From: Streptomyces sp. NBC_00271
GTDB lineage: Bacteria; Actinomycetota; Actinomycetes; Streptomycetales; Streptomycetaceae
Direction of reading: 5' to 3'
Length of the DNA stretch: 64,000 nt
Assembly (NCBI RefSeq): GCF_036178845.1
Contig: NZ_CP108070.1
Coordinates: forward strand, 11,718,001 to 11,782,000
In this document: piece by piece, positions 1 through 64,000 of the stretch
How the letters are laid out: every line of letters begins with the position of its first letter
Numbering within the stretch: position 1 is the first letter of the stretch
Notes under the pieces: model-generated
What the model was told of the DNA's origin: nothing
Seen by the model: the letters and a program-made list of their open reading frames with translations, nothing else
Databases searched by the model: none
Translations under genes and position numbers: made by a program

Positions 1-927
1 CGTGAAGGCTCCTCGGTTCCTCAGCAGCAGTTGATACGCGACTTCGCGAAGTCCCGGGCCAAAGCACTCAAGGACATCAAGGCCCGGTTGCCGATGCGGC
101 AGCGGGCCGGTATGCCCCGGTACAAGAAAAAGCACCAGGACGCCCCCAGCCTGAATTACACCCGGCGTGGCTTCCGTCTCAAAAACGGTCGTCTGCACCT
201 GGCCGGGGGCATCGCGGTGACGGTGGTGTGGTCGCGGGACCTGCCCGAACCTCCGTCCAGCGTCCGCGTGTACCGCGAGGGCACCGGAGCGTGGTACGCG
301 TCCTTTGTCGTCCCGGCCGTGACCGGGGCCCTGCCGGAGACCGGCGCAGTGATCGGTATCGACTGGGGTGTCAAGGAGACCGCGACCACCACCAGCGACG
401 AGCACGACCTTCCCCACCCCCAGCACGGGAAGAACGCCGCCCAGCGCCTCGCCCGCTACCAGCGGATGATGTCCCGCCGTCGTCCCCCGGAGGGCAGGGC
501 TGCCTCGAAGGGCTACCGCACCGCGCAGGCCCAGGCCGCGAAGCTGCACAAGAAGGTGGCACGGCAGCGTCAGGACGCTGCCCGCAAGTGGGCCAAGAAG
601 GTCGTCCGCGACCATGACGCTGTGGCGGTCGAGGACTTCCGCCCCAAGTTCCTCGCGAAGTCGACCATGGCCCGCAAGGCCGCTGACGCCGCGATCGGAG
701 CGACGAAGGCCGCGTTGGTCGAGATGGCCCGCAAGCACGGCCGGACCGTGCATCTGGTACACCCCGCGCGCACCACGATGGACTGTGCGCAGTGCGGAGC
801 GAGAACCAAGCACGCACTGCCTCTTTCCGAAAGGACGTATACCTGCACCGCGTGCGGAGTCGTGAGCCCTCGGGACAAGAACTCCGCCCGCGTGATGCTG
901 GTCCGGGCTGGTCTGCAACCCGGCTAG
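1..927 (+). CDS. tnpB: TnpB-like RuvC nuclease, 5' end outside window
   Basis: This is the C-terminal three quarters of an IS200/IS605-type TnpB, an RNA-guided nuclease of transposon origin. The frame is open from base 1, so the start lies outside the window. Visible are the RuvC motifs GIDWGVKE (first Asp), VAVEDFRPK (Glu) and SPRDKNSARVM (last Asp), plus a zinc finger of the CxxC...CxxC type (CAQCG, CTACG). A second copy with roughly 80 percent identity by eye lies at 61140-62341 on the same strand. The two are therefore diverged relatives, not a recent duplication. No tnpA is visible beside it. Confidence 0.88.
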   Translation, partial: REGSSVPQQQLIRDFAKSRAKALKDIKARLPMRQRAGMPRYKKKHQDAPSLNYTRRGFRLKNGRLHLAGGIAVTVVWSRDLPEPPSSVRVYREGTGAWYASFVVPAVTGALPETGAVIGIDWGVKETATTTSDEHDLPHPQHGKNAAQRLARYQRMMSRRRPPEGRAASKGYRTAQAQAAKLHKKVARQRQDAARKWAKKVVRDHDAVAVEDFRPKFLAKSTMARKAADAAIGATKAALVEMARKHGRTVHLVHPARTTMDCAQCGARTKHALPLSERTYTCTACGVVSPRDKNSARVMLVRAGLQPG

Positions 928-1034
928 TGCTGATCGTGCAAGACCTGCACCCCCGCCGGGGGGCAGGCGACGTGAGCTAGGAATCCCCCTGCTTTAGCCG
1001 GGGGAGGCGTCAACACCATCGGCTTCGCAGCCTG
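928..1034 (+). ncRNA. Right end of TnpB element and candidate omega-RNA 3' end plus guide
   Basis: The sequence after the tnpB stop is conserved with that after the copy at 61140-62341. It ends in a hairpin around 981-1007 (CCCCCTGCTTTAGCCGGGGG) followed by GAGGCGTCAAC. In the IS605 family the omega RNA runs through the tnpB 3' end and right end, and the guide is the flanking DNA. On that basis the element would end near 1014 and the guide would start at 1015. The conserved hairpin is seen; the RNA and guide boundary are inferred. Confidence 0.5.
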
Positions 1035-1180
1035 ACCCGCAGGTCCACAGGCCTGCCTGCCGGACGGGTGAAGTGCCAGGAGCGGTACCGCATTCCCGCA
1101 CCGAAGGATAAGAAACCCATAAATTTCGGGTGCATGGCGGTGTGTTGCCGGGGAACTCGCTGCATCGGAGGTTGATAACT

Positions 1181-1351
1181 ATGGTTCCCCTGCTTCTCGT
1201 TCTTCTGCTTGCGCTGGTTCTCTTCGGTGCCGGTTTCGCGCTGAAGGCTCTGTGGATCGTGGCCGTGATCGTGCTGGCCGTGTGGCTGCTCGGTTTCGTC
1301 ATGCGTTCCGCCGGAACCGGCGGCGGCCGTGGCCGTTGGTACCGCTGGTAG
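1181..1351 (+). CDS. Small hydrophobic membrane protein (56 aa)
   Basis: A 56-residue protein with two nearly contiguous hydrophobic segments (about residues 2-20 and 22-39) and a short basic Gly/Arg tail ending RGRWYRW. It matches the widespread Streptomyces family annotated only as hydrophobic protein. Function is unknown; location is probably the cytoplasmic membrane. The start at 1181 is chosen over the upstream in-frame ATG because GGAG at 1167-1170 lies ten bases ahead and hydrophobic sequence begins at once. A perfect hairpin follows at 1381-1410. Confidence 0.75.
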   Translation: MVPLLLVLLLALVLFGAGFALKALWIVAVIVLAVWLLGFVMRSAGTGGGRGRWYRW

Positions 1352-1380
1352 CGAACAGCAATTCCACCCCCTGGTGCGGG

Positions 1381-1410
1381 GCGGCCCCGGACGTCAACGT
1401 CCGGGGCCGC
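1381..1410 (+). terminator. Perfect 14-bp stem hairpin
   Basis: GCGGCCCCGGACGT, a two-base loop, then its exact complement, 30 bases after the small hydrophobic gene. There is no T tract, as is common for Streptomyces terminators. It lies between this gene and the convergent NmrA-type gene, so it may serve both. Confidence 0.6.
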
Positions 1411-1679
1411 CCCGCCCGCATGTGACTCTTGTGTAAAAATGCCGGCGCCGGTGCGCGGGTGGCGGGGAGCGGGGCAGGAGAACGGTGTGGCCGGGAGGCC
1501 CGCTGTGCGCGCCCGGAACCGCGCACCTCCAACACGGCGGACTTCCCGGGCACACTCGGCCGCATGCCTCGGGCAGAGCGTGGATCACCCCGGGCCGGGG
1601 CGTTCGAGGCGCTGAGGGCTCGACGCCGCCAGCTCGGCACACGGTGGCGCCGCCTTTCAGCGGACCGGCAGGGCCGTTG

Positions 1680-2534
1680 TCATGGTGTCGTTGAGAAGGT
1701 GTTTTCGGCCCAGTCGGCGAACGACGTCCAGCGCAGACGGGGAGGGGCGGCGTGCAGCGCCGGCAGGTCGACGCGGTAGCCGGGGCCACGCAGGAACGTC
1801 CACATCGCCCGCATGTCGTCGTTGCCGATCTCGTCGAGCTGTACTTCGTGGTGGCGGACGGTCGCACCGACTGCCGTGCTCAACGCGGCTGCCATGTCAT
1901 CGGGCGTGGGGGCGTCGCCGGCCAGCTCGATGCGCTGCCCGGCGAACGCGTCGGGCGCGGCGAAGACGGCGGCAGCGAACTCGCCCAGATCGGGGCGTGC
2001 CAGTTGCTGCAGCGGACGGTCCGGTGGCAGGGGCAGATCGAGCACCCCCTGGCGGATCCGGTCCTCGCCGCCGAGGGCGTTGTCGAAGAAGTAGGTGGGC
2101 CCCAGGATCGTGTAGGGCACCTCGCCTGCGGCCAGTTCCCGCTCGATGACGGCCTTGGTCTCGAAGTGCGGTACGCCCGTGTCCTGGTCGGCACCTGCCA
2201 CGGAACTGAAGACCAGGTGTGGCACACGAGCATGACGGGCGGCGGCGAGAATGGTCCGGCCCTGTGCGATCTCGGCGGCCGGTCCTGACTCGAAGGGCGT
2301 GGTCATCGCGAACACACCGGCTACGCCCCGCATGGCTGAGGCCAGGGACTCGCGGTCCATGAGATCCCCGCCCACCACCTCGACGCCGCGGGCGGCCAGG
2401 GCGCGGGCCGCAGTGGATCGAGGGTTGCGGACCAGGCCACGGACGGCGGCGCCGCGGGACAGCAACGCGCTGACGACGGCGCCGCCCTGTCCTCCGGTCG
2501 CTCCGAGAACCAGTACCGACTGGTCGACATTCAT
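1680..2534 (-). CDS. NmrA-like NAD(P)-binding protein
   Basis: A 284-residue atypical short-chain dehydrogenase of the NmrA/HSCARG type, which binds NAD(P) and acts as a redox sensor or reductase. The dinucleotide motif GATGGQGG is at about residues 11-18, and FSSVAGAD and the PTYFFDN region match the family. The ATG at 2534 has AAGGAG about ten bases upstream; longer frames carry only low-complexity sequence. It is divergent from the DUF5996 gene starting at 2754. The substrate cannot be told from sequence. Confidence 0.85.
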   Translation of the reverse strand: MNVDQSVLVLGATGGQGGAVVSALLSRGAAVRGLVRNPRSTAARALAARGVEVVGGDLMDRESLASAMRGVAGVFAMTTPFESGPAAEIAQGRTILAAARHARVPHLVFSSVAGADQDTGVPHFETKAVIERELAAGEVPYTILGPTYFFDNALGGEDRIRQGVLDLPLPPDRPLQQLARPDLGEFAAAVFAAPDAFAGQRIELAGDAPTPDDMAAALSTAVGATVRHHEVQLDEIGNDDMRAMWTFLRGPGYRVDLPALHAAPPRLRWTSFADWAENTFSTTP

Positions 2535-2753
2535 GGGGAAGGCTCCTTTCGGTCGGCCCCGGAGGGCCTCGCCGCGGGTGGGACTGAGCCGCTGGATCAC
2601 TGCTTGCGATGCGGGCGCACGGCTGCTCGTGGAGCATGCAAGCGTCCCGGTCCGGTGGCCGGTGAGGCGCGCCGGGGGCCTGCCGGGTTGCCTGATTCCT
2701 CGGCTGAGGGCAGCGTGGTCGGTGTCGGCCGGTTGTCCCGGGAGGAGTGTGCT

Positions 2754-3701
2754 GTGGCCGTGATCTCCGATGGGGCGTCGCAGGCGACGTGGCCGCGGCT
2801 GCGCGTCGCCGACTGGACCGAGACCCGGGACACACTGCACATGTGGGCCCAGATCGTCGGCAAGATCCGGCTGGCCCACGCGCCCCTGGTCAATCACTGG
2901 TGGCAGGTCACCTTCTATGTCAGCCCGTGCGGCCTCACCACGTCGGCGATCCCCTACCGCTCAGGGGTCTTCGACATCGAGTTCGACTTCCTCGACCATC
3001 AGCTGCGTATCCGTGGCAGCGACGGCGCCCACCGCAGCGTGGCCCTGGAGCCGAGGCCGGTGGCCGACTTCTACCGCGAGACGATGCGGGCCCTGAGTGA
3101 GCTGGGAATCGAGACGAAGATCCAGGCGTCTCCCAACGAGGTGGAGCCGGCGATCCCCTTCGACGAGGACCAGCGGCACACTTCCTACGACCCGAGGGCC
3201 GCGCAGCTCTTCTGGCGGCAGTTGCTGCAGGCCAACCGGGCGCTGGGGGAGTTCCGCTCGTACTTCGTCGGCAAGGTGAGCCCGGTGCACTTCTTCTGGG
3301 GCGGCATGGACATGGCCTGCACGAGGTTCTCCGGACGGGTGGCGCCGCCGTATCCCGGCAGCGCCCCGAACTGCGGTGACTGGGTGATGGTGGAGGGCTA
3401 CTCCCGCGAGTTGAGCAGCTGTGGTTTCTGGCCCGGCGGCGGTGAAGAGGGAGCCTTCTACTCGTACGCCTATCCCGAGCCGGGTGGCTTCGCCGGCCAC
3501 CCGGTCACCCCGGCCGACGCGTTCTACAGCTCTGACTTCAGCCAGTTCCTTCTGCCGTACGAGGCGGTGCGCACCGCGGCCGACCCGGACCGGGCACTGG
3601 CCGGTTTCCTGCACACGACCTACGAGGCGGCCGCGGAGCACGGCGGCTGGGACCGGGCGGCCCTGGAAGAGGACCCGAACCGGTGGCGAAAGTACCGGTA
3701 G
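2754..3701 (+). CDS. DUF5996 family protein
   Basis: A 315-residue soluble protein matching the actinobacterial DUF5996 family: WPRLRVADWTETRDTLHMWAQ near the N-terminus, a central FFWGGMDMACTRFSGR block, and a C-terminal FSQFLLPYEAVR block. No biochemical function is known. The GTG at 2754 is preferred because GGAGGAG lies at 2741-2747 and family similarity begins right after it. Upstream in-frame sequence is compositionally shadow-like. Confidence 0.82.
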   Translation: MAVISDGASQATWPRLRVADWTETRDTLHMWAQIVGKIRLAHAPLVNHWWQVTFYVSPCGLTTSAIPYRSGVFDIEFDFLDHQLRIRGSDGAHRSVALEPRPVADFYRETMRALSELGIETKIQASPNEVEPAIPFDEDQRHTSYDPRAAQLFWRQLLQANRALGEFRSYFVGKVSPVHFFWGGMDMACTRFSGRVAPPYPGSAPNCGDWVMVEGYSRELSSCGFWPGGGEEGAFYSYAYPEPGGFAGHPVTPADAFYSSDFSQFLLPYEAVRTAADPDRALAGFLHTTYEAAAEHGGWDRAALEEDPNRWRKYR

Positions 3702-3758
3702 AGGGGCGGGCGTGTTGGGGGCGGGTGCGCTCTCGGTATGCGGCCGGACGGTTCGTGA

Positions 3759-3817
3759 CGTACACGGACGGCAGCGTCATCGCCAGCAGGACCGTCCAGG
3801 GGACAGGACCGAGGGCG
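3759..3817 (-). pseudogene. Fragment duplicated from the membrane-protein gene at 7253-7762
   Basis: About 59 bases here match 7588-7646 with only a few differences, covering the codons for MTLPSVY and the preceding membrane segment. No flanking similarity was seen on either side. It is a short orphan copy of the downstream gene within the 420-base gap 3702-4123, in which no other gene was seen. Confidence 0.6.
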
Positions 3818-4123
3818 CCGCGCCGACCACCTCGAAGTGCCTGAGGGATGCCCGTCGCTGTCCCCCAGACGCGGGAGTTGCACCGCTACCTGCGCCGGCG
3901 CAGCCGGAATGCTCGGCACCCCGACGTCCCGGCCGCCCAGCGATGCGAGAGCGCCCGCGTCCGCGGCGAGGAATGCATCCGCTGGGGCGGACGACCACTC
4001 GCCGCCTGAACGTACGACCCGGTGTTCGCGCCCGATCACACCAGGAGCGCGGCAAGGTTGTGACGTGGTTCACAAAGAAAGGGTGACAGGGTGTTGTCGC
4101 GGGCGGCTGCGACTGTCGGCGGC

Positions 4124-5056
4124 ATGACGATCACAGATGAGGACTGTCTCCCCGAGACCCTGGCGTTCAACGAGCACTTTGAGGCTGCCGCCGTGAGCCG
4201 TCCGGCTCGAGGGCAGGTGCCGAGCCCAGCCGTGCTGGCGCTCCTGCGGCGCAACCGGCTCGGCGGTGACACGCCACCGGTAAGACTGCCGCACGGGCGG
4301 GACCGCGTTGTTGAGGGCGGAGTGAAGGTACGGGTCTTCGTGCCGGACCATGCCGACGGCGTGTACCTGCACATCCACGGAGGCGGCTGGGCGTTCGGGT
4401 CCGCGGACGGACAGGACGAGCGGCTCTGGCGGCTCGCCGAGCAGGCGCGGCTGGCCGTGGTGAGCGTGGAGTACCGCCTCGCGCCGGAACACCCGTTCCC
4501 CGCCGGGCCCGACGACTGCGAAGCGGCTGCCCGATGGCTGGCGAAACACGCCGCGGCCGAGTTCGGTACCGAACGGCTGCTGATCGGCGGTGAATCGGCC
4601 GGTGCCCATCTCAGCGTCGTGACGCTGCTGCGCCTTCGTGACCGGTACGGCATCACCGGCGCGTTTCGGGCGGCCCACCTGCTCTTCGGCCCCTATGACC
4701 TGTCGATGACACCAAGCCAGCGGTCGTTTGGCTCCCGACAACTGCTGAGCAACACCGACGCGATCCGGGGCAGCTATGAGCTGTTCACGCCAGGGATGGG
4801 GCAGGAGCAGCGCCGCGCTCCCGAGGTGTCGCCCCTGTTCGCGAACCTGACCAGGTTGCCGCCTGCCCGGATCGTCGTCGGCACCGAGGATCCGCTGCTG
4901 GACGACTCGCTGTTCCTGGCCCAACGGTGGCAGGCGGCGGGCGCGCCTGTGCAGCTCGGCGTCGTCGCCGGCGCGATGCACGGCTTCACTCTGTTCCCCC
5001 TGACCATCACCGAGCGGGAACTGCGGCGCGAGCGGGATTTCCTGGCCGCTGCGTGA
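4124..5056 (+). CDS. Alpha/beta hydrolase of the hormone-sensitive-lipase type
   Basis: A 310-residue probable carboxylesterase. It has the HSL-family oxyanion motif HGGGW (about residue 85), the nucleophile elbow GESAG (about 155-159), the acid motif GTEDPLLDD (about 250) and the final His in AMHGF (about 286), so the catalytic triad is complete. The start at 4124 (MTITDEDC) is chosen over 4091 because family similarity begins there; no strong ribosome site is visible. The WYL regulator follows after 16 bases and may be co-transcribed. Confidence 0.85.
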   Translation: MTITDEDCLPETLAFNEHFEAAAVSRPARGQVPSPAVLALLRRNRLGGDTPPVRLPHGRDRVVEGGVKVRVFVPDHADGVYLHIHGGGWAFGSADGQDERLWRLAEQARLAVVSVEYRLAPEHPFPAGPDDCEAAARWLAKHAAAEFGTERLLIGGESAGAHLSVVTLLRLRDRYGITGAFRAAHLLFGPYDLSMTPSQRSFGSRQLLSNTDAIRGSYELFTPGMGQEQRRAPEVSPLFANLTRLPPARIVVGTEDPLLDDSLFLAQRWQAAGAPVQLGVVAGAMHGFTLFPLTITERELRRERDFLAAA

Positions 5057-5072
5057 CGGTAGCGTCGGCGGC

Positions 5073-5792
5073 ATGAACCGAACTGCCCGGCTGTACGCGC
5101 TGGTGGAGGACTTGCGCGCGGTGGCGCCGCGGCCGCTGACGGTCGCGGTGCTCGCCACGCGGTTCGAGATCAGCACACGCACGGTGCAGCGTGACCTGCA
5201 ATCCCTGTTGGAGACCGGTGTCCCGGTGCGCTCCATACCGGGGCGAGGCGGCGGTTGGTCGATCGACCCGGAGATGACCCTGCCCCCGGTCCGCCTCACC
5301 GCCGACGAAGCCGCGGCACTGATTACTGCGCTCGCCGCGGTTGACGCCTCCACCCCCTACGTCGGTGCGGCCCGCACGGCGGCCCAGAAGATTGCGGCCT
5401 CGATGACCGGCCCCGCCTCGGCGGCGGCGCAGGAACTCGCCGCACGGATCGTTACCCTGCCGACGCGCAGCGACTGCGCGGTCCGTACCGCGGTGGAGCA
5501 GGCCCTCGCCAACAACCTGGTGTTGCGGCTGTCCTATACCGACGCGGCCGGACACGAAAGCGACCGCGTCGTGGAACCGGCCGGATTGCTCACCGCCGAC
5601 GGCCGCTGGTACCTCATCGCCTGGTGCCGTACACGCCGGGCGGGCCGGGGTTTCCGGCTGGACCGGATCGCAGCAGCGGCTCCGACCAGTGAACAGGCAC
5701 AGCCGCATAGCCTGACCGAGCTACTGCTCGGCTCGGCCGCCGTCGGCGCAGTACAACCCACTGCACTGACCTCATTCAGACCTCCGTCATGA
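5073..5792 (+). CDS. HTH-WYL domain transcriptional regulator
   Basis: A 239-residue YafY-type regulator. The N-terminal winged helix-turn-helix spans about residues 5-60 (TVAVLATRFEISTRTVQRDLQ). A WYL domain follows at about 135-200, with RWYLIAWC and RGFRLDRI marking the ligand-binding part. These proteins bind DNA, and the WYL domain senses a nucleic-acid or nucleotide-like ligand. It lies 16 bases after the esterase gene on the same strand, so it probably controls that gene or the convergent MBL gene. Confidence 0.85.
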   Translation: MNRTARLYALVEDLRAVAPRPLTVAVLATRFEISTRTVQRDLQSLLETGVPVRSIPGRGGGWSIDPEMTLPPVRLTADEAAALITALAAVDASTPYVGAARTAAQKIAASMTGPASAAAQELAARIVTLPTRSDCAVRTAVEQALANNLVLRLSYTDAAGHESDRVVEPAGLLTADGRWYLIAWCRTRRAGRGFRLDRIAAAAPTSEQAQPHSLTELLLGSAAVGAVQPTALTSFRPPS

Positions 5793-5799
5793 GAATCGA

Positions 5800-6852
5800 T
5801 CAGTGGATCGTGATGCTGGCGAATGCTTCTAGCAGGGCTATGTCGACGCCGTCGGCTTTGGTGCGGGCGAGCACGGTGTCGAACGCGGCGGGAGTGTTGT
5901 CGACTAGTTTGCGTTGCAGCAAAAGGCCCTCGTGAACCGGGCAGAAGAAGTCGTTCCAGTGGGTGGGGATGACCATGGCAGGCTGAACGGTGCCGATGGT
6001 CGCGTCGAGGAAGTTCTTGCTGAAACTTTGTTCGGCGCGTCCGAGACCGCCGATGCCGAGGAACAGGGCGTCAGCGTGAACTCCGGCGAGCGCGCCGGGG
6101 ATCCAGTTGGCTGAACCTTTGAACAGCATGCTCGTCTCTGGTGCCGCCACGAGGAAGTCGTAGGTGCCGCCCTCCTTGTATGCGCTGATGGGCGCGGGCT
6201 GCAGGAGGGGCTTGTCAATGGTCGCGCCCTCACCGCCCATCGGGTTGGGGGAGTGTTTGGAGGCGATGGTGCGCACCGTGAAGCTGCCCACCGTGACGGA
6301 TTTCTCCGGGTCCAGAAGTGCCAAGCGGTCCTCGGGGACGTTGCCGCCCCTGGCGATGTTCAACGTGGACGGTGAGCCGTAGACGGTGGCTTCTGTGCGG
6401 TTGGCGATGTAGGCGACGTCCAGCGCGTGGTCGTGGTGGGAGTGAGAGATGAAGATGGCGCGTACGCGGTCCGCGCCCACCTTGTCGAGTGCGGTGTCCA
6501 CTGCGTCGGGGTCGGTGGAGACCGGTCGGCCGAGCGCGGCATCGAGAAGGCCGGCCGGGGTGATGAAAGCGTCGATGAGGATCTGGGTGGTGCCGTCGTC
6601 GACGAGCATCATGGTGGTGCCGAATGAGGTCACCTTGACCGTGGCTCCACTTGGTCCGCCGGGGTCGTCCACGAGAAGGTCGCGGTAGTCGTTGAGGTCT
6701 CCGGAGTGGCGGATCTTGGTTTGCCACACAGCGCCCAGCGCCACGGCTGTTGTCAGTTTGAGTGCGAGGGCGATCGAGAGGATGGGGTGTTGCCGGACCG
6801 CTCCCGCCAGCCGTGCTCGTAGACCCGGGGCGAACCTGCTGGTGTCTGGCAT
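5800..6852 (-). CDS. MBL-fold metallo-hydrolase with N-terminal membrane anchor
   Basis: A 350-residue metallo-beta-lactamase-fold protein. The metal motif HSHHDH is at residues 137-142 and later ligands are plausible in ASKHSPNP and IPTHWNDFF. Residues 22-43 are hydrophobic after a basic stretch, which suggests a signal anchor with the hydrolase outside the membrane. GAGGAG lies just upstream of the ATG at 6852. It ends eight bases from the convergent WYL gene. The substrate is unknown. Confidence 0.83.
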   Translation of the reverse strand: MPDTSRFAPGLRARLAGAVRQHPILSIALALKLTTAVALGAVWQTKIRHSGDLNDYRDLLVDDPGGPSGATVKVTSFGTTMMLVDDGTTQILIDAFITPAGLLDAALGRPVSTDPDAVDTALDKVGADRVRAIFISHSHHDHALDVAYIANRTEATVYGSPSTLNIARGGNVPEDRLALLDPEKSVTVGSFTVRTIASKHSPNPMGGEGATIDKPLLQPAPISAYKEGGTYDFLVAAPETSMLFKGSANWIPGALAGVHADALFLGIGGLGRAEQSFSKNFLDATIGTVQPAMVIPTHWNDFFCPVHEGLLLQRKLVDNTPAAFDTVLARTKADGVDIALLEAFASITIH

Positions 6853-6961
6853 GAAGTCTCCTCGCTCATTCTCGCAGCGCTGTTACTGACCTTGGCGTTA
6901 TAGCGGCTGGGTCTTTGTCGGGCCTGGTGGCAGGGTCCGTCTTGGCTGGCAGCCCGGAAGT

Positions 6962-7186
6962 ATGCGGTATCCGGAGGAGGGCGGCCTGACCGCCGGGCAG
7001 CGCAAGCGCCGCGAAGAGGTGTGTATGCGGGCCGCTGACCTCTTCGAGGAGGACGTAAAAGTCCCGTGCGTCGCCCGGGAGTTGCGGGTGGGCGAGAAGT
7101 CGGTCGACCAGTGGCGCCGCGCTTGGGCGTCCGGCGGGCGGGAAGCGCTGCGTTCCCAGGGGCCGGCTCCGTCGGCAGCGTCTGGG
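6962..7186 (+). pseudogene. N-terminal remnant of an IS630-type transposase
   Basis: The start MRYPEEGGLTAGQRKRREEV and the helix-turn-helix stretch VARELRVGEKSVDQWRRAW match the N-terminal DNA-binding domain of IS630-family transposases. After about 75 codons the similarity ends (near GGREALRSQGP) and the frame runs antisense through the next gene. The DDE catalytic domain is missing, so this is a truncated relic. Confidence 0.65.
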
Positions 7187-7252
7187 GTGCGCCCGGTGAG
7201 CGCAGCCAGGAACCGTCGCCGGTCGTCTCCGCCGCGGGAAGGCAGGGCGGGT

Positions 7253-7762
7253 TCAGGCGTCCGGGCGGGCCGGCTGGGTGCTGTTGTCGGCGGCGGCCTT
7301 GGCGGTGGGCCACTGCGCCAGCGAGAGCATCCCCATCACCCGGCGGATGAGGTAGAAGGCCAGCGGCAGTTCGACACACGCCGCGAGCACCGCCGACAGC
7401 CACACCCCCGAGGTGCCGAAAGCGAGCGACACGTCGAACCACGCGTCGCAGATCAACAGCACCGCCGTCGTGGTCGCCGACACGATCACAGCGCGGTGCC
7501 GCAGCCACCCGAGCAGCGCCGTGGCCGCCATCGCGACCATGAGCAGGGCGTCGAACCCGACCCATGTCACGCGCCACTGGCGGACCTCGTACACGGACGG
7601 CAGCGTCATCGCCAGCAGGACCGTCCAGGGGACAAGGCCGAGGGCGCAGACGGTGAGCAGCTCCAGCGTGTGGCGCCGGTGCCGGCGTATCCGCTCGGGC
7701 AGATCGGCCGCGGCCGCCGGTGCCGCGGCTTTTTCCTGGGTGCTGGCTTGGGCGTCGCTCAC
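7253..7762 (-). CDS. Four-helix integral membrane protein
   Basis: A 169-residue protein with an Ala-rich cytoplasmic N-terminus, a basic RIRRHRRH stretch, and four hydrophobic segments (about residues 34-54, 67-87, 92-111, 119-141). No catalytic motif is visible and I do not recognise a named family. It resembles unnamed membrane proteins common in Streptomyces. A 59-base piece of the gene recurs at 3759-3817. Confidence 0.6.
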   Translation of the reverse strand: MSDAQASTQEKAAAPAAAADLPERIRRHRRHTLELLTVCALGLVPWTVLLAMTLPSVYEVRQWRVTWVGFDALLMVAMAATALLGWLRHRAVIVSATTTAVLLICDAWFDVSLAFGTSGVWLSAVLAACVELPLAFYLIRRVMGMLSLAQWPTAKAAADNSTQPARPDA

Positions 7763-8121
7763 GCAGGCTGCTCCGTTCTCGTCCGTCCCGGGCGGACAGC
7801 GGCGGGGTGCTCCGCCGGCATCGGGCGGTCAGGTGCCGGTGATGATCCAGCCCGGATCTGCCAGGCTAACCCGCACCCGTCCCGCCCCGGCTCCGGGCCC
7901 CTTGATGTGCCGCTTGATGTGCCGCGCGTCCGCAGCAGAGCTGCCGTCGTCCGTCAAGTCCCGAGTTCTCCTGCCACGCATTCCAGGGGCATGACTCCTT
8001 TCGTCCGCCGGTGCCTAATGGAGATGCGGGCCCGTTCAACAGCAGCTGGCCCTCACCGAATGGCCGCGAATTTCCAGGACTGTTCGGAAACCCTGATTAT
8101 TTCTCACGGAGGAGAATTCCC
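7763..8121. other. 359-base gap without a gene
   Basis: No coding frame was seen. Near 7901-7925 the 12-mer CTTGATGTGCCG occurs twice in tandem. The last 20 bases hold the GGAGGAG ribosome site of the secreted-protein gene at 8122. Confidence 0.5.
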
Positions 8122-8505
8122 ATGACCCGCACTTCCCGTACTCAGCGCCTTGTGATGCTTGCCGCCTCGACCGCCCTGGCGGCGGGAGGCGCGCTGGTAC
8201 CCTCCAGCGCTTTCGCCGCCCCGGCGACGCCGCACACCGGGCCCGTGGCCGCGGTCACGGCAAGCCACCAGGGCCACCAGGCCGCCGAGATCACGGGGCT
8301 GGTCAAGAACAGTACGACCACCATCACCAAGACGACGGTCAAGAAGGAACTGACCACCAACGGCCTCAAGATCACCAAGATCACCAAGACGACCAAAATA
8401 ACCAAGAATTCCAAGGGTGTCGTGATCAAGAAGGTCGTCACGACGACCAAGAATGTCAAGTTCATCAAAATCGCTGGAAACAACGGCAACAACAATAATG
8501 AATAG
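8122..8505 (+). CDS. Secreted Lys/Thr-rich small protein
   Basis: A 127-residue protein with a Sec signal peptide: a basic start TRTSRTQR, a hydrophobic core to about residue 27, and a likely cut after SSAFA. The mature chain is built from repeated Thr, Lys, Ile and Val steps (TTTITKTTVKK, ITKITKTTKITK, KKVVTTTKNVKF) and ends in an Asn/Gly tail (GNNGNNNNE). The alternating beta-branched and Lys pattern suggests an extended, strongly basic beta structure. The family was not recognised. GGAGGAG precedes the ATG and a strong hairpin follows at 8541-8580. Confidence 0.72.
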   Translation: MTRTSRTQRLVMLAASTALAAGGALVPSSAFAAPATPHTGPVAAVTASHQGHQAAEITGLVKNSTTTITKTTVKKELTTNGLKITKITKTTKITKNSKGVVIKKVVTTTKNVKFIKIAGNNGNNNNE

Positions 8506-8540
8506 CAGCCGCTAGGACCGGGCTGAAGAACGTCGTCCGG

Positions 8541-8580
8541 GCGGTGCGGGGTGCGCGGTGAGCCGCGTACCCCGCACCGC
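8541..8580 (+). terminator. 18-bp stem hairpin between convergent genes
   Basis: GCGGTGCGGGGTGCGCGG pairs with CCGCGTACCCCGCACCGC with one mismatch around a TGAG loop. It sits 36 bases after the secreted-protein stop and ten bases before the end of the opposing SDR gene, so it can act for both. Confidence 0.65.
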
Positions 8581-8590
8581 TGTGCCGTTT

Positions 8591-9310
8591 TCAGACGCTG
8601 TTGCGGCCGATGCTCGCACCGCCGTCGACGCGCAGGATCTGGCCGGTGATGAAACCCGCCTTCTCGGAGAGCAGGAAGGCGATGGCGGCTGCGAGCTCGT
8701 CCGGGCGCCCGAACCTTCCCATGGGAACGGTCGCCAGGTAGCGGGCGGCTGAGGCCGACCCGGGCGGGTTGTTCTCCCGGAACAACTCGGTCTCGGTGGG
8801 GCCCGGGGCGACCGCGTTGACGGTGATCCCGTGTGCGGCAAGCTCTCCGGCCCAGCCTCGCGTCAAGAACTCCAGGGCGGCCTTGGCCGCACCGTAGGAC
8901 GTTCGATCGGGCAGCCCCAGGGTGACCAGGCTGGTGACGTTCACCACGCGGCCCCAGGACCGCTCCAGCATGCCGGGCAGGACGGCCTGGACGATCTGGA
9001 CCGCGGTGCGCACGTTCATGTCGAGAACCGCGTCGAGGTCGGACAGAGCGACCTCCCCGACGGGCGCGGGCCGCACCATCCCCACATTGTTGACCACGGC
9101 GTCGACCGGCCCCGCGCCCATCACTTCGCCCAGGACCTGATCGGTGGCCGCACGGTCGGCAAGGTCGGCTTCGTGGAACTCGCCGGGAAAGGACTGCGGT
9201 GCGCTGCGGGCGATGCCCACGAGGGTGTGGCCTTCTCCTGCCAGCTGCTCGGCGAGGGCGCGGCCGATGCCTTTGGACGCGCCCGTGACGAGTACTCGTC
9301 TGCGGATCAC
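8591..9310 (-). CDS. Short-chain dehydrogenase/reductase
   Basis: A 239-residue classical SDR oxidoreductase. The cofactor motif TGASKGIG is near residue 8, NNVG follows, the catalytic Ser is in VTSLVTLG, and YGAAK holds the catalytic Tyr and Lys. The C-terminal GQILRVDGG is typical. GTG at 9310 is chosen because AAGGAG stands seven bases upstream; the ATG at 9343 would add 11 residues without similarity. The substrate is unknown. Confidence 0.85.
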   Translation of the reverse strand: MIRRRVLVTGASKGIGRALAEQLAGEGHTLVGIARSAPQSFPGEFHEADLADRAATDQVLGEVMGAGPVDAVVNNVGMVRPAPVGEVALSDLDAVLDMNVRTAVQIVQAVLPGMLERSWGRVVNVTSLVTLGLPDRTSYGAAKAALEFLTRGWAGELAAHGITVNAVAPGPTETELFRENNPPGSASAARYLATVPMGRFGRPDELAAAIAFLLSEKAGFITGQILRVDGGASIGRNSV

Positions 9311-9374
9311 GGGTTCACTCCTTCGCTGCGCTGATCTGCGCATCGATCGTGTGTGGGGGGCGGGTGGGTTCGCC

Positions 9375-11852
9375 TCAGGCGGCCGATCGGAGGCCGGATG
9401 TGTGGGGGAGGTTCTGTTCGGCCCAGACGACCTTGCCGCCCGGTATCGGGCGGGAGCCCCACCTGCGGGACAGGTTGGTGACGAGGAAGAGGCCGCGGCC
9501 GTTCTCGTCCATGGTGCGTGCGCGACGCGGACGCGGGGTGCAGGGACCGGTGTCGGACACTTCGCAGGTCAGGACTTGGTGCCGGACGAGCCGTAGCTCG
9601 ATCTGTCCGGTGCCGTGGCGGATGGCGTTGGTGACGAGTTCGCTGACGATCAGTTTCGTGGCGTCCTGAAGACCTTGCAGGCCCCATTCCGTCAGCTGTC
9701 GTGCGGCCAGGGTGCGGGCGCTGCTGACGGCGGACCGGTCACCGGGCAGTGTCCAGGAGGCGACCCGGGCCGGGCCGAGGGAGCGGGTGCGGACGAGCAG
9801 GAGTGTGACGTCGTCGCACGGTGCCTGGTCCGGAAGGGACTGCGTTGCGATGTCGCAGAGGTCTTCAAGAGACCGGCCCGGTTGTGCGAGGACGCTGCCC
9901 AGCCGGCGCATTCCCTCTTCGATGTCGTGGTCGCGGGTCTCGATCAGGCCGTCGGTGTACAGGGCGAGGATGCTTCCCTCGGCCAGTTCCAGTTCCACGG
10001 ATTCGGGAGGGTCCCCCAGGCCGACACCCAGGGGGGCTCCGGGGGGAAGGCCGAGGTACGTGACCTGCCCCTGCGGGTCGATGATCGCGGGCGGGGGATG
10101 CCCGGCGCTCGCCATGGTGCACCGGCGGGTGGCCGGGTCGTAGACGGCGTACAGGCAGGTGGCGCCCACCACCGCGGGGGGCTGGTCCGGGGTGTCGGCG
10201 TCTTCCTCGCCCAGCCGTTGGACCGTGTCGTCGAGCTGGGCCAGCAGTTCGTCGGGAGGCAGCTCCATGGCGGCGAGGGTGTGGACGGCGGTGCGGAGCC
10301 TGCCCATGGTCGCGGCGGCGTGGAGGCCGTGTCCGATCACGTCGCCGACGACGAGCGCCACCCGTGCGCCGGACAGCGGGATCACGTCGAACCAGTCGCC
10401 GCCGACACCGTGGTCCAGGTCCGCGGGCAGGTAGCGCGACGCCGCCTCGACCGCTGTGCCGCCTGTCAACCGGCGGGGCAGCAGATGGCGTTGCAGCGTG
10501 AGGGCGGCGGTGTGTTTGCGGGCGTACTGACGGGCGTTGTGCAACGACTGCGCGGCGCGGCCGACGAGTTCTTCGGCCAGGAGGAGATCGACCTCATGGA
10601 ACGGCACGGGATCCTTCGTGCGGACGAACAGCGCCACGCCCAGCAGGGAGCGCCGTACACGGATGGGTACGATCATGATCGAGTGCGCGCCGTGCTCACG
10701 GACGCTGCGCGCCAGTTCCGGCATCTCGTCGATCCATGCGCCCGAGGCGGTGTCCAGGACCGGCTCCAGGAAGGACTTCCCGGCACGCAGGACGTCGGTG
10801 AAGGGTGAGACCGGCGGCACGAACACCGGCTCGCCGCACGCCCAGGGGGATTCCGGGACCCCCTGGTGGATCGAGGCCAGACCGGCACGCCGGAGACCGG
10901 GGAGATGCTTGCCCGTCGCGCCGATGCGGACCGGGGGCCCCTCCCCGAACGAGATCGACTGCTCCAGGTCCACGGCGACGTGGTCGGCGAGCAACGGCAC
11001 GGCCAGGTCGGCCAGTTCCTGGCTGGCCTGCGTCACATCCAGGGTGCTGCCCAGACGCGTACTGGCCTGGCTGAGGACGGCGAGGCGCTCACGCGTCCGC
11101 CGGCTCGCGGTGACGTCAGCGCCGATGATGCACACCCCCAGCGCTCGGCCGTCGGCGCCCTGGAGGCACTGGAACGAAACCGCGAACTGGTGCTCCGGGC
11201 CCTGACTCGTCGGCAGCCACGTCCGGTACTCGTGGATCTTGGTCGCACCGTTCTGGAGAACCTGCCGCATCACCGCCTCGATGGTTTCGGCATTGACACC
11301 GGGCAGTACCTCGGTGAATCGACGTCCGAGACGTCGGTCACGGGAAAGGCCGTCGTGGTTCTCGGCAACGTCGTTCACGTAGGTGGACCGCAGTTGCCGG
11401 TCGCGAATGCCGACACCGATCGGCGCGCGGGCGAGAAGCGGTCCCCGCACCGATCTGTCGATCGCGTCCCCGGACTGCGGGACGGCGTCGGTCACGGACG
11501 CGAGCCATCGCGCTGTCCCGTCCTGACCGTGCAGCATCGTGAGCCGTACGCTGGCGTCGAGTACGCGGCCGTCCCCGTGGCGCACTGCCGTCGCCCCTGA
11601 CCACCCGTTCTCGGCACGGCACCGCTCGACAAACGCTGATGTCGTCGTCGCTTCCTTGAAAGACGGCAGCACGAGTGCGGCGGACCGGCCCACGACGTCC
11701 CCGGCACAGAATCCGACGAGCCGCTCGGCGGTGTGTGTCCATGCGGCGACCATCCCCTGCTCGTCGAGCAGCGCGATGGCCGTGTCGGATATGTCGGACG
11801 CGTTCAACTGCTTACCGAGTGTCACTGCGTCGAGGCTGGTCGTAGTCGTCAA
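9375..11852 (-). CDS. PAS-PAS-GAF-SpoIIE phosphatase with HATPase domain
   Basis: An 825-residue multidomain signalling protein typical of Streptomyces partner-switching systems. In order: PAS (about 20-120), second PAS (about 135-255), GAF (about 265-430), SpoIIE/RsbU-type PP2C phosphatase (about 450-675, GGDWFDV and GHGLHAA), and an RsbW-like histidine-kinase ATPase (about 690-815, NAIRHG). It is predicted to sense a ligand or redox state and to dephosphorylate or phosphorylate an anti-sigma antagonist. No partner gene lies nearby. Translation probably starts with TTG at 11852 behind GAGGA. Confidence 0.88.
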   Translation of the reverse strand: MTTTTSLDAVTLGKQLNASDISDTAIALLDEQGMVAAWTHTAERLVGFCAGDVVGRSAALVLPSFKEATTTSAFVERCRAENGWSGATAVRHGDGRVLDASVRLTMLHGQDGTARWLASVTDAVPQSGDAIDRSVRGPLLARAPIGVGIRDRQLRSTYVNDVAENHDGLSRDRRLGRRFTEVLPGVNAETIEAVMRQVLQNGATKIHEYRTWLPTSQGPEHQFAVSFQCLQGADGRALGVCIIGADVTASRRTRERLAVLSQASTRLGSTLDVTQASQELADLAVPLLADHVAVDLEQSISFGEGPPVRIGATGKHLPGLRRAGLASIHQGVPESPWACGEPVFVPPVSPFTDVLRAGKSFLEPVLDTASGAWIDEMPELARSVREHGAHSIMIVPIRVRRSLLGVALFVRTKDPVPFHEVDLLLAEELVGRAAQSLHNARQYARKHTAALTLQRHLLPRRLTGGTAVEAASRYLPADLDHGVGGDWFDVIPLSGARVALVVGDVIGHGLHAAATMGRLRTAVHTLAAMELPPDELLAQLDDTVQRLGEEDADTPDQPPAVVGATCLYAVYDPATRRCTMASAGHPPPAIIDPQGQVTYLGLPPGAPLGVGLGDPPESVELELAEGSILALYTDGLIETRDHDIEEGMRRLGSVLAQPGRSLEDLCDIATQSLPDQAPCDDVTLLLVRTRSLGPARVASWTLPGDRSAVSSARTLAARQLTEWGLQGLQDATKLIVSELVTNAIRHGTGQIELRLVRHQVLTCEVSDTGPCTPRPRRARTMDENGRGLFLVTNLSRRWGSRPIPGGKVVWAEQNLPHTSGLRSAA

Positions 11853-12024
11853 GTGCTGTCCTCGGGAGTCTGGGAAAGCCGGCGGTGCGGGGCTCCAGCG
11901 ATGTGCCCCTTTTCTCCCCTAATGACCGGATAGTGGTTGGTTTTGTGACAGCGCTGCAGCCGTGACTGGTACAGCTCCCGTCATCCAGGTCGGCGCAGGG
12001 CTGCGGAGGGCGCCGGTCCTGGGC

Positions 12025-12678
12025 TCAGGCCGGCCGGCCCAGCGCTGTTGCCAGCGGTTCCAGCACGGCGGCGGTGCAGGGCGGCGGCAGATAGACGATG
12101 GCAAGCTCCGCACCGGCCTCGCCGAGCTCGGCGGCGCTGGCCGCCGTCGCGGCCGGATCGCCGCTGAACCGCACCTGGCTCGACAGCAGGATCTCCGCCG
12201 GGCCCCGGCGGACGTCGGCGCAGTACTGGTGGAGTACGTCGCGCGCGGATGAACCGCCCGACCGTGCCGCTGTCGAAGTTCCAGTGCTGTGCGAAGCGGG
12301 CGGCGGTGCGCAGGGTGCGCTTCTCGCCGCTGCCGCCGATGCACAGCGACGGGTACGGCCGCTGCACGGGCTTGGGGTTGCAGCGGGCGCCGGTCAGCTC
12401 GTAGGAGCTGCCTTTGAACGTCGTGCTCTCCCGGCTGAGCAGACCGGTGATGACCTCGCACGCCTCCTCGAACCGGTCGCTGCGCTCTTTCGGGGTGCCC
12501 AGCTCGATGCCGTAGGCACTGGACTCCTCCTGGTTCCAGCCGGTCCCGAGGCCGAGCTCCAGCCGGCCGCCGGACACGATGTCGAGCGTTGCCGCCATGT
12601 GTCGTTGGCGGCCCGCCACACCTGGAGCATGGCGTCCCAAGTCGTACTCTGCGGTGACGTCTTGAAAGCAAAACGCAT
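12025..12678 (-). pseudogene. Decayed LLM-class F420-dependent oxidoreductase
   Basis: Three reading frames together carry one LLM-class flavin/F420 oxidoreductase. The N-terminus MRFAFKTSPQSTTWDAMLQVWR is in one frame. MAATLDIVSGGRLELGLGTGWNQEE through SLCIGGSGEKRTLR is in a second. The C-terminus (LSSQVRFSGDP to ATALGRPA) is in a third. About 60 residues between the first two blocks are missing. With one internal deletion and at least two frame changes the gene cannot make an active enzyme. An intact relative lies at 17565-18443. Confidence 0.75.
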
Positions 12679-13019
12679 GCGGCCACGCTAGTGCGAGGCG
12701 CGTTCCTCCCCGGACCGGGGAGCGGTCCGGACCCCGGCTGTCGAGAGTGCTCATGCCGTCGGGCCGCCAGGACGTCCGGCACCCGTTCCCCGTTCCCCGG
12801 ACGTCGCAGGGCGCCGCGAAGCGCTCGCCGCGACGGCCGTGCCGGTCAAGGCCGAAGCGGTCCGGCTGGTTCGGGAGTTCTGGCGCCTGCTGTCAGTCGC
12901 CGATGCGATGATCCCCGCACACGACAGCGAAGGAGGCCCCTCTTGGGCAGCGGGGACATCGGGCCCCTCGGCGACGACGTCAGGGCAATCGGGCTCGTGT
13001 GCAGACCGGGGCCGCCGCA
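12679..13019. other. 341-base gap, nothing recognised
   Basis: No coding frame with convincing composition was found between the LLM pseudogene and the gene at 13020. No clear hairpin or repeat was seen. Confidence 0.4.
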
Positions 13020-13430
13020 ATGAGCTACAACCTGAGCCTCTACCGGTTCTTGGACGGTGAGCCGGCCGAGCCGGACATGGACGTGGTCCGGGCGGTCCTT
13101 TCGCCCTGCGACGCCGCGCCCGAGAAGGCGGCCGAGGGCGATACGGAGTTCTGGATCCGTGCCGCCGACGGCAGCGAGGCCGAGGTGTTCGTCTTTGGCG
13201 GCGGCATCGGCGTCGAACGCCCGCAGACCGGCGACGTGTGGAAGATCATCATCGAGCTGGCGGACCGGCTCGGCGCGGGGATCCTCATTCCCGACGGCAC
13301 GCTCTTGTGCCGTGAGGACATGCGGGGACACCTTCCCGAGGGCCTGGAGAGCGATGCTGTTTTCGTCCCGGAGATCACCCTCGAAGTCTTCGAGAGGGCC
13401 GCGGGGCCCTTCAGCCCTCCGCTGACCTGA
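13020..13430 (+). CDS. Hypothetical protein (136 aa)
   Basis: An acidic soluble protein starting MSYNLSLYRFLDGEPAEPD. It holds a predicted alpha/beta pattern (EFWIRAADGSEAEVFVFGGGIGVERPQTGDVWKIIIELADRLGAGIL). The composition and frame bias are those of a real gene. No family was recognised and no catalytic motif is evident. The ATG at 13020 fits the start of this pattern, although no strong ribosome site is visible. Confidence 0.6.
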   Translation: MSYNLSLYRFLDGEPAEPDMDVVRAVLSPCDAAPEKAAEGDTEFWIRAADGSEAEVFVFGGGIGVERPQTGDVWKIIIELADRLGAGILIPDGTLLCREDMRGHLPEGLESDAVFVPEITLEVFERAAGPFSPPLT

Positions 13431-13500
13431 TGTTCGGCCCCGCGCAGGGAACTTCACCCCCTCCGCCGCAGCCCCGACCCGGCAGCGGGGTACAGACCGG

Positions 13501-13659
13501 ATCGCCCCCGACTACAACTACTTCCTCTCCGACCAGGGCAGCGGGTGCGGGGGCGCGATCAGGATCACCGACATCTACGGAGAACCGCTGGTGCTCAACG
13601 GGATCGCCCTGCGGCCGGACGCCGTGCAGCCGACGCGCGTTCAGTTTGCCCAGCACTGA
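13501..13659 (+). pseudogene. C-terminal fragment of a secreted, expansin-like protein
   Basis: The 52 codons before the TGA at 13657-13659 (YNYFLSDQGSGCGG, IRITDIYGEPLVLNGIALRP, VQPTRVQFAQH) resemble the last beta-sandwich segment of bacterial expansin-like proteins. There is no start or upstream domain, so it is a fragment. The assignment rests on pattern memory only and could be wrong. Confidence 0.35.
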
Positions 13660-13726
13660 CCCCCGCCGACCGAGCGGTCGAGCCCGGCCCCGGCCCGCGC
13701 GCCGTGACGCGGCCCGGAACGTCCTG

Positions 13727-14311
13727 TCAGGCGTTCTTGAACTGCGCGGTGACGGCGGCCACGCGCTTGCCCTGGTAGACGGCGGCGGCACGGGCGGTGT
13801 CGTCGACGGGGACCGCTCCCTGGCCGTTGACGTGGCTGGTGCCGTAGGGGTTGCCGTCGGCGAACTTCACGGGGTCGGTGTACCCGGGCGTGACGATGAT
13901 GCCGCCGAAGTGGTGGACGGAGTTGTACAGGGCCAGCAGCGTGGACTCCTGCCCGCCGTGCGCGGTGGCGGTGGCGGTGAAGCCGCTGTAGATCTTGTCG
14001 GCCAGCTTGCCCTGGGCCCACAGGCCGCCGAGGGTGTCGATGAACTGCTTGAGCTGGCTGGCGATGTTGCCGAACCGGGTGGGGGAGCCGAAGATGACGG
14101 CGTCCGCCCACTCGATGTCGTCCGGGGTCGCCATGGGGATGTCCTCGGTGGCCACCATGTGCGCCGCCCAGGCCTCGTTGGTGGCGATGGCCTCCTTGGG
14201 GGCCAGTTCGGCGACGCGCAGAAGCCGTACCTCCGCGCCTTCCTTGCGGGCGCCCTCGGCCACCGACTCCGCCAGCTCGTGGACCGTCCCGGTGGAGGAG
14301 TAGTAGATCAC
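13727..14311 (-). CDS. wrbA: WrbA-type NAD(P)H:quinone oxidoreductase
   Basis: A flavodoxin-fold quinone reductase that transfers two electrons to quinones with FMN. The FMN phosphate loop YYSSTGTVHELA is at the N-terminus, GSPTRFGNIASQLKQF and FTATATAHGGQE are WrbA signatures, and length is typical at about 195 residues. The in-frame GTG at 14311 overlaps the upstream yceI stop as GTGA, which suggests coupling. The family usually starts two or three residues earlier, and an ATG at 14326-14328 lies two bases out of frame, so a small indel at the start is possible. Confidence 0.85.
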   Translation of the reverse strand: MIYYSSTGTVHELAESVAEGARKEGAEVRLLRVAELAPKEAIATNEAWAAHMVATEDIPMATPDDIEWADAVIFGSPTRFGNIASQLKQFIDTLGGLWAQGKLADKIYSGFTATATAHGGQESTLLALYNSVHHFGGIIVTPGYTDPVKFADGNPYGTSHVNGQGAVPVDDTARAAAVYQGKRVAAVTAQFKNA

Positions 14312-14938
14312 TGCGACTTGGGAGACATCAGAAGGTCCCTTTCTTCTTCTGCCGGCGCGACGGCGCGAGTCGCCGTGCTGAGGGCCGGGCGCGTGGTCGC
14401 GTTCGTGATGGGGCCGGCGGTGGGACTGGTGGTGGGGTGAGCGGTGGCGGTCAGGGAGAGCCGCAGCCGGCGCGCCGCCATCCCGCGGGCGGCTGTCAGG
14501 CCGTGGCGGTGCCGGTCGACGGTCGCCGAGGCCGAGAGCCGCAGCGATCCGTCCCTGACGGTCAGTGAGTCGATCGTCAGCCGGAGGGGAGCCCGGTGCC
14601 CACGGACCGTGAGCGATCCCTCCACCGTCCAGATGCCGTCGTCGCCGCGGACCGCCCCGCTCGACTCGAAGCGGATGGCCGGGTGCCGGTCCGCGTCCAG
14701 GAACGCGGGCGAGCGCACGTGATCGTCGGCGAGCCGCACCGGTGTGGAAACTGCCCGCCGCGACGACCGCGTGCACGGCCGACCCGGGCACCGGCTCGGC
14801 GACGGAGATGCTCGCCGACTCCAGCGTGAAAGTGCCGTTCACCCTGCCGAGGCCGAACAGGTGCCGGGTGGTGAAGGTGATGGACGATCGCGCCGGATCG
14901 ACCTGGTAGGTCCCGGCGGGCGGCAACTGGACACTCAT
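14308..14938 (-). pseudogene. yceI: YceI-family lipid-binding protein, frameshifted
   Basis: YceI proteins are lipocalin-like barrels that bind polyisoprenoids. The N-terminal part (GTYQVDPARSSITFTTRHL, GRVNGTFTLESASISVAEP) is in one frame from the ATG at 14938. The rest (RLADDHVRSPAFLDADRHP, IRFESSGAVRG, WTVEGSLTVRGHRAPL) is in another. The switch falls at about 14745-14750 and needs one extra base. An unusually long Thr/Ala-rich tail follows. Either the gene is decaying or the assembly has an indel. It would be the first gene of an operon with wrbA. Confidence 0.75.
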
Positions 14939-14993
14939 GCCCTTCTGGCCTCTCACTCGTCGTCGCACACGGCGATCCCCGGCAGATTGTTCC

Positions 14994-15005
14994 TTGCGTA
15001 AGCAA
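14994..15005. promoter_or_regulatory. Candidate MarR operator, yceI-proximal
   Basis: TTGCGTAAGCAA is a near-perfect dyad 56 bases upstream of yceI. Its half sites (TTGC, GCAA) match those of the stronger sites at 15024-15039, 17475-17489 and 18495-18510. Confidence 0.45.
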
Positions 15006-15023
15006 GCATCTCTAGGGTGGTGA

Positions 15024-15039
15024 TGCTTTGTCGAGCAAG
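15024..15039. promoter_or_regulatory. Candidate MarR operator between yceI and marR
   Basis: TGCTTTGTCGAGCAAG differs at only one base from the site upstream of the LLM oxidoreductase gene (18495-18510, TGCTTTGTCAAGCAAG). It is an inverted repeat of the TTGCTT/AAGCA type used by MarR-family dimers, within the divergent yceI-marR region. Confidence 0.6.
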
Positions 15040-15218
15040 TAAATTGAGGCTTGTCGGGCCAGTGCCCGCAGGCGTGCCATGGTCGACTGGATCCCGCGAC
15101 CGCCAGCCCGTTCGCCGCGCAGGCGCAGGCGCAGGCGCAGGTGCGGTCGGCCGTCGGCCGGCCCTGTCGGCGCCGCAGGCTGCGCGGGGCCCGGGATCCG
15201 ATCACCGCTTGAGCTTGC

Positions 15219-15236
15219 TTGCTTGAGCATGTAAGC
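15219..15236. promoter_or_regulatory. Candidate MarR operator at the marR start
   Basis: TTGCTTGAGCATGTAAGC carries the same TTGCTTGA half site with a longer spacer, directly upstream of the marR ATG at 15244. Its position suits autorepression. Confidence 0.5.
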
Positions 15237-15243
15237 TGCACGG

Positions 15244-15696
15244 ATGAGTGACGTTGATCCGCTGGCCGCCGAGGAAGAGCGATTCTGGCGTGCCCTGATG
15301 CGCGTCATCATCGCGCTCCCGCGCTCGCTGGACGACGATCTGCTGCGGGCCACGGGTCTGACGCTCACCGAGTACGTCGTCCTCATGAGTCTCTCCGAAG
15401 CGGAGAACCAGGAGCTGCGGATGACGGATCTCGCCGCGGCCAGCGCCCTGTCGGCAAGCCGGATCACCCGGATCGTGGACACGCTCCAGGCCCGGGGCCA
15501 GGTGACCAAGCGGCGCCACGAAGGCGACGGGCGGGGCAATGTGGCCTCTTTGACCCCCGAGGGGCTGAAGCGTCTTCAGGCCGCCTACCCCGTTCATCTG
15601 GCGAGTGCCCGTAAGCGGGTCGTCGACCAGCTCGACGGACGCTCCCTGCCCGCTCTGGTGAGGCAGTTCGAGGCCGTTGTGAAAAAGCTGGACTGA
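15244..15696 (+). CDS. MarR-family transcriptional regulator
   Basis: A 150-residue winged-helix regulator of the MarR family. The recognition region MTDLAAASALSASRITRIVDTLQARGQVTKRRHEGDGR is central (about residues 60-95) and helices at both ends provide dimerisation. It is divergent from yceI-wrbA. Related inverted repeats stand upstream of its own gene, yceI-wrbA, the GMC oxidoreductase and the LLM oxidoreductase. It therefore probably represses this redox cluster and releases it on binding a phenolic or quinone-like ligand. The ligand is inferred from the family only. Confidence 0.88.
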   Translation: MSDVDPLAAEEERFWRALMRVIIALPRSLDDDLLRATGLTLTEYVVLMSLSEAENQELRMTDLAAASALSASRITRIVDTLQARGQVTKRRHEGDGRGNVASLTPEGLKRLQAAYPVHLASARKRVVDQLDGRSLPALVRQFEAVVKKLD

Positions 15697-15699
15697 ACC

Positions 15700-15810
15700 A
15701 GGCCACGGACGGCCGTGTCCCGGTCCGGTCGGCCATCAGTCCGCGCTCGGCGAAGAGCCACCCGCCGTCCTGTTCGACAAATTTCGTCGCCGCCCGCGCG
15801 GTGGAGCCGA
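15700..15810 (-). pseudogene. Possible C-terminal remnant of a SnoaL-like protein
   Basis: On the minus strand the stretch ATKFVEQDGGWLFAERGL resembles the last strand pair of SnoaL/NTF2-like proteins. No N-terminus is present. It lies between marR and the end of the GMC gene and is a weak call. Confidence 0.3.
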
Positions 15811-15876
15811 CGCGGACCGCACCAGCGCCGGGCGGTCCGCGCCGCGCTCCCCGGCGCCGGGGGTTCCCCACGCCCC

Positions 15877-15921
15877 GTCAGGCCCGGTACACGCGACGTT
15901 CCGTCAGGCCCGGTACACGCG
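15877..15921. repeat. 24-base tandem duplication at the GMC gene 3' end
   Basis: CGTCAGGCCCGGTACACGCG occurs twice with a 24-base period. The inner copy is the stop and last codons (RRVYRA) of the GMC oxidoreductase gene and the outer copy lies just beyond the stop. It looks like a local slippage duplication without effect on the protein. Confidence 0.7.
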
Positions 15922-17434
15922 GCGGGCGATGTGCTCCGCGATCATGATGGTGGTCGCGTTGGTCACGGTGGACGGGACCTCCGGCATGATGGAGGCGTCC
16001 ACGACGCGCAGCCGCTCGACCCCCTTGACCGCGCCCGACTCGTCGACCACGGACCATTCGTCCTCGGGCCCTCCCATGGGCACGGTCGAGGTGGGGTGAC
16101 CGTAAGTGGAGATCCCGGCCTCGATCGTGTCCAGCAGTTCCTCGTCGCCCCGGACCGCGTCGCCGGGAACGAGTTCGCCGGCCAGTACCCGTGCGAACCG
16201 CGGCGTGCCCACGAGGCCGCGCACGAGCTTCACGCCCTCCAGCATGCGGCGGCGGTCCCTGGCGGTGGCGAGGTAGTTGTCGTCGATGACCGGAGCGGCG
16301 TAGGGGTCCCGGCCGGCCAGGCGGAGGGAGCCTCGTGACTCCGGCCGGGTGACGGCCGTCGCCAGGAGCAGGGCTCCGCCGGTCGGACTGAAGGAGCCGT
16401 CCAGCAGGTGCACGGCCACGATGCCGAGGTCCAGTTCGCCGGCCTGAGCCTCGGTCGAGGCGCACCACAGACCCGCCGAGAAGGCGTCCGTCATCGTCTG
16501 GTGCCCGGGCGCCAGGGCGAACAGCGAGTGGAAGAAGGGATGGTCCTGCAACCGCCGGCCGACCGGCAGGTCGGCGACCACACCGATGCCCAGTGCCCGC
16601 AGGTCCTTCGCCGGTCCGACGCCGGAGCGCAGCAGGATGGCCGGACTGCCGTAGCTGCCGGCGGCGAGTATCACCTCGGCGGCCCGGTACACGGTGCCGG
16701 AGGCACTCACCACGCCGCGCGCCGTGCCGTCCTTGATGAGTACGGTGTCGGCGGTGACCTCGCTCAGCACCCGGAGATTGGGGCGCTGGCGCACCGGTGG
16801 CGTCAGATAGGCCAGGGCGGTGTTCTGCCGCACCCCGCCGACGATGTTGACGGGATAGCCGCCGACGCCCTCCTGCTCGGCCCCGTTGAAGTCCTCGACA
16901 CGCCGGAACCCGCGGTCCGCCGAGCCGTCGACGAACGCCCGCAGAGGCGACGTGAGTTGCTCGTAGGACCACTGGCGGACGGGGAAGGGGCCCAGGCGCC
17001 CGTGGTAGGCGTCGTCGCCGGCCGGTGTGTTCTCCATGCGCCTGAACGTGGGGAGGACGTCCTCGTAGGACCAGCCCTTGATGCCGTAACGGTCCGCCCA
17101 GGCGGCGAAGTCCCCGGGACGCGCCCGGATGGCCACCCCCGCGTTGACGGCGGAACTGCCCCCCATGGTCCGGCCGCGCGGAGCGGGGATGCCCGGGGCC
17201 CGGTCGGTGCCCCGCGCGGTGTAGCCCCAGTCGTGGTCCGGATCGGCCAGCAGATGCGGGGTCCGCAGCCCGTGGGGGAACTGCCCCGCGGGGTAGTCCG
17301 GGCCTGCCTCGATCAGCAGGACCTCGCGCTGCGGGTCCTCGCTGAGCCGGGCAGCGAGCACGGCGCCCGCGGATCCGCCTCCGACGACGATGACATCGGC
17401 GTCCTTGCCCGGCCGGTCGTTGCTGTCACTTCAC
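15904..17434 (-). CDS. GMC-family FAD oxidoreductase, start region frameshifted
   Basis: A glucose-methanol-choline oxidoreductase of about 510 residues that oxidises alcohols with FAD. The FAD motif VIVVGGGSAGAVLAARL is at the N-terminus, GGSSAVNAG and the second GMC signature region are present, and the C-terminal HPTSTVPMG and N-rich motif hold the active-site residues. The body is intact. The FAD motif has no in-frame start codon. The only good start, GTG at 17434 behind GGAGGA, is one base out of frame. That implies a one-base insertion near 17428-17431 or an assembly error. GTG at 17361 would lose the FAD site. Confidence 0.75.
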
Positions 17435-17474
17435 GGACTTTCCTCCGAGGACTTGTCAGTGGATGCTCTTTGAA

Positions 17475-17489
17475 TGCTTCTTCAAGCAA
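17475..17489. promoter_or_regulatory. Candidate MarR operator upstream of the GMC gene
   Basis: TGCTTCTTCAAGCAA is an inverted repeat 41 bases upstream of the GMC start. It shares the TGCTT and AAGCAA half sites with the sites at 15024 and 18495. Confidence 0.55.
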
Positions 17490-17564
17490 ATTGATACTGC
17501 GGGGTTGGTCAGGTTCCTGCCACGTACTGAGGTCGGGGATGCGGTGCCTCAGAGGTGCGGTATC

Positions 17565-18443
17565 TCAGAAATGCGCTGCCTCGGGAACGACGCGTTCTCC
17601 GAGCAGCTGGAGGGCCGCCTGCTGGTCGGCTCCCCGTACCGGGCCGATGACGTGGTCGATGCCGATCCGGTGCAGCCGGCGCAGTTCGGCGAGCAGGCCC
17701 GGCACGTGCTTGCCCCGCGGCCCGGGGTCGAGGGGGAGGAGGACGGTCTTCTCGATCGTGTCGTAGTCCCGCCCGGCCCGGTCGCAGTGTCCGCGCAGCA
17801 CGTCGAGTTTGTGCCGGAGGTCCGGTCCGTGGAAGAGGTTGCAGGCGTTGCCGTACTCCGCGACGAGCCGCAGCGTCTTCTGCTCGCCGGACCCGCCGAT
17901 CAGGATCGGCGGGTGGGGGCGCCGTACCGTGGCGGGGGAGTTGAGGGTGCGCTCGAGCCGGTAGTGGCGGCCGTTGAAGGGCCCTTCGTCGTCGCTCCAC
18001 ATCTGCAGGCAGATCCGCAGCGTCTCCTCGAGGCGTTCGAACCGCTCGGCGACGGGCGGGAAGGGCAGGCCCAGTCCGCGCGCCTCGGCGACGTTGAACC
18101 CCGCGCCGACACCGATGCCCAGGGCCGCCCGGCCCTCGGACAGCACGTCGAGCGTGGTGACCATCTTGGCCAGCAGGCCGGGCTCGCGGTAGCCGGCCGA
18201 GGTCACCAGGGCGAGAAGCTCCACGCGTTCGGTGCTCGCCGCCAGGTAGCCCAGCGTGGTGTACGCCTCCAGCATTTCCTGTTCGGACGTCCCCACGATC
18301 CCGATCTGGAAGAGATGGTCCATGACGGCGATGCGTGTGAACCCGTACTCCTCCGCGGTGCGGGCGAGCCGGCCCACGTGACGTGCGATGCCTGCCGGGC
18401 CCTGGGGCTGGGTGAAGTCAGCGATGGCCATGCCGAGGTTCAT
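17565..18443 (-). CDS. LLM-class F420-dependent oxidoreductase
   Basis: A 292-residue TIM-barrel oxidoreductase of the luciferase-like monooxygenase superfamily, which in actinobacteria mostly uses coenzyme F420. Typical blocks are MDHLFQIG, GYREPGLLAKMVTTLDVLSEGRAALGIG, RPHPPILIGGSGEQKTLRLVAEYG and the C-terminal GIDHVIG. It starts at the ATG at 18443; longer frames add unrelated sequence. A candidate MarR operator lies 52 bases upstream. The substrate is unknown. Confidence 0.87.
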   Translation of the reverse strand: MNLGMAIADFTQPQGPAGIARHVGRLARTAEEYGFTRIAVMDHLFQIGIVGTSEQEMLEAYTTLGYLAASTERVELLALVTSAGYREPGLLAKMVTTLDVLSEGRAALGIGVGAGFNVAEARGLGLPFPPVAERFERLEETLRICLQMWSDDEGPFNGRHYRLERTLNSPATVRRPHPPILIGGSGEQKTLRLVAEYGNACNLFHGPDLRHKLDVLRGHCDRAGRDYDTIEKTVLLPLDPGPRGKHVPGLLAELRRLHRIGIDHVIGPVRGADQQAALQLLGERVVPEAAHF

Positions 18444-18494
18444 GCGGGCTCCCGTGTGCCGGACCGACCGACCGAGTATGCTTAGGCATTCATC

Positions 18495-18510
18495 TGCTTT
18501 GTCAAGCAAG
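18495..18510. promoter_or_regulatory. Candidate MarR operator upstream of the LLM gene
   Basis: TGCTTTGTCAAGCAAG is an inverted repeat that matches 15 of 16 bases of the site at 15024-15039, 3.5 kb away. It lies in the promoter region of the LLM oxidoreductase gene. Confidence 0.6.
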
Positions 18511-18643
18511 GAAATACCGGTGAGTGCCGCGCATATTGGTGCCAAGAAACCAATTTCCCGGCAAATGTGGTGTTCGTCGCCCAATGGCTCCATCCGTGCA
18601 CGCTTCTAGCGTCGTCCTCACGGAAACGCTCCTTCCGGTCCCC

Positions 18644-18677
18644 GGACCGGAAGGACCGGAAGGACCGGAAGGACCGG
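18644..18677. repeat. 9-base tandem repeat, 3.8 copies
   Basis: GGACCGGAA is repeated head to tail nearly four times in the gap. In one frame it would encode Pro-Glu-Gly repeats and in another Arg-Lys-Asp repeats, but no convincing gene contains it. The number of copies probably varies between strains. Confidence 0.75.
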
Positions 18678-19041
18678 TACATGAGCGCGGCAAAGGAGCG
18701 GTGCATGAACGCGGCAGACGGCACGGCGGCCGGCCCGTCGCGGGCCCCGGGACGGCGCCCGCCCGCGGCATGAGCGTGGCCCCGCGGAGCGCCGGGCTTC
18801 GGCCGGACGGAGGTCCGCTGCGGCGTCGCCCCGCCGGCCGTGGCGGCCGCCGGACGTGCCGTCACCGAACGGACCGCATTTCGCGACGAGGGCGCCGGTG
18901 TCGAGCAGGATCGGATCGGCGCTTGGTTCCGGCGTCCCACGACGCGAGGGAAGGCGCCCGGGCCTTCACCGAGAAGCGCGCACCCCACGGGCAGGGCCGC
19001 TGACCCGGCGCCCGGCTCCAGCACGAAAGTCGGTGGCAACA

Positions 19042-20652
19042 ATGACCGAGCGATCCACCGTCCACAGCGTGACCTACGACCTGCTGCGGACCCTGAAACT
19101 CACCACGGTCTTCGGCAATCCCGGCTCGACCGAGCAGACCTTCCTGCAGGATTTCCCCGAGGACTTCACCTACGTCCTGGCGCTGCAGGAGGCGTCCGTC
19201 ATCGCGATGGCCGACGCCTTCGCCCAGGTCACGCGCCGCCCGGCACTGGTCAACGTGCACTCCTCGGCCGGGGTGGGAAACGCGATGGGCAACCTGGTGG
19301 CGGCCTACCACGGAAACACGCCGCTGATCATCACCTCGGGACAGCAGCACCGTGAACTCGTGATCGGGGAGCCGTATCTCGGCAACCGCGAGGCCACCAC
19401 GCTGCCGAAGCCGTGGGTGAAATGGTCCTACGAGCCGGCCCGCGCCGAAGACGTCCCCGAGGCTTTCATGCGGGCCTATGCGGAGGCACTGCAGCCGCCG
19501 GCGGGACCGGTCTACCTGTCGATTCCCATGGACGACTGGAAGCGGCCGCTGTCCGGATTCACCCGGGTCCGGACCGTCAGCGACCGGGTCGTCCCCGATG
19601 CGCAGCGCCTGCGGCTGTTCGCCGACCGCATCTCCGCAAGCCGCCGTCCCGCGCTGGTCTTCGGGCCGGAGGTGGACCGGGCCGGCGGCTGGGACGCGGC
19701 GGTGGCCCTGGCGGAGAAGCTGCGCGCTTCCGTCTACGGCGCCCCGCTGCTGGACCGCGCCTCCTTCCCCGAGGACCACCCCCTCTTCCGCGGCCCGCTC
19801 GGCATGTCGGTGAAGACCATCAGCGACCGGCTGGCCGGGCACGACCTGGTGGTCGTGATCGGCGCGGAGGCGTTCCGCTACTACCCCTACGTGCCCGGCG
19901 ACTACCTCCCCGACGGCACCGAGCTCCTGCAGATCACCGGCAATCCGGGGGTTGCCGCGGCGGCGCGGGTGGGCGACAGCCTCCTGGGCGATCCCGCGAC
20001 GGCGACCGAGCTGCTCCTGGACATGGTCGCCGAGGGGTCTGCGCGGACCGCTCCGGAGCCGATGGCGCGGCCCCGTGAGCTGCCGCAGGTGCCGGGCAGC
20101 CCGCTCACCCCGCCGGAGGTGTACGCCGCCCTGAGCAGGGTCCGGCCGCCGGACGCGGTCATCGTCAACGAATCGACCTCCACGATGGCGCAGCAGGTCG
20201 AGTGGCTTCCGACGGTCAGGAGCGGATCGTTCTTCGCCACGGCCAGCGGAGGGATCGGCTGGGCCACCCCGGCCGCGGTGGGCGTCGCGCTGGGCGACCG
20301 GGACCGGGGCGTCGACCGGCCGGTGGTCGGCCTGATCGGCGACGGTTCCTTCCAGTACTCCGTGCAGGCCATCTGGACGGCGGCCCGGCACAACCTCCCC
20401 ATCGTGTATGTGGTCATGCGCAACCAGGAGTACTCCATCCTCAAGTCGTTCGCGGTACTGGAGGAGACGCCGGGCGTTCCGGGACTTGACCTGCCCGGGC
20501 TCGACATCGCCTCGGTGGCCCGCGGATTCGGATGCCGTGCGGTCGACGTGGAGACCACGGGGGACCTGGAGCGGGAGTTCAAGGCGGCCCTGAGCGCCGG
20601 CACCGCCACCGTCATCGTGGTGCCCACCCAGCCCCAGAAGGCGATGCTGTAG
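19042..20652 (+). CDS. Thiamine-diphosphate enzyme, benzoylformate decarboxylase type
   Basis: A 536-residue ThDP-dependent 2-oxo-acid decarboxylase closest in pattern to benzoylformate decarboxylase. The cofactor-activating Glu is E50 in ALQEASV, a candidate active-site His is H73 in NVHSSAG, and the ThDP-Mg motif GDGSFQYSVQ...MRN starts near residue 433. The order is N-terminal PYR domain, central domain, C-terminal PP domain. ATG at 19042 is where family similarity begins; no strong ribosome site was seen. The SDR gene follows after 38 bases, and an alpha-hydroxy-acid oxidase remnant lies downstream, which fits mandelate-like degradation. Confidence 0.85.
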   Translation: MTERSTVHSVTYDLLRTLKLTTVFGNPGSTEQTFLQDFPEDFTYVLALQEASVIAMADAFAQVTRRPALVNVHSSAGVGNAMGNLVAAYHGNTPLIITSGQQHRELVIGEPYLGNREATTLPKPWVKWSYEPARAEDVPEAFMRAYAEALQPPAGPVYLSIPMDDWKRPLSGFTRVRTVSDRVVPDAQRLRLFADRISASRRPALVFGPEVDRAGGWDAAVALAEKLRASVYGAPLLDRASFPEDHPLFRGPLGMSVKTISDRLAGHDLVVVIGAEAFRYYPYVPGDYLPDGTELLQITGNPGVAAAARVGDSLLGDPATATELLLDMVAEGSARTAPEPMARPRELPQVPGSPLTPPEVYAALSRVRPPDAVIVNESTSTMAQQVEWLPTVRSGSFFATASGGIGWATPAAVGVALGDRDRGVDRPVVGLIGDGSFQYSVQAIWTAARHNLPIVYVVMRNQEYSILKSFAVLEETPGVPGLDLPGLDIASVARGFGCRAVDVETTGDLEREFKAALSAGTATVIVVPTQPQKAML

Positions 20653-20690
20653 GCCGTGCGACCGGCACGGCGGGACAGGAGACAGCGGTC

Positions 20691-21452
20691 ATGGACCTTG
20701 GACTGAAGGACCGGGTGTACATCGTCACCGGCGGCACCCGCGGTCTGGGCAGGGCCGCCGCGCGCGAACTGGTGGCGGACGGGGCGAGGGTGGTCGTCAG
20801 CGGCCGCGGCGAGAAGTCGGTGGCCGCCGCCGAGGCGGAGCTCGGCGGCCGGGGGCAGGCGGTCGGTGTCGTGGCCGACAACGCCGACCCCGCTGCCCCG
20901 GACCGGCTCATCGGCGCGGCACGCGATGCCTTCAAGCGGCTGGACGGGGTGCTCATCAGCGTCGGCGGCCCGCCGCCAGGTACGTCGGACACCATCGACG
21001 ACGACCTGTGGCGCGCCGCCTTCGAGTCGGTCTTCCTCGGTGCGGTGCGGCTGTCGCGCGCCGTCGCGGCGGAGCTGGACGGGGGAGGGGTCATCGGCTT
21101 CGTCCTCTCCAGCTCCGTGTACGAGCCGATTCCCGGCCTCGCGCTCTCCAACGCCTTCCGGCCGGGCCTGGCCGGTTACGCGAAGAACCTGGCGAACGAG
21201 CTGGGTCCCCGGGGTATCCGCGTCGTCGGTCTCGTGCCCGCCCACATCGAGACCGACCGGGTCCGCGAACTCGACGCGCACACCGGCCACGCCGACGCCG
21301 CCCGCGCCCGTGCGACCGCCGGCGTCCCCCTGCGCCGCTACGGAACCCCCGAGGAGTTCGGCCGCAGCGCCGCCTTCCTGCTGTCGCCCGCCGCGTCCTA
21401 CCTCACGGGCGTGATGCTGTCGGTCGACGGGGGTGTGCGCAGGAGCTTCTAG
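20691..21452 (+). CDS. Short-chain dehydrogenase/reductase
   Basis: A 253-residue SDR. TGGTRGLGR is the cofactor motif (about residues 13-21) and the C-terminal LTGVMLSVDGG is typical. The usual catalytic YxxxK appears as GYAKN and the Ser block as SSSVYEP. AGGAG precedes the ATG. It is 38 bases downstream of the decarboxylase gene and probably co-transcribed. In that context it could reduce or oxidise an aldehyde or hydroxy acid made by the decarboxylase, which is inference. Confidence 0.83.
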   Translation: MDLGLKDRVYIVTGGTRGLGRAAARELVADGARVVVSGRGEKSVAAAEAELGGRGQAVGVVADNADPAAPDRLIGAARDAFKRLDGVLISVGGPPPGTSDTIDDDLWRAAFESVFLGAVRLSRAVAAELDGGGVIGFVLSSSVYEPIPGLALSNAFRPGLAGYAKNLANELGPRGIRVVGLVPAHIETDRVRELDAHTGHADAARARATAGVPLRRYGTPEEFGRSAAFLLSPAASYLTGVMLSVDGGVRRSF

Positions 21453-21808
21453 GGCCTGCCCGGCCGGTCATGCCGCAGACGCGGGGGCCCGGCACGCCCT
21501 CCCCCAAGCTCTTCGAGCAGGGGGTGCCCCCAGCGGTGCTGGGCCAGTCTCCTGGCGTACTCCGAGGCGACCGGGAGCCCCTCGACGTTGTCCAGCGGTA
21601 TGTCGTTCTCGAAAATGTGCAGCAGCGTGGCGACGTTCTCCGCGACGCTCGCCTCGAGGATCTTGATGACGGTCCCGTCACCCCGGAGCTCCGGGATCTC
21701 CGCGAGCAGCTGCTCCCCGATGTCACGGCTGACGTCCGAAAGATGTGCCCCCACGCGCTCCGCGACCACGGACAGCTGCTTTGCGGCCTCGGGATACTCC
21801 GCAGCCAT
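21449..21808 (-). pseudogene. PucR-type regulator, truncated to its N-terminus
   Basis: The first about 90 residues (MAAEYPEAAKQLSVVAERVGAHL, EIPELRGDGTVIKILEASVAENVATLLHIF, EYARRLAQ) match the N-terminal domain of PucR/CdaR-like regulators of about 400 residues. The frame then runs into a GC-rich hairpin repeat at 21501-21524 and stops. The GGDEF-like domain and the C-terminal HTH_30 domain are absent, so it cannot bind DNA normally. Confidence 0.7.
21501..21524. repeat. Dispersed GC-rich hairpin repeat
   Basis: CCCCCAAGCTC and GAGCAGGGGG form a stem inside a longer G/C-rich block (21495-21535). This resembles a hairpin sequence often seen between Streptomyces genes. Here it marks the break point of the pucR fragment. 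Confidence 0.55.
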
Positions 21809-21966
21809 GCCCCGATCGTACAAAACGAGATCACCGGCTGCTCATCGGCGGACCGCGCGCGCGGGACGTGACCGGGGGCCGCGGCGGATCAATGTACGCC
21901 GGCCACAACCCCTTCAGCGCGGTCCGTACCGCTGTGGCCTGGCCGCCGTCCCGTCCCGGCCGCACG

Positions 21967-22755
21967 ATGAAAAGCCACTGGCCCCCGATGGCCGGGGCAG
22001 GTGAGGCGAGGGCGGTGACCCCGCGGGTGAACCGGGAGCTCGACGGGCAGTTCGGTGACTACCAGAACGAGATCTACACCGGCGGGCTGTCCGGCGTGCT
22101 GCCCGCCCTGCCGATGGAGTTCCAGGAGCTGGAGGCGCGAGCGCGGGCGGCGCTGTCGCTGCTGTCGCTGCTGTCGTATGTCGCCGGTGGCGCAGGAGAC
22201 GAGTCCACCCAGCGGGCCAACGTCTCGGCGTTCCTGCGGTGGGGGCTGGTGCCGCGGATGATGGCCGGTGCGGCCCGGCGCGACATGTCGGTGAACCTGT
22301 TCGGGACGCGTCTGCCGTCCCCGCTGTTCATGGCACCCGTCGGGGTGATCGGGCTGTGCGCGCAGGACGGCCGCGGCGACCTGGCCACGGCCCGCGCAGC
22401 CGCCCGTACGGGCGTGCCGATGATGGCCTCCACCCTCAGCGTCGATCCGCTGGAGGAGGTCGCGGCCGAGTTCGGGGACACCCCGGGATTCTTCTCGCTG
22501 TACACCCCCACCGACCGGGAGCTGGCCCAGAGCCTGGTGCGCCGGGCCGAAACGGCGGGCTTCAAGGGCATCGTGGTGACGCTGGACACCTGGATCACCG
22601 GATGGCGCCCCCGCGACCTGGCAACCGGCAACTTCCCGCAGCTGCGCGGCCACTGCCTTGCCGACTACACGTCCGACCCGGTCTTCAGGGCCCGGCTGGT
22701 CAAAGCCCCCGAGGAGGATGTGCGGGCCGCGGTAGGCCCGCCACGGAACAGGTGA
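21967..22755 (+). pseudogene. Lactate 2-monooxygenase-like FMN enzyme, C-terminus missing
   Basis: The sequence follows FMN-dependent alpha-hydroxy-acid oxidases of the lactate monooxygenase type: GDYQNEIYTGGLSGVLP, LSYVAGGAGDE, LFMAPVGVIGLCAQDG, MMASTLSVDP, GFFSLYTPTDRE, IVVTLDTW. Similarity stops at EEDVRAAV and the frame ends in GPPRNR. About 110-120 C-terminal residues are missing, including the active-site Lys, His and Arg region (the HGGR block). The product should therefore be inactive. The exact start is uncertain; similarity begins near 22015. Confidence 0.78.
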
Positions 22756-22884
22756 GCTCCGTACGGGCAACCGGGCCTGTCCGACGGGCCGCTGACGGGA
22801 CATCGGGTCCGCCTGCCCGGGGATCCACCTCTCCCGGTTCCCGTCCCTGGTCAGGGCGTCTTCGCCCTGCAATATGCTGACTCG

Positions 22885-23337
22885 GTGAGTAGCGAACCGG
22901 TACCGCCAGAGGGCACCGCCGTCGAGCTGATGCGGGCGATGACGCGGCTGCGCGCGCGGCTGCGCACCGAGGCGCCGATCGACGACCTGCCGTGGAACTG
23001 GTCGCATCTGACCACGCTGCACCGGATCGTCACGGACGGCCCGATGACCGTGAGCGAGCTCGCGCAGGCCGAGCACGTGCGGCGGCAGTCGATGGCGGAG
23101 ACCGTGGCCGCGCTGCGCGCCGGCGAGCTGATCACCACCGCGAAGGACCCCAACGACGGGCGCAAGGTCCTGGTGAGTGCGACCCCGGCCGGGCGGACGC
23201 TGACCGAGCGGATCCCGGCGGCCCGTGAGGCGTGGCTGGCCGAGGTGATCGGGTCCGCGCTTCGAGCCCCCGAGCGTCGGACGCTCGACAAGGCCGCCGA
23301 GATCATGAATCGCCTGGCGGACTCCGAGACCGTCTAG
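22885..23337 (+). CDS. MarR-family transcriptional regulator
   Basis: A 150-residue MarR regulator. The winged-helix core is DGPMTVSELAQAEHVRRQSMAETVAALRAGELITTAKDPNDGRKVLV (about residues 51-98), followed by helices for dimerisation. It starts with GTG at 22885. It is distinct from the regulator at 15244. The nearest target would be itself or the upstream truncated oxidase; no clear operator was seen. Confidence 0.87.
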   Translation: MSSEPVPPEGTAVELMRAMTRLRARLRTEAPIDDLPWNWSHLTTLHRIVTDGPMTVSELAQAEHVRRQSMAETVAALRAGELITTAKDPNDGRKVLVSATPAGRTLTERIPAAREAWLAEVIGSALRAPERRTLDKAAEIMNRLADSETV

Positions 23338-23674
23338 GCCCGCGGGGAGGAGCGGACCGGATTTTGACGGTAGCGGTCAGCCGGTAGTGAGCTGCTTCAC
23401 CCGCGCGTAGCCGATGTGGATCTCGGTGAAGGCCCTGAGGGGTGCTCAGGCAGGTCGGCAGCCGGCCTTCAGGAAACGATGGCTTGTTGAAGCCGATGTC
23501 TCTGCCGACGTGCGTCTGCAGGTGCCGGAACGAGGACTTGGCAGCCCACAGGCATCACCCGGGCATCACCGCAAGCCGGCGGGGCCGACCACGGACCGCC
23601 GGATTCTCCCGGCCTGATCTTGGAGCGCACACGGATTTCTTGCCCCAACGGGTTTGTGATGCAAAGCTGATGCC
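23338..23674. other. 337-base gap without a gene
   Basis: No coding frame, strong hairpin or repeat was recognised between the marR gene and the membrane-protein gene. Confidence 0.4.
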
Positions 23675-24430
23675 ATGGCAGATGCATCGATGCCCTCTCC
23701 GGGCACTCCTCACGAAGTCCTCGCCGGCCTTGGTGACTTGACCCGCCGGGTCCGTGCCGCGCAGCGCGGCGCCTGGTTTCCCCTCCTGCTGCTGGGCGTG
23801 CTCACGCTGGGCGGGATCCTGGTCAGCCGCTTCACCTTCAAGGTCGAGACCGTGCCCTGCCCGGCGACCGCACCCGCGGCAGGCACCGGCTGCACCCAGG
23901 TCACGCAGGTCACGCAGGGCTCGCCGGTCTACTGGCCCATCGGGCTCGCCCTCGCCTACGCCGCGACGGCGTTCTTCTACATCCGCCGCTCCCGCAACCG
24001 CGGTGTCGGAACCCCGGTCCGGCCGTACATCCTCACCGGGACCGCCCTGGTCGGTCTGGTGACCGCCACCGAGATCTGGAGCATCCGTCAGGGGATGCCG
24101 CAGCCCGGCGCCCCGATCGACTTCTGGGGCCTGCACCTCGACCCCGCCTCCGGGGTGACGGCGTTCCTCCACCGACTCACCGGGAACGCCACAGCCGTCG
24201 GGCTGCCGCTGCTGGTGCTGGCCTGGGTGGAACGCAGCCGCACCCTACTGCTACTCACAGTGGTGTACCTGGCCATCGAGCTGGTGCCGCTCACCACCGG
24301 CTGGGCGGGGATCCCGTTCACCTCACCCTGGTCCGCCGTGCCCCGCTACGGCGTACCCGGTGTGCTGCTCCTGCTCGGCGCGCTCGGGTTCGCTCTGGCC
24401 GAGCTGTCCCGTCAGCGCGACGTCTCATGA
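23675..24430 (+). CDS. Multi-pass membrane protein paired with an HTH regulator
   Basis: A 251-residue membrane protein with hydrophobic segments at about 36-54, 88-106, 124-140, 171-188, 192-210 and 225-243. An exported loop contains two Cys residues (VPCPATAPAAGTGCTQV). I do not recognise a functional family. Its stop overlaps the start of the HTH gene by four bases (ATGA), so the two are translated together. Membrane proteins paired in this way with a small winged-helix protein are common in Streptomyces. Confidence 0.72.
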   Translation: MADASMPSPGTPHEVLAGLGDLTRRVRAAQRGAWFPLLLLGVLTLGGILVSRFTFKVETVPCPATAPAAGTGCTQVTQVTQGSPVYWPIGLALAYAATAFFYIRRSRNRGVGTPVRPYILTGTALVGLVTATEIWSIRQGMPQPGAPIDFWGLHLDPASGVTAFLHRLTGNATAVGLPLLVLAWVERSRTLLLLTVVYLAIELVPLTTGWAGIPFTSPWSAVPRYGVPGVLLLLGALGFALAELSRQRDVS

Positions 24431-24765
24431 CCGATCAGCCCGCCCCGCACCCCGTCACCGGCCTGGACGACGTGGTCCACCAGCGTGTCCGCCTCGGCAT
24501 CCTCACCGTCGCCCACCAGGCGCGCCGGGTCGAGTTCGGCTTCCTGCGCACGGCGCTCGGACTCACCGCCGGAAATCTCAGCCAGCACCTGGCCGTCCTG
24601 GAGAAGGCCGGACTGGTCGAGATCGAGAAGGGCTACGAGGGCAAACGTGCCCGCACCTGGCTCTCCCTCACCCCGGCCGGCTACCGCGCCCTGCAGGACG
24701 AGGTCACCCAGCTCAAGCGGCTCATCCATCAGATCGAGCAAGGCAGTTCAGCCCCGGAGTCCTGA
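24427..24765 (+). CDS. Small winged-helix DNA-binding protein
   Basis: A 112-residue protein made almost entirely of one winged helix-turn-helix of the ArsR/MarR-like type: RLGILTVAHQARRVEFGFLRTALGLTAGNLSQHLAVLEKAGLVEIEKGYEGKRARTW. It has no metal-binding Cys pair. It overlaps the membrane-protein gene by four bases and is probably its regulator. Confidence 0.82.
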   Translation: MTDQPAPHPVTGLDDVVHQRVRLGILTVAHQARRVEFGFLRTALGLTAGNLSQHLAVLEKAGLVEIEKGYEGKRARTWLSLTPAGYRALQDEVTQLKRLIHQIEQGSSAPES

Positions 24766-24868
24766 TCTGGGCTCCTGCAAGCCGTGGTGAGCCGTGAGCG
24801 GCTCCCGCCGACGTCCGGCGGACCCGGACAGCACGCCGAACACCGTCCAAGAAACCTGGGGAGGACAC

Positions 24869-26068
24869 GTGAGCATCACATCGGTCACCAAGACGGACTT
24901 GACGCGCCGTCGCATGTTCGCAGCCGCGCTGGCGGCGGGGGTCGGGGCCGCCGTGCCGATCAGCGCAGCGCGCCAGGCGTGGGCAGCTCCCACCGCCCCC
25001 GGCTCGTCTCGACTCACGCTGCCCAGGCCCACCGGGCCGCACCCCGTGGGCACGGTGCCGCTCCACCTCGTCGACACCTCACGTCCCGATCCCGTGGCCG
25101 GCCCCGGGCATCACCGCGAGTTGATGGCCGGCGTCTGGTACCCCGCCCGCAGGGCGGAGGGCCTGCCGCGCGCCCCCTGGATGACCGAGGGCGCGTTGCG
25201 GGCGCTCCTCACGGACGCCGGCTTCTCCCTCGACCCCGCCCTCGGCCCGCTCACCGCCGCACACGTGGGCGCACCCGTGCACCATGCCGGCCACCGCCTG
25301 CCCGTCATCGTGTACTCGCACGGCTCGGGCAGCCACCGCGGCGACCACACCATCATGGTCCAGGAACTCGCCAGCCGCGGCTACGCCGTGGTCACCGTCG
25401 ACCACACCCACGACACGTTCACCGAATTCCCCGACGGCCGGGTGCTCACCCCGGACGACGTCCCGATGTACCCGAGGGACTTCGCCGCAGACCTCCGGTT
25501 CCTGCTCGACTGCGTGGAGGGGCTCGCCGCCGGGCGCAACCCCGACGCCGACGGCAAGCCGCTGCCCCAGGGCCTTCTCGGCGCCCTCGACCCGAAGCGC
25601 ATCGGCGCGTTCGGCTGGTCGAAGGGCGGCACCGCCACCGCGCTCACCATGCTCGCCGACCAGCGCGTCCGTGCCGGGCTCAGCCTCGACGGCCCGATGC
25701 AGCCGACCATCACCGCCGACCTGGACCGGCCGTTCATGATGATGACCGCCGTGTTCACCCGGGACGCCATGCCGGACGTCGCCGAGTTCTGGACACACCT
25801 TCGCGGCTGGCGGCTCGACATCCAGGCCGGCGGGGCCATCCACCCCTCATACGGCGACAACGTGACGCTGATCCCGCAAGCGGGCAAGATCCTCGGCATG
25901 ACCGACCAGCAGATCCAGGACATGATCGGCACCCTCGATCCGGCCCGGGCGGTACGGATCCAACAGGCCTACCCGCTCGCGTTCTTCGACCTGCACCTGC
26001 GGCACCGCAGGGAGCGTCTGCTCGACGGCCCGAGTACGGCCTTCCCAGAGGTGAAGTTCATCCCGTGA
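24869..26068 (+). CDS. Tat-exported alpha/beta hydrolase, PAF-acetylhydrolase-like
   Basis: A 399-residue secreted esterase-type protein. Its N-terminus carries twin arginines in TRRRMFAAALAAGVGAAVP with a likely cut after AWA, a Tat signal. The oxyanion region is VIVYSHGSGSHRGDH, the nucleophile elbow is FGWSKGG (GxSxG), and the C-terminal region fits the family. It starts with GTG at 24869 behind GGGGAGGA; upstream sequence is not signal-like. The substrate is unknown; phospholipid or polyester esters are typical for the family. Confidence 0.82.
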   Translation: MSITSVTKTDLTRRRMFAAALAAGVGAAVPISAARQAWAAPTAPGSSRLTLPRPTGPHPVGTVPLHLVDTSRPDPVAGPGHHRELMAGVWYPARRAEGLPRAPWMTEGALRALLTDAGFSLDPALGPLTAAHVGAPVHHAGHRLPVIVYSHGSGSHRGDHTIMVQELASRGYAVVTVDHTHDTFTEFPDGRVLTPDDVPMYPRDFAADLRFLLDCVEGLAAGRNPDADGKPLPQGLLGALDPKRIGAFGWSKGGTATALTMLADQRVRAGLSLDGPMQPTITADLDRPFMMMTAVFTRDAMPDVAEFWTHLRGWRLDIQAGGAIHPSYGDNVTLIPQAGKILGMTDQQIQDMIGTLDPARAVRIQQAYPLAFFDLHLRHRRERLLDGPSTAFPEVKFIP

Positions 26069-26266
26069 AGCGTCGGACCGCGCGATGCGCGGTCATACCA
26101 GGGCCGCCAGAAAATGCCGTCGCCATCCGGCTGCGGCCTTCGCGAAGGCAGCCATCCGCACAGCCCTTCCCTCGCGTGATCGGCGCTCCTGCCGCTCGCC
26201 GCCGTCGACGCGGAATTGGGTACGCGTACTCATGCGTGTCAACACCAGGCTCGGCACCCTGCAGCC

Positions 26267-26665
26267 ATGACGAATCCCCTTCCAGCGCCGAATCGCTGGC
26301 GCCCCTGGGCGCACCGAACACGCCGGGGCGCGGACCTTGCCCTCGCGGTACCGCTGTCCCTACTGGAGACCGCGTGGCTGGTGCTGGACTGGATGTTCGG
26401 CCTCGGCATGGAGGTATGGGCGGCGCAAGGCGACAAGGCGCAGGTCGACGCGGCAACCCTCGCGCACATCAATCGGGTGTGGGTGCTGTTGGTCGCCGTA
26501 CTCATCGTGGCAGTACTCGCGGGACTGTTCCGTGCCCCCTGGACGGCGATCGCACACCTGCTGGTGGCTCTCCTGGCTGGCCTGATACTGGGGGCCACAC
26601 AGCACCAGTGGGATACCGACCACGCCCCCTCGCCCGGGTGTATCCGCTACAGCGCCAACTGCTGA
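26267..26665 (+). CDS. Small membrane protein, DUF6234-like
   Basis: A 132-residue protein with three hydrophobic segments (about residues 25-45, 69-87, 92-110) and the motif ETAWLVLDWMFGLGMEVWAAQGD. The pattern fits the Streptomyces DUF6234 family, though this is from memory. The ATG at 26267 follows non-coding sequence; a longer frame has no support. Function is unknown. Confidence 0.6.
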   Translation: MTNPLPAPNRWRPWAHRTRRGADLALAVPLSLLETAWLVLDWMFGLGMEVWAAQGDKAQVDAATLAHINRVWVLLVAVLIVAVLAGLFRAPWTAIAHLLVALLAGLILGATQHQWDTDHAPSPGCIRYSANC

Positions 26666-26802
26666 GACACCCGGGCGCGGCTCGAACCACACTGTTGCCC
26701 GATATCACTGACGGTGACAGCCGAGACTGAGCCCCGCAGAGATCTGGCGGCAGTTGAATACGAGACCCCACCAGTACCGAGGGCCGCCCGGCGTCGTGCC
26801 GG

Positions 26803-28935
26803 TTACGCCGCTGCCGTGCTCAGGGCGGCGAGGTCCGCGGTGCTGATGATCTCGGCCTGGTGGGGGAAGACCTTCTCCATGAGCACCCGGTGCACCTCCG
26901 GATCGGGGTCGGCGGTGGCGTCGGCCAGGAGGAACAGGCGGTAGTCCTCATCGGCCGCCTGCCGCAGGGTGGTCAGCACCACGCCGCTGGTGGACAGCCC
27001 GGCGAGGACCAGGGTGTCCACGCCGCGGGCGCGGAGTTCGGCGCGCAGGTCGGTGTCGCTGGCGAAGGCGCTGATGCGTGTCTTGCGCACGGTCAGATCG
27101 TCCTCCCCGGCCTTCAGGGACTCGTGCACGGCCGTCGCCGCGGTGCCGTCGGTGAGGTACCCGGCCGCGACGGCCTGGGAGAACGTCTTGTTGTGGGCGG
27201 GCACGGCGGCGGCGTCCTTCTCCGCGAGCGCGACGCGTACGAAGACGACGTGCGCCCCGTGGGCGCGGGCCCAGGCCAGTGCCTCGCCCGCGCGGGCGAG
27301 CACGCCCTGCGGGTCGGGCACGGCGCCGAGCACGACGGGCTGGAAGTCCATCAGCAGCAGCGCGGTGCGGGCCGGGTCGAGGGCGGGGGCGGTGTGCGTA
27401 CCAGTGGTCATGTCGGCGGATCGGCTTTCTGTGCGAGGGGGTTCTGTGTGAGTGGGTTCTGTGCTGGGCGCGGGGCCCGGATTCCGGGCCCCGGCCGGGG
27501 GCTGGTTCGTGTGGTGCCGGTCGGCGCGGGCCAACTGCCGGTCGAGGACGGTCATGACGAGGACGAGAGCGGAGATCGCGACCAGCACCCACGCTATGGA
27601 GTGCAGGCCGCTGTCGCTCACGCCGCGGTGGAAGGCGGTGCCGGTGATCGCCGCCGAGGCGATGGACCCGATGTAGCCGAAGGTGCGCAGCAGTCCGGAA
27701 GCGGTGCCCAGCGCGGCGGCGGGGGCCTCCTGGTAGAGGACGGTCTGGTTGGCGACCGTCCCGGCGCCGGAGGTCAGGCCGAAGACCGCGGTGACACAGA
27801 TGACCGCCGCGATCGGGGTGCCGCTGCCCACGAACAGCGTGGCCACCGCGCCGACGAGCAGCAGGACCGCGCAGGCGATCAGCGGCCACCGCACCACCGC
27901 CCGCCGCGACACCACCCGGGCGGCCAGGGCGGTCAGCACACCCATCGGCATCAGCATCAGCCCGGCCTGGTAGGCGGACAGGCCGCGGGCCACCTCCAGC
28001 CACTGGGTGAGCCCGTACAGGATCACGTAGGTGCCCATCAGGGTCAGGCCGTTGCGCAGGTAGGTGCGGGTCAGGGCGCCGTTGGCGACGAGCAGCCGTA
28101 CGTCGAGGAAGGGCTGGGCGGCGCGCAGTTCCCAGCCGACCAGGGCGGCGGCGAGGACCAGGGCGGCGGCGAGCGCGGGCCACTCCAGGCGCGGCAGCGC
28201 GTCGAGGAAGACCATCAGCGCGGTGAGCGAGCCGCCGAAGCCCAGCATGCCGAGCAGGTCGATGCGGGAGGCGAGCGCGCGGGGCGAGCCGAAGCGCACC
28301 GGTTCGGGGTCCCGGGCGACCCCGGCCAGCGCCAGGACCAGGGCGACGGCGGCGACCGGGATGTTGATCCAGAAGGCGGCGCGCCAGCCCGCCCAGCCGA
28401 TCAGCAGTCCGCCGATGGCGGGGCCGACGGCGACGGTGGCGGCACCGGTGATCGACAGACCGCCGAGCACCTCGCGCGGCGGGGCCGCGTGGCCGGCCTG
28501 TTCGGCGCGGCGGCGGATCAGCAGCATCGCCGCCGGGTAGCCCGCCGAGGTGCCCGCGCCGATCAGTACCCGCGCCACGATCAGTGCCGTCAGCGAGTGG
28601 GCCAGCGAGCCGACGATCCCGGCCGCGAGCACCAGCGTGATACCGGCCACGAAGATCCGCCGGGGCCCGAACTCCTCGGCGAGACGCCCGGCGGCGGGCT
28701 GGGCCAGCGCGCTGGTGAGATAGAGGCTGGAGATCAGGATCGCGGTGTCCCCGACGGGGATGTGCAGGGCCGCGGCGATGGCGACCAGCGCCGTCGCGAT
28801 GATCGAGCTGTTGACCGGGTTGAGCGAGGCCCCCAGGTACAGCGGCGCCACAAAGCGCGCACCGAAGGGATTGCCACGGGGCGCTCCGGCCTCGGATATC
28901 CGCTCCGGAGTGCGGGTGTCACCGGCAGACGGCAC
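26803..28935 (-). CDS. MFS transporter fused to isochorismatase-like hydrolase
   Basis: A single 710-residue frame. Residues about 25-490 form a DHA2-type drug:proton antiporter with around 14 membrane segments (GRLAEEFGPRRIFVAG and the PAIGGLLIGWAGWRAAFWINIP motif C). A Pro/Thr-rich linker follows at about 490-525. The C-terminal about 180 residues are an isochorismatase-family hydrolase (ALLLMDFQ, RKTRISAF, LAGLSTSGVVLTTLRQAADEDY); the usual nucleophile Cys is Ser in STSGVV. A methionine at the domain border lacks a good ribosome site, so fusion is favoured. It starts with GTG at 28935 behind GGAGGAAGGAG. It is divergent from lysR. Confidence 0.8.
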   Translation of the reverse strand: MPSAGDTRTPERISEAGAPRGNPFGARFVAPLYLGASLNPVNSSIIATALVAIAAALHIPVGDTAILISSLYLTSALAQPAAGRLAEEFGPRRIFVAGITLVLAAGIVGSLAHSLTALIVARVLIGAGTSAGYPAAMLLIRRRAEQAGHAAPPREVLGGLSITGAATVAVGPAIGGLLIGWAGWRAAFWINIPVAAVALVLALAGVARDPEPVRFGSPRALASRIDLLGMLGFGGSLTALMVFLDALPRLEWPALAAALVLAAALVGWELRAAQPFLDVRLLVANGALTRTYLRNGLTLMGTYVILYGLTQWLEVARGLSAYQAGLMLMPMGVLTALAARVVSRRAVVRWPLIACAVLLLVGAVATLFVGSGTPIAAVICVTAVFGLTSGAGTVANQTVLYQEAPAAALGTASGLLRTFGYIGSIASAAITGTAFHRGVSDSGLHSIAWVLVAISALVLVMTVLDRQLARADRHHTNQPPAGARNPGPAPSTEPTHTEPPRTESRSADMTTGTHTAPALDPARTALLLMDFQPVVLGAVPDPQGVLARAGEALAWARAHGAHVVFVRVALAEKDAAAVPAHNKTFSQAVAAGYLTDGTAATAVHESLKAGEDDLTVRKTRISAFASDTDLRAELRARGVDTLVLAGLSTSGVVLTTLRQAADEDYRLFLLADATADPDPEVHRVLMEKVFPHQAEIISTADLAALSTAAA

Positions 28936-29028
28936 GGCGCGGCTCCTTCCTCCGGGACCTTCCGCTACGGGGCAGGCCTGCTGGGGAGATCCCGGCGGAG
29001 ATGAGCAGGCCACCTGACAAATATTAAC

Positions 29029-29041
29029 AGGCAGCCTGCCT
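29029..29041. promoter_or_regulatory. 13-base palindrome upstream of the MFS fusion gene
   Basis: AGGCAGCCTGCCT is a perfect dyad around a central C, 94 bases upstream of the MFS-isochorismatase start. It follows the AT-rich stretch CAAATATTAACA, which may be the promoter. It is a likely repressor site, perhaps for the divergent LysR or for an unlinked TetR/MarR protein. The rest of the gap to 29479 shows nothing recognisable. Confidence 0.5.
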
Positions 29042-29479
29042 ATCTCCACCGGGGCCGTCCACCCCGGCCGCAGAACGGTCCCGGCGCAGCCCGCCGGGCC
29101 CCGCACCCCGGACGGCGACGAACACGGCAACGCGACCGCTTCCTCTGCGCCCGCCCCCTCTGCGATCACCGCCGACGCGCACCACGGACGGCACGGCCCC
29201 ACCACCACGCCCCTCACGCGGCGACGCCGGTGAACCGGGGGAGACGCAGCCCCGGCCAGAACCGGAGGACCAGAAGTCCCCGCACACGCGGGTCCCCGGA
29301 CAGGCGACGACGGCCTCGCAGTTCACCCCCGGCCGGCCGAACTCCTCCACGTGCCTGTGTGTCCGTCCGGCATCGACGTGTCCGGCTCCACCCTCCGCCT
29401 GCTGACCCCCTGACGAACCACCGCTAGAGTCGCCCGGTGACCGCGGACGGCAGGGGCGTCGAGACGAGGAGCCCGGACG

Positions 29480-30439
29480 ATGGACCTGGAGCTTCGGCAT
29501 CTGCGGACCTTGTGTGCGATCGCCGACGCCGGGAGTCTGGGGCGCGCCGCGGCACTCCTGAAGTACTCGCAGCCGGCGATGAGCACCCAACTGCGCCGGA
29601 TCGAGCGCCTCTTCGGCGAGGACTTGTTCGTGCGTACCGCGTCGGGAGTCGAACCGACCCAGTACGGCCTTGAGGTCCTGACCCAGGCGCGCGACATTCT
29701 GGCCCGTGCGGATGCCATCAGGCGCCGTCCGGCGGCGGGCGGCGTCAAAGCACCCCGGGTCCTGCGCCTTGCGGCGACCAACTCGCCCGTCCTGTCCGGC
29801 ATGGTCGTCCGTATACGCAGCCGGAGGCCCGATCTCACGCTGACGGTGAGCAGCGTCTACCCGTCGTCGGAGATAGTCGAGCACTTGGAGAAGGGCGAGC
29901 TGGACGCCGCGATCGCCGCGGACTACCCCGGAATGGAGCTGCGGCACTCCGCGGCCGTGGCGCATCGCGAGATCGTCAACGAACCCGCCTTCGTAGCCCT
30001 GCCCGCCGGTCACCGGCTCAAGCACCGCATGGAGGTCCCCCTCGCCGAACTCGCCGACGAGGCCTGGTTCCTGACCCCCGACGACGGTGCCGGCTGGCCG
30101 GGCGTGTTCTACGCGGCCTGCGCGGCAGCCGGGTTCACGCCCGCGGCCGTCCACGAGTACCTCGGTGACCGGCTCCAGCTCCAGGACATGATCGCCGAGG
30201 GACTCGGCGTCTCCATCGTGCAGGCTACGACCCGGCCGGACCAGGGCGTGATCGTCAAACCGCTGACCGGCACACCGCTGTGGACCCGCTACCTGCTCGC
30301 ATGGCGCCGCGACCAGGTCACGGAGGACATCACGGAGACACTGTTCAGCTCCGCGCACGCGTCCTACCGCGACCTCATCACGCGGTCGGCGCACTTCCAG
30401 GCGTGGGCGGCGCAGACGTTCCATCTGCCCTATTCCTAG
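29480..30439 (+). CDS. LysR-family transcriptional regulator
   Basis: A 319-residue LysR-type regulator. The N-terminal winged helix is residues 1-60 (ELRHLRTLCAIADAGSLGRAAALLKYSQPAMSTQLRRIERLFGEDLF), followed by a periplasmic-binding-protein-like effector domain (about 95-300). It is divergent from the MFS-isochorismatase gene, the usual arrangement for a LysR activator and its target, though 545 bases separate the starts. Confidence 0.88.
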   Translation: MDLELRHLRTLCAIADAGSLGRAAALLKYSQPAMSTQLRRIERLFGEDLFVRTASGVEPTQYGLEVLTQARDILARADAIRRRPAAGGVKAPRVLRLAATNSPVLSGMVVRIRSRRPDLTLTVSSVYPSSEIVEHLEKGELDAAIAADYPGMELRHSAAVAHREIVNEPAFVALPAGHRLKHRMEVPLAELADEAWFLTPDDGAGWPGVFYAACAAAGFTPAAVHEYLGDRLQLQDMIAEGLGVSIVQATTRPDQGVIVKPLTGTPLWTRYLLAWRRDQVTEDITETLFSSAHASYRDLITRSAHFQAWAAQTFHLPYS

Positions 30440-30456
30440 GGCCGGTTACGGCGGCG

Positions 30457-30476
30457 CCCGCGCCCCGGGGCGCGGG
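30457..30476. terminator. 20-base perfect palindrome between convergent genes
   Basis: CCCGCGCCCCGGGGCGCGGG lies between the stops of lysR and the aminopeptidase gene, suited to a bidirectional terminator. Confidence 0.6.
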
Positions 30477-30477
30477 G

Positions 30478-31911
30478 TCAGGCCAGGAGCTCGCCCATCC
30501 ACGCCTCGATCGCCGACGCGGTGCGCGGCAGCGCCGACGACATGAGGCGGGCGCCGTCCTGGGTGACGACCAGATCGTCCTCGATGCGCACGCCGACGCC
30601 GCGCAGCTCCGGCGGCAGCGTCAGGTCGTCCGGCTGGAGATACAGGCCCGGCTCGACGGTCAGGACATGGCCCGCCTCCAGGACGCCGTCCAGGTACTGC
30701 TCGGCACGGGCCGCGGCGCAGTCGTGGACGTCCATGCCCAGCATGTGGCCGCTGCTGCACCACGTGTAGCGGCGGAACAGACCGCTCCCGGGCTCAAGGG
30801 CCTCGTCCGGCGTCACCGGGAGCAGGCCCCAGGAGTGCAGCCCCTCGGCGATGACCCGCATCGCGGCGAGGTGGAAGTCACGAAAACGCGCGCCCGGCCG
30901 GACCGCCGCGATACCGGCGTCCTGCGCGGCGAGCACGAGGTCGTAGAGGTCGCGCTGCGCGGCGGTGAAGGTGCCGCTCACCGGAAGGGTGCGCGTGATG
31001 TCGGCGGTGTAGAGCGTGTCCGACTCGACGCCGGCGTCGAGCAGCAGCAGGTCACCGGGACGGACCGGACCGTCGTTGGCGATCCAGTGCAGTACGCACG
31101 CGTGCACTCCGGCGGCGGCGATCGTCTCGTAGCCGAGGCCGTTGCCCTCGAGGCGGGCGCGCAGGCCGAAGACGCCCTCGACCCAGCGTTCGCCGCGCGG
31201 ATGGCGGACGGCCTCGGGCAGTGCGCGCACGACGTCGGTGAATCCGGCCACCGTGGCGTCCACCGCGATCTGCAGCTGCTCGACCTCCCACTCGTCCTTG
31301 ACCAGGCGCATCTCGGACAGGAACGAGGCGAATTCGAGGTCGGCCTCTTCGCGGCCGGTGCTGTCGAGGAGCGCGTCGATCTCCGGGTCGACGCCGCGCA
31401 GCAAGCGGGCCGGCCGCGCGCCCTTCAGCCGGGCGGGCACGTCGTCGAGACCCTGGGTCGCCACGCCGAGCAGTGCGGAGGCCTCGTCGAGGGTGGCGCG
31501 GCGGCCGACCCAGATCTCGCCGTAGCGGCGGTCGCGGTAGAACTCCCCGGTGTCGCGCGGGGATCGCGGACGGACGTGCAGCACCGCCTCGTGACCAGAG
31601 GCGGTCGGTTCGAGGATCAGGACGCTGCCCGGCTCGGTCCCACCCGTCAGGTACGAGAACGCGGTGTGCGGCCGGAACCGGTAGTCGCAGTCGTTGCTGC
31701 GCACCTTGAGGACGCCTGAGGGAACGACGAGCCGTTCGCCGGGGAAGCGCGCGGACAGCCGGTCGCGCCGCTTGGCCGCCCACGGTGCGATCGACTGCGG
31801 GGGCGGATCGGCTCGCGGCGAAGACTCCCAGTTCCCCATGAGGAACTCGGCGAGCGCTGAGGAGACCGGAAGGTCGTGCGAACCGGTGTGGAGCGGCTTC
31901 TTCGTCGTCAT
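30478..31911 (-). CDS. Xaa-Pro aminopeptidase, M24B family
   Basis: A 477-residue cytosolic dimetal peptidase that removes an N-terminal residue before proline. An aminopeptidase-P N-terminal domain (about residues 40-180) precedes the pita-bread catalytic domain. Metal ligands are visible as LLLDAGVESDTLYTADITRT (two Asp), SSGHMLGMDVHD (His), LTVEPGLY (Glu) and GVRIEDDLVV (Glu). It starts with ATG at 31911; no strong ribosome site is seen. It stands alone between convergent lysR and the divergent collagenase gene. Confidence 0.88.
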   Translation of the reverse strand: MTTKKPLHTGSHDLPVSSALAEFLMGNWESSPRADPPPQSIAPWAAKRRDRLSARFPGERLVVPSGVLKVRSNDCDYRFRPHTAFSYLTGGTEPGSVLILEPTASGHEAVLHVRPRSPRDTGEFYRDRRYGEIWVGRRATLDEASALLGVATQGLDDVPARLKGARPARLLRGVDPEIDALLDSTGREEADLEFASFLSEMRLVKDEWEVEQLQIAVDATVAGFTDVVRALPEAVRHPRGERWVEGVFGLRARLEGNGLGYETIAAAGVHACVLHWIANDGPVRPGDLLLLDAGVESDTLYTADITRTLPVSGTFTAAQRDLYDLVLAAQDAGIAAVRPGARFRDFHLAAMRVIAEGLHSWGLLPVTPDEALEPGSGLFRRYTWCSSGHMLGMDVHDCAAARAEQYLDGVLEAGHVLTVEPGLYLQPDDLTLPPELRGVGVRIEDDLVVTQDGARLMSSALPRTASAIEAWMGELLA

Positions 31912-32160
31912 GCCGGGATCGTAGGGAGCAGGGGGCCGCCCCGCCCCATACCGTTTTCCCGCCGCACGCATAACACGGGGCGAAGACCTGCTCGGCGTCC
32001 CGCCTGGACCGTCAACTGCCTCTGCGGGCACGGATGTTATGGCCCGCCCCTCCATTGTCGTATCCCTCGGTCCGTTGTCATTGGCCACGGTGGGTGGGAC
32101 GTTCCCCCCACGCCTCGCCGCTCGTGCTCGAAGCGACCCCCCACTCCCGAAGGAGCATTG

Positions 32161-34179
32161 ATGCGTCGTCGACCTGCCCTGCCCCGATTCCATCCCGGAA
32201 GTCCGTCCAGATTCACGTCCAGATTCGCGCCCAGATTCCTGGCCGTCAGCCTGGCGGCCAGCGCCCTGATGGCAGGCCTGCCGGCCGCACCGGCCCTCGC
32301 AGCAGCCGGACCGAAGACCGCCGCGACAGCTGCTCCCACAACCCCCGCCGTGACCAGGCCCGAGCCGCGCGCGCTGTCGCCGCTCGGCGCGAACACCGCT
32401 GCGTCCGAGCAGGCAGACGTCCAGAGCGGGCGACTGGCCGCCGCCCATGTCCGGCCGCTCAGCCCGCAGTTGCCGCAGACCTCCTCATCCTCGAAGGCCG
32501 TACGGCCTCCCAAGGCCACGAAAGATGCGGCGGCCGCGTCGTGCACCCCGGCCGACTTCGGCACCCGCACCGGATCCGAACTGGTCGCATACATCAAGGA
32601 CTCGACCACCGACTGCATCAATACGCTGTTCGGCATCACCGGCACCGACGCCCGCAACGTGTTCCGCGAGGCGCAGATGGTGACCGTCGCAGGCGCCTTC
32701 CAGGACGCGTCGCAGACGTACCCCGGCGACAACTCCACCCACGTGTGGCAGCTCGTGCTGTTCCTGCGCGCCGGCTACTACGTGCAGTACAACGACTCGG
32801 CCGACGTCGGCGACTACGGCCCGACCCTGGCCGCGGCCATCGAATGCGGACTGGACACGTTCACCGCCAACTCCCACTTCATGGACGTCAGTTCGGAACA
32901 CGGCAACATCCTGGGCGACGTCATCATCCTGACGGACAGCGCCAACGAGCAGGCCCGCTACCTGGACACGTACCAGCGAGTGCTGAACGCCTACGACAGC
33001 TCCTACGACGCCTACTGGAGCATGGACACGGCCGTCAACGACGTCTTCACCCCGCTCTTCCGCGGCCACTTCAACCCCGCGTTCATCAGCGCGGTCACCG
33101 CCGACCCGAGCATCATCGACACGCTGAACTCGTTCACCCTGAACCACCTGTCGATGCTGAGCGGGACCTGGTACTTCATGGCCTCCAACGCCGGAACGGA
33201 GACGGCACGCTTCCTCGACACGGCCGGGCTCAAGGACAAGGTGCGGCCGATGGTGAAGGGCCTGCTCGGCGCCTCCTCGATCACCGGCCCGACCGCTGCG
33301 CTGTGGGTCGGCGCCGCCGAGATGACCTCCGCGCACGACGCGGCCCAATGCTCGTACTACGACACCTGCGACCTGACGTCCCAGCTCACCGCGGCGGCAC
33401 TCCCCATCACCTACAGGTGCGATGACGGGCACACGTTCCTGGCCCAGTCCCTGACCGGCCCGGCGCTCGCCGAGGCCTGCAAGAGCGTGCAGGGACAGGA
33501 CGCCTACTTCCACGGCATCGTCAAAGACAGCGGCCCGGTCGCCGACGACCGCAACACCACCATCCAGATCGTCGTCTTCGCGAGCCCCAGGGACTACCGG
33601 ACCTACTCAGGCTGGATCTTCGGCAACAGCACCGACAACGGCGGCGAATACCTGGAGGGCAACCCCGCCGACCCCGACAACCAGGCCCGCTTCGTCGCCT
33701 ACGTGAAGAGCGTGGGCGACGGCTTCCCGGCGGACATCTGGAACCTGAACCACGAGTACACCCACTACCTCGACGGCCGCTACGACACCTACGGCGACTT
33801 CTCCGCGGGCCAGACGGTCCCGGACATCTGGTGGATCGAGGGCTTCGCCGAGTACGTCTCGTACAGCTACCGGGGCATGCCCGACACCGAGGCGCTCTTC
33901 GATGCCGGGAAGCACACCTACGCCCTGAGCACCCTGTGGCAGAGCACGTACGCCAACTCCGACCTGACCCGCACCTACCCCTGGGGCTACCTGGCCGTCC
34001 GCTACATGCTTGAGAACCACCCGGACGACGTGCAGGCCATGCTCACCAAGTTCCGCACCGGCGACTACGCCGGAGCCTACGCGGTCTACAACACCGGCAT
34101 CGGCACCCGTTACGACGCGGACTTCGACGCCTGGCTCGACACGTGCGCGGCCGGCGCCTGCCGGGGGAGCAGCAGCTGA
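32161..34179 (+). CDS. Secreted collagenase-type metallopeptidase, M9 family
   Basis: A 672-residue exported zinc peptidase. A long basic N-region and hydrophobic core (about residues 20-48) end near ALAAAG, a Sec-type signal. An M9 activator-like helical domain follows, then the catalytic domain with HEYTH at 531-535 and the downstream Glu in WWIEGFAEY (about 560), so the zinc site is complete. It ends soon after the peptidase domain (DACAAGACRGSSS-like tail) with no PKD or collagen-binding domain. GGAG lies just upstream. It would degrade collagen-like or gelatinous protein outside the cell. Confidence 0.87.
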   Translation: MRRRPALPRFHPGSPSRFTSRFAPRFLAVSLAASALMAGLPAAPALAAAGPKTAATAAPTTPAVTRPEPRALSPLGANTAASEQADVQSGRLAAAHVRPLSPQLPQTSSSSKAVRPPKATKDAAAASCTPADFGTRTGSELVAYIKDSTTDCINTLFGITGTDARNVFREAQMVTVAGAFQDASQTYPGDNSTHVWQLVLFLRAGYYVQYNDSADVGDYGPTLAAAIECGLDTFTANSHFMDVSSEHGNILGDVIILTDSANEQARYLDTYQRVLNAYDSSYDAYWSMDTAVNDVFTPLFRGHFNPAFISAVTADPSIIDTLNSFTLNHLSMLSGTWYFMASNAGTETARFLDTAGLKDKVRPMVKGLLGASSITGPTAALWVGAAEMTSAHDAAQCSYYDTCDLTSQLTAAALPITYRCDDGHTFLAQSLTGPALAEACKSVQGQDAYFHGIVKDSGPVADDRNTTIQIVVFASPRDYRTYSGWIFGNSTDNGGEYLEGNPADPDNQARFVAYVKSVGDGFPADIWNLNHEYTHYLDGRYDTYGDFSAGQTVPDIWWIEGFAEYVSYSYRGMPDTEALFDAGKHTYALSTLWQSTYANSDLTRTYPWGYLAVRYMLENHPDDVQAMLTKFRTGDYAGAYAVYNTGIGTRYDADFDAWLDTCAAGACRGSSS

Positions 34180-34328
34180 CCGAGCACTGACGGCCGAACC
34201 GGCCGCCGCCTGCCCCTGCCCGTGCCTCTCCCTGTCACCCCGCGGCCCGACAAGGCGGCGGGGTGAGACGGCAGCGTCGCCACGCACCCCTTCCCCGGCC
34301 CGTCCGTGATCGTTGCTACGGTTCACCG

Positions 34329-35831
34329 GTGTCTGACTCTTCACGCGATACCGCCGAAGGCGCCGGCTGGGGAACCCTGGAACACGGCGAGTACAAGCAC
34401 CTCATGCCGCACCAGGTCGACAAGCTCTCATGGCTCAACCCGAAGACCCTGTGGGCCGCACGCAACGGCGTACTGGCCTCCTGGTTCGGGGATCCCACGG
34501 GCCGCACCCGCAGCCGCTGGGTGGCACAGCGGACGGCCGCCGGAGCACCCGCCACCAAGGTGATCCGGCGCGACGACCCGGACCACTTCTCCTTCATGGT
34601 CATCGGAGACACCGGCGAGGGCGACGATCCCCAATACGCCGTCGTCCCCGGCTTCCTGAAAGCCAGTCAGGAAACGAAATTCGCCGTCATCGCCAGCGAC
34701 GTGATCTACCCCGTCGGCCGGACGGACGACTACGGCACGAAGTTCTTCCGCCCCTACCAGGACTACCAGGCACCCATATACGCGATACCCGGCAACCACG
34801 ACTGGTACGAAGACCTCGGCGGCTTCATGCGCGTCTTCTGCGACGACGCCCCGCCACTCGCCCCACAGCCCGCGCCGCGCCCCCTCTCACGGGCCTGGCT
34901 GCGGTCACTGCTGTGGCACCGGCCGCACCCGGCCGACGGACAACACCTCACCGAAGCACGCAAGTTGCGCTCCTCACCGGCCCAACAGGCCGTCCAGCCG
35001 GGCCCGTACTGGGCCATCGACGCCGGTCCGGTGCGGATCATAGGCATCGACACGGGACTGCTGGGAACCATCGACGCCGAACAGGGCGCATGGCTGCGCG
35101 AGGTGTCCAAGGGCCCCCTCCCCAAGATCCTCGTCACCGGCTCGCCCCTGTACGTGGACGGCGAACACCACCCTTGCCCCATCGAAGGCGGCGGCACCGT
35201 CGACGACCTCGTCCGCGACCCGGACCACCGCTACCTCGCGGCCATAGGCGGCGACATCCACAACTACCAGCGCTACCCGGTGCAGGTCGACGGCCGCACC
35301 ATCCAGTACGTGGTGTCGGGCGGCGGCGGAGCCTTCATGCACGCCACCCACACCATCCCCCGCGTCTGTGTCGCGAACGTCACCGAGCAGGAGTTCCGCT
35401 GCTACCCGCTGCGCGGCGACTCCCTCGCCTTCTACAGCAGGCTCTACGGACACCGGCTCCGCCTGCGCCGCCTGTTCACCCTCACCGAGGCCGAGGCGAC
35501 AGCCGTCGTCGCCGAGCGCCTCGGCATCCCGCCGACCCGCACCCAGGGCCCGCCCGCCCGCGTCACCCGGCGCACCCGTCTCATCGCGAACCTGCTGGGC
35601 GCGGGCGGCCGCCCCGACCGCACCTCGCGCTTCCGCCTGCCCGTACGGAAGATCTACACCCAGCTCTTCTCACCGGGCTCGGCGACCTACAGCCCGCCCT
35701 TCTTCAAGTGCTTCCTGCGCCTGGACGTCACCCCGGAGGCGGTCCGGCTGCGCTGCTTCGCGGCCACCGGAAACCGCGCGCAGGAACTCGACCCACCGGT
35801 CGAGGACGAAGTCACCATTCCCCTGACCTGA
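34329..35831 (+). CDS. Calcineurin-like metallophosphoesterase
   Basis: A 500-residue dimetal phosphoesterase. The blocks are VIGDTGEGDD (about residue 95), SDVIYPVG in place of GDxxY, GNHDWYED, and GGDIHNYQRYPV with GGGGAF. No signal peptide is seen. GTG at 34329 starts the conserved part. The C-terminal 130 residues (RKIYTQLFSPG, PPFFKCFLRLDVTPEAV) form a separate beta-rich region. The substrate is unknown. A structured RNA candidate follows the gene. Confidence 0.83.
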   Translation: MSDSSRDTAEGAGWGTLEHGEYKHLMPHQVDKLSWLNPKTLWAARNGVLASWFGDPTGRTRSRWVAQRTAAGAPATKVIRRDDPDHFSFMVIGDTGEGDDPQYAVVPGFLKASQETKFAVIASDVIYPVGRTDDYGTKFFRPYQDYQAPIYAIPGNHDWYEDLGGFMRVFCDDAPPLAPQPAPRPLSRAWLRSLLWHRPHPADGQHLTEARKLRSSPAQQAVQPGPYWAIDAGPVRIIGIDTGLLGTIDAEQGAWLREVSKGPLPKILVTGSPLYVDGEHHPCPIEGGGTVDDLVRDPDHRYLAAIGGDIHNYQRYPVQVDGRTIQYVVSGGGGAFMHATHTIPRVCVANVTEQEFRCYPLRGDSLAFYSRLYGHRLRLRRLFTLTEAEATAVVAERLGIPPTRTQGPPARVTRRTRLIANLLGAGGRPDRTSRFRLPVRKIYTQLFSPGSATYSPPFFKCFLRLDVTPEAVRLRCFAATGNRAQELDPPVEDEVTIPLT

Positions 35832-35924
35832 ACACCCGAGAACCCGGACGCTGCCCCGCCAGGCAGCCGGTCCGGTTCCTGCGCCGCCGTGTGATCCGGG
35901 ACGCTGGGACTGCGCTATCATTGA

Positions 35925-36079
35925 TCTTGAGCAAGCCGCCGAACTTCCGGCGGCCGGCCTCGCGTTGGTGGTCCAAGGAAAGACGCCCCGCTTCCTGCGG
36001 GGAGATGCAGGTGCAAGGCCTGCCCGGCGCTCCACACAGCCTCGCCTCCGGTCTCCCGGAGGCGGGGCTGCTTTTTTGA
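35925..36079 (+). ncRNA. Candidate structured RNA with intrinsic terminator
   Basis: A run of stem-loops lies between two genes: CCGCCG/CGGCGG near 35936-35953, TTGGTGGTCCAA inside GCGT/ACGC near 35964-35990, CCCCGCTTCCTGCGGGG at about 35988-36004, and GCAGG/CCTGC just after. It ends in a strong GC hairpin (GCCTCCG/CGGAGGC) followed by six T residues near 36078. TATCAT at 35916-35921 could be a -10 box. A T-tract terminator is uncommon in this genome, which favours an independent small RNA. No known class was recognised. Confidence 0.55.
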
Positions 36080-36479
36080 ACGCCGGGGACCGCAGCGCCG
36101 CCAGGAGACCTCCCGGGCAGCCGGACGACAGCGTCGCCGACGAGTCGCCGAACCCCGGTGGCGGCACGGGCGCCCCCCCCGCTGGTCTGGTGCCAGGAAC
36201 AGGACATTCGGCCGGGTCTCGTTCACCCCCTCGGCCCCGCCCCGCCCGCCTGCGCGCACCCCGGCTTCCGCGCCCGTCCGCACGGCGGGATCAACCGGGC
36301 GGCCCGGACGGAGGACCAGTGACGTTTCGCCGGTGAACTGCTTGCGCCATTGAGGTGAGCAAAGCCCTTCCAAGGAGAGAGTCCGTCGCTATAGGGATCC
36401 TCTTGTTCTGGCAAAGGGCAGTCGTGTTGCGACGGCCCTCTCCGCGCGACGTGTCCAACCCCACGAGAGGAACCGGACG
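36080..36479. other. 400-base leader region
   Basis: No gene was seen. Near 36415-36455 GGGCAGTCGTG and the following GCGACGGCCC form a hairpin between GAGAGAG and CTCTCC boxes, just upstream of the PEP-mutase-family gene. This may be a structured leader or attenuator. Confidence 0.35.
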
Positions 36480-37034
36480 TTGACCTACGGGAAGAAGCTG
36501 AGGGAACAGATCGCCGGGCCGGAGACCACTCCGCTGATCGGCGTGTATGACATGTACTCGGCGTCGAGCGCGGCCGAGCACTACGACGGGATGTTCGTCT
36601 CCGGCTTCGGTTTCGCGGCCTCGTACTACGGGCTGCCGGACATCGGCTTCATCGCCTGGCCGGACATGGTGGCGTTCGTCCAGCGGCTGCGGGGCGCATT
36701 CCCGCGCCACCACCTCCTGGTGGACATCGACGACCGATACGTCGACCCTGAGGTCGCCTGCCATGTCGTGGAGGGACTGGAGCGGATCGGGGCGTCGGGG
36801 GTGATCCTGGAGGACCAGAAGCGCCCGCGCCGGTGCGGGCACGCCGACGGCAAGCAGGTGCTGCCGCTGTCCGAGTACCTCGCCAAGCTGGAGATGGTAC
36901 TGGCGACCCGGCAGGACCTGGTGGTGGCCCGTACGGACGCCACCGACGAGAACGACATCCTGCACCGGGCCGAGAAACTGGCCGCGACCGACGCGGTCGT
37001 GGTGCTGGTCGACGGAGTACGCAGCGTGGAGTGA
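36480..37034 (+). pseudogene. PEP mutase/isocitrate lyase-family enzyme, truncated by IS605-type element
   Basis: The 184 residues match the N-terminal two thirds of the PEP mutase superfamily: PLIGVYDMYSASSA, the metal-binding VDIDDRY, the gating loop EDQKRPRRCGH and VARTDA. Normal length is about 280-300 residues. The frame ends at TGA inside the right end of the IS605-type element at 37031, and no continuation was found beyond the other end. TTG at 36480 has GAGAGGA upstream. The enzyme was probably a C-C or P-C bond lyase or mutase; it is now likely inactive. Confidence 0.75.
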
Positions 37035-37066
37035 CTCCTCCCCGTCCTGAAGGACGGGGCTTCTCG

Positions 37067-37276
37067 CTATGCCGGGTTGGCGTTGCGACGGGCCAGCCCG
37101 GCCCGTAGAACGTTGGTGGCTGCCACTGTGTCGGCGTGCGCGTGGTGGCCGCAGGCGACGCAGTGGAATTTCTCCTGTGTGGGCCGGTTCTCCTTCGCGG
37201 TGTGCCCGCATGCGGGGCAGGTGCGGGAGGTGTTGCGGGGGTCCACGGCGATCACTTCCCGTCCGGCGCTTTCAGC
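37067..37276 (-). pseudogene. tnpB: tnpB 3' segment (residues 336-404 of the restored protein)
   Basis: This encodes AESAGREVIAVDPRNTSRTC to the end: the zinc finger (CPACGH, CVACGH) and the last RuvC Asp (HADTVAATNVLRAG). It is cut from its 5' part at 37276/37277 by the IS110-family element. Joined at the CT core to the segment at 39110-40114 it restores a continuous 404-residue TnpB. Confidence 0.92.
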
Positions 37277-37499
37277 CTAATTCCCGTGTAACCAGCTCAC
37301 CGGCCCTCGCCGGTCGGTGAGGTGGTTCGAACGGGTTGTGACGCTTGCACCCCGCCGGGCCGCAGGTCTGCGACGAGCACGGCTGCGCAACCCAGCTGGC
37401 GGGTGGTGGTCTCGTGAGTGCCGGTGGATACCTCTCAACGTCACGGCCAAGATGCCTTCCCAGAGAGCGGCGCCATCCGGTGCTCTCGTGGCCGCCACC

Positions 37500-37830
37500 C
37501 ACCCAGCACTGACGCTGCTGGCGGTTGTGTGGGCTCCGGACGCACGCCTTCTTTCAGCCCGGCCATCATGTCTCCGCCAAGATCGGCGGCGTTCGGCGCC
37601 TTCACGGCCACCAGCGGCGTCAACACTGTTTGCTTGATCACTCGTTGGAGTTGGTGGTGCGAGCCCGTCGCACGGTGATCTCTTGCATTCCCCGAGCCGT
37701 CTGAGCTCTGGGAACAGACCGGGGCCCGTGCGGTGAGCTGGTGCCACGAACGGCTTGTGAGGTGTCGGCCCGTTCCTTGATCGAGGCCTGGAATTAGGTC
37801 GCTGCGTGGCCCCGCATGCGCTCGTGACCA
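37500..37830 (+). ncRNA. Candidate bridge RNA in the IS110 left end
   Basis: Four matches lie in the order known for IS110 bridge RNAs. Left target guide: CTTTCAGCC at 37551-37559 equals the target at 37269-37277. Right target guide: CGCCAAG at 37575-37581 is the complement of the target CTTGGCG at 39110-39116. Left donor guide: GTGAGGTGTC at 37757-37766 equals the element right end at 39101-39110. Right donor guide: GGAATTAG at 37790-37797 is the complement of the element left end CTAATTCC at 37277-37284. The matches are seen directly. RNA ends and fold are inferred. Confidence 0.85.
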
Positions 37831-37861
37831 GCGCAAACACCCGCACTTCGAGGAGGGAAAG

Positions 37862-39088
37862 TTGATCTACTGCGGCATCGACTGGGCCGAGAAGACGCAC
37901 GACGTCGCCCTGGTCGACGACGACGGCACGCTCCTGGCCAAGCGCCACATCACAGACGACGCGACCGGCTACAAGATCCTGCTGGATCTGCTCGCCGAGC
38001 ACGGCGACACCGAGGACAACCCGATCCCGGTCGCCATCGAGACCTCCCGCGGTCTGCTCGTCGCGGTCCTGCGCACCGGGAAGCGCCAGGTCTACGCCAT
38101 CAACCCGATGGCCGCCGCACGCTACCGCGACCGCCACGCGGTCACACGGAAGAAGTCCGACCCCGGCGACGCCCTCGTCCTGGCGAACATCCTCCGCACC
38201 GATATGCACGCCCACCGGCCATTGCCCCAGGACAGCGATCTCGCCCGCGCCATCGCCGTCCTCGCCCGCGCCCAGCAGGACGCCGTTTGGAACCGGCAGC
38301 AGCTCGCCAACCAGCTCCGCTCGCTCCTGCGCGAGTACTTCCCCGCCGCCCTCGACGCCTACCTGCACTGGCAGAACGGTCTCTGCCGCCCTGAGACCCG
38401 CGTCCTGCTGGAACTCGCCCCCACGCCCTCGCGGGCGGCCCGGCTGTCGCTCGCGCAACTGCGCTCGGCGCTCAAGCGCGCCGGCCGCCAGCGCCGGATC
38501 GATGCCGACGCCGAGCGCATCCGCGAGGTCCTGCGGGCCGAATACGCGCACCAGCCGCTACTGGTCGAGGACGCGCTCGGCAAGCAGATGCTCGCTCTGC
38601 TGCGGCAGCTCGAAGCCGCCTGCACGGCCGCCGACCAGCTCGCCGAGGCGGTTGAAGAGGTTTTCCCTCAGCATCCGGACGCCGAGATCATCCTGAGCCT
38701 CCCCGGGCTCGGCACCCAGCTCGGCGCCCGGATCCTCGCTGAGATCGGGGACGACCACGCCCGCTTCGCCACTGCCCGCGGAATGAAGGCCTACGCCGGT
38801 GCGTCCCCCATCACCAGGGCGTCCGGCAAGAAGTCCAGCATCACCAGACGCTGGGTGAAGAACGACCGGCTCAACCACACCGGCTACCTGTGGGCCTTCG
38901 CCTCACTGACCCACTCACCGGGCGCAAAGGCCCACTACGACCGCCGCCGCGAGGCCGGGGACTGGCACGCCGCCGCTCAGAGAAACCTCTTCAACAAGAT
39001 GATCGGCCAGCTCTACCACTGCCTCCAGAAGCACATCCTGTTCGACGAGAACCTCGCCTTCCCCACACAACTTCTCGAAGCTGCTTGA
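37862..39088 (+). CDS. IS110-family DEDD recombinase
   Basis: A 408-residue recombinase of the IS110 group. The N-terminal RuvC-like domain shows GIDWAEKTHDV (first Asp), IETSRG (Glu) and RKKSDPGDALVLA (Asp pair). A coiled-coil middle section follows, then the C-terminal Tnp domain with SLPGLGTQLGARILAEIGD and YAGASPITRASGKKS holding the catalytic Ser. The gene is complete. It starts with TTG at 37862 behind GAGGAGGG. It stops 21 bases before the right core, so the bridge RNA must come from the left end. The element appears intact. Confidence 0.93.
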   Translation: MIYCGIDWAEKTHDVALVDDDGTLLAKRHITDDATGYKILLDLLAEHGDTEDNPIPVAIETSRGLLVAVLRTGKRQVYAINPMAAARYRDRHAVTRKKSDPGDALVLANILRTDMHAHRPLPQDSDLARAIAVLARAQQDAVWNRQQLANQLRSLLREYFPAALDAYLHWQNGLCRPETRVLLELAPTPSRAARLSLAQLRSALKRAGRQRRIDADAERIREVLRAEYAHQPLLVEDALGKQMLALLRQLEAACTAADQLAEAVEEVFPQHPDAEIILSLPGLGTQLGARILAEIGDDHARFATARGMKAYAGASPITRASGKKSSITRRWVKNDRLNHTGYLWAFASLTHSPGAKAHYDRRREAGDWHAAAQRNLFNKMIGQLYHCLQKHILFDENLAFPTQLLEAA

Positions 39089-39109
39089 CGACTTAGCTCC
39101 GTGAGGTGT

Positions 39110-40114
39110 CTTGGCGTGCAGGATCGTCAGGAACACCCCCCATCCGGCATCGTTGATCGACGTGTTGAGCCCGGCCTTCGCGGCGGCCCCGTTGGGCAGG
39201 AAGGTGCCCGGCCGGCCGGGGTCGGGCTTCGGTGCGGGGGCCCTGCTCATGTTGCGGATCTTGAGGTCTTCGTGCGCGATGACGTCATGTGCGCGGACCA
39301 GACCGAGCGCGGTCTTGTGTGCGTGGTCGAGCCGCTGGCGGCGCACCTTGCCGTGGAGCCGGGCGACCTTCTCCACCGCGCGCTGGTGGTTGGCGGTGCG
39401 GTCCTTCGCCTTGCGGCGCGGGAACCGGGACAGTTCCTGCTGCGCTGCCTGGAGCTTCTGGGCTGCTCGGCGGCCGTGGCGCGGGTTGGGCACGAACCCG
39501 CCGTTCGAGTCGGCGAGGAAGTTCGCGATGCCCAGGTCGATGCCGACCACGCTGCCGGTCGCGGGCAGCGGTTCGGGCTGGTCCTGCTCGGTGGTGAGCA
39601 CGACGAACCACTTACGGCCCTCCCGCTTGACCGACACGGTCTTGACCCGCCCGGCCACGGCGCGGTGCTGGTGGACCCTGACGTGGCCGACGCCCTGGAA
39701 GCGGACGCGGGTAACGGGGTCGTGCGGGGTGGAGTCCCACCGGCAGCCGTCCCCGTCCTTGGGGAACTCCACCGTGTCGAACCAGGTCACCCCGCGGAAA
39801 CGCGGATAGCCGGGCGTCTCACCGGACTTGACCCGGCGGAAAAACGCCTGCATCGCCTTGTCGAGGCGGCGCAAGGTGGCCTGCTGGGAGGAGAACGACC
39901 AGCGGCCCTGACGCTCCGGGTCGAACGCCCGGATGTCCTTGAGCTGCGCGGACTGCATCCCGTATCTGACGCTCGTCTTCGAGACATGCCGGTAGGCGTC
40001 ACGGCGTTCCTGCAACGCCCCGTTGTAGAGGGAGCAGTGATCCCGCAGCATCTCGGACAGCGCCTGACCCTGCCGGACGGTGGGCCGCATGAGGAACTTG
40101 TACGCACGTATCAC
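39110..40114 (-). pseudogene. tnpB: tnpB 5' segment (residues 1-335), split by IS110
   Basis: This encodes MIRAYKFLMRPTVRQ through GWGVFLTILHAK: the N-terminal wedge/REC-like part, the first RuvC Asp in VGIDLGIANF and the Glu in AHEDLKIRNM. Beyond K335 the frame continues into the IS110 right end as unrelated residues. It lacks the zinc finger and last RuvC Asp, which are at 37067-37276. Without excision no complete TnpB can be made. Confidence 0.92.
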
Positions 40115-40175
40115 CCCAACACCCGCCCCCTCCCGTCGATTTCACCCAATCCTAATACATTTGCACATTTGGCGT

Positions 40176-40605
40176 ATGTCATCACGCTGGGAACCAGATC
40201 CCGATATCCGTCGGGGAAACCAGGTCATCCACAACCTCCATGCACACTTGGTGGTTCGTCACCAAGTACCGGCGTGAGATCTCCAACAGCGAGATGCTGA
40301 CGCGCTGCGAGACGATCACGCGGGACGTGTGCGAGAGCTTCGGCGCACAGCTGCGGGAGTTCAACGGCGAAGGCGACCACGTCCACCTGCTCGTCCACTA
40401 CCCGCCGAAAATCGCCCTGTCCAAACTCGTCAACTCCCTCAAGGGCGTCAGCTCCCGCTACCTGCGCGCGGAGTACACCGGCCGGATGAACCGAATCGGC
40501 ACGGGCTCGGTGTTCTGGTCCCCGTCCTACTTCGCGGGCTCCTGCGGCGGCGCACCACTGAGCATCGTCAAGGACTACATCGACAGCCAGAAGCGGCCAG
40601 CCTGA
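40176..40605 (+). pseudogene. tnpA: IS200-type TnpA (Y1 HUH transposase), frameshifted
   Basis: The protein starts MSSRWEPDPDIRRGNQVIHNLHAHLV in one frame and continues FVTKYRREISNSEMLTRCE to the end in another. One extra G near 40248-40252 separates them. The HUH motif is GDHVHLLVHY, and the catalytic Tyr is in VKDYIDSQ. At about 142 residues it is otherwise full length. The element cannot mobilise itself unless the frameshift is an assembly error. tnpB diverges from it. Confidence 0.85.
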
Positions 40606-40850
40606 CCGTCACCACACAGACGCAGAGAACCCCGGCACTTCGCGCCTCCAGACCGAGGACCGCATTCCCGCCCGGCCTCAAGGCCGGGATTCCCTGCGAA
40701 GAGCAAGGGATGGCCAAGCCGTAGGGATTCCGCCCGCCTGGGACGGAGCGCATACAGAACATGCGTTGCCGGCCCCGGGACGCGAAAGCGGAGGACCAAT
40801 GCGCCCAAGGACCGTTCGGGGCGTACCGGCGAGCCGGGACTCACTCCTGC

Positions 40851-41475
40851 TCACTGCCCAGGAACGGTGTGCTTGCGTGGCGGTCGGCTGGTGGGTTCGG
40901 GGAAGTCGTTGGCCAGACCCCGGTGGCCCTCGTCGACCATCACAGTGACCTGCGGAGGTGTCCGCAGCTGCTCGGCGATGCCTTCGGTGCGCAGCGCGGC
41001 CTGGTCGTGCATCCGGCCGGGCCGGTCGGCCCCGGGCCACAGCAGGCGCCCCGAACCGTCACTGACGGTGGTGGTCTTGGCGGTGTGCTGCTTCTTCTTG
41101 CCGGAGACGAACACCTTGCGGCCGGGTCGGTCGGCCTTGGGACGTCGGACCTGCGTCTGGGTGCCGTCGATACGAAGCTCGACGCCTTCGGCCCGGGCGG
41201 AGGCGAGGACGTAGTGGGCCGGCGTGTGCAGCCGGATGCCGGGCCGACCGGGGGGCAGCGAAGCCGCGGGCGGCCAGTAGCGGCCGATCTCGTGGATGGC
41301 GCGGGTGACGGTGGGCCGGGTGACCCCGTACAACTCGGTCAGTGCTGCGTGTGGCAGCTGTAGTGAAGACCAGCTTGTGGTTCGGCCCGGCTCCGGCGGC
41401 CCGCTTGCGTTCTCCGCCGCGACGCTCGCGCAGCTCGGACTCGCACCGGGCCATCCACGCGCTGGTCAACTCATC
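40851..41475 (-). pseudogene. IS5-type (DDE_4) transposase remnant
   Basis: The stretches LRERRGGERKRAAGAGPNHKLVF and, in another frame, YGVTRPTVTRAIHEIGRYW, ELRIDGTQTQVRRPKADRPG and MHDQAALRTEGIAEQL, VDEGHRGLANDF match the IS5/DDE_4 transposases common in Streptomyces. A deletion removes about 30 residues between the first two blocks. The C-terminus is cut at 40851. Confidence 0.75.
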
Positions 41476-41623
41476 GATCTAAACGCCGAGATGTGCACGG
41501 TCAAGGCCGCAGGAGGCGCGATGGGACAAGGCCGCACGGGCCCGGTAATGCGTCACAACATCACCAACCCGTCGCGGCCACCGTCATGTCACGGTCCAGC
41601 CGCCGCTACCGCGTGCTGACTCG

Positions 41624-42261
41624 TTACTCGGCGGCGCCGTCGTCGCGGGTGCGCTGGTAGTGGCGCCTGGCCTTCATCCTGTTGCCGCAGACGGCCATCG
41701 AGCACCAGCGGGCCTTGTTGGCCTTGCTGCGGTCGAGGAGGAACCGCCGGCATTCCGGGTTGGCACACGGCCGCAGGCGGCCGGGCATCGTCTCCTGCAG
41801 TGTGCTCCAGGCCAGGACGGCCTCCACCGCCATCCGGCGCTCTTGCGGGGCGTCGATCTCCCAGGACACCCCGGTGGGGGAGAGGTGCGGGTGGGAGGTG
41901 ACGTCCTTGAGGAGCGGGGCGAGCGACGCGGCCGGCCGGGTAGCGCGCACACCACGCTCTGCAGGGCATCGCGCGCCTGCAGGAGGTGTCGGTGCTCGTC
42001 CGGGGTGCCGCTGCCGCCGTGAACCCGCTGCCAGGGCCTGGCCGATTCCGGATCTGCCAGCTGGTCCTGGACGACCCCGCCCACCACCGGCGTGGTGTTG
42101 AGGAGCCCGCATCCGCACTGACTGCCCGTCCCGCCGGAGTGGTGCGACGTTTCGAACCCCGGATACACCGCGGCGTCGTCGCGACGACGTCGACACCCTC
42201 CGACGCCCTGGTCTCCCAGTTCCTGGCAGATCTCCGGCGCCGTGGTCTGCCAGTCGTCCAT
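41624..42261 (-). pseudogene. CGNR zinc-finger regulator, frameshifted
   Basis: The C-terminal zinc finger is clear: LRPCANPECRRFLLDRSKANKARWCSMAVCGNRMKARRHYQR, which names the CGNR (DUF1470-type) family of putative transcription factors. The N-terminal ABATE-type domain (LLNTTPVV, ADPESARPWQRVHGGSGTPDEHRHLLQARDALQSVV) is in a different frame. The switch at about 41945 needs a two-base change. The first 45 codons look degraded. Confidence 0.72.
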
Positions 42262-42285
42262 ACGGCGGCCTGACGGGCCGGCCGC

Positions 42286-42413
42286 CTATGACGCCGGGCA
42301 TGGCTGAACGAGGGGCTGCCCGCCGTCAACAGGAAGGGTGACACCGGTCATGAAGGTGTTGGTCAGGGCGAGGACGACGGCCTGGGCGACGTCCTCGGGA
42401 GTTCCGATGCGCC
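42286..42413 (-). pseudogene. C-terminal remnant of an SDR
   Basis: The codons read RIGTPEDVAQAVVLALTN and FMTGVTLPVDGGQPLVQ, the universal C-terminal block of short-chain dehydrogenases, then TAG. The fragment begins immediately beyond the stop of the NACHT gene, so it marks a junction between the IS graveyard and the conflict locus. Confidence 0.72.
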
Positions 42414-42414
42414 C

Positions 42415-44520
42415 TCAAGGCAGAACCCCGGAAGCCGGATGCGCCGCGAGCCAGTGCTGTAGTTCGGCGTGCCGGAACTGGTAGGCGGGACCGGAGTAGC
42501 GCATGAGGCCCGCGGAACAGGCCCAGTCCAAGAAGCGGCCCAGCCGGAAGGGCAGCCGCCGGCGCGAGCACAGCAGAAAAACCAGGTAGCGGCGCGCGGC
42601 GCTGAGGCCCGAGGCCTGGCCGGAGGCGACCGCGGTGGCCGCCCCGATGACCAGACCCGTGCTCGGATCCAGGAGCAGGGCCACCGTGCCGCCGACCGCC
42701 AGCCCGCCGAACAGTCCGGTGGAAACCGCGTAGATGAGCCCGTACACGGTGTCGTCGCGCAGCGCGATGGGAGGGCTGACGGCGGTCGTGGGCGCCCCGC
42801 GCAGGCCGGCCGCCATGCTGAACCGGAAGCCGGCGCCCAGCCCGGCCACCCAGCTCACGACCGTCCCGGCGGCAAGCGCGGCCGAGGCATGTCCTGCCGC
42901 CACAAGGGCCGCGCCGAGCGCCAGCCCGGTGGCGATGCCGACGACGGTGGCGAGGACAGGGTTGACGACGAGACCCACCACGAAGCGGCCCCGCAGGCCG
43001 GGAACGTGCCGCTTTTGCCAGTCCAGTCTGCTGGGGCTGGGGGCGAGAGCGGCGGCCAGGCTGGACGCCCCGGCCAAGGCCAGCACGCTGGACGCCACCT
43101 CGCCGACCAGAGGGGTGAGCCAGGCGCCGGGCAGGACGGCGCTGATCAGGCAGAACGTCAGCAGCGCGTCCGCCACGCGCACCGTGCGGGGCCCGGCCAG
43201 CGGCCACAGGCCGTGCACAGTGATGTCGGTGGTCGGGTACGCGGTGGCGCCGGTTCCCGCCAGGTGCCCGGCGAGGTGATGCAGCCACCGGTGGACCTGT
43301 GCCGGCCGGTAGCGGGGCGGGCCCGGGGCGCCGGCCGCCGGTTCCACGGCGGCCGGAATGTAGCGGGCCAGCAGGTGCCGGTCGAGCGCGTCGATGTCGT
43401 GCAGCACAAGCAGGTCCGCCGGGTCGCCGTGGTAGCGGTAGACGGTGGCGGTCAGCCCGAGCCGCCAGGGGGTCGACAACGCCTGGGCGTGCACGCCGAA
43501 GGGGTGGGCGGCGAGGTGGTCCAGCAGGGTCCGCCAGCGGGCCGGGTCGTGGCAGCGGTCGCGCAGATAGGTCAGCGCGGGTGCGGACGCCACGGGCGAG
43601 ATGACTACCAGCGCGGAGTCGATCAGCGGCTCGTGCGCGAGGAGCGCGTCGTAGTTCGCGATCCGGCTGGTGAGGACGAGCGGGCCTGCGTTCAGGCCCT
43701 GCTGGTGGGCGTTGAGGTGCTGTACGGCGGCTCGTGCCCGGCGGGCGTCCGGGTCCGGTGAGCCGTCGGCTCGCGGCGGATCCATCTCGTCCAGGCCGTC
43801 GAGGACCGGCAGCACCATGCCGTGGGCCACCAGCCCCTCCGCCATCTCCCGGGGCCAGTCGAGGGCCTGGGTGAGGTGGTCCACCAGCAGTTCGGGCAGC
43901 GTGTGGGCCGTGTCCCACTGAGCCATGGGGATACGCACGGGCACCGGGTCGCCGTCGGCCCGGTCGGAAGCCAGGGCCAGCACGAGCTCCAGGGCCAGCA
44001 CCGTCTTGCCGGAGCCGGGTACTCCCGCGATGACCAGTCGCCGGGGCCGGGTGGTCTGGAAGAACCCGGCGATGTCGGGGGCCGGGTCACAGTCCGGGCC
44101 GGGGGCGCCGATGCCGCGGAAGGTGCGTCCCGCCACGGGGGCCTCGGCCGCGCGCCCCGGCACCGCGCGCAGGGTGTAGCGCAGGTCGATGCGCCGGGTG
44201 TCGCCGCCGAGCAACTGGTGCCGCAGTTTGCGCTCGCTCTCCTGCACCTGGACGGCCAGCGTCGCCGCCCACTGCCGTACCAGTTCGGCGTCCGTGCCCT
44301 GCCAGGGGCGCCGCAGCGCAGCCACCGCGGCCACCAGTCCGGCCGCCCCGAGCGGCAGCCCCAGCAGCCCGGCGGTGTCAGCCGGACCGAGCCCACCGCG
44401 CACCAACTGGGACACCGCGTATCCGGCACTGGCCATCAGCAGGAGCGCAGCGAGCGCGACCCCCACCCGGCGCCGCTCCCGTTCCCGTCGTCCCCCGAAT
44501 CCCGCCATGCCTTGCTGCAT
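42415..44520 (-). CDS. Membrane-bound NACHT-type STAND ATPase
   Basis: A 701-residue protein. N-terminal hydrophobic segments lie at about 20-40 and 50-70. The NACHT ATPase domain follows, with Walker A GVPGSGKT at 166-173 and Walker B VLPVLDGLDEMD at 236-247. Hydrophobic segments recur at about 455-625. There is no recognisable repeat sensor domain at the C-terminus. NACHT proteins oligomerise on sensing a trigger, and prokaryotic ones often act in defence. It diverges from the hydrolase-VMAP-MoxR-vWA operon, sharing a 246-base promoter region. Confidence 0.83.
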   Translation of the reverse strand: MQQGMAGFGGRRERERRRVGVALAALLLMASAGYAVSQLVRGGLGPADTAGLLGLPLGAAGLVAAVAALRRPWQGTDAELVRQWAATLAVQVQESERKLRHQLLGGDTRRIDLRYTLRAVPGRAAEAPVAGRTFRGIGAPGPDCDPAPDIAGFFQTTRPRRLVIAGVPGSGKTVLALELVLALASDRADGDPVPVRIPMAQWDTAHTLPELLVDHLTQALDWPREMAEGLVAHGMVLPVLDGLDEMDPPRADGSPDPDARRARAAVQHLNAHQQGLNAGPLVLTSRIANYDALLAHEPLIDSALVVISPVASAPALTYLRDRCHDPARWRTLLDHLAAHPFGVHAQALSTPWRLGLTATVYRYHGDPADLLVLHDIDALDRHLLARYIPAAVEPAAGAPGPPRYRPAQVHRWLHHLAGHLAGTGATAYPTTDITVHGLWPLAGPRTVRVADALLTFCLISAVLPGAWLTPLVGEVASSVLALAGASSLAAALAPSPSRLDWQKRHVPGLRGRFVVGLVVNPVLATVVGIATGLALGAALVAAGHASAALAAGTVVSWVAGLGAGFRFSMAAGLRGAPTTAVSPPIALRDDTVYGLIYAVSTGLFGGLAVGGTVALLLDPSTGLVIGAATAVASGQASGLSAARRYLVFLLCSRRRLPFRLGRFLDWACSAGLMRYSGPAYQFRHAELQHWLAAHPASGVLP

Positions 44521-44766
44521 ACCCGCCGGGCACGCCGAACTCCCGCCGCGGCAGCGGAGATCGAAGGCCCGTGGGCCGAAGGACGGAGGCCTGCGTGTGC
44601 CGGCGGGGCCCCAGGCAGCCGGGGCGAGACACGTTCCCCCATCGACGATGCCGGCTCACGCCGCTGCCTCGGGGCACGGCGGGGCGGACGCGGCACATTG
44701 ATCGAGTGCCTGCGTGGCCACGCACAGTTGGTGCACACTTTCGGGGTGGGTCTCCAAGGGGAGGGG
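44521..44766. promoter_or_regulatory. Divergent promoter region, NACHT versus VMAP operon
   Basis: This 246-base region separates the NACHT start from the GTG of the hydrolase gene. It must hold promoters for both. No obvious operator palindrome was found. The HTH of the Crp/Fnr module in the 1495-residue protein could plausibly bind here; this is inference. Confidence 0.45.
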
Positions 44767-46014
44767 GTGGCGGACCTGCCCAGCGGTGAGCGGCTGCGCG
44801 TCATCTTCGTTCACGGGACCGGAGTACGCCGGGAGCGGTTCGCGCGTCTGTCGGACTTGGTCCTCGACAACCTGGGGTCGCGCCTTCCCCAGGCCGAGGT
44901 GTCCGCCGTCTACTGGGGTGACGCGCACGGCGCTTCCCTCGGAGCGGGCGGCGTCTCGATCCCCCGCAGGGGCCGGGCCCGTGGCCCGTCGGACGCCACC
45001 CCCTTGGACGAGGAGGCCGCGGTATGGGGGCTTCTGCTCGTCGATCCGCTCTGCGAACTGCGGGTGTTGGCCGAGTGCGGCTTACAGGACGACGACATCG
45101 GGGCACCCGGCGTACTCGCCGAGGGGCGCCAAGTCGCCCGCGCCCTGGAGGCCTTACCGGCGGCTTTGTCCGCCGACCCGCCCGCGAGCGGGATCGCGCA
45201 GGCGGCGGGAGGAATGGCGAACGTCCTCGCGGCAGCGCAAGCAGTGGCGTCCGCTCCGGAGTTCGGTGACGCCTGCGATACCGCCGTGGACGCGCCGGCC
45301 GTGCGGGAACTGGTGACCTCGACGGCACGAGCGGTCGTCGCGCATGCACTGGCCGCCGTCGGCGACGAGGTGGTCTGCACGGGGGACGAACGAGACCGCC
45401 TCGTCGACCTCGTCTCCGCCCGTCTCGGCGGCACGGGACGGTTCCCGGGCGAGCGGGTCGGAGCCGTGCTGGGCACCCTGGCGCTGCGCCTGACGACACA
45501 GCCCGTGCTGGACCGCTGGCGCACGCCGCTGACCACCGGCGCGGTCCCCGCACTCGGCGACATCCTGCGCTACCAGGCCAGGGGCGGGCCGCTGCGCGAC
45601 CGCCTGGAGCAGACGATCGTCTCCCAGGACGGGCCGACAGTCGTCATCGGCCACAGTCTCGGGGGCATCGCACTGGTGGACTCGTGCGCACTGGCCGCGA
45701 TCGGACAGACGGCTCTGCCACAGCCCCAGTTGCTGGTCACCGTGGGCTCTCAGGCACCGTTCCTGCACGAACTCGGCGCGCTCACCGGTCTGCCGCCGTC
45801 GGCCGGTCTGCCCCCGGGGTTCCCGCGCTGGCTCAACGTCTACGACCGCAGGGACCTGCTGGCCTACCGGGCGGAACCGGTATTCACCGACGACTCCCGG
45901 GTGACCGACCACGAGGTGAGCAGCCGCCAACCGTTTCCGCTCAGCCACAGCGCCTACTGGAAACTCGACGCGGTGTACGACCGGATCGTCAAGGAGATCG
46001 AGGCATCGCGGTGA
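44767..46014 (+). CDS. Alpha/beta hydrolase (lipase-like), first gene of conflict operon
   Basis: A 415-residue lipase-like protein. The N-terminal strand and oxyanion motif is VIFVHGTGVRRERF, and the nucleophile elbow is VIGHSLGGIALVD. The final His may be in PLSHSAYW, and the Asp in YDRRDLLAY. The middle third is an Ala-rich helical insertion. It starts with GTG at 44767 behind AAGGGGAGG. Its stop overlaps the VMAP start (GTGA), so the two are coupled. In this context it is a candidate effector that attacks lipids or other esters, though no effector is proven. Confidence 0.75.
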   Translation: MADLPSGERLRVIFVHGTGVRRERFARLSDLVLDNLGSRLPQAEVSAVYWGDAHGASLGAGGVSIPRRGRARGPSDATPLDEEAAVWGLLLVDPLCELRVLAECGLQDDDIGAPGVLAEGRQVARALEALPAALSADPPASGIAQAAGGMANVLAAAQAVASAPEFGDACDTAVDAPAVRELVTSTARAVVAHALAAVGDEVVCTGDERDRLVDLVSARLGGTGRFPGERVGAVLGTLALRLTTQPVLDRWRTPLTTGAVPALGDILRYQARGGPLRDRLEQTIVSQDGPTVVIGHSLGGIALVDSCALAAIGQTALPQPQLLVTVGSQAPFLHELGALTGLPPSAGLPPGFPRWLNVYDRRDLLAYRAEPVFTDDSRVTDHEVSSRQPFPLSHSAYWKLDAVYDRIVKEIEASR

Positions 46015-47984
46015 GCACGGCCGATGTCATGGAACCAGTCGATCCGCGCAGGATGTTCGCCCTGGTGGTCGGCATCGAGTCCTACGCGATCAGCCACAGG
46101 TGGGATCTGCCCGGCGCGGCGCGGGACGCCGTGCGCTTCGCGGACTGGCTGACGGCCGGCGGCGTGCCCGAGGAGCAGGTCCATGTCCTGGTGTCTCCCC
46201 TGGACCGGACCGCGGCGGGCCTGCCGGACTCCGACGGCCCGGCGCCGACACGCGATCACGTCGAGCGTCTGCTGTTCAAGGAACTGCCCGCGTGCGACGG
46301 GGACCTGCTGTGGATCTACTGGGCCGGACACGGCTACCTGGACCACGCCCACCAACTGCTCCTGCCGTACGCCGACGCCACCCGGGACTGGACGTCCCAT
46401 CTCAATCTCGAGGCCGCGCTTCGCTGGTGGAAGGGATCGGGTCCCATGGCGGCCCGCTTCCGCCGGCAGATAGCGATCGGCGACGCGTGCCGAGTGGACG
46501 CCCGTCTCGCCCGGAAGCTCTCCTTCGGGGTGGCGGAGTACGGCGCCCGTCCCCCGGACCCTGACCGGCTCCAGTTCACGCTGTACGCCTCCCGGGTCGG
46601 CGAACTCGCCCAGAATCTGCCGGACAGCGGAGCCGGGCAGTTCACCGACGCGCTCATCCGCCGGCTCCGGGAGACCTCGCCGCAGACGAGCGTGCGTGAG
46701 CTCGTTCCGATCGTCCGGACCGTGCAGGCCGACCTCTTGGAGATGCGCTCCCGCGGACTGGCGTGGCAGCAGCCCCAGTTCGTCGTCGACCGGGACTGGA
46801 CCGGCTCCACCTTCCTCGGCGACAGCCGGCACACGGACGACCGGCCGACGGGCGGCACGCCGACACACAGCGCAGCCTGCCTCGACCAGCGAGCGTGGGA
46901 CGAATTGGCGCCGCTGCTCCACCTGCCCCGCCTTCCCTCCCACACGTACGACGCCTACCGCTGGGCGTTCGAGATCACCGACTGCGCCCATCCCGCCCGA
47001 CGTGGCCTGCCGACCGCCGAGTTGGCGGGCATCACGCACGACCTCGATGCACGCCAGGGCCGACCGGGCATGCCCCTGGTGCTGCCGTTCATGAGGTATC
47101 TCGCCGCCCACTGCACGGACAGCGTGTGGGCGCAGCAGGTCCTCGTCTGGATCGAGTCGGCCCGTACGCGGCTGGGCATGTCCCCGGTCCCGGTCCCTCC
47201 CCGAGCCGACCCCGAGCAGGTCGGCCTGCATGTGCGGTTCGAGGAGGACACAGAACGGGATGGCGCCTACTGGGTGCGGATGTGGCTCTACCGCAACGAG
47301 GGTTTCGAGACGCTCTGGGAGTCGGACCAGCCACTGGACCCGGCCGGGACCCGGCGGGCGCTGGCCCGTCTCCTGGACGAGACGCACGCGTGCGACGTGC
47401 GACGTATCGAGTTCCATGTACCGCTCGGTCTGCTGGCCGAGCCGTTCGAATCCTGGCGGCTGCCCATCGGCAGGCGCCGCAAACCCGTCGAGCTCGGCCA
47501 GACGTTCGAGGTCGTGGTGCGTTGCCCGCAAGAGCGGGACGGCCTGGCCGGGGCGCTCTGGCTTCGCAAGTGGCAGTGGCTGAAGGCTCATGGCGGAACG
47601 GATCCGCAGGCGGTGAGGGAACTGCGGGACGAGGGCGTGTCCGTGGAACTCGGCACCATACTCCAGGCCGCCGAGTCCCCCGTCTGTGTACTGGCCGACG
47701 TCTCCGGGCCGCGTCTGACGGAGACGATCGAAGCAGTGCTCGACGCCGGCGTTCCGATCGCCGTGTGGCACCGGGACGGCGGTGAACCCGGTCGCATCGC
47801 CGCGATCCTCGCCGAACAGTGGGACCCGGAGGAACTGAACGTCCGACGGCTGCCCTTCCTGGTGTGGCAGTCCAGGATCCCGAACGCGGCTTCCACCGCG
47901 CGGACAGGACGTACGTCCGCCGCCCGTCTTGCGTTGATGTGGGACGACCCTGAACGTGTACCCGAAAGGCGGGCATTGTCATGA
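46011..47984 (+). CDS. Caspase-like VMAP protein (vWA-MoxR-associated protein)
   Basis: A 657-residue protein. Residues about 10-250 form a caspase-like (C14) peptidase: VVGIESY at the N-terminus, catalytic His107 in YWAGHGY, and catalytic Cys160 in IGDACRVD. A middle region leads to a C-terminal VMAP-C domain (about 330-645) with RIEFHVPLGLLAEPFESWRL, GQTFEVVVRCPQE, and GVPIAVWHRDGGE. VMAP proteins are the third component of ternary vWA-MoxR-VMAP conflict systems. It overlaps genes on both sides by four bases. It is predicted to be a protease unleashed by the ATPase partners. Confidence 0.87.
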   Translation: MSTADVMEPVDPRRMFALVVGIESYAISHRWDLPGAARDAVRFADWLTAGGVPEEQVHVLVSPLDRTAAGLPDSDGPAPTRDHVERLLFKELPACDGDLLWIYWAGHGYLDHAHQLLLPYADATRDWTSHLNLEAALRWWKGSGPMAARFRRQIAIGDACRVDARLARKLSFGVAEYGARPPDPDRLQFTLYASRVGELAQNLPDSGAGQFTDALIRRLRETSPQTSVRELVPIVRTVQADLLEMRSRGLAWQQPQFVVDRDWTGSTFLGDSRHTDDRPTGGTPTHSAACLDQRAWDELAPLLHLPRLPSHTYDAYRWAFEITDCAHPARRGLPTAELAGITHDLDARQGRPGMPLVLPFMRYLAAHCTDSVWAQQVLVWIESARTRLGMSPVPVPPRADPEQVGLHVRFEEDTERDGAYWVRMWLYRNEGFETLWESDQPLDPAGTRRALARLLDETHACDVRRIEFHVPLGLLAEPFESWRLPIGRRRKPVELGQTFEVVVRCPQERDGLAGALWLRKWQWLKAHGGTDPQAVRELRDEGVSVELGTILQAAESPVCVLADVSGPRLTETIEAVLDAGVPIAVWHRDGGEPGRIAAILAEQWDPEELNVRRLPFLVWQSRIPNAASTARTGRTSAARLALMWDDPERVPERRALS

Positions 47985-49033
47985 CGGCGGAGGACTGGTG
48001 GATCTACCGAGGCCCTGGAGCCCGTGACGACCGGCGGGCGAAGCTCGCGGCCGAGTGTCCTCCTTGGCGCACCTTCGACGGCGAGACGGATCCCGGGTAC
48101 GACTTCCCGGACCGCGACAGCGCGGCCTGGAGGGAGACCCTACGGCGGGGAGCCGACCACGTTCCGGACACGGCGGAGGCGAACGCGGTCAACACCGCTC
48201 TGTATCTGCGCCGTCCGCTGCTGGTGACCGGAAAACCGGGAGTGGGGAAGTCCTCCCTCGCCTACAGCATCGCCGCGGATCTGGGGCTCGGCCCCGTGCT
48301 GCACTGGCCCATCACCAGCCGGAGCACGCTGCGCGACGGGCTCTACCAGTACGACGCCATCGGACGGCTCCACGAGGCCAACCTGCGGCATCTGCGGGGG
48401 CAGAACCCGGACCCCGACGGCGAGGGCCCCTCGATCGCGCCCTACCTCCGCCTCGGCCCCCTGGGCACCGCCCTGCTGCCTCGCGAGCAGCCCCGGGTGC
48501 TGCTCGTGGACGAGATCGACAAGAGCGACATCGACCTGCCCGGTGACCTGCTGACCGTCTTCGAAGAAGGCACCTACGACATTCCCGAGCTGGCCCGGGT
48601 CGCCGGTCAGGAACCCGAGGTGCGGGTCGGCACGCACGACGACCCCGAGGCTCGGGTCCACGTACGGCGGGGCCTCGTACGGTGCCGGTCGTTCCCCGTC
48701 ATCGTCCTCACCAGCAACGGGGAACGGGATTTCCCGCCACCGTTCCTGCGCCGCTGCATCCGGCTCTACATGGAACAGCCCGGCGAGGAGAAACTGGTGC
48801 AGATCGTCCGGCGGCGCCTGAGGCTGGACACCGCTGAGGCCGACCGCCAGCGAGGGCTCGTCGAGCAGTTCCTGCAACGGCGACTCGACGGCGATCTCGC
48901 CACCGACCAGCTCCTCAACGCCGTACAGCTGCGGCTGCGCGGGGCCTGGCCCGACACCGCCGGCGAGGGGGAGTTCCTCGACGCGGTCCTGCAACGCCTC
49001 ACCGGTCCCACCACCGGTCAGGGACCCTTGTGA
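47981..49033 (+). CDS. MoxR-type AAA+ ATPase
   Basis: A 350-residue AAA+ ATPase. Walker A GKPGVGKSS starts near residue 84, Walker B is VLLVDEIDKSDIDLPGDLL near 172, sensor 1 is VLTSNGERDFPPPFLRRC, the arginine finger being in FLRRC. MoxR ATPases remodel or load partners together with vWA proteins. It overlaps the VMAP gene (ATGA) and the vWA gene (GTGA) by four bases each, so stoichiometric production of a complex is likely. Confidence 0.9.
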   Translation: MTAEDWWIYRGPGARDDRRAKLAAECPPWRTFDGETDPGYDFPDRDSAAWRETLRRGADHVPDTAEANAVNTALYLRRPLLVTGKPGVGKSSLAYSIAADLGLGPVLHWPITSRSTLRDGLYQYDAIGRLHEANLRHLRGQNPDPDGEGPSIAPYLRLGPLGTALLPREQPRVLLVDEIDKSDIDLPGDLLTVFEEGTYDIPELARVAGQEPEVRVGTHDDPEARVHVRRGLVRCRSFPVIVLTSNGERDFPPPFLRRCIRLYMEQPGEEKLVQIVRRRLRLDTAEADRQRGLVEQFLQRRLDGDLATDQLLNAVQLRLRGAWPDTAGEGEFLDAVLQRLTGPTTGQGPL

Positions 49034-52000
49034 TGCTGGCGGAACTGCGTGCGGCGCTGCTGGCAGCCGGAGTCGAGGCCGGACCAGAGGAACTGGCTGA
49101 CATCCTCTGGCTCGCGAGCCGAACGGGCGCCCACCGCCGACCACGCGGGGACGAGGAGCCCGAGCGGCCGCCGCCCCTCGGCGAGCGGACGCCGACGGCT
49201 TCCCCGCCGCCGAGTGACACCCCCACGCCTTCCGCCGGCACGGTACGCCACTACGCCTCCGCCTCACCTGGCGGCCGACCCCGTGACCTACCGCGAGGCA
49301 GGCCGGTCCAGGTGCGGCGCGCGCCGGACCTCGCCGACCCGCTCGCCCTCATGCGAGCCCTGCGCCCCCTGGCCAAGCGGACCGTTCCCGGGGTGACCGG
49401 CACCGAGCTGGACGAAGAACGCACCGTGGCCGCCAGCGTCGAACAGCGCGTGGCGGTGCCGGTCCTCACCCCGCGCCGCAGCCGGTGGATCGACCTCGCC
49501 CTGGTCGTGGACACCCACCACTCGATGCTGCTCTGGCACGACCTGGTCACGGAGCTGTCCAGAACCGTCCAGCGAGCCGGGGTCTTCCGGGACGTACGCA
49601 CCTGGTTCCTCAGCGGCACCGACGGCACCTCCCCTCCCCGGATCGCGTCCGCACGCGGCGGTGAGGCCCGCAGTCCCCAGGAGGTCGCCGATCCGACGGG
49701 GCACCGGCTCACCGTGGTCCTGACGGACGGAGTGGCGCCCGGCTGGGGCAGCGGTGCCCTGCACGACGTGCTGCGCCACTGGGCCGTGCACAGCCCGCTC
49801 TGCATGGTGCAGGTACTGCCACGCCGGCTGTGGGGCAGCACGTCGTTGCCGACGACCGGCATGCTGGTGCAGGCGAGTCAGCCGGCCGCCCCCAACGCGT
49901 CCTGGCGCCTGCTGCCGGCCCGCGCCCGTCGGCGGCGCTCCGAGCCCCGGCAGGGCAGCCCATGGCCACCGGAGCCGGCCGGGACGATCGCTGTTCCCGT
50001 CGTCGAAGCCACTGCGCCGGGGCTGGGTTCCCTCGCCTCGATCGTCACCGGAGGCGGGCGCTGGCACCGGACGTCCTGTCTGGCGGTCCCCCGAGCCCAC
50101 GCACCCGTGGAAGAGCCACCCGCACCAGCTCCCGCCCTGTCCGGCCCCGCCGCTCTGCGACGCTTCCACGAGACCGCGTCCCCCCTGGCTCTGGAACTGG
50201 CCGGCTACCTGTCGGCGGTGCCGCTCACCCTGCCCGTGATGACCCTCGTCCGCCGGGTCATGCTGCCCCACGCGGAGCACGGACATCTCGCCGAGGTGGC
50301 GCTGGGCGGACTGCTTCTCCCCTGGGAGCAGGCGGGCGACCGGCCCGACGACATGTCCGTGTTCGCCTTCGACTTCCTGCCCGGAGTGCGCGAGGCACTG
50401 CTCGGGGCGCAGCTCCGCCATGACGTGACGGCCGTGCAGGAGCTGGTGCGCCGCAGGATGGGCCGTCATCTTGAACGCCGTGCGACGGGTCCCGGCACCG
50501 ACTTCACGGCGGTGCGAGTAGGACCGGGCGAGCCGGCCAACGGCGCGGGCCGCGGCCGGGCGGTGGGGGCGGGCGCCGTACCGTTCGCCGAGTCCATCGG
50601 CGCTCCGCGGCACGTGACCCCGGTGGGGCAGACCGACGCGATGGCCCTGGGGGTCCACCCGGTCGTCTTCACGGACCGGGCCCGCCCCCTCCCGGACTAC
50701 GTGGAGCGGGACCACGACGCCCGCCTGCGTACGGCCGTGCGGCGTGCCGCCTCCGGGGACCGAGCGCGTGTCGTCCTGGTCGGCGGGGCGCTGTCAGGCA
50801 AGACACGCTCCGCCTGGGAAGCGATCCGGGCCCTCCTCCCCGGCTGGCAGGTGTGCACGCCGGACGGCGGCACGAGCGGTCAGGACGCCGTGTGGCGCGT
50901 GGGTCCCGAGACCGTGCTGTGGCTCGACGGTCTGGAGCGATTCCCGGCCGTCGAAACACTTCTTCGGTCCACGGGCGCGCCACGGCTCGTGCTCGCCACC
51001 GTGCGGCCGGAGCACTGGGAGAGGACGCACCAGGACCCCGCTTGGAAGGGGGCCACGGTGATCCACGTCCCGCACGCCCTGACCGCCGCCGAGGTCGAGC
51101 GCGCGCGCTCCGCCTGGGCCGGCTCCGGCCACCCCGTTCTCGACGCCGTACTGGAACTGGCGGGGCACGGCGGTGGTTTCGAAGGACTGACGGCCGGCCC
51201 GGCGTTCCTCGACGCCTACGAGAACGCCGATGAGATGGTCCGGGTCCTGGTCGACGCAGCCGTGGGCGCGCGGTCCCTGGGCTGTCGGGCGCCGTTGCCC
51301 GCCCGGGTGCTGGTGCATGCGGCCAGGGACTACCTGTCAGGCCCGGCAGACGGCGACATCGAGCTGCTCCAGGCCCTTGAGCGCGCCACCGCCCCTGTCG
51401 TGGGAGGCATTCCCTTGCTGGCAACGCACCTGGGCCGTGACGAGATGGTCTACTTCGCGCATGACGTGGCGCTGAACATGCTGGCCGTGCACCCGACCGC
51501 GCTCCGGCGGCCCTCGCTCCTGCGGGCGCTCGGCAACCATGCGTCCCGCCTCGACCTGGCGGCCGTGATCCAGTCCGCCCGGCAACTCGGACTCACGTTG
51601 CCGCAGTGGCCCACCAAGCGATTGGGACCACCCCCCAGCAGCTCGGCCGTGTGCCTGTGGGACCAGGACCGCCCGCTGTGCTCGGGCGTGCTGCTCGGTC
51701 CTGCACTTGTCACGGCACCGGCCGGCCCCTTGGGCGAGCCGGTGTCCCGGCTGCGGGTCTCCCGCGCGGGGGACCCGGCGGTCGCCCTGTACGAGGCGGG
51801 GATCGACTGGGTCGACGAGGTCACCGGACTGGCACTCGTCTCTGTGACGGACGTGCGCTGGCCGCAGGTCTCGAGCGACATCGCCGCTCTCAGCCGGACC
51901 GACCCGGTCCCGGGGCAGCGCTTTACCGTGGTGGGCCGGCCACCGGAGCCGTCCGTCGCGCCGGCGGCCTGCGATTTCCTCGACACCACGGTGGTCGCCC

Positions 52001-53517
52001 CCGACACCCTCAAGCCGCAGTCCTCGGCGCCCTGGACGACCCGCACGGTGACGGGGGCTCCCGTGCTCGACGAGCGCGGATACATCGCCGGGGTGGTCAC
52101 GAGCGTCACGGACGCCGGCCTGACGCTGGTGACCGGCCGGCGGATCGACGCCGCGCGGGGGAGGGCGCCCCAGCAGCCGTCCCAGGACCGGCAACCCGAA
52201 GGGGAGTCCGTGGGACGGCGCGGCACCACGCAGTGGGGGGATGACGGACTTGACGACCGAATTCCTTTCCTGGCCCGGCTCGAACAGCAGGATCGAGCCG
52301 ACCTGCTCGCCCTCGGCAGCGAAATCACCTACAACGCCCGTACTCCGCTTCTCCGTCAGCACGAACCGAGCAACCACATCCTGATCATCCTTTCGGGCTG
52401 GACCAAGGTGACCGCTGCCACCGCATCCGGCTACGAGGCCCTGCTGAGCCTGCGCGGGTCGGGCGACCTGGTGGGTGAGGAAGCGGTGCTCACCGGACGC
52501 CCCAGGAGCACGACGGTCACAGCGCTGGAACCGGTCAGGGCCAGGGCCGTGCCGGGCGAGCTGTTCATGGGCTTCCTGCAGCGGCATCCCGACGTGTCCT
52601 ACCACCTGCTCGGACTCACGTCCGACCGGGCACAGGCGGCGGACCGCCGCCGTCTGGAGCTGGCCTCGATGTCCGTGCGTGAGCGCTTCGCCTCGCTGCT
52701 GCTGGACCTGGCGCGGACACACGGACGCCGTACGGAGGAAGGCATCGAGCTTGCCCTGCCCCTCACGACCCAGGAACTGGCCGGGTCCGTAGGCGCGAGC
52801 AGGGAGACGACGCAGCGGCTGCTCAGAGAACTGCGCGAGCGGAACATCGTGACAACCGGCCGGCGCCGCATCGAGGTTCTCCGCCCTGATCAGCTGCGGG
52901 CCCTGGCCGGGCCGGGGGGCAGCCCTGGTGGTTCTGTGAACGCCCTGTCCCCGTCCCGGGGTCGGGAGAGCGCCGGGAGCGGTCTCTCGAAGGGAATCCA
53001 GAAGGTCGAAGTCACCATCAAGTGGGACCCGAGTCCCGCAGGACAACCGCCCACCAACCTGGACCTCGTCGCGGCGGCTTACGCGGCGGGCGATCCGTAT
53101 GGTGATCCGGTGTACGCGGTGCACTTCGGCAGCCGCTCCCCGGACAGCACGATGCACTTGAACCGGACCAGCAACGACGGCGCGGGCTTCGGATGGGATG
53201 AGGTGATGACCCTGGAGCTCGGCCGGCTCGCCGACCGGTATGCGCGCGTGGTGGTCGGCGTCGTCATCCAGCAGCGTCCCGTGCACCGCACCTTCGCCGG
53301 CGTGCTCAACCCGGCCCTGCGCATCCGCGAGGGATACACGGTCCTGGACGAGGACGACTTCAGCGGCGTCCTGGAGGCGACGGCGGTCACGGTCGCGGAG
53401 TTCGTGCGCGACGAATCGGGTTCATGGACTTTCCGCGCCGGTATCCGCGGCATCGAGGCTTTCGACGGCGGCACGGCTTCCTTCACGGCAGTGATGGGCA
53501 GGATGCGCGAACGCTGA
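49030..53517 (+). CDS. Giant vWA-like/STAND/trypsin-like/Crp-Fnr/TerD fusion protein
   Basis: A 1495-residue protein. Residues about 95-360 are a SAV_2336-type vWA-like region (IDLALVVDTHHSM near 158, HRLTVVLTDG). A STAND-like NTPase spans about 560-860 (Walker A GGALSGKT at 585-592, Walker B TVLWLDGLE near 630). About 870-1045 is trypsin-like, but catalytic His and Ser are lost (LVTAPAG, GAPVLDE). About 1078-1294 is a full Crp/Fnr regulator: cyclic-nucleotide fold (GDLVGEEAVLTGRPRSTTV) and HTH (TTQELAGSVGASRETTQRLL). About 1327-1490 is a TerD domain (VEVTIKWDP). The frame is unbroken. It replaces the plain vWA subunit of VMAP systems and adds sensing and DNA binding. Confidence 0.85.
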   Translation: MMLAELRAALLAAGVEAGPEELADILWLASRTGAHRRPRGDEEPERPPPLGERTPTASPPPSDTPTPSAGTVRHYASASPGGRPRDLPRGRPVQVRRAPDLADPLALMRALRPLAKRTVPGVTGTELDEERTVAASVEQRVAVPVLTPRRSRWIDLALVVDTHHSMLLWHDLVTELSRTVQRAGVFRDVRTWFLSGTDGTSPPRIASARGGEARSPQEVADPTGHRLTVVLTDGVAPGWGSGALHDVLRHWAVHSPLCMVQVLPRRLWGSTSLPTTGMLVQASQPAAPNASWRLLPARARRRRSEPRQGSPWPPEPAGTIAVPVVEATAPGLGSLASIVTGGGRWHRTSCLAVPRAHAPVEEPPAPAPALSGPAALRRFHETASPLALELAGYLSAVPLTLPVMTLVRRVMLPHAEHGHLAEVALGGLLLPWEQAGDRPDDMSVFAFDFLPGVREALLGAQLRHDVTAVQELVRRRMGRHLERRATGPGTDFTAVRVGPGEPANGAGRGRAVGAGAVPFAESIGAPRHVTPVGQTDAMALGVHPVVFTDRARPLPDYVERDHDARLRTAVRRAASGDRARVVLVGGALSGKTRSAWEAIRALLPGWQVCTPDGGTSGQDAVWRVGPETVLWLDGLERFPAVETLLRSTGAPRLVLATVRPEHWERTHQDPAWKGATVIHVPHALTAAEVERARSAWAGSGHPVLDAVLELAGHGGGFEGLTAGPAFLDAYENADEMVRVLVDAAVGARSLGCRAPLPARVLVHAARDYLSGPADGDIELLQALERATAPVVGGIPLLATHLGRDEMVYFAHDVALNMLAVHPTALRRPSLLRALGNHASRLDLAAVIQSARQLGLTLPQWPTKRLGPPPSSSAVCLWDQDRPLCSGVLLGPALVTAPAGPLGEPVSRLRVSRAGDPAVALYEAGIDWVDEVTGLALVSVTDVRWPQVSSDIAALSRTDPVPGQRFTVVGRPPEPSVAPAACDFLDTTVVAPDTLKPQSSAPWTTRTVTGAPVLDERGYIAGVVTSVTDAGLTLVTGRRIDAARGRAPQQPSQDRQPEGESVGRRGTTQWGDDGLDDRIPFLARLEQQDRADLLALGSEITYNARTPLLRQHEPSNHILIILSGWTKVTAATASGYEALLSLRGSGDLVGEEAVLTGRPRSTTVTALEPVRARAVPGELFMGFLQRHPDVSYHLLGLTSDRAQAADRRRLELASMSVRERFASLLLDLARTHGRRTEEGIELALPLTTQELAGSVGASRETTQRLLRELRERNIVTTGRRRIEVLRPDQLRALAGPGGSPGGSVNALSPSRGRESAGSGLSKGIQKVEVTIKWDPSPAGQPPTNLDLVAAAYAAGDPYGDPVYAVHFGSRSPDSTMHLNRTSNDGAGFGWDEVMTLELGRLADRYARVVVGVVIQQRPVHRTFAGVLNPALRIREGYTVLDEDDFSGVLEATAVTVAEFVRDESGSWTFRAGIRGIEAFDGGTASFTAVMGRMRER

Positions 53518-53971
53518 CGCCGCCGGTCGCCGGAGCCGAGGGGGCGGCCACGACCGCTGCCGACGGACTTCCGCAGTCAGCAAGGCAGCAGGCCGACTGC
53601 GTCGCCGTGGGCGGCCTTCGCCGCTGCCCGCCACTTGCCGTGTCTCTCCGATGCTGAGAGATGCTGAACGCCAGCGACTGCTGCCCGCGTGCTCTCGCGC
53701 ACATGCTCCACGGCTTCGGATACGTCGTGGCAGACGAACAACTCTTCACGTGAGCCACCGGTGCCTACGCCGACTCCCGGATCGACTTGGTCCCAGGCCG
53801 ACGCATCCGCGGCCATCGCGTCGCTGATCCCATGAACGGGGAAGGCGCCCTCAGTCACCGGCGTCTGCGGATGCCCTGTGAGGTGGGCGGCGTGTGACGG
53901 CACGGGCCGGGGCGGCCGGAGGACGGCGGTCGGACGACCCCCTGCCGCCCGGAGCGCTGTCCCTCGTGTGG
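53518..53971. other. 454-base gap after the conflict operon
   Basis: No terminator with a T tract was seen. A minus-strand frame at 53577-53816 could encode 79 residues (MAADASAWDQVDPGVG...) but has no ribosome site and no recognised similarity, so it is not called as a gene. Confidence 0.4.
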
Positions 53972-54667
53972 TCAGGACTGCTCGCGGCAGTCCTCTTCGG
54001 TGCACTCGAGAGTGACGAGGGTCTGGTCGACCTGCTGGCTGGTCAGAGGAGGTTCGGGCAGTTCGTGGGCGCCCTCGGTGCGGAAGGCGTCGAGCATCAG
54101 GTGGAGGTGGCGGCGCCAGGCCTGGGGGGCGATGGTGCGTGTGGCCCGGATGATCCCGGCCTGGGACCAGATCACGAAGGCGATGTCCTGCGCGGTGACG
54201 TCGCCGCGCAGGACGCCCTGTTCCTGGGCGTTGCGCATGATCTGGATGCAGAGTTCCTTGGCGCGTTCGTACATCTCGCGGCCGGCCACGTGAAGGGGCA
54301 GCCGTGCCGAGACCAGGTCGTTGAAGGCGCGGTCGCAGGCCTGCAGCTGGCAGAGTTTCTCCAGGTAGCGGCAGAACCCCTCCCAGGCGTCGTCCATGGC
54401 CGCGGCTTCTTCCGCGGTGGTGAGCAGTTCCGTGTACTTCGCGTTGAAGAGTGTTTCGACCAGGTCGAGCCGGGTGGGGAAGTGGCGGTAGAGCGTGCCG
54501 ATCGCGACGCCGGCCTCGCGGGCGACGCCCTCCAGGGACGCCCCGAGGCCCTGCTCGGAGAAGGCCGCGCGGGCGGCGGCCATGATCGCGTCCCTGTTGC
54601 GCTGTGCGTCACGGCGCAGGGGTTTCGCCGGTGTCTCCCTCGCGGACGGGGCGTGCTGGTGGCTCAT
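53972..54667 (-). CDS. TetR-family transcriptional regulator
   Basis: A 231-residue TetR regulator. The N-terminal HTH is RDAIMAAARAAFSEQGLGASLEGVAREAGVAIGTLYRHFPTRLDLVE (about residues 25-70), followed by a helical ligand domain. Copy 1 of a 17-base repeat lies 12 bases ahead of its start (54679-54695), with further copies at 54766 and 54802. This placement suggests self-regulation and control of the divergent secreted-protein gene at 54924. Confidence 0.87.
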   Translation of the reverse strand: MSHQHAPSARETPAKPLRRDAQRNRDAIMAAARAAFSEQGLGASLEGVAREAGVAIGTLYRHFPTRLDLVETLFNAKYTELLTTAEEAAAMDDAWEGFCRYLEKLCQLQACDRAFNDLVSARLPLHVAGREMYERAKELCIQIMRNAQEQGVLRGDVTAQDIAFVIWSQAGIIRATRTIAPQAWRRHLHLMLDAFRTEGAHELPEPPLTSQQVDQTLVTLECTEEDCREQS

Positions 54668-54678
54668 GACTCGAGCGT

Positions 54679-54818
54679 AACATGAGGCCCCCCTCGAATT
54701 CGGGTGTTGTCATGTTTCCGATCGCAATCTTGCCCTTCTGACGTGCTGTGATGAGCCTCACTGCAAACATGAGGCACCCCTCGGGTACGGTGGCAGAGCC
54801 GAACGTGAGGCACCCCTC
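54679..54818. promoter_or_regulatory. Three 17-base operator-like direct repeats
   Basis: AACATGAGGCCCCCCTC (54679-54695), AACATGAGGCACCCCTC (54766-54782) and AACGTGAGGCACCCCTC (54802-54818). Each contains the dyad GAGG-N4-CCTC. They lie between tetR and the divergent secreted-protein gene and are probable TetR binding sites. Confidence 0.65.
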
Positions 54819-54923
54819 CGGATGACCTTGCGGCAAGCCGACTGACCCGGGATTTCCGGATCTCGGTTCACACAGAAGCGGCGGCCGCCAGTTCGGCGGA
54901 ACCGCGGCAGTCTCGCAAGGGAA

Positions 54924-55301
54924 ATGACCATGAACAGCATGACCAAGCGCGTCTCGATGGCACTCGCCTCCACGGCACTGGCCGGCGGAGCCCTTCTCGG
55001 AGCCGGCGGCTCGGCGTCGGCAGCCACGGCTTCGGTGCCCGTGCAGCACACGCAGTACGTGTCCGCCACCTCCGCGACCAGCAGCGAGCAAGCCGGCCGC
55101 CACACGGACGACGACCACCGTGGGCAGGACACCGTGCGCTACGTACGGACTGCGGACCACGAGGGCGAAGCGGTCTCGTGGCGCGGCGTCAGCGCCGCCC
55201 GCTGGTACCAGGACCAGGTCGACGAAGCGGCCTCGTGGCACGGTGTCAGCGCCGCCCGCTGGTACGAGGACCAGGTCATGTGGTCCCTGAACCACAGCTG
55301 A
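54924..55301 (+). CDS. Secreted protein with an internal tandem repeat
   Basis: A 125-residue protein with a Sec signal peptide (basic start, ALASTALAGGALLGAGGSASA, cut near residue 32). The C-terminal third holds two near-identical units: SWRGVSAARWYQDQV and SWHGVSAARWYEDQV, separated by DEAA. The middle is Asp/His-rich (HTDDDHRGQD). Family and function were not recognised. It is divergent from tetR across the triple repeat. AAGG precedes the first of two in-frame ATGs. Confidence 0.68.
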   Translation: MTMNSMTKRVSMALASTALAGGALLGAGGSASAATASVPVQHTQYVSATSATSSEQAGRHTDDDHRGQDTVRYVRTADHEGEAVSWRGVSAARWYQDQVDEAASWHGVSAARWYEDQVMWSLNHS

Positions 55302-55985
55302 CGCGGCCCGAGCCGCCCCACTCCGGAACGCCGGCGCCTGCCCACACAGCAACACGGCCGCACCCCGGCCGGCCAGGATCCCGGATCGCGCGCCCCACGG
55401 CGGTCCGCGCCCGCATGGAGACGAACGCCACACGCAAGGCGAAGGCACTCTGGCCCTCAGCGCCCGCCACGCCGACCACGGCCAGGCCCGCACCGACACA
55501 TGAACCCCGTCGACCGCCTTTCTTGCCGATCGCTTCCCCACACGCCGTGACACCCCGCCGGACCGGGCAGGTCCACTCCACGCCGGGACAGTCACCCGAC
55601 GCGAACGCCCAGAACACCACCCCAGGGCGATCGACCGGCCGGGCCGGATCCGGGGCCGCAGTGGTCACAGACGTGCCCGATGAGTCTGCCGACGACGTGC
55701 AGCCGTACGCATGGCCGGCAGTTCCTTGCTCCGGTTGCAGCGAGCCGGGGGAGCCCCGGACGCCGAAGCGGTCAGCAGGACTGCTCGCGCGGCCGGCCGG
55801 ATCGTTCGCGGTGATCGGCTCGCCATCGTGCGGTGCCGACGGACTCCGGGCACGTCGAGGCGCGGGCGCGCCACGCGCCCGCGGTGACCGAACCGGTCCC
55901 GTCGGTCTTGCCGCGGACCACACGTCGATCTCCACCAGGCCCTCAGCGCGGCCGCCGAACTGCTCAGCGACCGTGCCCGGCCCCG
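55302..55985. other. 684-base gap, no convincing gene
   Basis: Open frames are Pro/Arg/Gly-rich shadows. A plus-strand stretch near 55918-55980 (HVDLHQALSAAAELLSDRARPRYRG) has coding-like composition but neither start nor context. CCCCG/CGGGG near 55981-55996 forms a hairpin at the end of the VOC gene. Confidence 0.4.
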
Positions 55986-56708
55986 CTACCGGGGCCTTTG
56001 TACGGAGAACTCGTTGCCGTCGGGGTCGAGCATCAGCACCCGGACGCCGTCGCCCGCGCCGATGCCGGTGCGCGTCGCACCGAGCGAGATCAGGCGCTCG
56101 ACCTCCGCCTCCCCGTCGGCGTCGGCGGGGAGCGCCAGCTCCAAGTACAGCCTGTTCGTGCCTGTCTTCGGCGCCACCGGAGGACCACCCCAGGTGATCT
56201 TCGTACCGCCGTCCGGCGATTGGATCGCGGTCTCCTGGTCCTGGTCCCAGACCAGCGGCCACCGCAGCGCCTTGCTCCAGAAGTAGCCGACCTCCTGCGT
56301 ACCGTCGCAGGCCAGCGCTCCGATGACACCGGTGTCGGCGAGGAACTTGTTGCCCGCCTCGATCACGCAGAACTCGTTGCCGTCCGGATCGGCGAGCACC
56401 ACATGTCCTTCTTCCGGGAGTTGGCCCACGTCGATGTGTGTCCCGCCGAGTTCCAGTGCCCTGGCCACCGTCTGCTGCTGGTCCTCCGGGGAGGTGCTCG
56501 TCAGGTCGAAGTGTGCCCGGTTCTGGCCGGTCTTCGGCTCCTGGCTCGGCAGGAAACGGATGCGGAACCCGTCGGCATCAGGGGGCAGGATCGCGACGCC
56601 GTCGTCCGGACCGTCGGCCAACTCCCAGCCCAGGACCCCGGACCAGAAGCGCGCCAGGCCCGACGGCCGGGTCGCGTTGAAGCAGATCGCGAACAGTTGA
56701 CTGGTCAT
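55986..56708 (-). CDS. VOC-family (glyoxalase-like) protein, two domains
   Basis: A 240-residue protein with two tandem vicinal-oxygen-chelate (Glyoxalase_6-type) modules. Each ends in the same block: HVVLADPDGNEFCVIE and VRVLMLDPDGNEFSVQ. FNATRPSGLARFWSGVLGWEL starts the first module and YFWSKALRWPLVWD the second. Such proteins bind metals or small molecules and include glyoxalases, resistance proteins and dioxygenases. The specific activity is unknown. Confidence 0.83.
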   Translation of the reverse strand: MTSQLFAICFNATRPSGLARFWSGVLGWELADGPDDGVAILPPDADGFRIRFLPSQEPKTGQNRAHFDLTSTSPEDQQQTVARALELGGTHIDVGQLPEEGHVVLADPDGNEFCVIEAGNKFLADTGVIGALACDGTQEVGYFWSKALRWPLVWDQDQETAIQSPDGGTKITWGGPPVAPKTGTNRLYLELALPADADGEAEVERLISLGATRTGIGAGDGVRVLMLDPDGNEFSVQRPR

Positions 56709-57065
56709 ACCCCGTGCATCTCCGATCCATCGACGGTCGACACGGCGACTCGCCCTCCGCGCGGGCGCAGCCTAGGGGCGGCCGTGCGGCACCCGCATCC
56801 GAGTTTCCGGCGCGGGCACGGCGGCGCAGGCGGTCAGATCCAGGTCGAGGCGGGCAGGGGCGCAGTGTTCTGAGGGGCCGACATCCGAGGTCAACTGGTC
56901 CTGCTGAACACGTCACAGGCCGCAGCGCGTTGCTTCCGCGATGCAGCACCCGCCGTCCTTTACTCGGTCGCTGCGGCGCGCTTCTTCTTCGTCTGTGCTC
57001 CCCGGTTCACCGCCGACGGGCGGGGGAACTGCGCACGGCGGAGAGCCGCGCCGGGCGGCCGGTGG
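56709..57065. other. 357-base gap before the toxin remnant
   Basis: No gene was recognised. The region may contain decayed 5' sequence of the polymorphic toxin, but no domain could be read in it. Confidence 0.35.
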
Positions 57066-57697
57066 ATGAGGGCGGCCGGACGCGGGAGCACCTTCCGGAC
57101 CGTGATGGCCGTCGAGGACCGGGCCGGTCTGGCATCCCGCGAGGTCTACGACCTGACGGTCGACGGTATCCACACGTTCTACGTCAGCACCGAAGGTGCC
57201 CACCCGCAGAACCTCCTCGTCCACAACTGCCAGGACCTCGTCGTCGACGAGGATGTCGAAGGGGCGCACACCATCGGCGACCACGGGACCCCGGACGACG
57301 ACGTCATGGAGGCGAAGGCCCTCGACCCGAGAACCGGGGCATCGCCACGCGCTGGGCCAGTCTCGACATCGCCCGAGAGGCCGTCGACAAGGCCGTCACC
57401 CAGTGGCTCGAACACGATCCGGACCACCTGCAACAGCTCGTCAAATGGCAGAACGAGCAGGCGCAGAGAAAGGCCAAGGGGAAGCTGCTGAATCTCAAGA
57501 AGATCCGCTGGGAGGTGAGGGACGTCGAAACCAGGGGCGGACCGATAGGCTACAAGTGGGTCAAGGACGGAACTACCGCCGAAAAGAGCGCGGTGACCTC
57601 CAAGTGGGTCATCGTCCATCTGAAATACATCGGCAAGGGCAACCGCGCGCACCCTCTTGGCAAATGGGTCGTGTACACCTCCTATCTGGAAGGGTGA
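57066..57697 (+). pseudogene. Polymorphic toxin C-terminus: HINT remnant plus RNase-A-like domain
   Basis: The first part shows the end of a HINT (pretoxin intein-like) domain: REVYDLTVDGIHTFYVSTEGAHPQNLLVHNC. A toxin domain follows (DLVVDEDVEGAHTIGDHG, then in another frame RGIATRWASLDIAREAVDKAVTQWL, KWVVYTSYLEG). Its layout matches the CdiA-CT RNase-A-like family: an early His, an AT-x-W/F-SLD stretch, and a late YTSY. One base is missing near 57330, and no start or N-terminal delivery domain is present. It is an orphan toxin tip. Its stop overlaps the next gene. Confidence 0.7.
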
Positions 57698-58446
57698 CCG
57701 TGGCCCACGAGCATGAGAGCGATGTCGAGGACGATTTCGTCGAGGCCGAATTCATCGAAGACATCTACGTGACGGACCTCGGGCTGACCTGGCTGGCCTC
57801 TCGATGGGAGGTGCTGGAAGAGTTCTACAGGGAGCACTTCCCGTCCCGTGCCGTGGACCCCGGCCCCGTCACGGTGTGGCTCATGCTGGCGGACTCATCG
57901 GTCGACCAGTTCGACCGCTCCAAGGCCGCCCAACTGGGCCAGGACGTGCAGCGACTGCTGCGCTCACCGCTGCCGGACGAGACGATCCGTACGGTGTGGC
58001 TCGCCGCCACCCACGGCATCCTCGACCCGCACGAGCACGGCATGACGGCCCGTACCTGGCTGCGGCGGATCGAGGAGGCGTGGCTGGCCCGCGTGCACCA
58101 GGACGATCCGGCGTTCGCGCCTCCGCCACCACAGCCAGTGGTCGACGAGGAGCTGCGGCGGGCGGTGATCCAGGTGATCCACACGGTCGCGGAGCCATTG
58201 CGCCTCGCCTCGGAGCAGCCCCCGTACGGGGTTCCGGTGACCGGCCTGGTCCCCGCGCTGGAGCGGGTGGTCACCGAGGCGTGCGCCGACCTCGGCTACC
58301 GGCTCTTCCTGCGCGCGGTGAAGGCCTACTTCGTGCCGGTGCCGGCCGACGGGGAGACGTACGGCAGGTTCGTCGCTCTCGGTGAGCGGTTCGGCTACCC
58401 GTACTGGGTCGTGCGCGAAGGACTCAACGACCGCCGGACCGACTGA
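57694..58446 (+). CDS. Probable immunity protein for the adjacent toxin
   Basis: A 250-residue acidic cytosolic protein without signal or known domain. It starts with GTG at 57694, which overlaps the toxin stop by four bases (GTGA), or at GTG 57700. Gene order and acidic charge (DVEDDFVEAEFIEDIYVTDL) suit an immunity protein that binds a basic RNase domain. It is intact while the toxin is broken, as is often seen in orphan immunity loci. Function is inferred from position only. Confidence 0.6.
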   Translation: MTVAHEHESDVEDDFVEAEFIEDIYVTDLGLTWLASRWEVLEEFYREHFPSRAVDPGPVTVWLMLADSSVDQFDRSKAAQLGQDVQRLLRSPLPDETIRTVWLAATHGILDPHEHGMTARTWLRRIEEAWLARVHQDDPAFAPPPPQPVVDEELRRAVIQVIHTVAEPLRLASEQPPYGVPVTGLVPALERVVTEACADLGYRLFLRAVKAYFVPVPADGETYGRFVALGERFGYPYWVVREGLNDRRTD

Positions 58447-58455
58447 CGCCGAGGT

Positions 58456-58488
58456 GTGGGGCGGGCGGACAGACTCCGCCCGCCCCAC
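58456..58488 (+). terminator. Perfect 14-bp stem terminator
   Basis: GTGGGGCGGGCGGA, loop CAGAC, then its exact complement, ten bases after the immunity-gene stop. There is no T tract. Confidence 0.65.
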
Positions 58489-58491
58489 GCG

Positions 58492-58563
58492 GCACGTCGG
58501 GGGTCCGGCATCCACATGACGCACCCCCGCACGTCGGGGGCGGGCACCCACGTGACGCACCCC
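58492..58563. repeat. 37-base tandem repeat, two copies
   Basis: Two units start GCACGTCGGGGG and end TGACGCACCCC (58492-58527 and 58529-58563). The unit ends ACATGACGCACCCC and ACGTGACGCACCCC resemble the TetR-region repeats AACATGAGGCACCCC at 54679-54818. Confidence 0.6.
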
Positions 58564-58582
58564 ACCTCCCACGCAGGCCCGA

Positions 58583-59294
58583 CTACGGTGGCGGACACCC
58601 CATGACCCCGACCACAGCAGGCCAGCGCGCTGGCGTACCTGGCCGACCTCCCGTGCGCCCGGGGTTCTTTGAGGAAGCCCTTCGGGAGGGTGCCTTCTTC
58701 GCGGGCTTGGCCGGCACCTTGGGCGCATCCGTCTCGCCGCGCGCCGCCCGGGCCTTGTGGACCGACTCCTGCAGCGTGGCCATCAGGTTCCACCAGCTGT
58801 CCCGGCAGGGCCGTCGGCTCGGGGGCCTCCGGCGGCGGGCGGTCTGCCTGCTTGGCCTCGATCACCGCGTGCAGGACTTCGGTGTACCGGTCGGTGAACT
58901 CGGGGCCGGTGAGGTCGTCGCGGGTCATGGCCTCGATCAGCGCCATGGCCTCGTCGATCTCGTCTTCGCCCAGGGTGACCGGAGGGGGGACCACAGCGGC
59001 CGGGACGAACGCGATCAGCTCGATGGCACGCGCCTTGGGCAGCGGCAGGGCCCGCAGCTCTTCGTCCGTGACCGGGACGACCCGGCCGTCCGGCAGTTCA
59101 CAGCCGCGCCCGATCTCTGCGAATGTGACCTCGCGGTCCTCCGCCTCGCACCAGTGGTGGTTGCGCACCAGGCCGTGGTCGGCGGTGTGGATCTGGCGGA
59201 AGCGCGCGGCATGGTCTTCGGTCGCGCTCAGGACCGTGATCGGGACGCTGACGAGCCCGAATGAGATAGCGCCGTTGAAGATGCTCGCGGGCAT
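58583..59294 (-). pseudogene. ku: Ku protein gene with internal deletion and frameshift
   Basis: Bacterial Ku binds DNA ends in non-homologous end joining. The N-terminus is intact (FNGAISFGLVSVPITVLSATEDHAARFRQIH, PLPKARAIELIAFVPAA). About 85 residues of the central barrel, which encircles DNA, are missing in frame; the sequence jumps to DEIDEAMALIEAMTRDDLTGPEF. The C-terminus (MATLQESVHKARAARGE, then a Lys/Ala/Pro-rich tail) is in another frame. The product should not form a working ring. No ligD lies nearby. Confidence 0.82.
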
Positions 59295-59415
59295 GGCACA
59301 CCTCCGGGGCCCGGAGCACTACCAGCTGTGGGATCTCAGATTGGCTCCGTGCTGGGAGTACGCATGAACCTTTCTGCCGTCACGATCAGTGTCCGTCGTA
59401 GAGATGGTGAAGTTG

Positions 59416-59844
59416 TTAAGGATCTGGGGTGGTCAGCTGCTTCGCTCGACCTGTTGCGCTCAGCCGCTCCGCGGCGGACGTTCCGCTGGGTGGCAGTCGC
59501 TGTGTGATCCGGTCGAACAAGTCCGTCAGCGGCTCGCCGACGTCCTGACCGAACTCGGTCAGCCCGTAGGTGACTTGGGGCGGCGTCGTCGGCTCGACCT
59601 CCCGCCAGACCAGGCCGTCCTGGACCAGTGCGCGCAGTGTCTGAGCGAGCATCTTCTCGCTGATGCCCTGGATGCTGTCACGCAGCTCGTAAAACCGAAG
59701 GTCGTTGCTCCGTAAGGAGATCAGCACCCAGATACCCCACCTGCTGGTCACGTGGTCGACCACGTCGCGCGCAGGGCAGTCGGTGTGAAACACCTCATAC
59801 CGATTGCCCGCCTCGGCCTGCGTCAGCTGCGCGCCTTCCCCCAT
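59416..59844 (-). CDS. HxlR-family transcriptional regulator
   Basis: A 142-residue winged-helix regulator. The family core is DCPARDVVDHVTSRWGIWVLISL, RFYELRDSIQGISEKMLAQTLRALVQDGLVWREV. The single Cys near the N-terminus is the redox-sensing residue in related HypR/QorR/YodB proteins. It is divergent from the NmrA-type gene at 59937, with an inverted-repeat operator between. Confidence 0.88.
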   Translation of the reverse strand: MGEGAQLTQAEAGNRYEVFHTDCPARDVVDHVTSRWGIWVLISLRSNDLRFYELRDSIQGISEKMLAQTLRALVQDGLVWREVEPTTPPQVTYGLTEFGQDVGEPLTDLFDRITQRLPPSGTSAAERLSATGRAKQLTTPDP

Positions 59845-59870
59845 GTCCGGAGCTTACCTCTGGGTATGTT

Positions 59871-59885
59871 CTTACGGAAAGTAAG
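59871..59885. promoter_or_regulatory. HxlR operator candidate
   Basis: CTTAC-GGAAA-GTAAG is a perfect inverted repeat 27 bases upstream of the HxlR start and 52 bases before the NmrA-type start. A CTTAC half site recurs at 59853-59857. The placement suits repression of both genes. Confidence 0.65.
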
Positions 59886-59936
59886 CCCGACTCCTAGCGT
59901 CAATTGCCGCAGTGCACAACGGACTAGGAGCTGAAC

Positions 59937-60776
59937 ATGATCGTGGTGACCGGGGCTACCGGGAATGTGGGCCGGCCTTTGACGCAGGCCTTGGCCGAAG
60001 CGGGCGAGCAGGTGACAGCGGTGTCGCGGCACGCGGCGGCGGTGCCGGACGGGGTCCGGCACGTGCCGGCTGACTTGGCCGAGCCGCAGGGTCTCACTCC
60101 CGCGTTGGACGGGGCGAAGGCGCTGTTCCTCCTGCTGTCCGGCGACCTGCACGCCCCCGAAGCCAGGCCGACCGACATCATCGACCTGGCCGCGGCCAGC
60201 GGGGTCGGCCGGGTCGTCCTGCTGTCTTCGCAGGGCGTGGCGACCAGGCCGCTCGGCCCGTCGCGGATCGCGATGCGCGCGGTGGAGGACGCGTTGAGAG
60301 AGTCCGGCCTGGACTGGGCCGTCCTGCGACCGGGCGGCTTCGCCTCCAACGCCTTGGCCTGGGCGGAGTCCGTCCGCACGCAAGGGATGGTCGCCGCACC
60401 CTTCGGCGACGTCGGGGTTCCGATCGTCGACCCGGCGGACATCGCCGAGGTCGCGGCGGCCTGTCTGCTGGACGACCGGCACACCGGCGGAGTCTTCGAG
60501 CTGACCGGGCCCGAGGTGATCACGCCGCGTCAGCAGACGGAAGCCGTCGCCGCCGCGCTCGGCTCGCCAGTGCGGTTCCACGAACTCACCCGCGAGGAGG
60601 CCAAGGCCGCAATGACCCAGTTCGTGCCGCCGGAACTCGCCGACGACACCCTGGACATCATCGCCGCCCCGAACCCCGCCGAACTACGGATCAGTTCGGA
60701 CGTGGAACGAGTCCTCGGCCGCGCCCCGAGCCCCTTCAGCAACTGGGTCGCCCGTAGCATCGCCGCTTTCCGCTGA
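59937..60776 (+). CDS. NAD(P)-binding quinone-reductase-like protein (NmrA type)
   Basis: A 279-residue atypical SDR. The cofactor motif is VVTGATGNVGRPL at residues 3-15; VVLLSSQGV and LRPGGFASN follow the QorB/NmrA pattern. AGGAG lies seven bases upstream of the ATG. It is divergent from HxlR and is the likely HxlR target, as with qorA/qorB-type genes that reduce quinones under electrophile stress. The activity is inferred. Confidence 0.85.
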   Translation: MIVVTGATGNVGRPLTQALAEAGEQVTAVSRHAAAVPDGVRHVPADLAEPQGLTPALDGAKALFLLLSGDLHAPEARPTDIIDLAAASGVGRVVLLSSQGVATRPLGPSRIAMRAVEDALRESGLDWAVLRPGGFASNALAWAESVRTQGMVAAPFGDVGVPIVDPADIAEVAAACLLDDRHTGGVFELTGPEVITPRQQTEAVAAALGSPVRFHELTREEAKAAMTQFVPPELADDTLDIIAAPNPAELRISSDVERVLGRAPSPFSNWVARSIAAFR

Positions 60777-60903
60777 GGCACAACTCAGCTGAAGCGCCCG
60801 GGCAGCTTCGTGCGACTACGGCCGCACGGGGCGACCCCGCAGCGCCACCTCCCGCCACCAGCCAGAACGACGTTCACCGGATAACCGGAGGATGCCCTGG
60901 CCT

Positions 60904-61119
60904 TTAGGCCGGGGAGGAATCCGGCTTCCCGCGTAGCGGGGCAGGGGTAGCCGAGTCGCCGCCGGGCGATTCGGCGTCCACTGCGGAAGTGCCGAGGACG
61001 CCTTCCAGGGGGTAGATGAGATCGGCGTTGAGTGACCGCCGCTCGCGCTTGGCGTGGGCAGTCCGGCGGGCATGAAGTGCGGTGGGGATCCTGGCAGTTA
61101 TGCGTATCCCGTCGTCCAT
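60904..61119 (-). CDS. Ribbon-helix-helix DNA-binding protein inside the TnpB element
   Basis: A 71-residue protein. Residues 3-38 (DGIRITARIPTALHARRTAHAKRERRSLNADLIYPLE) match the Arc/HicB-type ribbon-helix-helix fold: one beta strand, then two helices with SLNA between. The tail is Pro/Ala/Ser-rich and disordered. Its ATG is only 20 bases from the divergent tnpB ATG, and its TAA lies in the left-end hairpin. It is probably a repressor of tnpB or of its guide RNA; this is inference. Confidence 0.7.
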   Translation of the reverse strand: MDDGIRITARIPTALHARRTAHAKRERRSLNADLIYPLEGVLGTSAVDAESPGGDSATPAPLRGKPDSSPA

Positions 61120-61139
61120 GGTCGCTACGCTGGCACACC

Positions 61140-62341
61140 ATGACGGCACCATTGGAAGTCGGGGAGGCCGGGCACGCCCGGTACACCTACCGGCTTCGGG
61201 TGTCATCCACCGCGCTCACGGCGCTGCTGGGCGAGTGGGACCGGTGCCGGTGGATCTGGAACGAATGCTGCGCCCGGTCCAAGAAGGCCCGCCGGGACGA
61301 GGAGAAGGCGGTCCGGCGCGGCTGGACAAGATGCTGACCGAGGCCCGCACCCGCAATGCGTGGCTGCGTGAGGGCAGCAGTGTTCCGCAGCAGCAGATCA
61401 TCCGGGACTTCGGCAAGTCCCGTGCCAGGGCGTTGAAGGACATCAAGGACCGGCTGCCGATGCGGCAGCGGGCGGGGATGCCGAAGTACAAGAAGAAGTC
61501 CCTGGCCGACCCGAGCCTGAACTACAACCGCAACGGTTTCCGGCTCAAGGACGGGCGCCTGCACCTCGCGGGCGGCATCGGCGTGACGGTGGTGTGGTCG
61601 CGCGACCTTCCTGGCGACCCGTCGTCCGTGCGTGTCCACCGCGACAGCCTCGGCCACTGGTACGCCTCGTTCGTCGTGGCAGCCGAGGTCCAGCCGCTGC
61701 CGGAGACCGGCAACGTGCTGGGTATCGACTGGGGGGTGAAGCAGACCGCGACCACCACCAGCGACACCCACGACCTTCCTCACGTCGAGCACGGGCGGAA
61801 GGCCGCCGCGAAACTCACCGGGTATCAGCGGATGATGGCCCGCCGTAAGCCCAAGGCCGGGCAGGCCGCCTCCAAGGGCTACCGGACAGCGAAGAAGCTG
61901 ACGGCGAAGCTGTACAAGAAGGTCGCCCGGCAGCGCCAGGACACCGGCCGAAAATGGGCCAAGCAGGTCGTCCGCGATCATGACACCATCGCCGTCGAAG
62001 ACTTCCGCCCGAAGTTTCTCGCCAAGTCCACCATGGCCCGCAAGGCGGCCGACGCGGCGATCTCCGCCACCAAGGCGGAGCTGATCAACATGGCGCGTAA
62101 GCACGATCGGGACCTCCGGCTCGTGCGCCCCGCGCACACCACCATGGACTGCGCGCACTGCGGAGCGAGAGCCAAGCACGCACTGCCACTGTCGGAACGC
62201 ACCTACACCTGCACCGCGTGCGGAATCTCATCCCCCAGGGACAAGAACTCCGCCCGCGTGATGCTCGTCCGGGCTGGTCTCAACCCGGCTAGTGCTGATC
62301 GTAGAAGACCTGACACCCCGCCGGGGCGGCAGGCAGCGTGA
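61140..62341 (+). pseudogene. tnpB: TnpB RuvC nuclease, frameshifted near residue 62
   Basis: The protein begins MTAPLEVGEAGHARYTYRLRV in one frame through EEKAVRRG. From LDKMLTEARTRNAWLREGSS it continues in another to the end. One base is missing near 61316-61322. The rest is complete: GIDWGVKQTATTTS (Asp), IAVEDFRPK (Glu), CAHCG and CTACG zinc finger, SPRDKNSARVM (Asp). Roughly 80 percent of residues match the copy at 1-927. If the frameshift is real, no full-length nuclease is made. Confidence 0.85.
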
Positions 62342-62400
62342 GCTAGGAATCCCCCTCGCTTACGAGGGGGAGGATTCAACGTCCACCCGATGCGACCGCG
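62280..62400 (+). ncRNA. Candidate omega-RNA 3' end and guide of the second TnpB element
   Basis: The segment from GTGCTGATCGTAGAAGACCT to AGGATTCAAC closely follows 925-1014, including the terminal hairpin with compensatory change of the stem and loop. By analogy the guide would start at 62381 (GTCCACCCGATGCGAC). The conservation is seen; the RNA is inferred. Confidence 0.5.
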
Positions 62401-62854
62401 CGCGGTCAGTCGAGGATGCGGAACACCGGCCCGCTTCTACGCGGCTGGCCGGCGGTGCGAAGCGCACCGTCCGTAGCGCAGCAGCGAAACGCAGGTGGGG
62501 TTCACTGGCCGGGGGCCGCCGGGCCCATGCCGCCGACGGTGGAGGGCGACGACCGGCGCGGAACGTCGGGCGCACGGCTGCAAAAGTCGGCTTCTGGACG
62601 GGCCGGGGGCTGGCCGCAGTCGGTCTCGCGGCCGGGGACGTGGTGACCGAGCGGCAGGCCGAACTGCCGCTGGGGGAAGGCCGGCACCCGGACGCCGACC
62701 GGATCGGGCGCGAGCGCCTGGACGCGGGCAAGAGCCCGGCTGAGGCGCGGCGGGCGACGGTGCTGGGCAGGCCCGTCGAGCACAACCGGTCGGAGCGCAC
62801 CGAGAAGGCGAAGGAACGGTCGCCCTGGCTGGCGGGACTGACGTCCCATGGATG
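62401..62854. other. Gap with a coding-like but unassigned stretch
   Basis: A plus-strand frame near 62560-62830 (AAKVGFWTGRGLAAVGLAAG, DADRIGRERLDAGKSPAEARRATV) has protein-like composition, but no start, ribosome site or recognised family. It may be a relic. Nothing else was seen. Confidence 0.3.
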
Positions 62855-63008
62855 GTGCCCGTCACGTTCGAGCTGGTGCAGGGCCCGGGCCGGAGCGCCG
62901 GCGGTGGTGTCGTGGCCGGCGATGAGCAGGGTCATGGTGCGGCTGCGGATCTGCTCGTCGCTCTGGACGGCTTCGCTGGGGTCCGTCGGCGGCCGGGTGA
63001 GGAACGGG
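62855..63008 (-). pseudogene. Cytochrome P450 fragment (I helix)
   Basis: On the minus strand the codons read FLTRPPTDPSEAVQSDEQIRS then MTLLIAGHDTTAGAPARALHQLE. AGHDTT is the oxygen-activating I-helix motif of P450s. No heme-binding Cys region, ExxR motif or N-terminus is present, so about 50 residues survive of a gene of about 400 codons. Confidence 0.72.
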
Positions 63009-63035
63009 GTGAATAACCTTGCGCAGACCCTAGGC

Positions 63036-63053
63036 GTACCGACTAGTCGGTAC
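63036..63053. promoter_or_regulatory. 18-base perfect palindrome upstream of the MFS gene
   Basis: GTACCGACTAGTCGGTAC lies 90 bases before the MFS start. The form (TACCGAC...GTCGGTA) is typical of TetR-family operators. No TetR gene is visible within the window nearby; it may follow beyond the end. Confidence 0.65.
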
Positions 63054-63143
63054 TAGCCTCTGGCCACGCTCTCGGAGCCGGGCGCAGCGCGCTCCCGTCG
63101 CCCCGACACCAACACCCGGTTTCCGTATCCCAGGAGGAACCGT

Positions 63144-64000
63144 ATGTCCGCCACTCCGACGGCGTTCGACGCCGGCAGACCCACGCCCGATGGGCCCGCC
63201 GTGGACGCCCGCGGCCCGCTGGCCCGGCTGTACCGCCGCGACCTGGCGGACTACCCGCCCACCGGTCGCCGTATGGCGTATCTCGCGATTGTGGTCATCA
63301 CCACCGTCGTCCTGTACTACATGCTGTACATCCAGTACGCGGTGGCGACGTCGATCATCACGCACTTCGACATGACGTACCGCTACTTCGTCTGGGTCTC
63401 GGTGATCGGCAACGCGATCGGGGCCTTCGCCTCGCTCGTGGCCGGTCTTGCGGACCGCTGGGGCCGGGCGAATCTGGTGGTCTACGGACTGCTGATCGCC
63501 GCGCTGCTGGTCTTCTTCGGGCTGCCGAACGCGGCGAACAAGACCGCCTATCTGGTGCTCTTCGCGCTCGTCAGCTTCGTCGAGGGCATCGTGCTGGTCG
63601 CCACCCCAGCCCTGATCAGGGACTTCTCCCCACAGCTCGGCCGGGCCACCGCGATGGGGTACTGGACGATGGGCCCGGTCATCGGCTCCCTGGTGGTCAC
63701 CACCGTCACCAGCAACACCCTCGACAGCGCCACCTGGCAGGACGAGCTGCGCTATTCGGCAATCGCCGGGTTCGTCGTCTTCGTCGTCGCGATCTTCGCG
63801 CTGCGCGAGCTGTCCCCGGCGCTGCGCGACCAGACCATGGTGTCGCTGCGGGACCGGGCACTGGTCGAGGCACGCGCCAAGGGACTGGACACCGAGGCGG
63901 TGCGCCGCGGCGAGTGGCGGCAGATGATGCGCCTGGACGTGCTGGGCTCGGCCTTCGCCATCGCCGTGTTCCTGCTGCTGTACTACGCGGCGGTCGGCAA
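63144..64000 (+). CDS. MFS transporter, 3' end outside window
   Basis: The first 285 residues of a major-facilitator transporter. After a hydrophilic N-terminus of about 40 residues come membrane segments at about 45-65, 78-100, 108-126, 131-153, 167-186 and 197-217. The loop 2-3 motif is GLADRWGRANLV (motif A type). A charged central loop (RDRALVEARAKGLDTEAVRRGEWRQMM) follows, then a seventh segment starts at the window end. AGGAGG precedes the ATG. The palindrome at 63036-63053 suggests TetR control. The substrate is unknown. Confidence 0.85.
   Translation, partial: MSATPTAFDAGRPTPDGPAVDARGPLARLYRRDLADYPPTGRRMAYLAIVVITTVVLYYMLYIQYAVATSIITHFDMTYRYFVWVSVIGNAIGAFASLVAGLADRWGRANLVVYGLLIAALLVFFGLPNAANKTAYLVLFALVSFVEGIVLVATPALIRDFSPQLGRATAMGYWTMGPVIGSLVVTTVTSNTLDSATWQDELRYSAIAGFVVFVVAIFALRELSPALRDQTMVSLRDRALVEARAKGLDTEAVRRGEWRQMMRLDVLGSAFAIAVFLLLYYAAVG

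What the first reader, a model, noticed from the sequence alone, without database searches (positions are those of the whole stretch)
37277..39111. Bridge-RNA logic of an IS110-family element can be read directly from one insertion
The insertion site in tnpB gives the target (CTTTCAGC-CT-TGGCG) and both element ends. The non-coding left end contains, in order, CTTTCAGCC (37551-37559, same as left target), CGCCAAG (37575-37581, complement of right target with core), GTGAGGTGTC (37757-37766, same as the right end with core C) and GGAATTAG (37790-37797, complement of the left end with core). This is the target-loop then donor-loop order and strand sense described for IS621-type bridge RNAs. Nine-, seven-, ten- and eight-base matches in correct order and sense are very unlikely by chance. 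The recombinase is intact, so a 583-base left end with a CT core may define a useful, longer bridge-RNA subtype.
Basis: partly seen in the sequence, partly recalled or inferred. Interest (0 to 1): 0.92.

Follow-up and report, generated by a model that had tools for sequence, protein, structure and literature searches.

The report
Jumping gene with multiple target guides
A bacterial jumping gene appears to encode several separate RNA address labels in a row, and identical copies of it sit at different addresses that each match a different label, whereas the relatives described so far carry one.

Summary
The reading missed the main point. A copy 100% identical elsewhere in the host genome sits at an unrelated site (GTCAACATC-CT-CTGGG) that the reported loop does not fit (8/16). 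A second target loop 116 nt upstream (37435-37465) fits it 14/16. The LE is long because target-binding loops stand in tandem before one donor-binding loop. Of 80 non-redundant element/site pairs, 64 match a guide pair in their own LE at 13/16 or better (2.2% in swapped controls), at discrete registers about 100 nt apart. Related LEs score one to four loops, LE length tracks loop number (r=0.85), and the hairpins covary. In seven of 16 tabulated genomes, copies 99.9-100% identical occupy two kinds of site, each fitted by a different loop. So this clade of Streptomyces IS110 elements carries arrayed, naturally multi-target bridge RNAs. No such report turned up in the open-access papers searched. 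Transcription, processing and activity of each loop are inferred. 16 of 80 pairs did not reach 13/16.

The parts
37277..39111 (+). IS110-group element, counted with both CT copies (core at 37277-37278 and 39110-39111)
   Evidence: Flank join restores one tnpB frame; three identical copies of 1835 bp in the host genome
37290..37327 (+). 5' stem-loop of the RNA
   Evidence: Minimum-energy fold of the LE; inferred role from IS621
37333..37393 (+). Hairpin 1: weak, probably degenerate target loop (CACCCCGCC 37348-37356, CGACGAG 37372-37378)
   Evidence: Loop score 17, control maximum 11.6; guides differ among near relatives; no insertion site found for it
37395..37507 (+). Hairpin 2: target loop with left guide TCAACGTCA (37435-37443) and right guide CCCAGAG (37459-37465), for IS110-type transposase genes
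   Evidence: Score 35; fits sites of L001 14/16, L034 15/16, L111 15/16; fold
37510..37622 (+).
   Evidence: 16/16 to the window's own site; score 36; fold
37636..37756 (+). Conserved target-loop-like hairpin before the donor loop; role unknown (in the fold it runs on into the left donor guide, to 37766)
   Evidence: Weak loop hit at LE index 408, score 15; fold
37757..37797 (+). Donor loop: left donor guide GTGAGGTGTC (37757-37766) and right donor guide GGAATTAG (37790-37797)
   Evidence: Exact matches to the right end and to the complement of the left end. The minimum-energy fold does not show it as an open loop
37862..39088 (+). IS110 recombinase, 408 aa, TTG start
   Evidence: Pfam DEDD_Tnp_IS110 and Transposase_20; family profile matches IS621 and ISCro4 structures
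39089..39111 (+). Right end, ending GTGAGGTGT-CT
37269..37276 (+). Left target CTTTCAGC in tnpB
39112..39116 (+). Right target TGGCG in tnpB

Best explanation
An IS110-group insertion sequence whose left end encodes an arrayed bridge RNA: a 5' stem-loop, a series of target-binding hairpins of about 100-115 nt each with its own left and right target guide, then a single donor-binding loop that reads the element's own joined ends. Any one target loop can bring a recombinase dimer to its own site while the single donor loop holds the element circle, so one element can insert at, and probably leave from, several unrelated sites. In this element hairpin 3 addresses a conserved stretch of tnpB and hairpin 2 a conserved stretch near the 3' end of IS110-type transposase genes; hairpin 1 looks degenerate. 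Shown by sequence: the loops, their fit to insertion sites, the use of different loops by identical copies, hairpin covariation, and change of loop number between relatives. Inferred: that the array is transcribed (in IS621 from a promoter across the joined ends), whether it stays whole or is cut into units, and that each loop works today.
For: Second site of identical copies fits a second loop. 64 of 80 non-redundant element/site pairs reach 13/16 against 138 of 6284 swapped pairs; 57 of 80 against 47 of 6284 at 14/16; of the 64, 33, 20, 7 and 2 fall in four registers and 2 elsewhere. Seven genomes hold copies 99.9-100% identical at two kinds of site; each site scores 14-16/16 on one loop and 7-11/16 on every other loop of its array. 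Loop number against LE length r=0.85 over 140 LEs. Covariation: 99 double-change cells against a shuffle mean of 26 (non-first loops) and 77 against 19 (first loops). In IS621 the target and donor loops in one synapse come from two RNA molecules (PMC11208158, passages), so several target loops can share one donor loop.
Against: No RNA or activity data. 16 of 80 pairs stay below 13/16; 7 of these have a loosely called right end, 9 do not (L107, L157, L162, L164, L171, L178, L189, L192, L199). Of 16 tabulated multi-copy genomes, nine do not show two loops in use, and in G101 no loop fits either copy. No site was found for hairpin 1 of this element. Of 16 more distant loci only 5 had both ends called and 1 of these 5 reached 13/16. 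Consensus structures were derived from the same alignments in which pairs were counted.
Confidence: 0.85

Rival explanations
1. One working target loop; the other hairpins are relics of tandem duplication left behind as the element changed its target.
For: Hairpin 1 of the window element looks degenerate and differs among near relatives. In S. caatingaensis, MNU76 and NBC_01446 all tabulated copies use the same loop although more loops are present.
Against: In seven genomes copies 99.9-100% identical sit at sites of two different loops, so both loops served the same element version recently. The sites of L001, L111 and L034 have flanks only 52-81% alike over 300 bp, so they are separate events.
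Confidence: 0.08
2. The array is a multi-target array, but works as separate processed RNAs: each hairpin is cut out as a target RNA that acts in trans with one donor-loop RNA.
For: For ISEc11 a 70-100-nt seekRNA with the target regions was sufficient, and the authors expect processing of a longer RNA (PMC11187229, Discussion read). Up to four target loops share one donor loop.
Against: No transcript data; fixed order and one strand fit a single RNA equally well. This changes the form of the RNA, not the multi-target conclusion, and overlaps with the best explanation.
Confidence: 0.4
3. Second sites are off-target insertions or passive spread by recombination, and the fit to other loops is chance.
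For: Bridge recombinases tolerate some mismatches; some sites fit only the left guide (L101, L143, L157, L178).
Against: Second sites fit another loop at 14-16/16, while 47 of 6284 swapped pairs (0.75%) reach 14/16; boundaries are exact at CT and flanks are unrelated.
Confidence: 0.03

Closest known systems
IS621 bridge RNA and recombinase (Durrant 2024 PMC11208160, outline, passages and section 6 seen; Hiraizumi 2024 PMC11208158, passages seen)
   Same: Recombinase family, CT core, left-end location, 5' stem-loop, target loop then donor loop, guide sense and length (8-9 nt on the 5' side, 4-7 nt on the 3' side)
   Different: IS621 has one target loop in a 177-nt RNA; here one to four target loops score in LEs of about 340-710 nt
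seekRNA of IS1111 and IS110 elements (Siddiquee 2024 PMC11187229, passages and Discussion seen)
   Same: Noncoding end yields an RNA that selects the target; upstream noncoding region in the IS110 type
   Different: One target specificity per element is described
TIGR-Tas stem-loop arrays (PMC12045711, passages seen)
   Same: Tandem hairpins, each with two short guides for the two DNA strands; the paper relates Tas proteins to IS110
   Different: Tas systems have arrays without a donor loop and a different protein; the paper describes IS110 bridge RNAs as a single two-stem unit

Membership tests
IS110 group, IS110 family | DEDD recombinase with C-terminal Tnp domain and catalytic serine | tested here: met
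   Pfam domains above cut-off; D7, D100, D103 and S321 invariant in an 11-row alignment; serine aligns with the ESG serine of IS621. The glutamate was not settled by the alignment
IS110 group, IS110 family | Long noncoding left end, short right end | tested here: met
   583 nt against 23 nt including the core
IS621-type bridge RNA | Target guides fit the two flanks and donor guides fit the two ends, in order and sense | tested here: met
   family-wide 64 of 80 pairs for the target guides. Donor guides were used to call ends, so they were not tested independently
IS621-type bridge RNA | Guides in internal loops of conserved hairpins | tested here: met
   Target hairpins: covariation in 47 and 35 rows. 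Donor hairpin not tested
IS621-type bridge RNA | Exactly one target loop and one donor loop | tested here: not met
   Two well-formed target loops and a weak third in this element; 93 of 140 LEs score two or more. One donor loop
IS621-type bridge RNA | Transcribed and bound by the recombinase | not testable with these tools
   No RNA or binding data
TIGR-Tas array | Array next to a Nop-domain Tas protein, without a donor loop | tested here: not met
   The protein is an IS110 recombinase and a donor loop matches the ends

The most novel reading that the evidence does not exclude
Natural guide arrays exist in transposons: the array is cut into single-loop target RNAs that share one donor-loop RNA in trans, and loops are gained and lost in one-unit steps (perhaps also exchanged), as in CRISPR or TIGR arrays, letting one element parasitise several unlike mobile genes. 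This would be a living link between single-unit IS110 bridge RNAs and TIGR stem-loop arrays.
Probability: 0.35. Interest if true: 0.94.

Novelty: new variant of a known kind. Interest (0 to 1): 0.86.

Why it matters
Bridge RNAs are described as one target loop plus one donor loop. Arrays of up to four target loops would mean that one IS110 locus can address several sites, which gives a natural template for multiplexed bridge recombination, explains why identical IS110 copies sit at unrelated sites, and makes it testable how new target guides arise and whether IS110 RNAs and TIGR arrays share an arrayed ancestor.

Tried and rejected
Rfam at gathering thresholds: no match in the window. A first automatic end-finder gave wrong ends for many loci and stopped with an error; replaced by end motifs. 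A covariance model from a sequence-only alignment of 30 loops was misregistered (3 pairs) and missed first loops; replaced by a 27-column score trained on 37 site-matched loops and by class-wise alignment. Controls for the score: maximum 8.8 over base-shuffled LEs and 11.6 over 140 dinucleotide-type shuffles. Hits nearer than 280 nt to the LE 3' end (a conserved hairpin and the donor loop) were left out of loop counts. The score is blind to the L180-L186 subfamily, where guides fit sites at 14-16/16 but no loop scores. phmmer of the single protein found no PDB chain; a family profile did. Counting the three host copies as three events was rejected: L002 and the window copy have identical 300-bp flanks and mirror positions, as expected of the two ends of a linear chromosome. 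Exact empty copies of the tnpB target in the host genome: none with fewer than two mismatches. Loop swapping: 26 loop pairs at 14/16 or better are shared between LE clusters, but nearly all stand at the same place counted from the 5' end, so this shows descent and not exchange. Of 16 LE pairs aligned, only L044/L048 differ by one clean gap of one unit (103 nt); L063/L095 and L065/L095 have a 100-nt gap plus smaller ones, L046/L096 and L051/L071 single gaps of 51 and 70 nt, the rest several gaps. Loci L004-L030 (own genome) were not scored for sites; L200-L215 were read by eye and run through the end-finder.

Full report
Check of the observation. All four strings are at the stated places and in the stated sense, and the flanks joined at CT read as one TnpB frame. 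The protein has both IS110 Pfam domains. A profile of 11 rows (7 of this family, 4 more distant ones from the host genome) matches IS621 (8wt6, E 5.9e-26), ISCro4 (9t56, E 1.2e-24) and 9mty (E 3.6e-7).

A contradiction. The host genome has three copies identical over 1835 bp. Two sit in tnpB with identical 300-bp flanks at mirror positions, probably one insertion present at both chromosome ends. The third, L001, sits at GTCAACATC-CT-CTGGG, where the reported loop scores 8/16. L111 (98.0% identical) and L034 (91%) sit at GTCAACGTC-CT-CTGGG; in L111 and L034 an IS110-type transposase frame runs through the joined site, in L001 only a short stretch around it is alike. Flanks of the three are 52-81% alike over 300 bp, so I take them as separate events.

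The second loop. Upstream of the reported loop lies a related hairpin with TCAACGTCA (37435-37443) and CCCAGAG (37459-37465) in the same arrangement. It fits these sites at 14 (L001), 15 (L034) and 15 (L111) of 16. The LE aligns to itself over about 120 nt around the two loops, and each folds as a hairpin of 113 nt (37395-37507, 37510-37622). The whole LE folds better than 100 of 100 shuffles, z -6.6. The same fold does not show the donor loop in open form.

Relatives. Sources: the best 80 of 165 relatives in genome contigs; 29 new loci from 392 genomes of the genus, 102 with a match at E 1e-100; 60 further stretches from that search. With the three host copies that makes 172 loci; some named and unnamed loci may be the same place. 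Both ends were called in 116 and a site scored in 115. Merging LEs at 88% identity gave 65 clusters and 80 distinct element/site pairs. Best fit of the site to any guide pair in the LE outside the donor region: 13/16 or better in 64 of 80, against 138 of 6284 when sites are swapped between clusters; 14/16 or better in 57 of 80 against 47 of 6284. The 64 lie 285-335 nt (33), 380-432 nt (20), 490-530 nt (7) and 610-640 nt (2) from the LE 3' end, and at 468 and 374 (one each). The 16 misses: 7 with loosely called right ends (L046, L058, L077, L085, L088, L139, L167), 9 with clear ends (L107, L157, L162, L164, L171, L178, L189, L192, L199); I cannot explain the latter as a group.

Number of loops. 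At a score cut-off of 15, above the control maximum of 11.6, 0, 1, 2, 3 and 4 loops were found in 15, 32, 52, 38 and 3 of 140 LEs (not de-duplicated), median length 430, 416, 477, 583 and 704, r=0.85. The zero class includes L180-L186, where guides fit sites at 14-16/16, so the score misses that subfamily. On a recombinase tree of 103 rows with at least one loop (27, 44, 29 and 3 with one to four), loop number changes at least 28 times; shuffled mean 48.3, as low in 0 of 200. L044 and L048 differ by one 103-nt gap, one unit; most other aligned pairs differ by several gaps. Further afield, loci from 394 genomes of the class, 13 with a match, gave 16 new loci: both ends were called in 5, and 1 of these 5 reached 13/16 (scores 12, 10, 11, 10, 13). 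By eye, L205, L212 and L214 (58% identical, one genome, LE 354 nt) show one such hairpin; I did not establish the ancestral number.

Same element, two sites. I tabulated 16 genomes with two or more scored copies; the list is not exhaustive (L119 and L140 of G254, for example, were left out). Seven hold copies 99.9-100% identical whose sites fit different loops: own genome (L001; L002 and L003), S. acidiscabies (L034; L035 and L036), Streptomyces sp. NBC_01481 (L051, L052), G284 (L141, L142), G244 (L181, L182, both 16/16), G058 (L184, L186) and G390 (L137, L147). Scored against each loop (loop places of G284 and of the G244 and G058 pairs set by hand), each site gets 14-16/16 on one loop and 7-11/16 on the others. 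These are not seven independent arrays: own and S. acidiscabies are 91% identical, G244 and G058 share one guide pair, NBC_01481 and G284 have LEs 79% identical with alike first loops. The other nine: in S. caatingaensis, MNU76 and NBC_01446 all copies fit one loop (13-16/16); in G318, G149, G255 and G090 copies fit the same place in short LEs (335-401 nt; 12-15/16); in G351 one copy fits (14) and one does not (10); in G101 neither does (10, 11).

Structure. Loops aligned by class and folded give a long stem, an internal loop with the left guide on its 5' side and the right guide on its 3' side, and a GGC/GCC tip, the plan of the IS621 target loop. Non-first loops: 47 rows (of 59), 21 pairs, 93% paired, 99 double-change cells against a mean of 26 and maximum of 44 in 500 shuffles. 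First loops: 35 rows (of 44), 25 pairs, 88%, 77 against 19 (maximum 39). Sliding the partner by 1-3 columns leaves 29-49% paired. The structures come from these same alignments, which favours them.

Mechanism. In IS621 the target loop and donor loop of one synapse come from two RNA molecules (PMC11208158, passages); for ISEc11 a 70-100-nt target RNA was enough, and the right surrounding target was needed for excision (PMC11187229, Discussion). So several target loops could share one donor loop with no change to the enzyme, and an extra loop should let an element leave as well as enter a second kind of site. In IS621 the circle rebuilds a promoter across the joined ends (PMC11208160, passages); I assume the same here. 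Transcription, processing and activity of each loop are not shown.

Literature. Searches (held open-access library, no bioRxiv) listed no paper that by title or abstract start reports more than one target loop in a bridge RNA. In the main text of Durrant 2024 the terms tandem, array, multiple target, two target, additional loop and several target do not occur. The TIGR-Tas paper calls IS110 bridge RNAs a single two-stem unit (passages). Two more papers were searched for passages without bearing on this. Most subscription papers and preprints were not seen, so priority is not established.

Noticed in passing
37636-37756; same place in many relatives: A hairpin shaped like a target loop stands just before the donor loop, with guide-like stretches alike across many relatives (often GATACGCCC and CGCATAG). 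Not a variable loop; role unknown.
   Followed up: no
Downstream of the recombinase in L046, L070, L073, L096, L105, L133 and in L047, L083, L125, L139, L208: Left end and recombinase present but no right-end motif nearby; instead stretches alike between genomes follow, perhaps passenger genes with the right end further on.
   Followed up: no
Insertion sites of the window element, L001, L034, L111, L181, L184: Sites lie in other mobile genes: tnpB and, for L034 and L111 by frame and for L181 and L184 by eye, IS110-type transposase genes.
   Followed up: partly
37040-40114 (-) and 40240-40605 (+): The interrupted tnpB lies beside a small ORF that looks like an IS200/IS605 TnpA (recalled from sequence, not searched), so the target is itself a mobile element.
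   Followed up: no
L101, L143, L157, L178: The left guide fits the site fully (9/9) while the right guide does not; perhaps hybrid flanks after recombination between copies, or later change of the guide.
   Followed up: no
G000:C1:175027-176250 and G000:C1:11755862-11757085: The window copy and L002 are mirror copies with identical flanks, as expected of terminal inverted repeats of a linear chromosome.
   Followed up: partly
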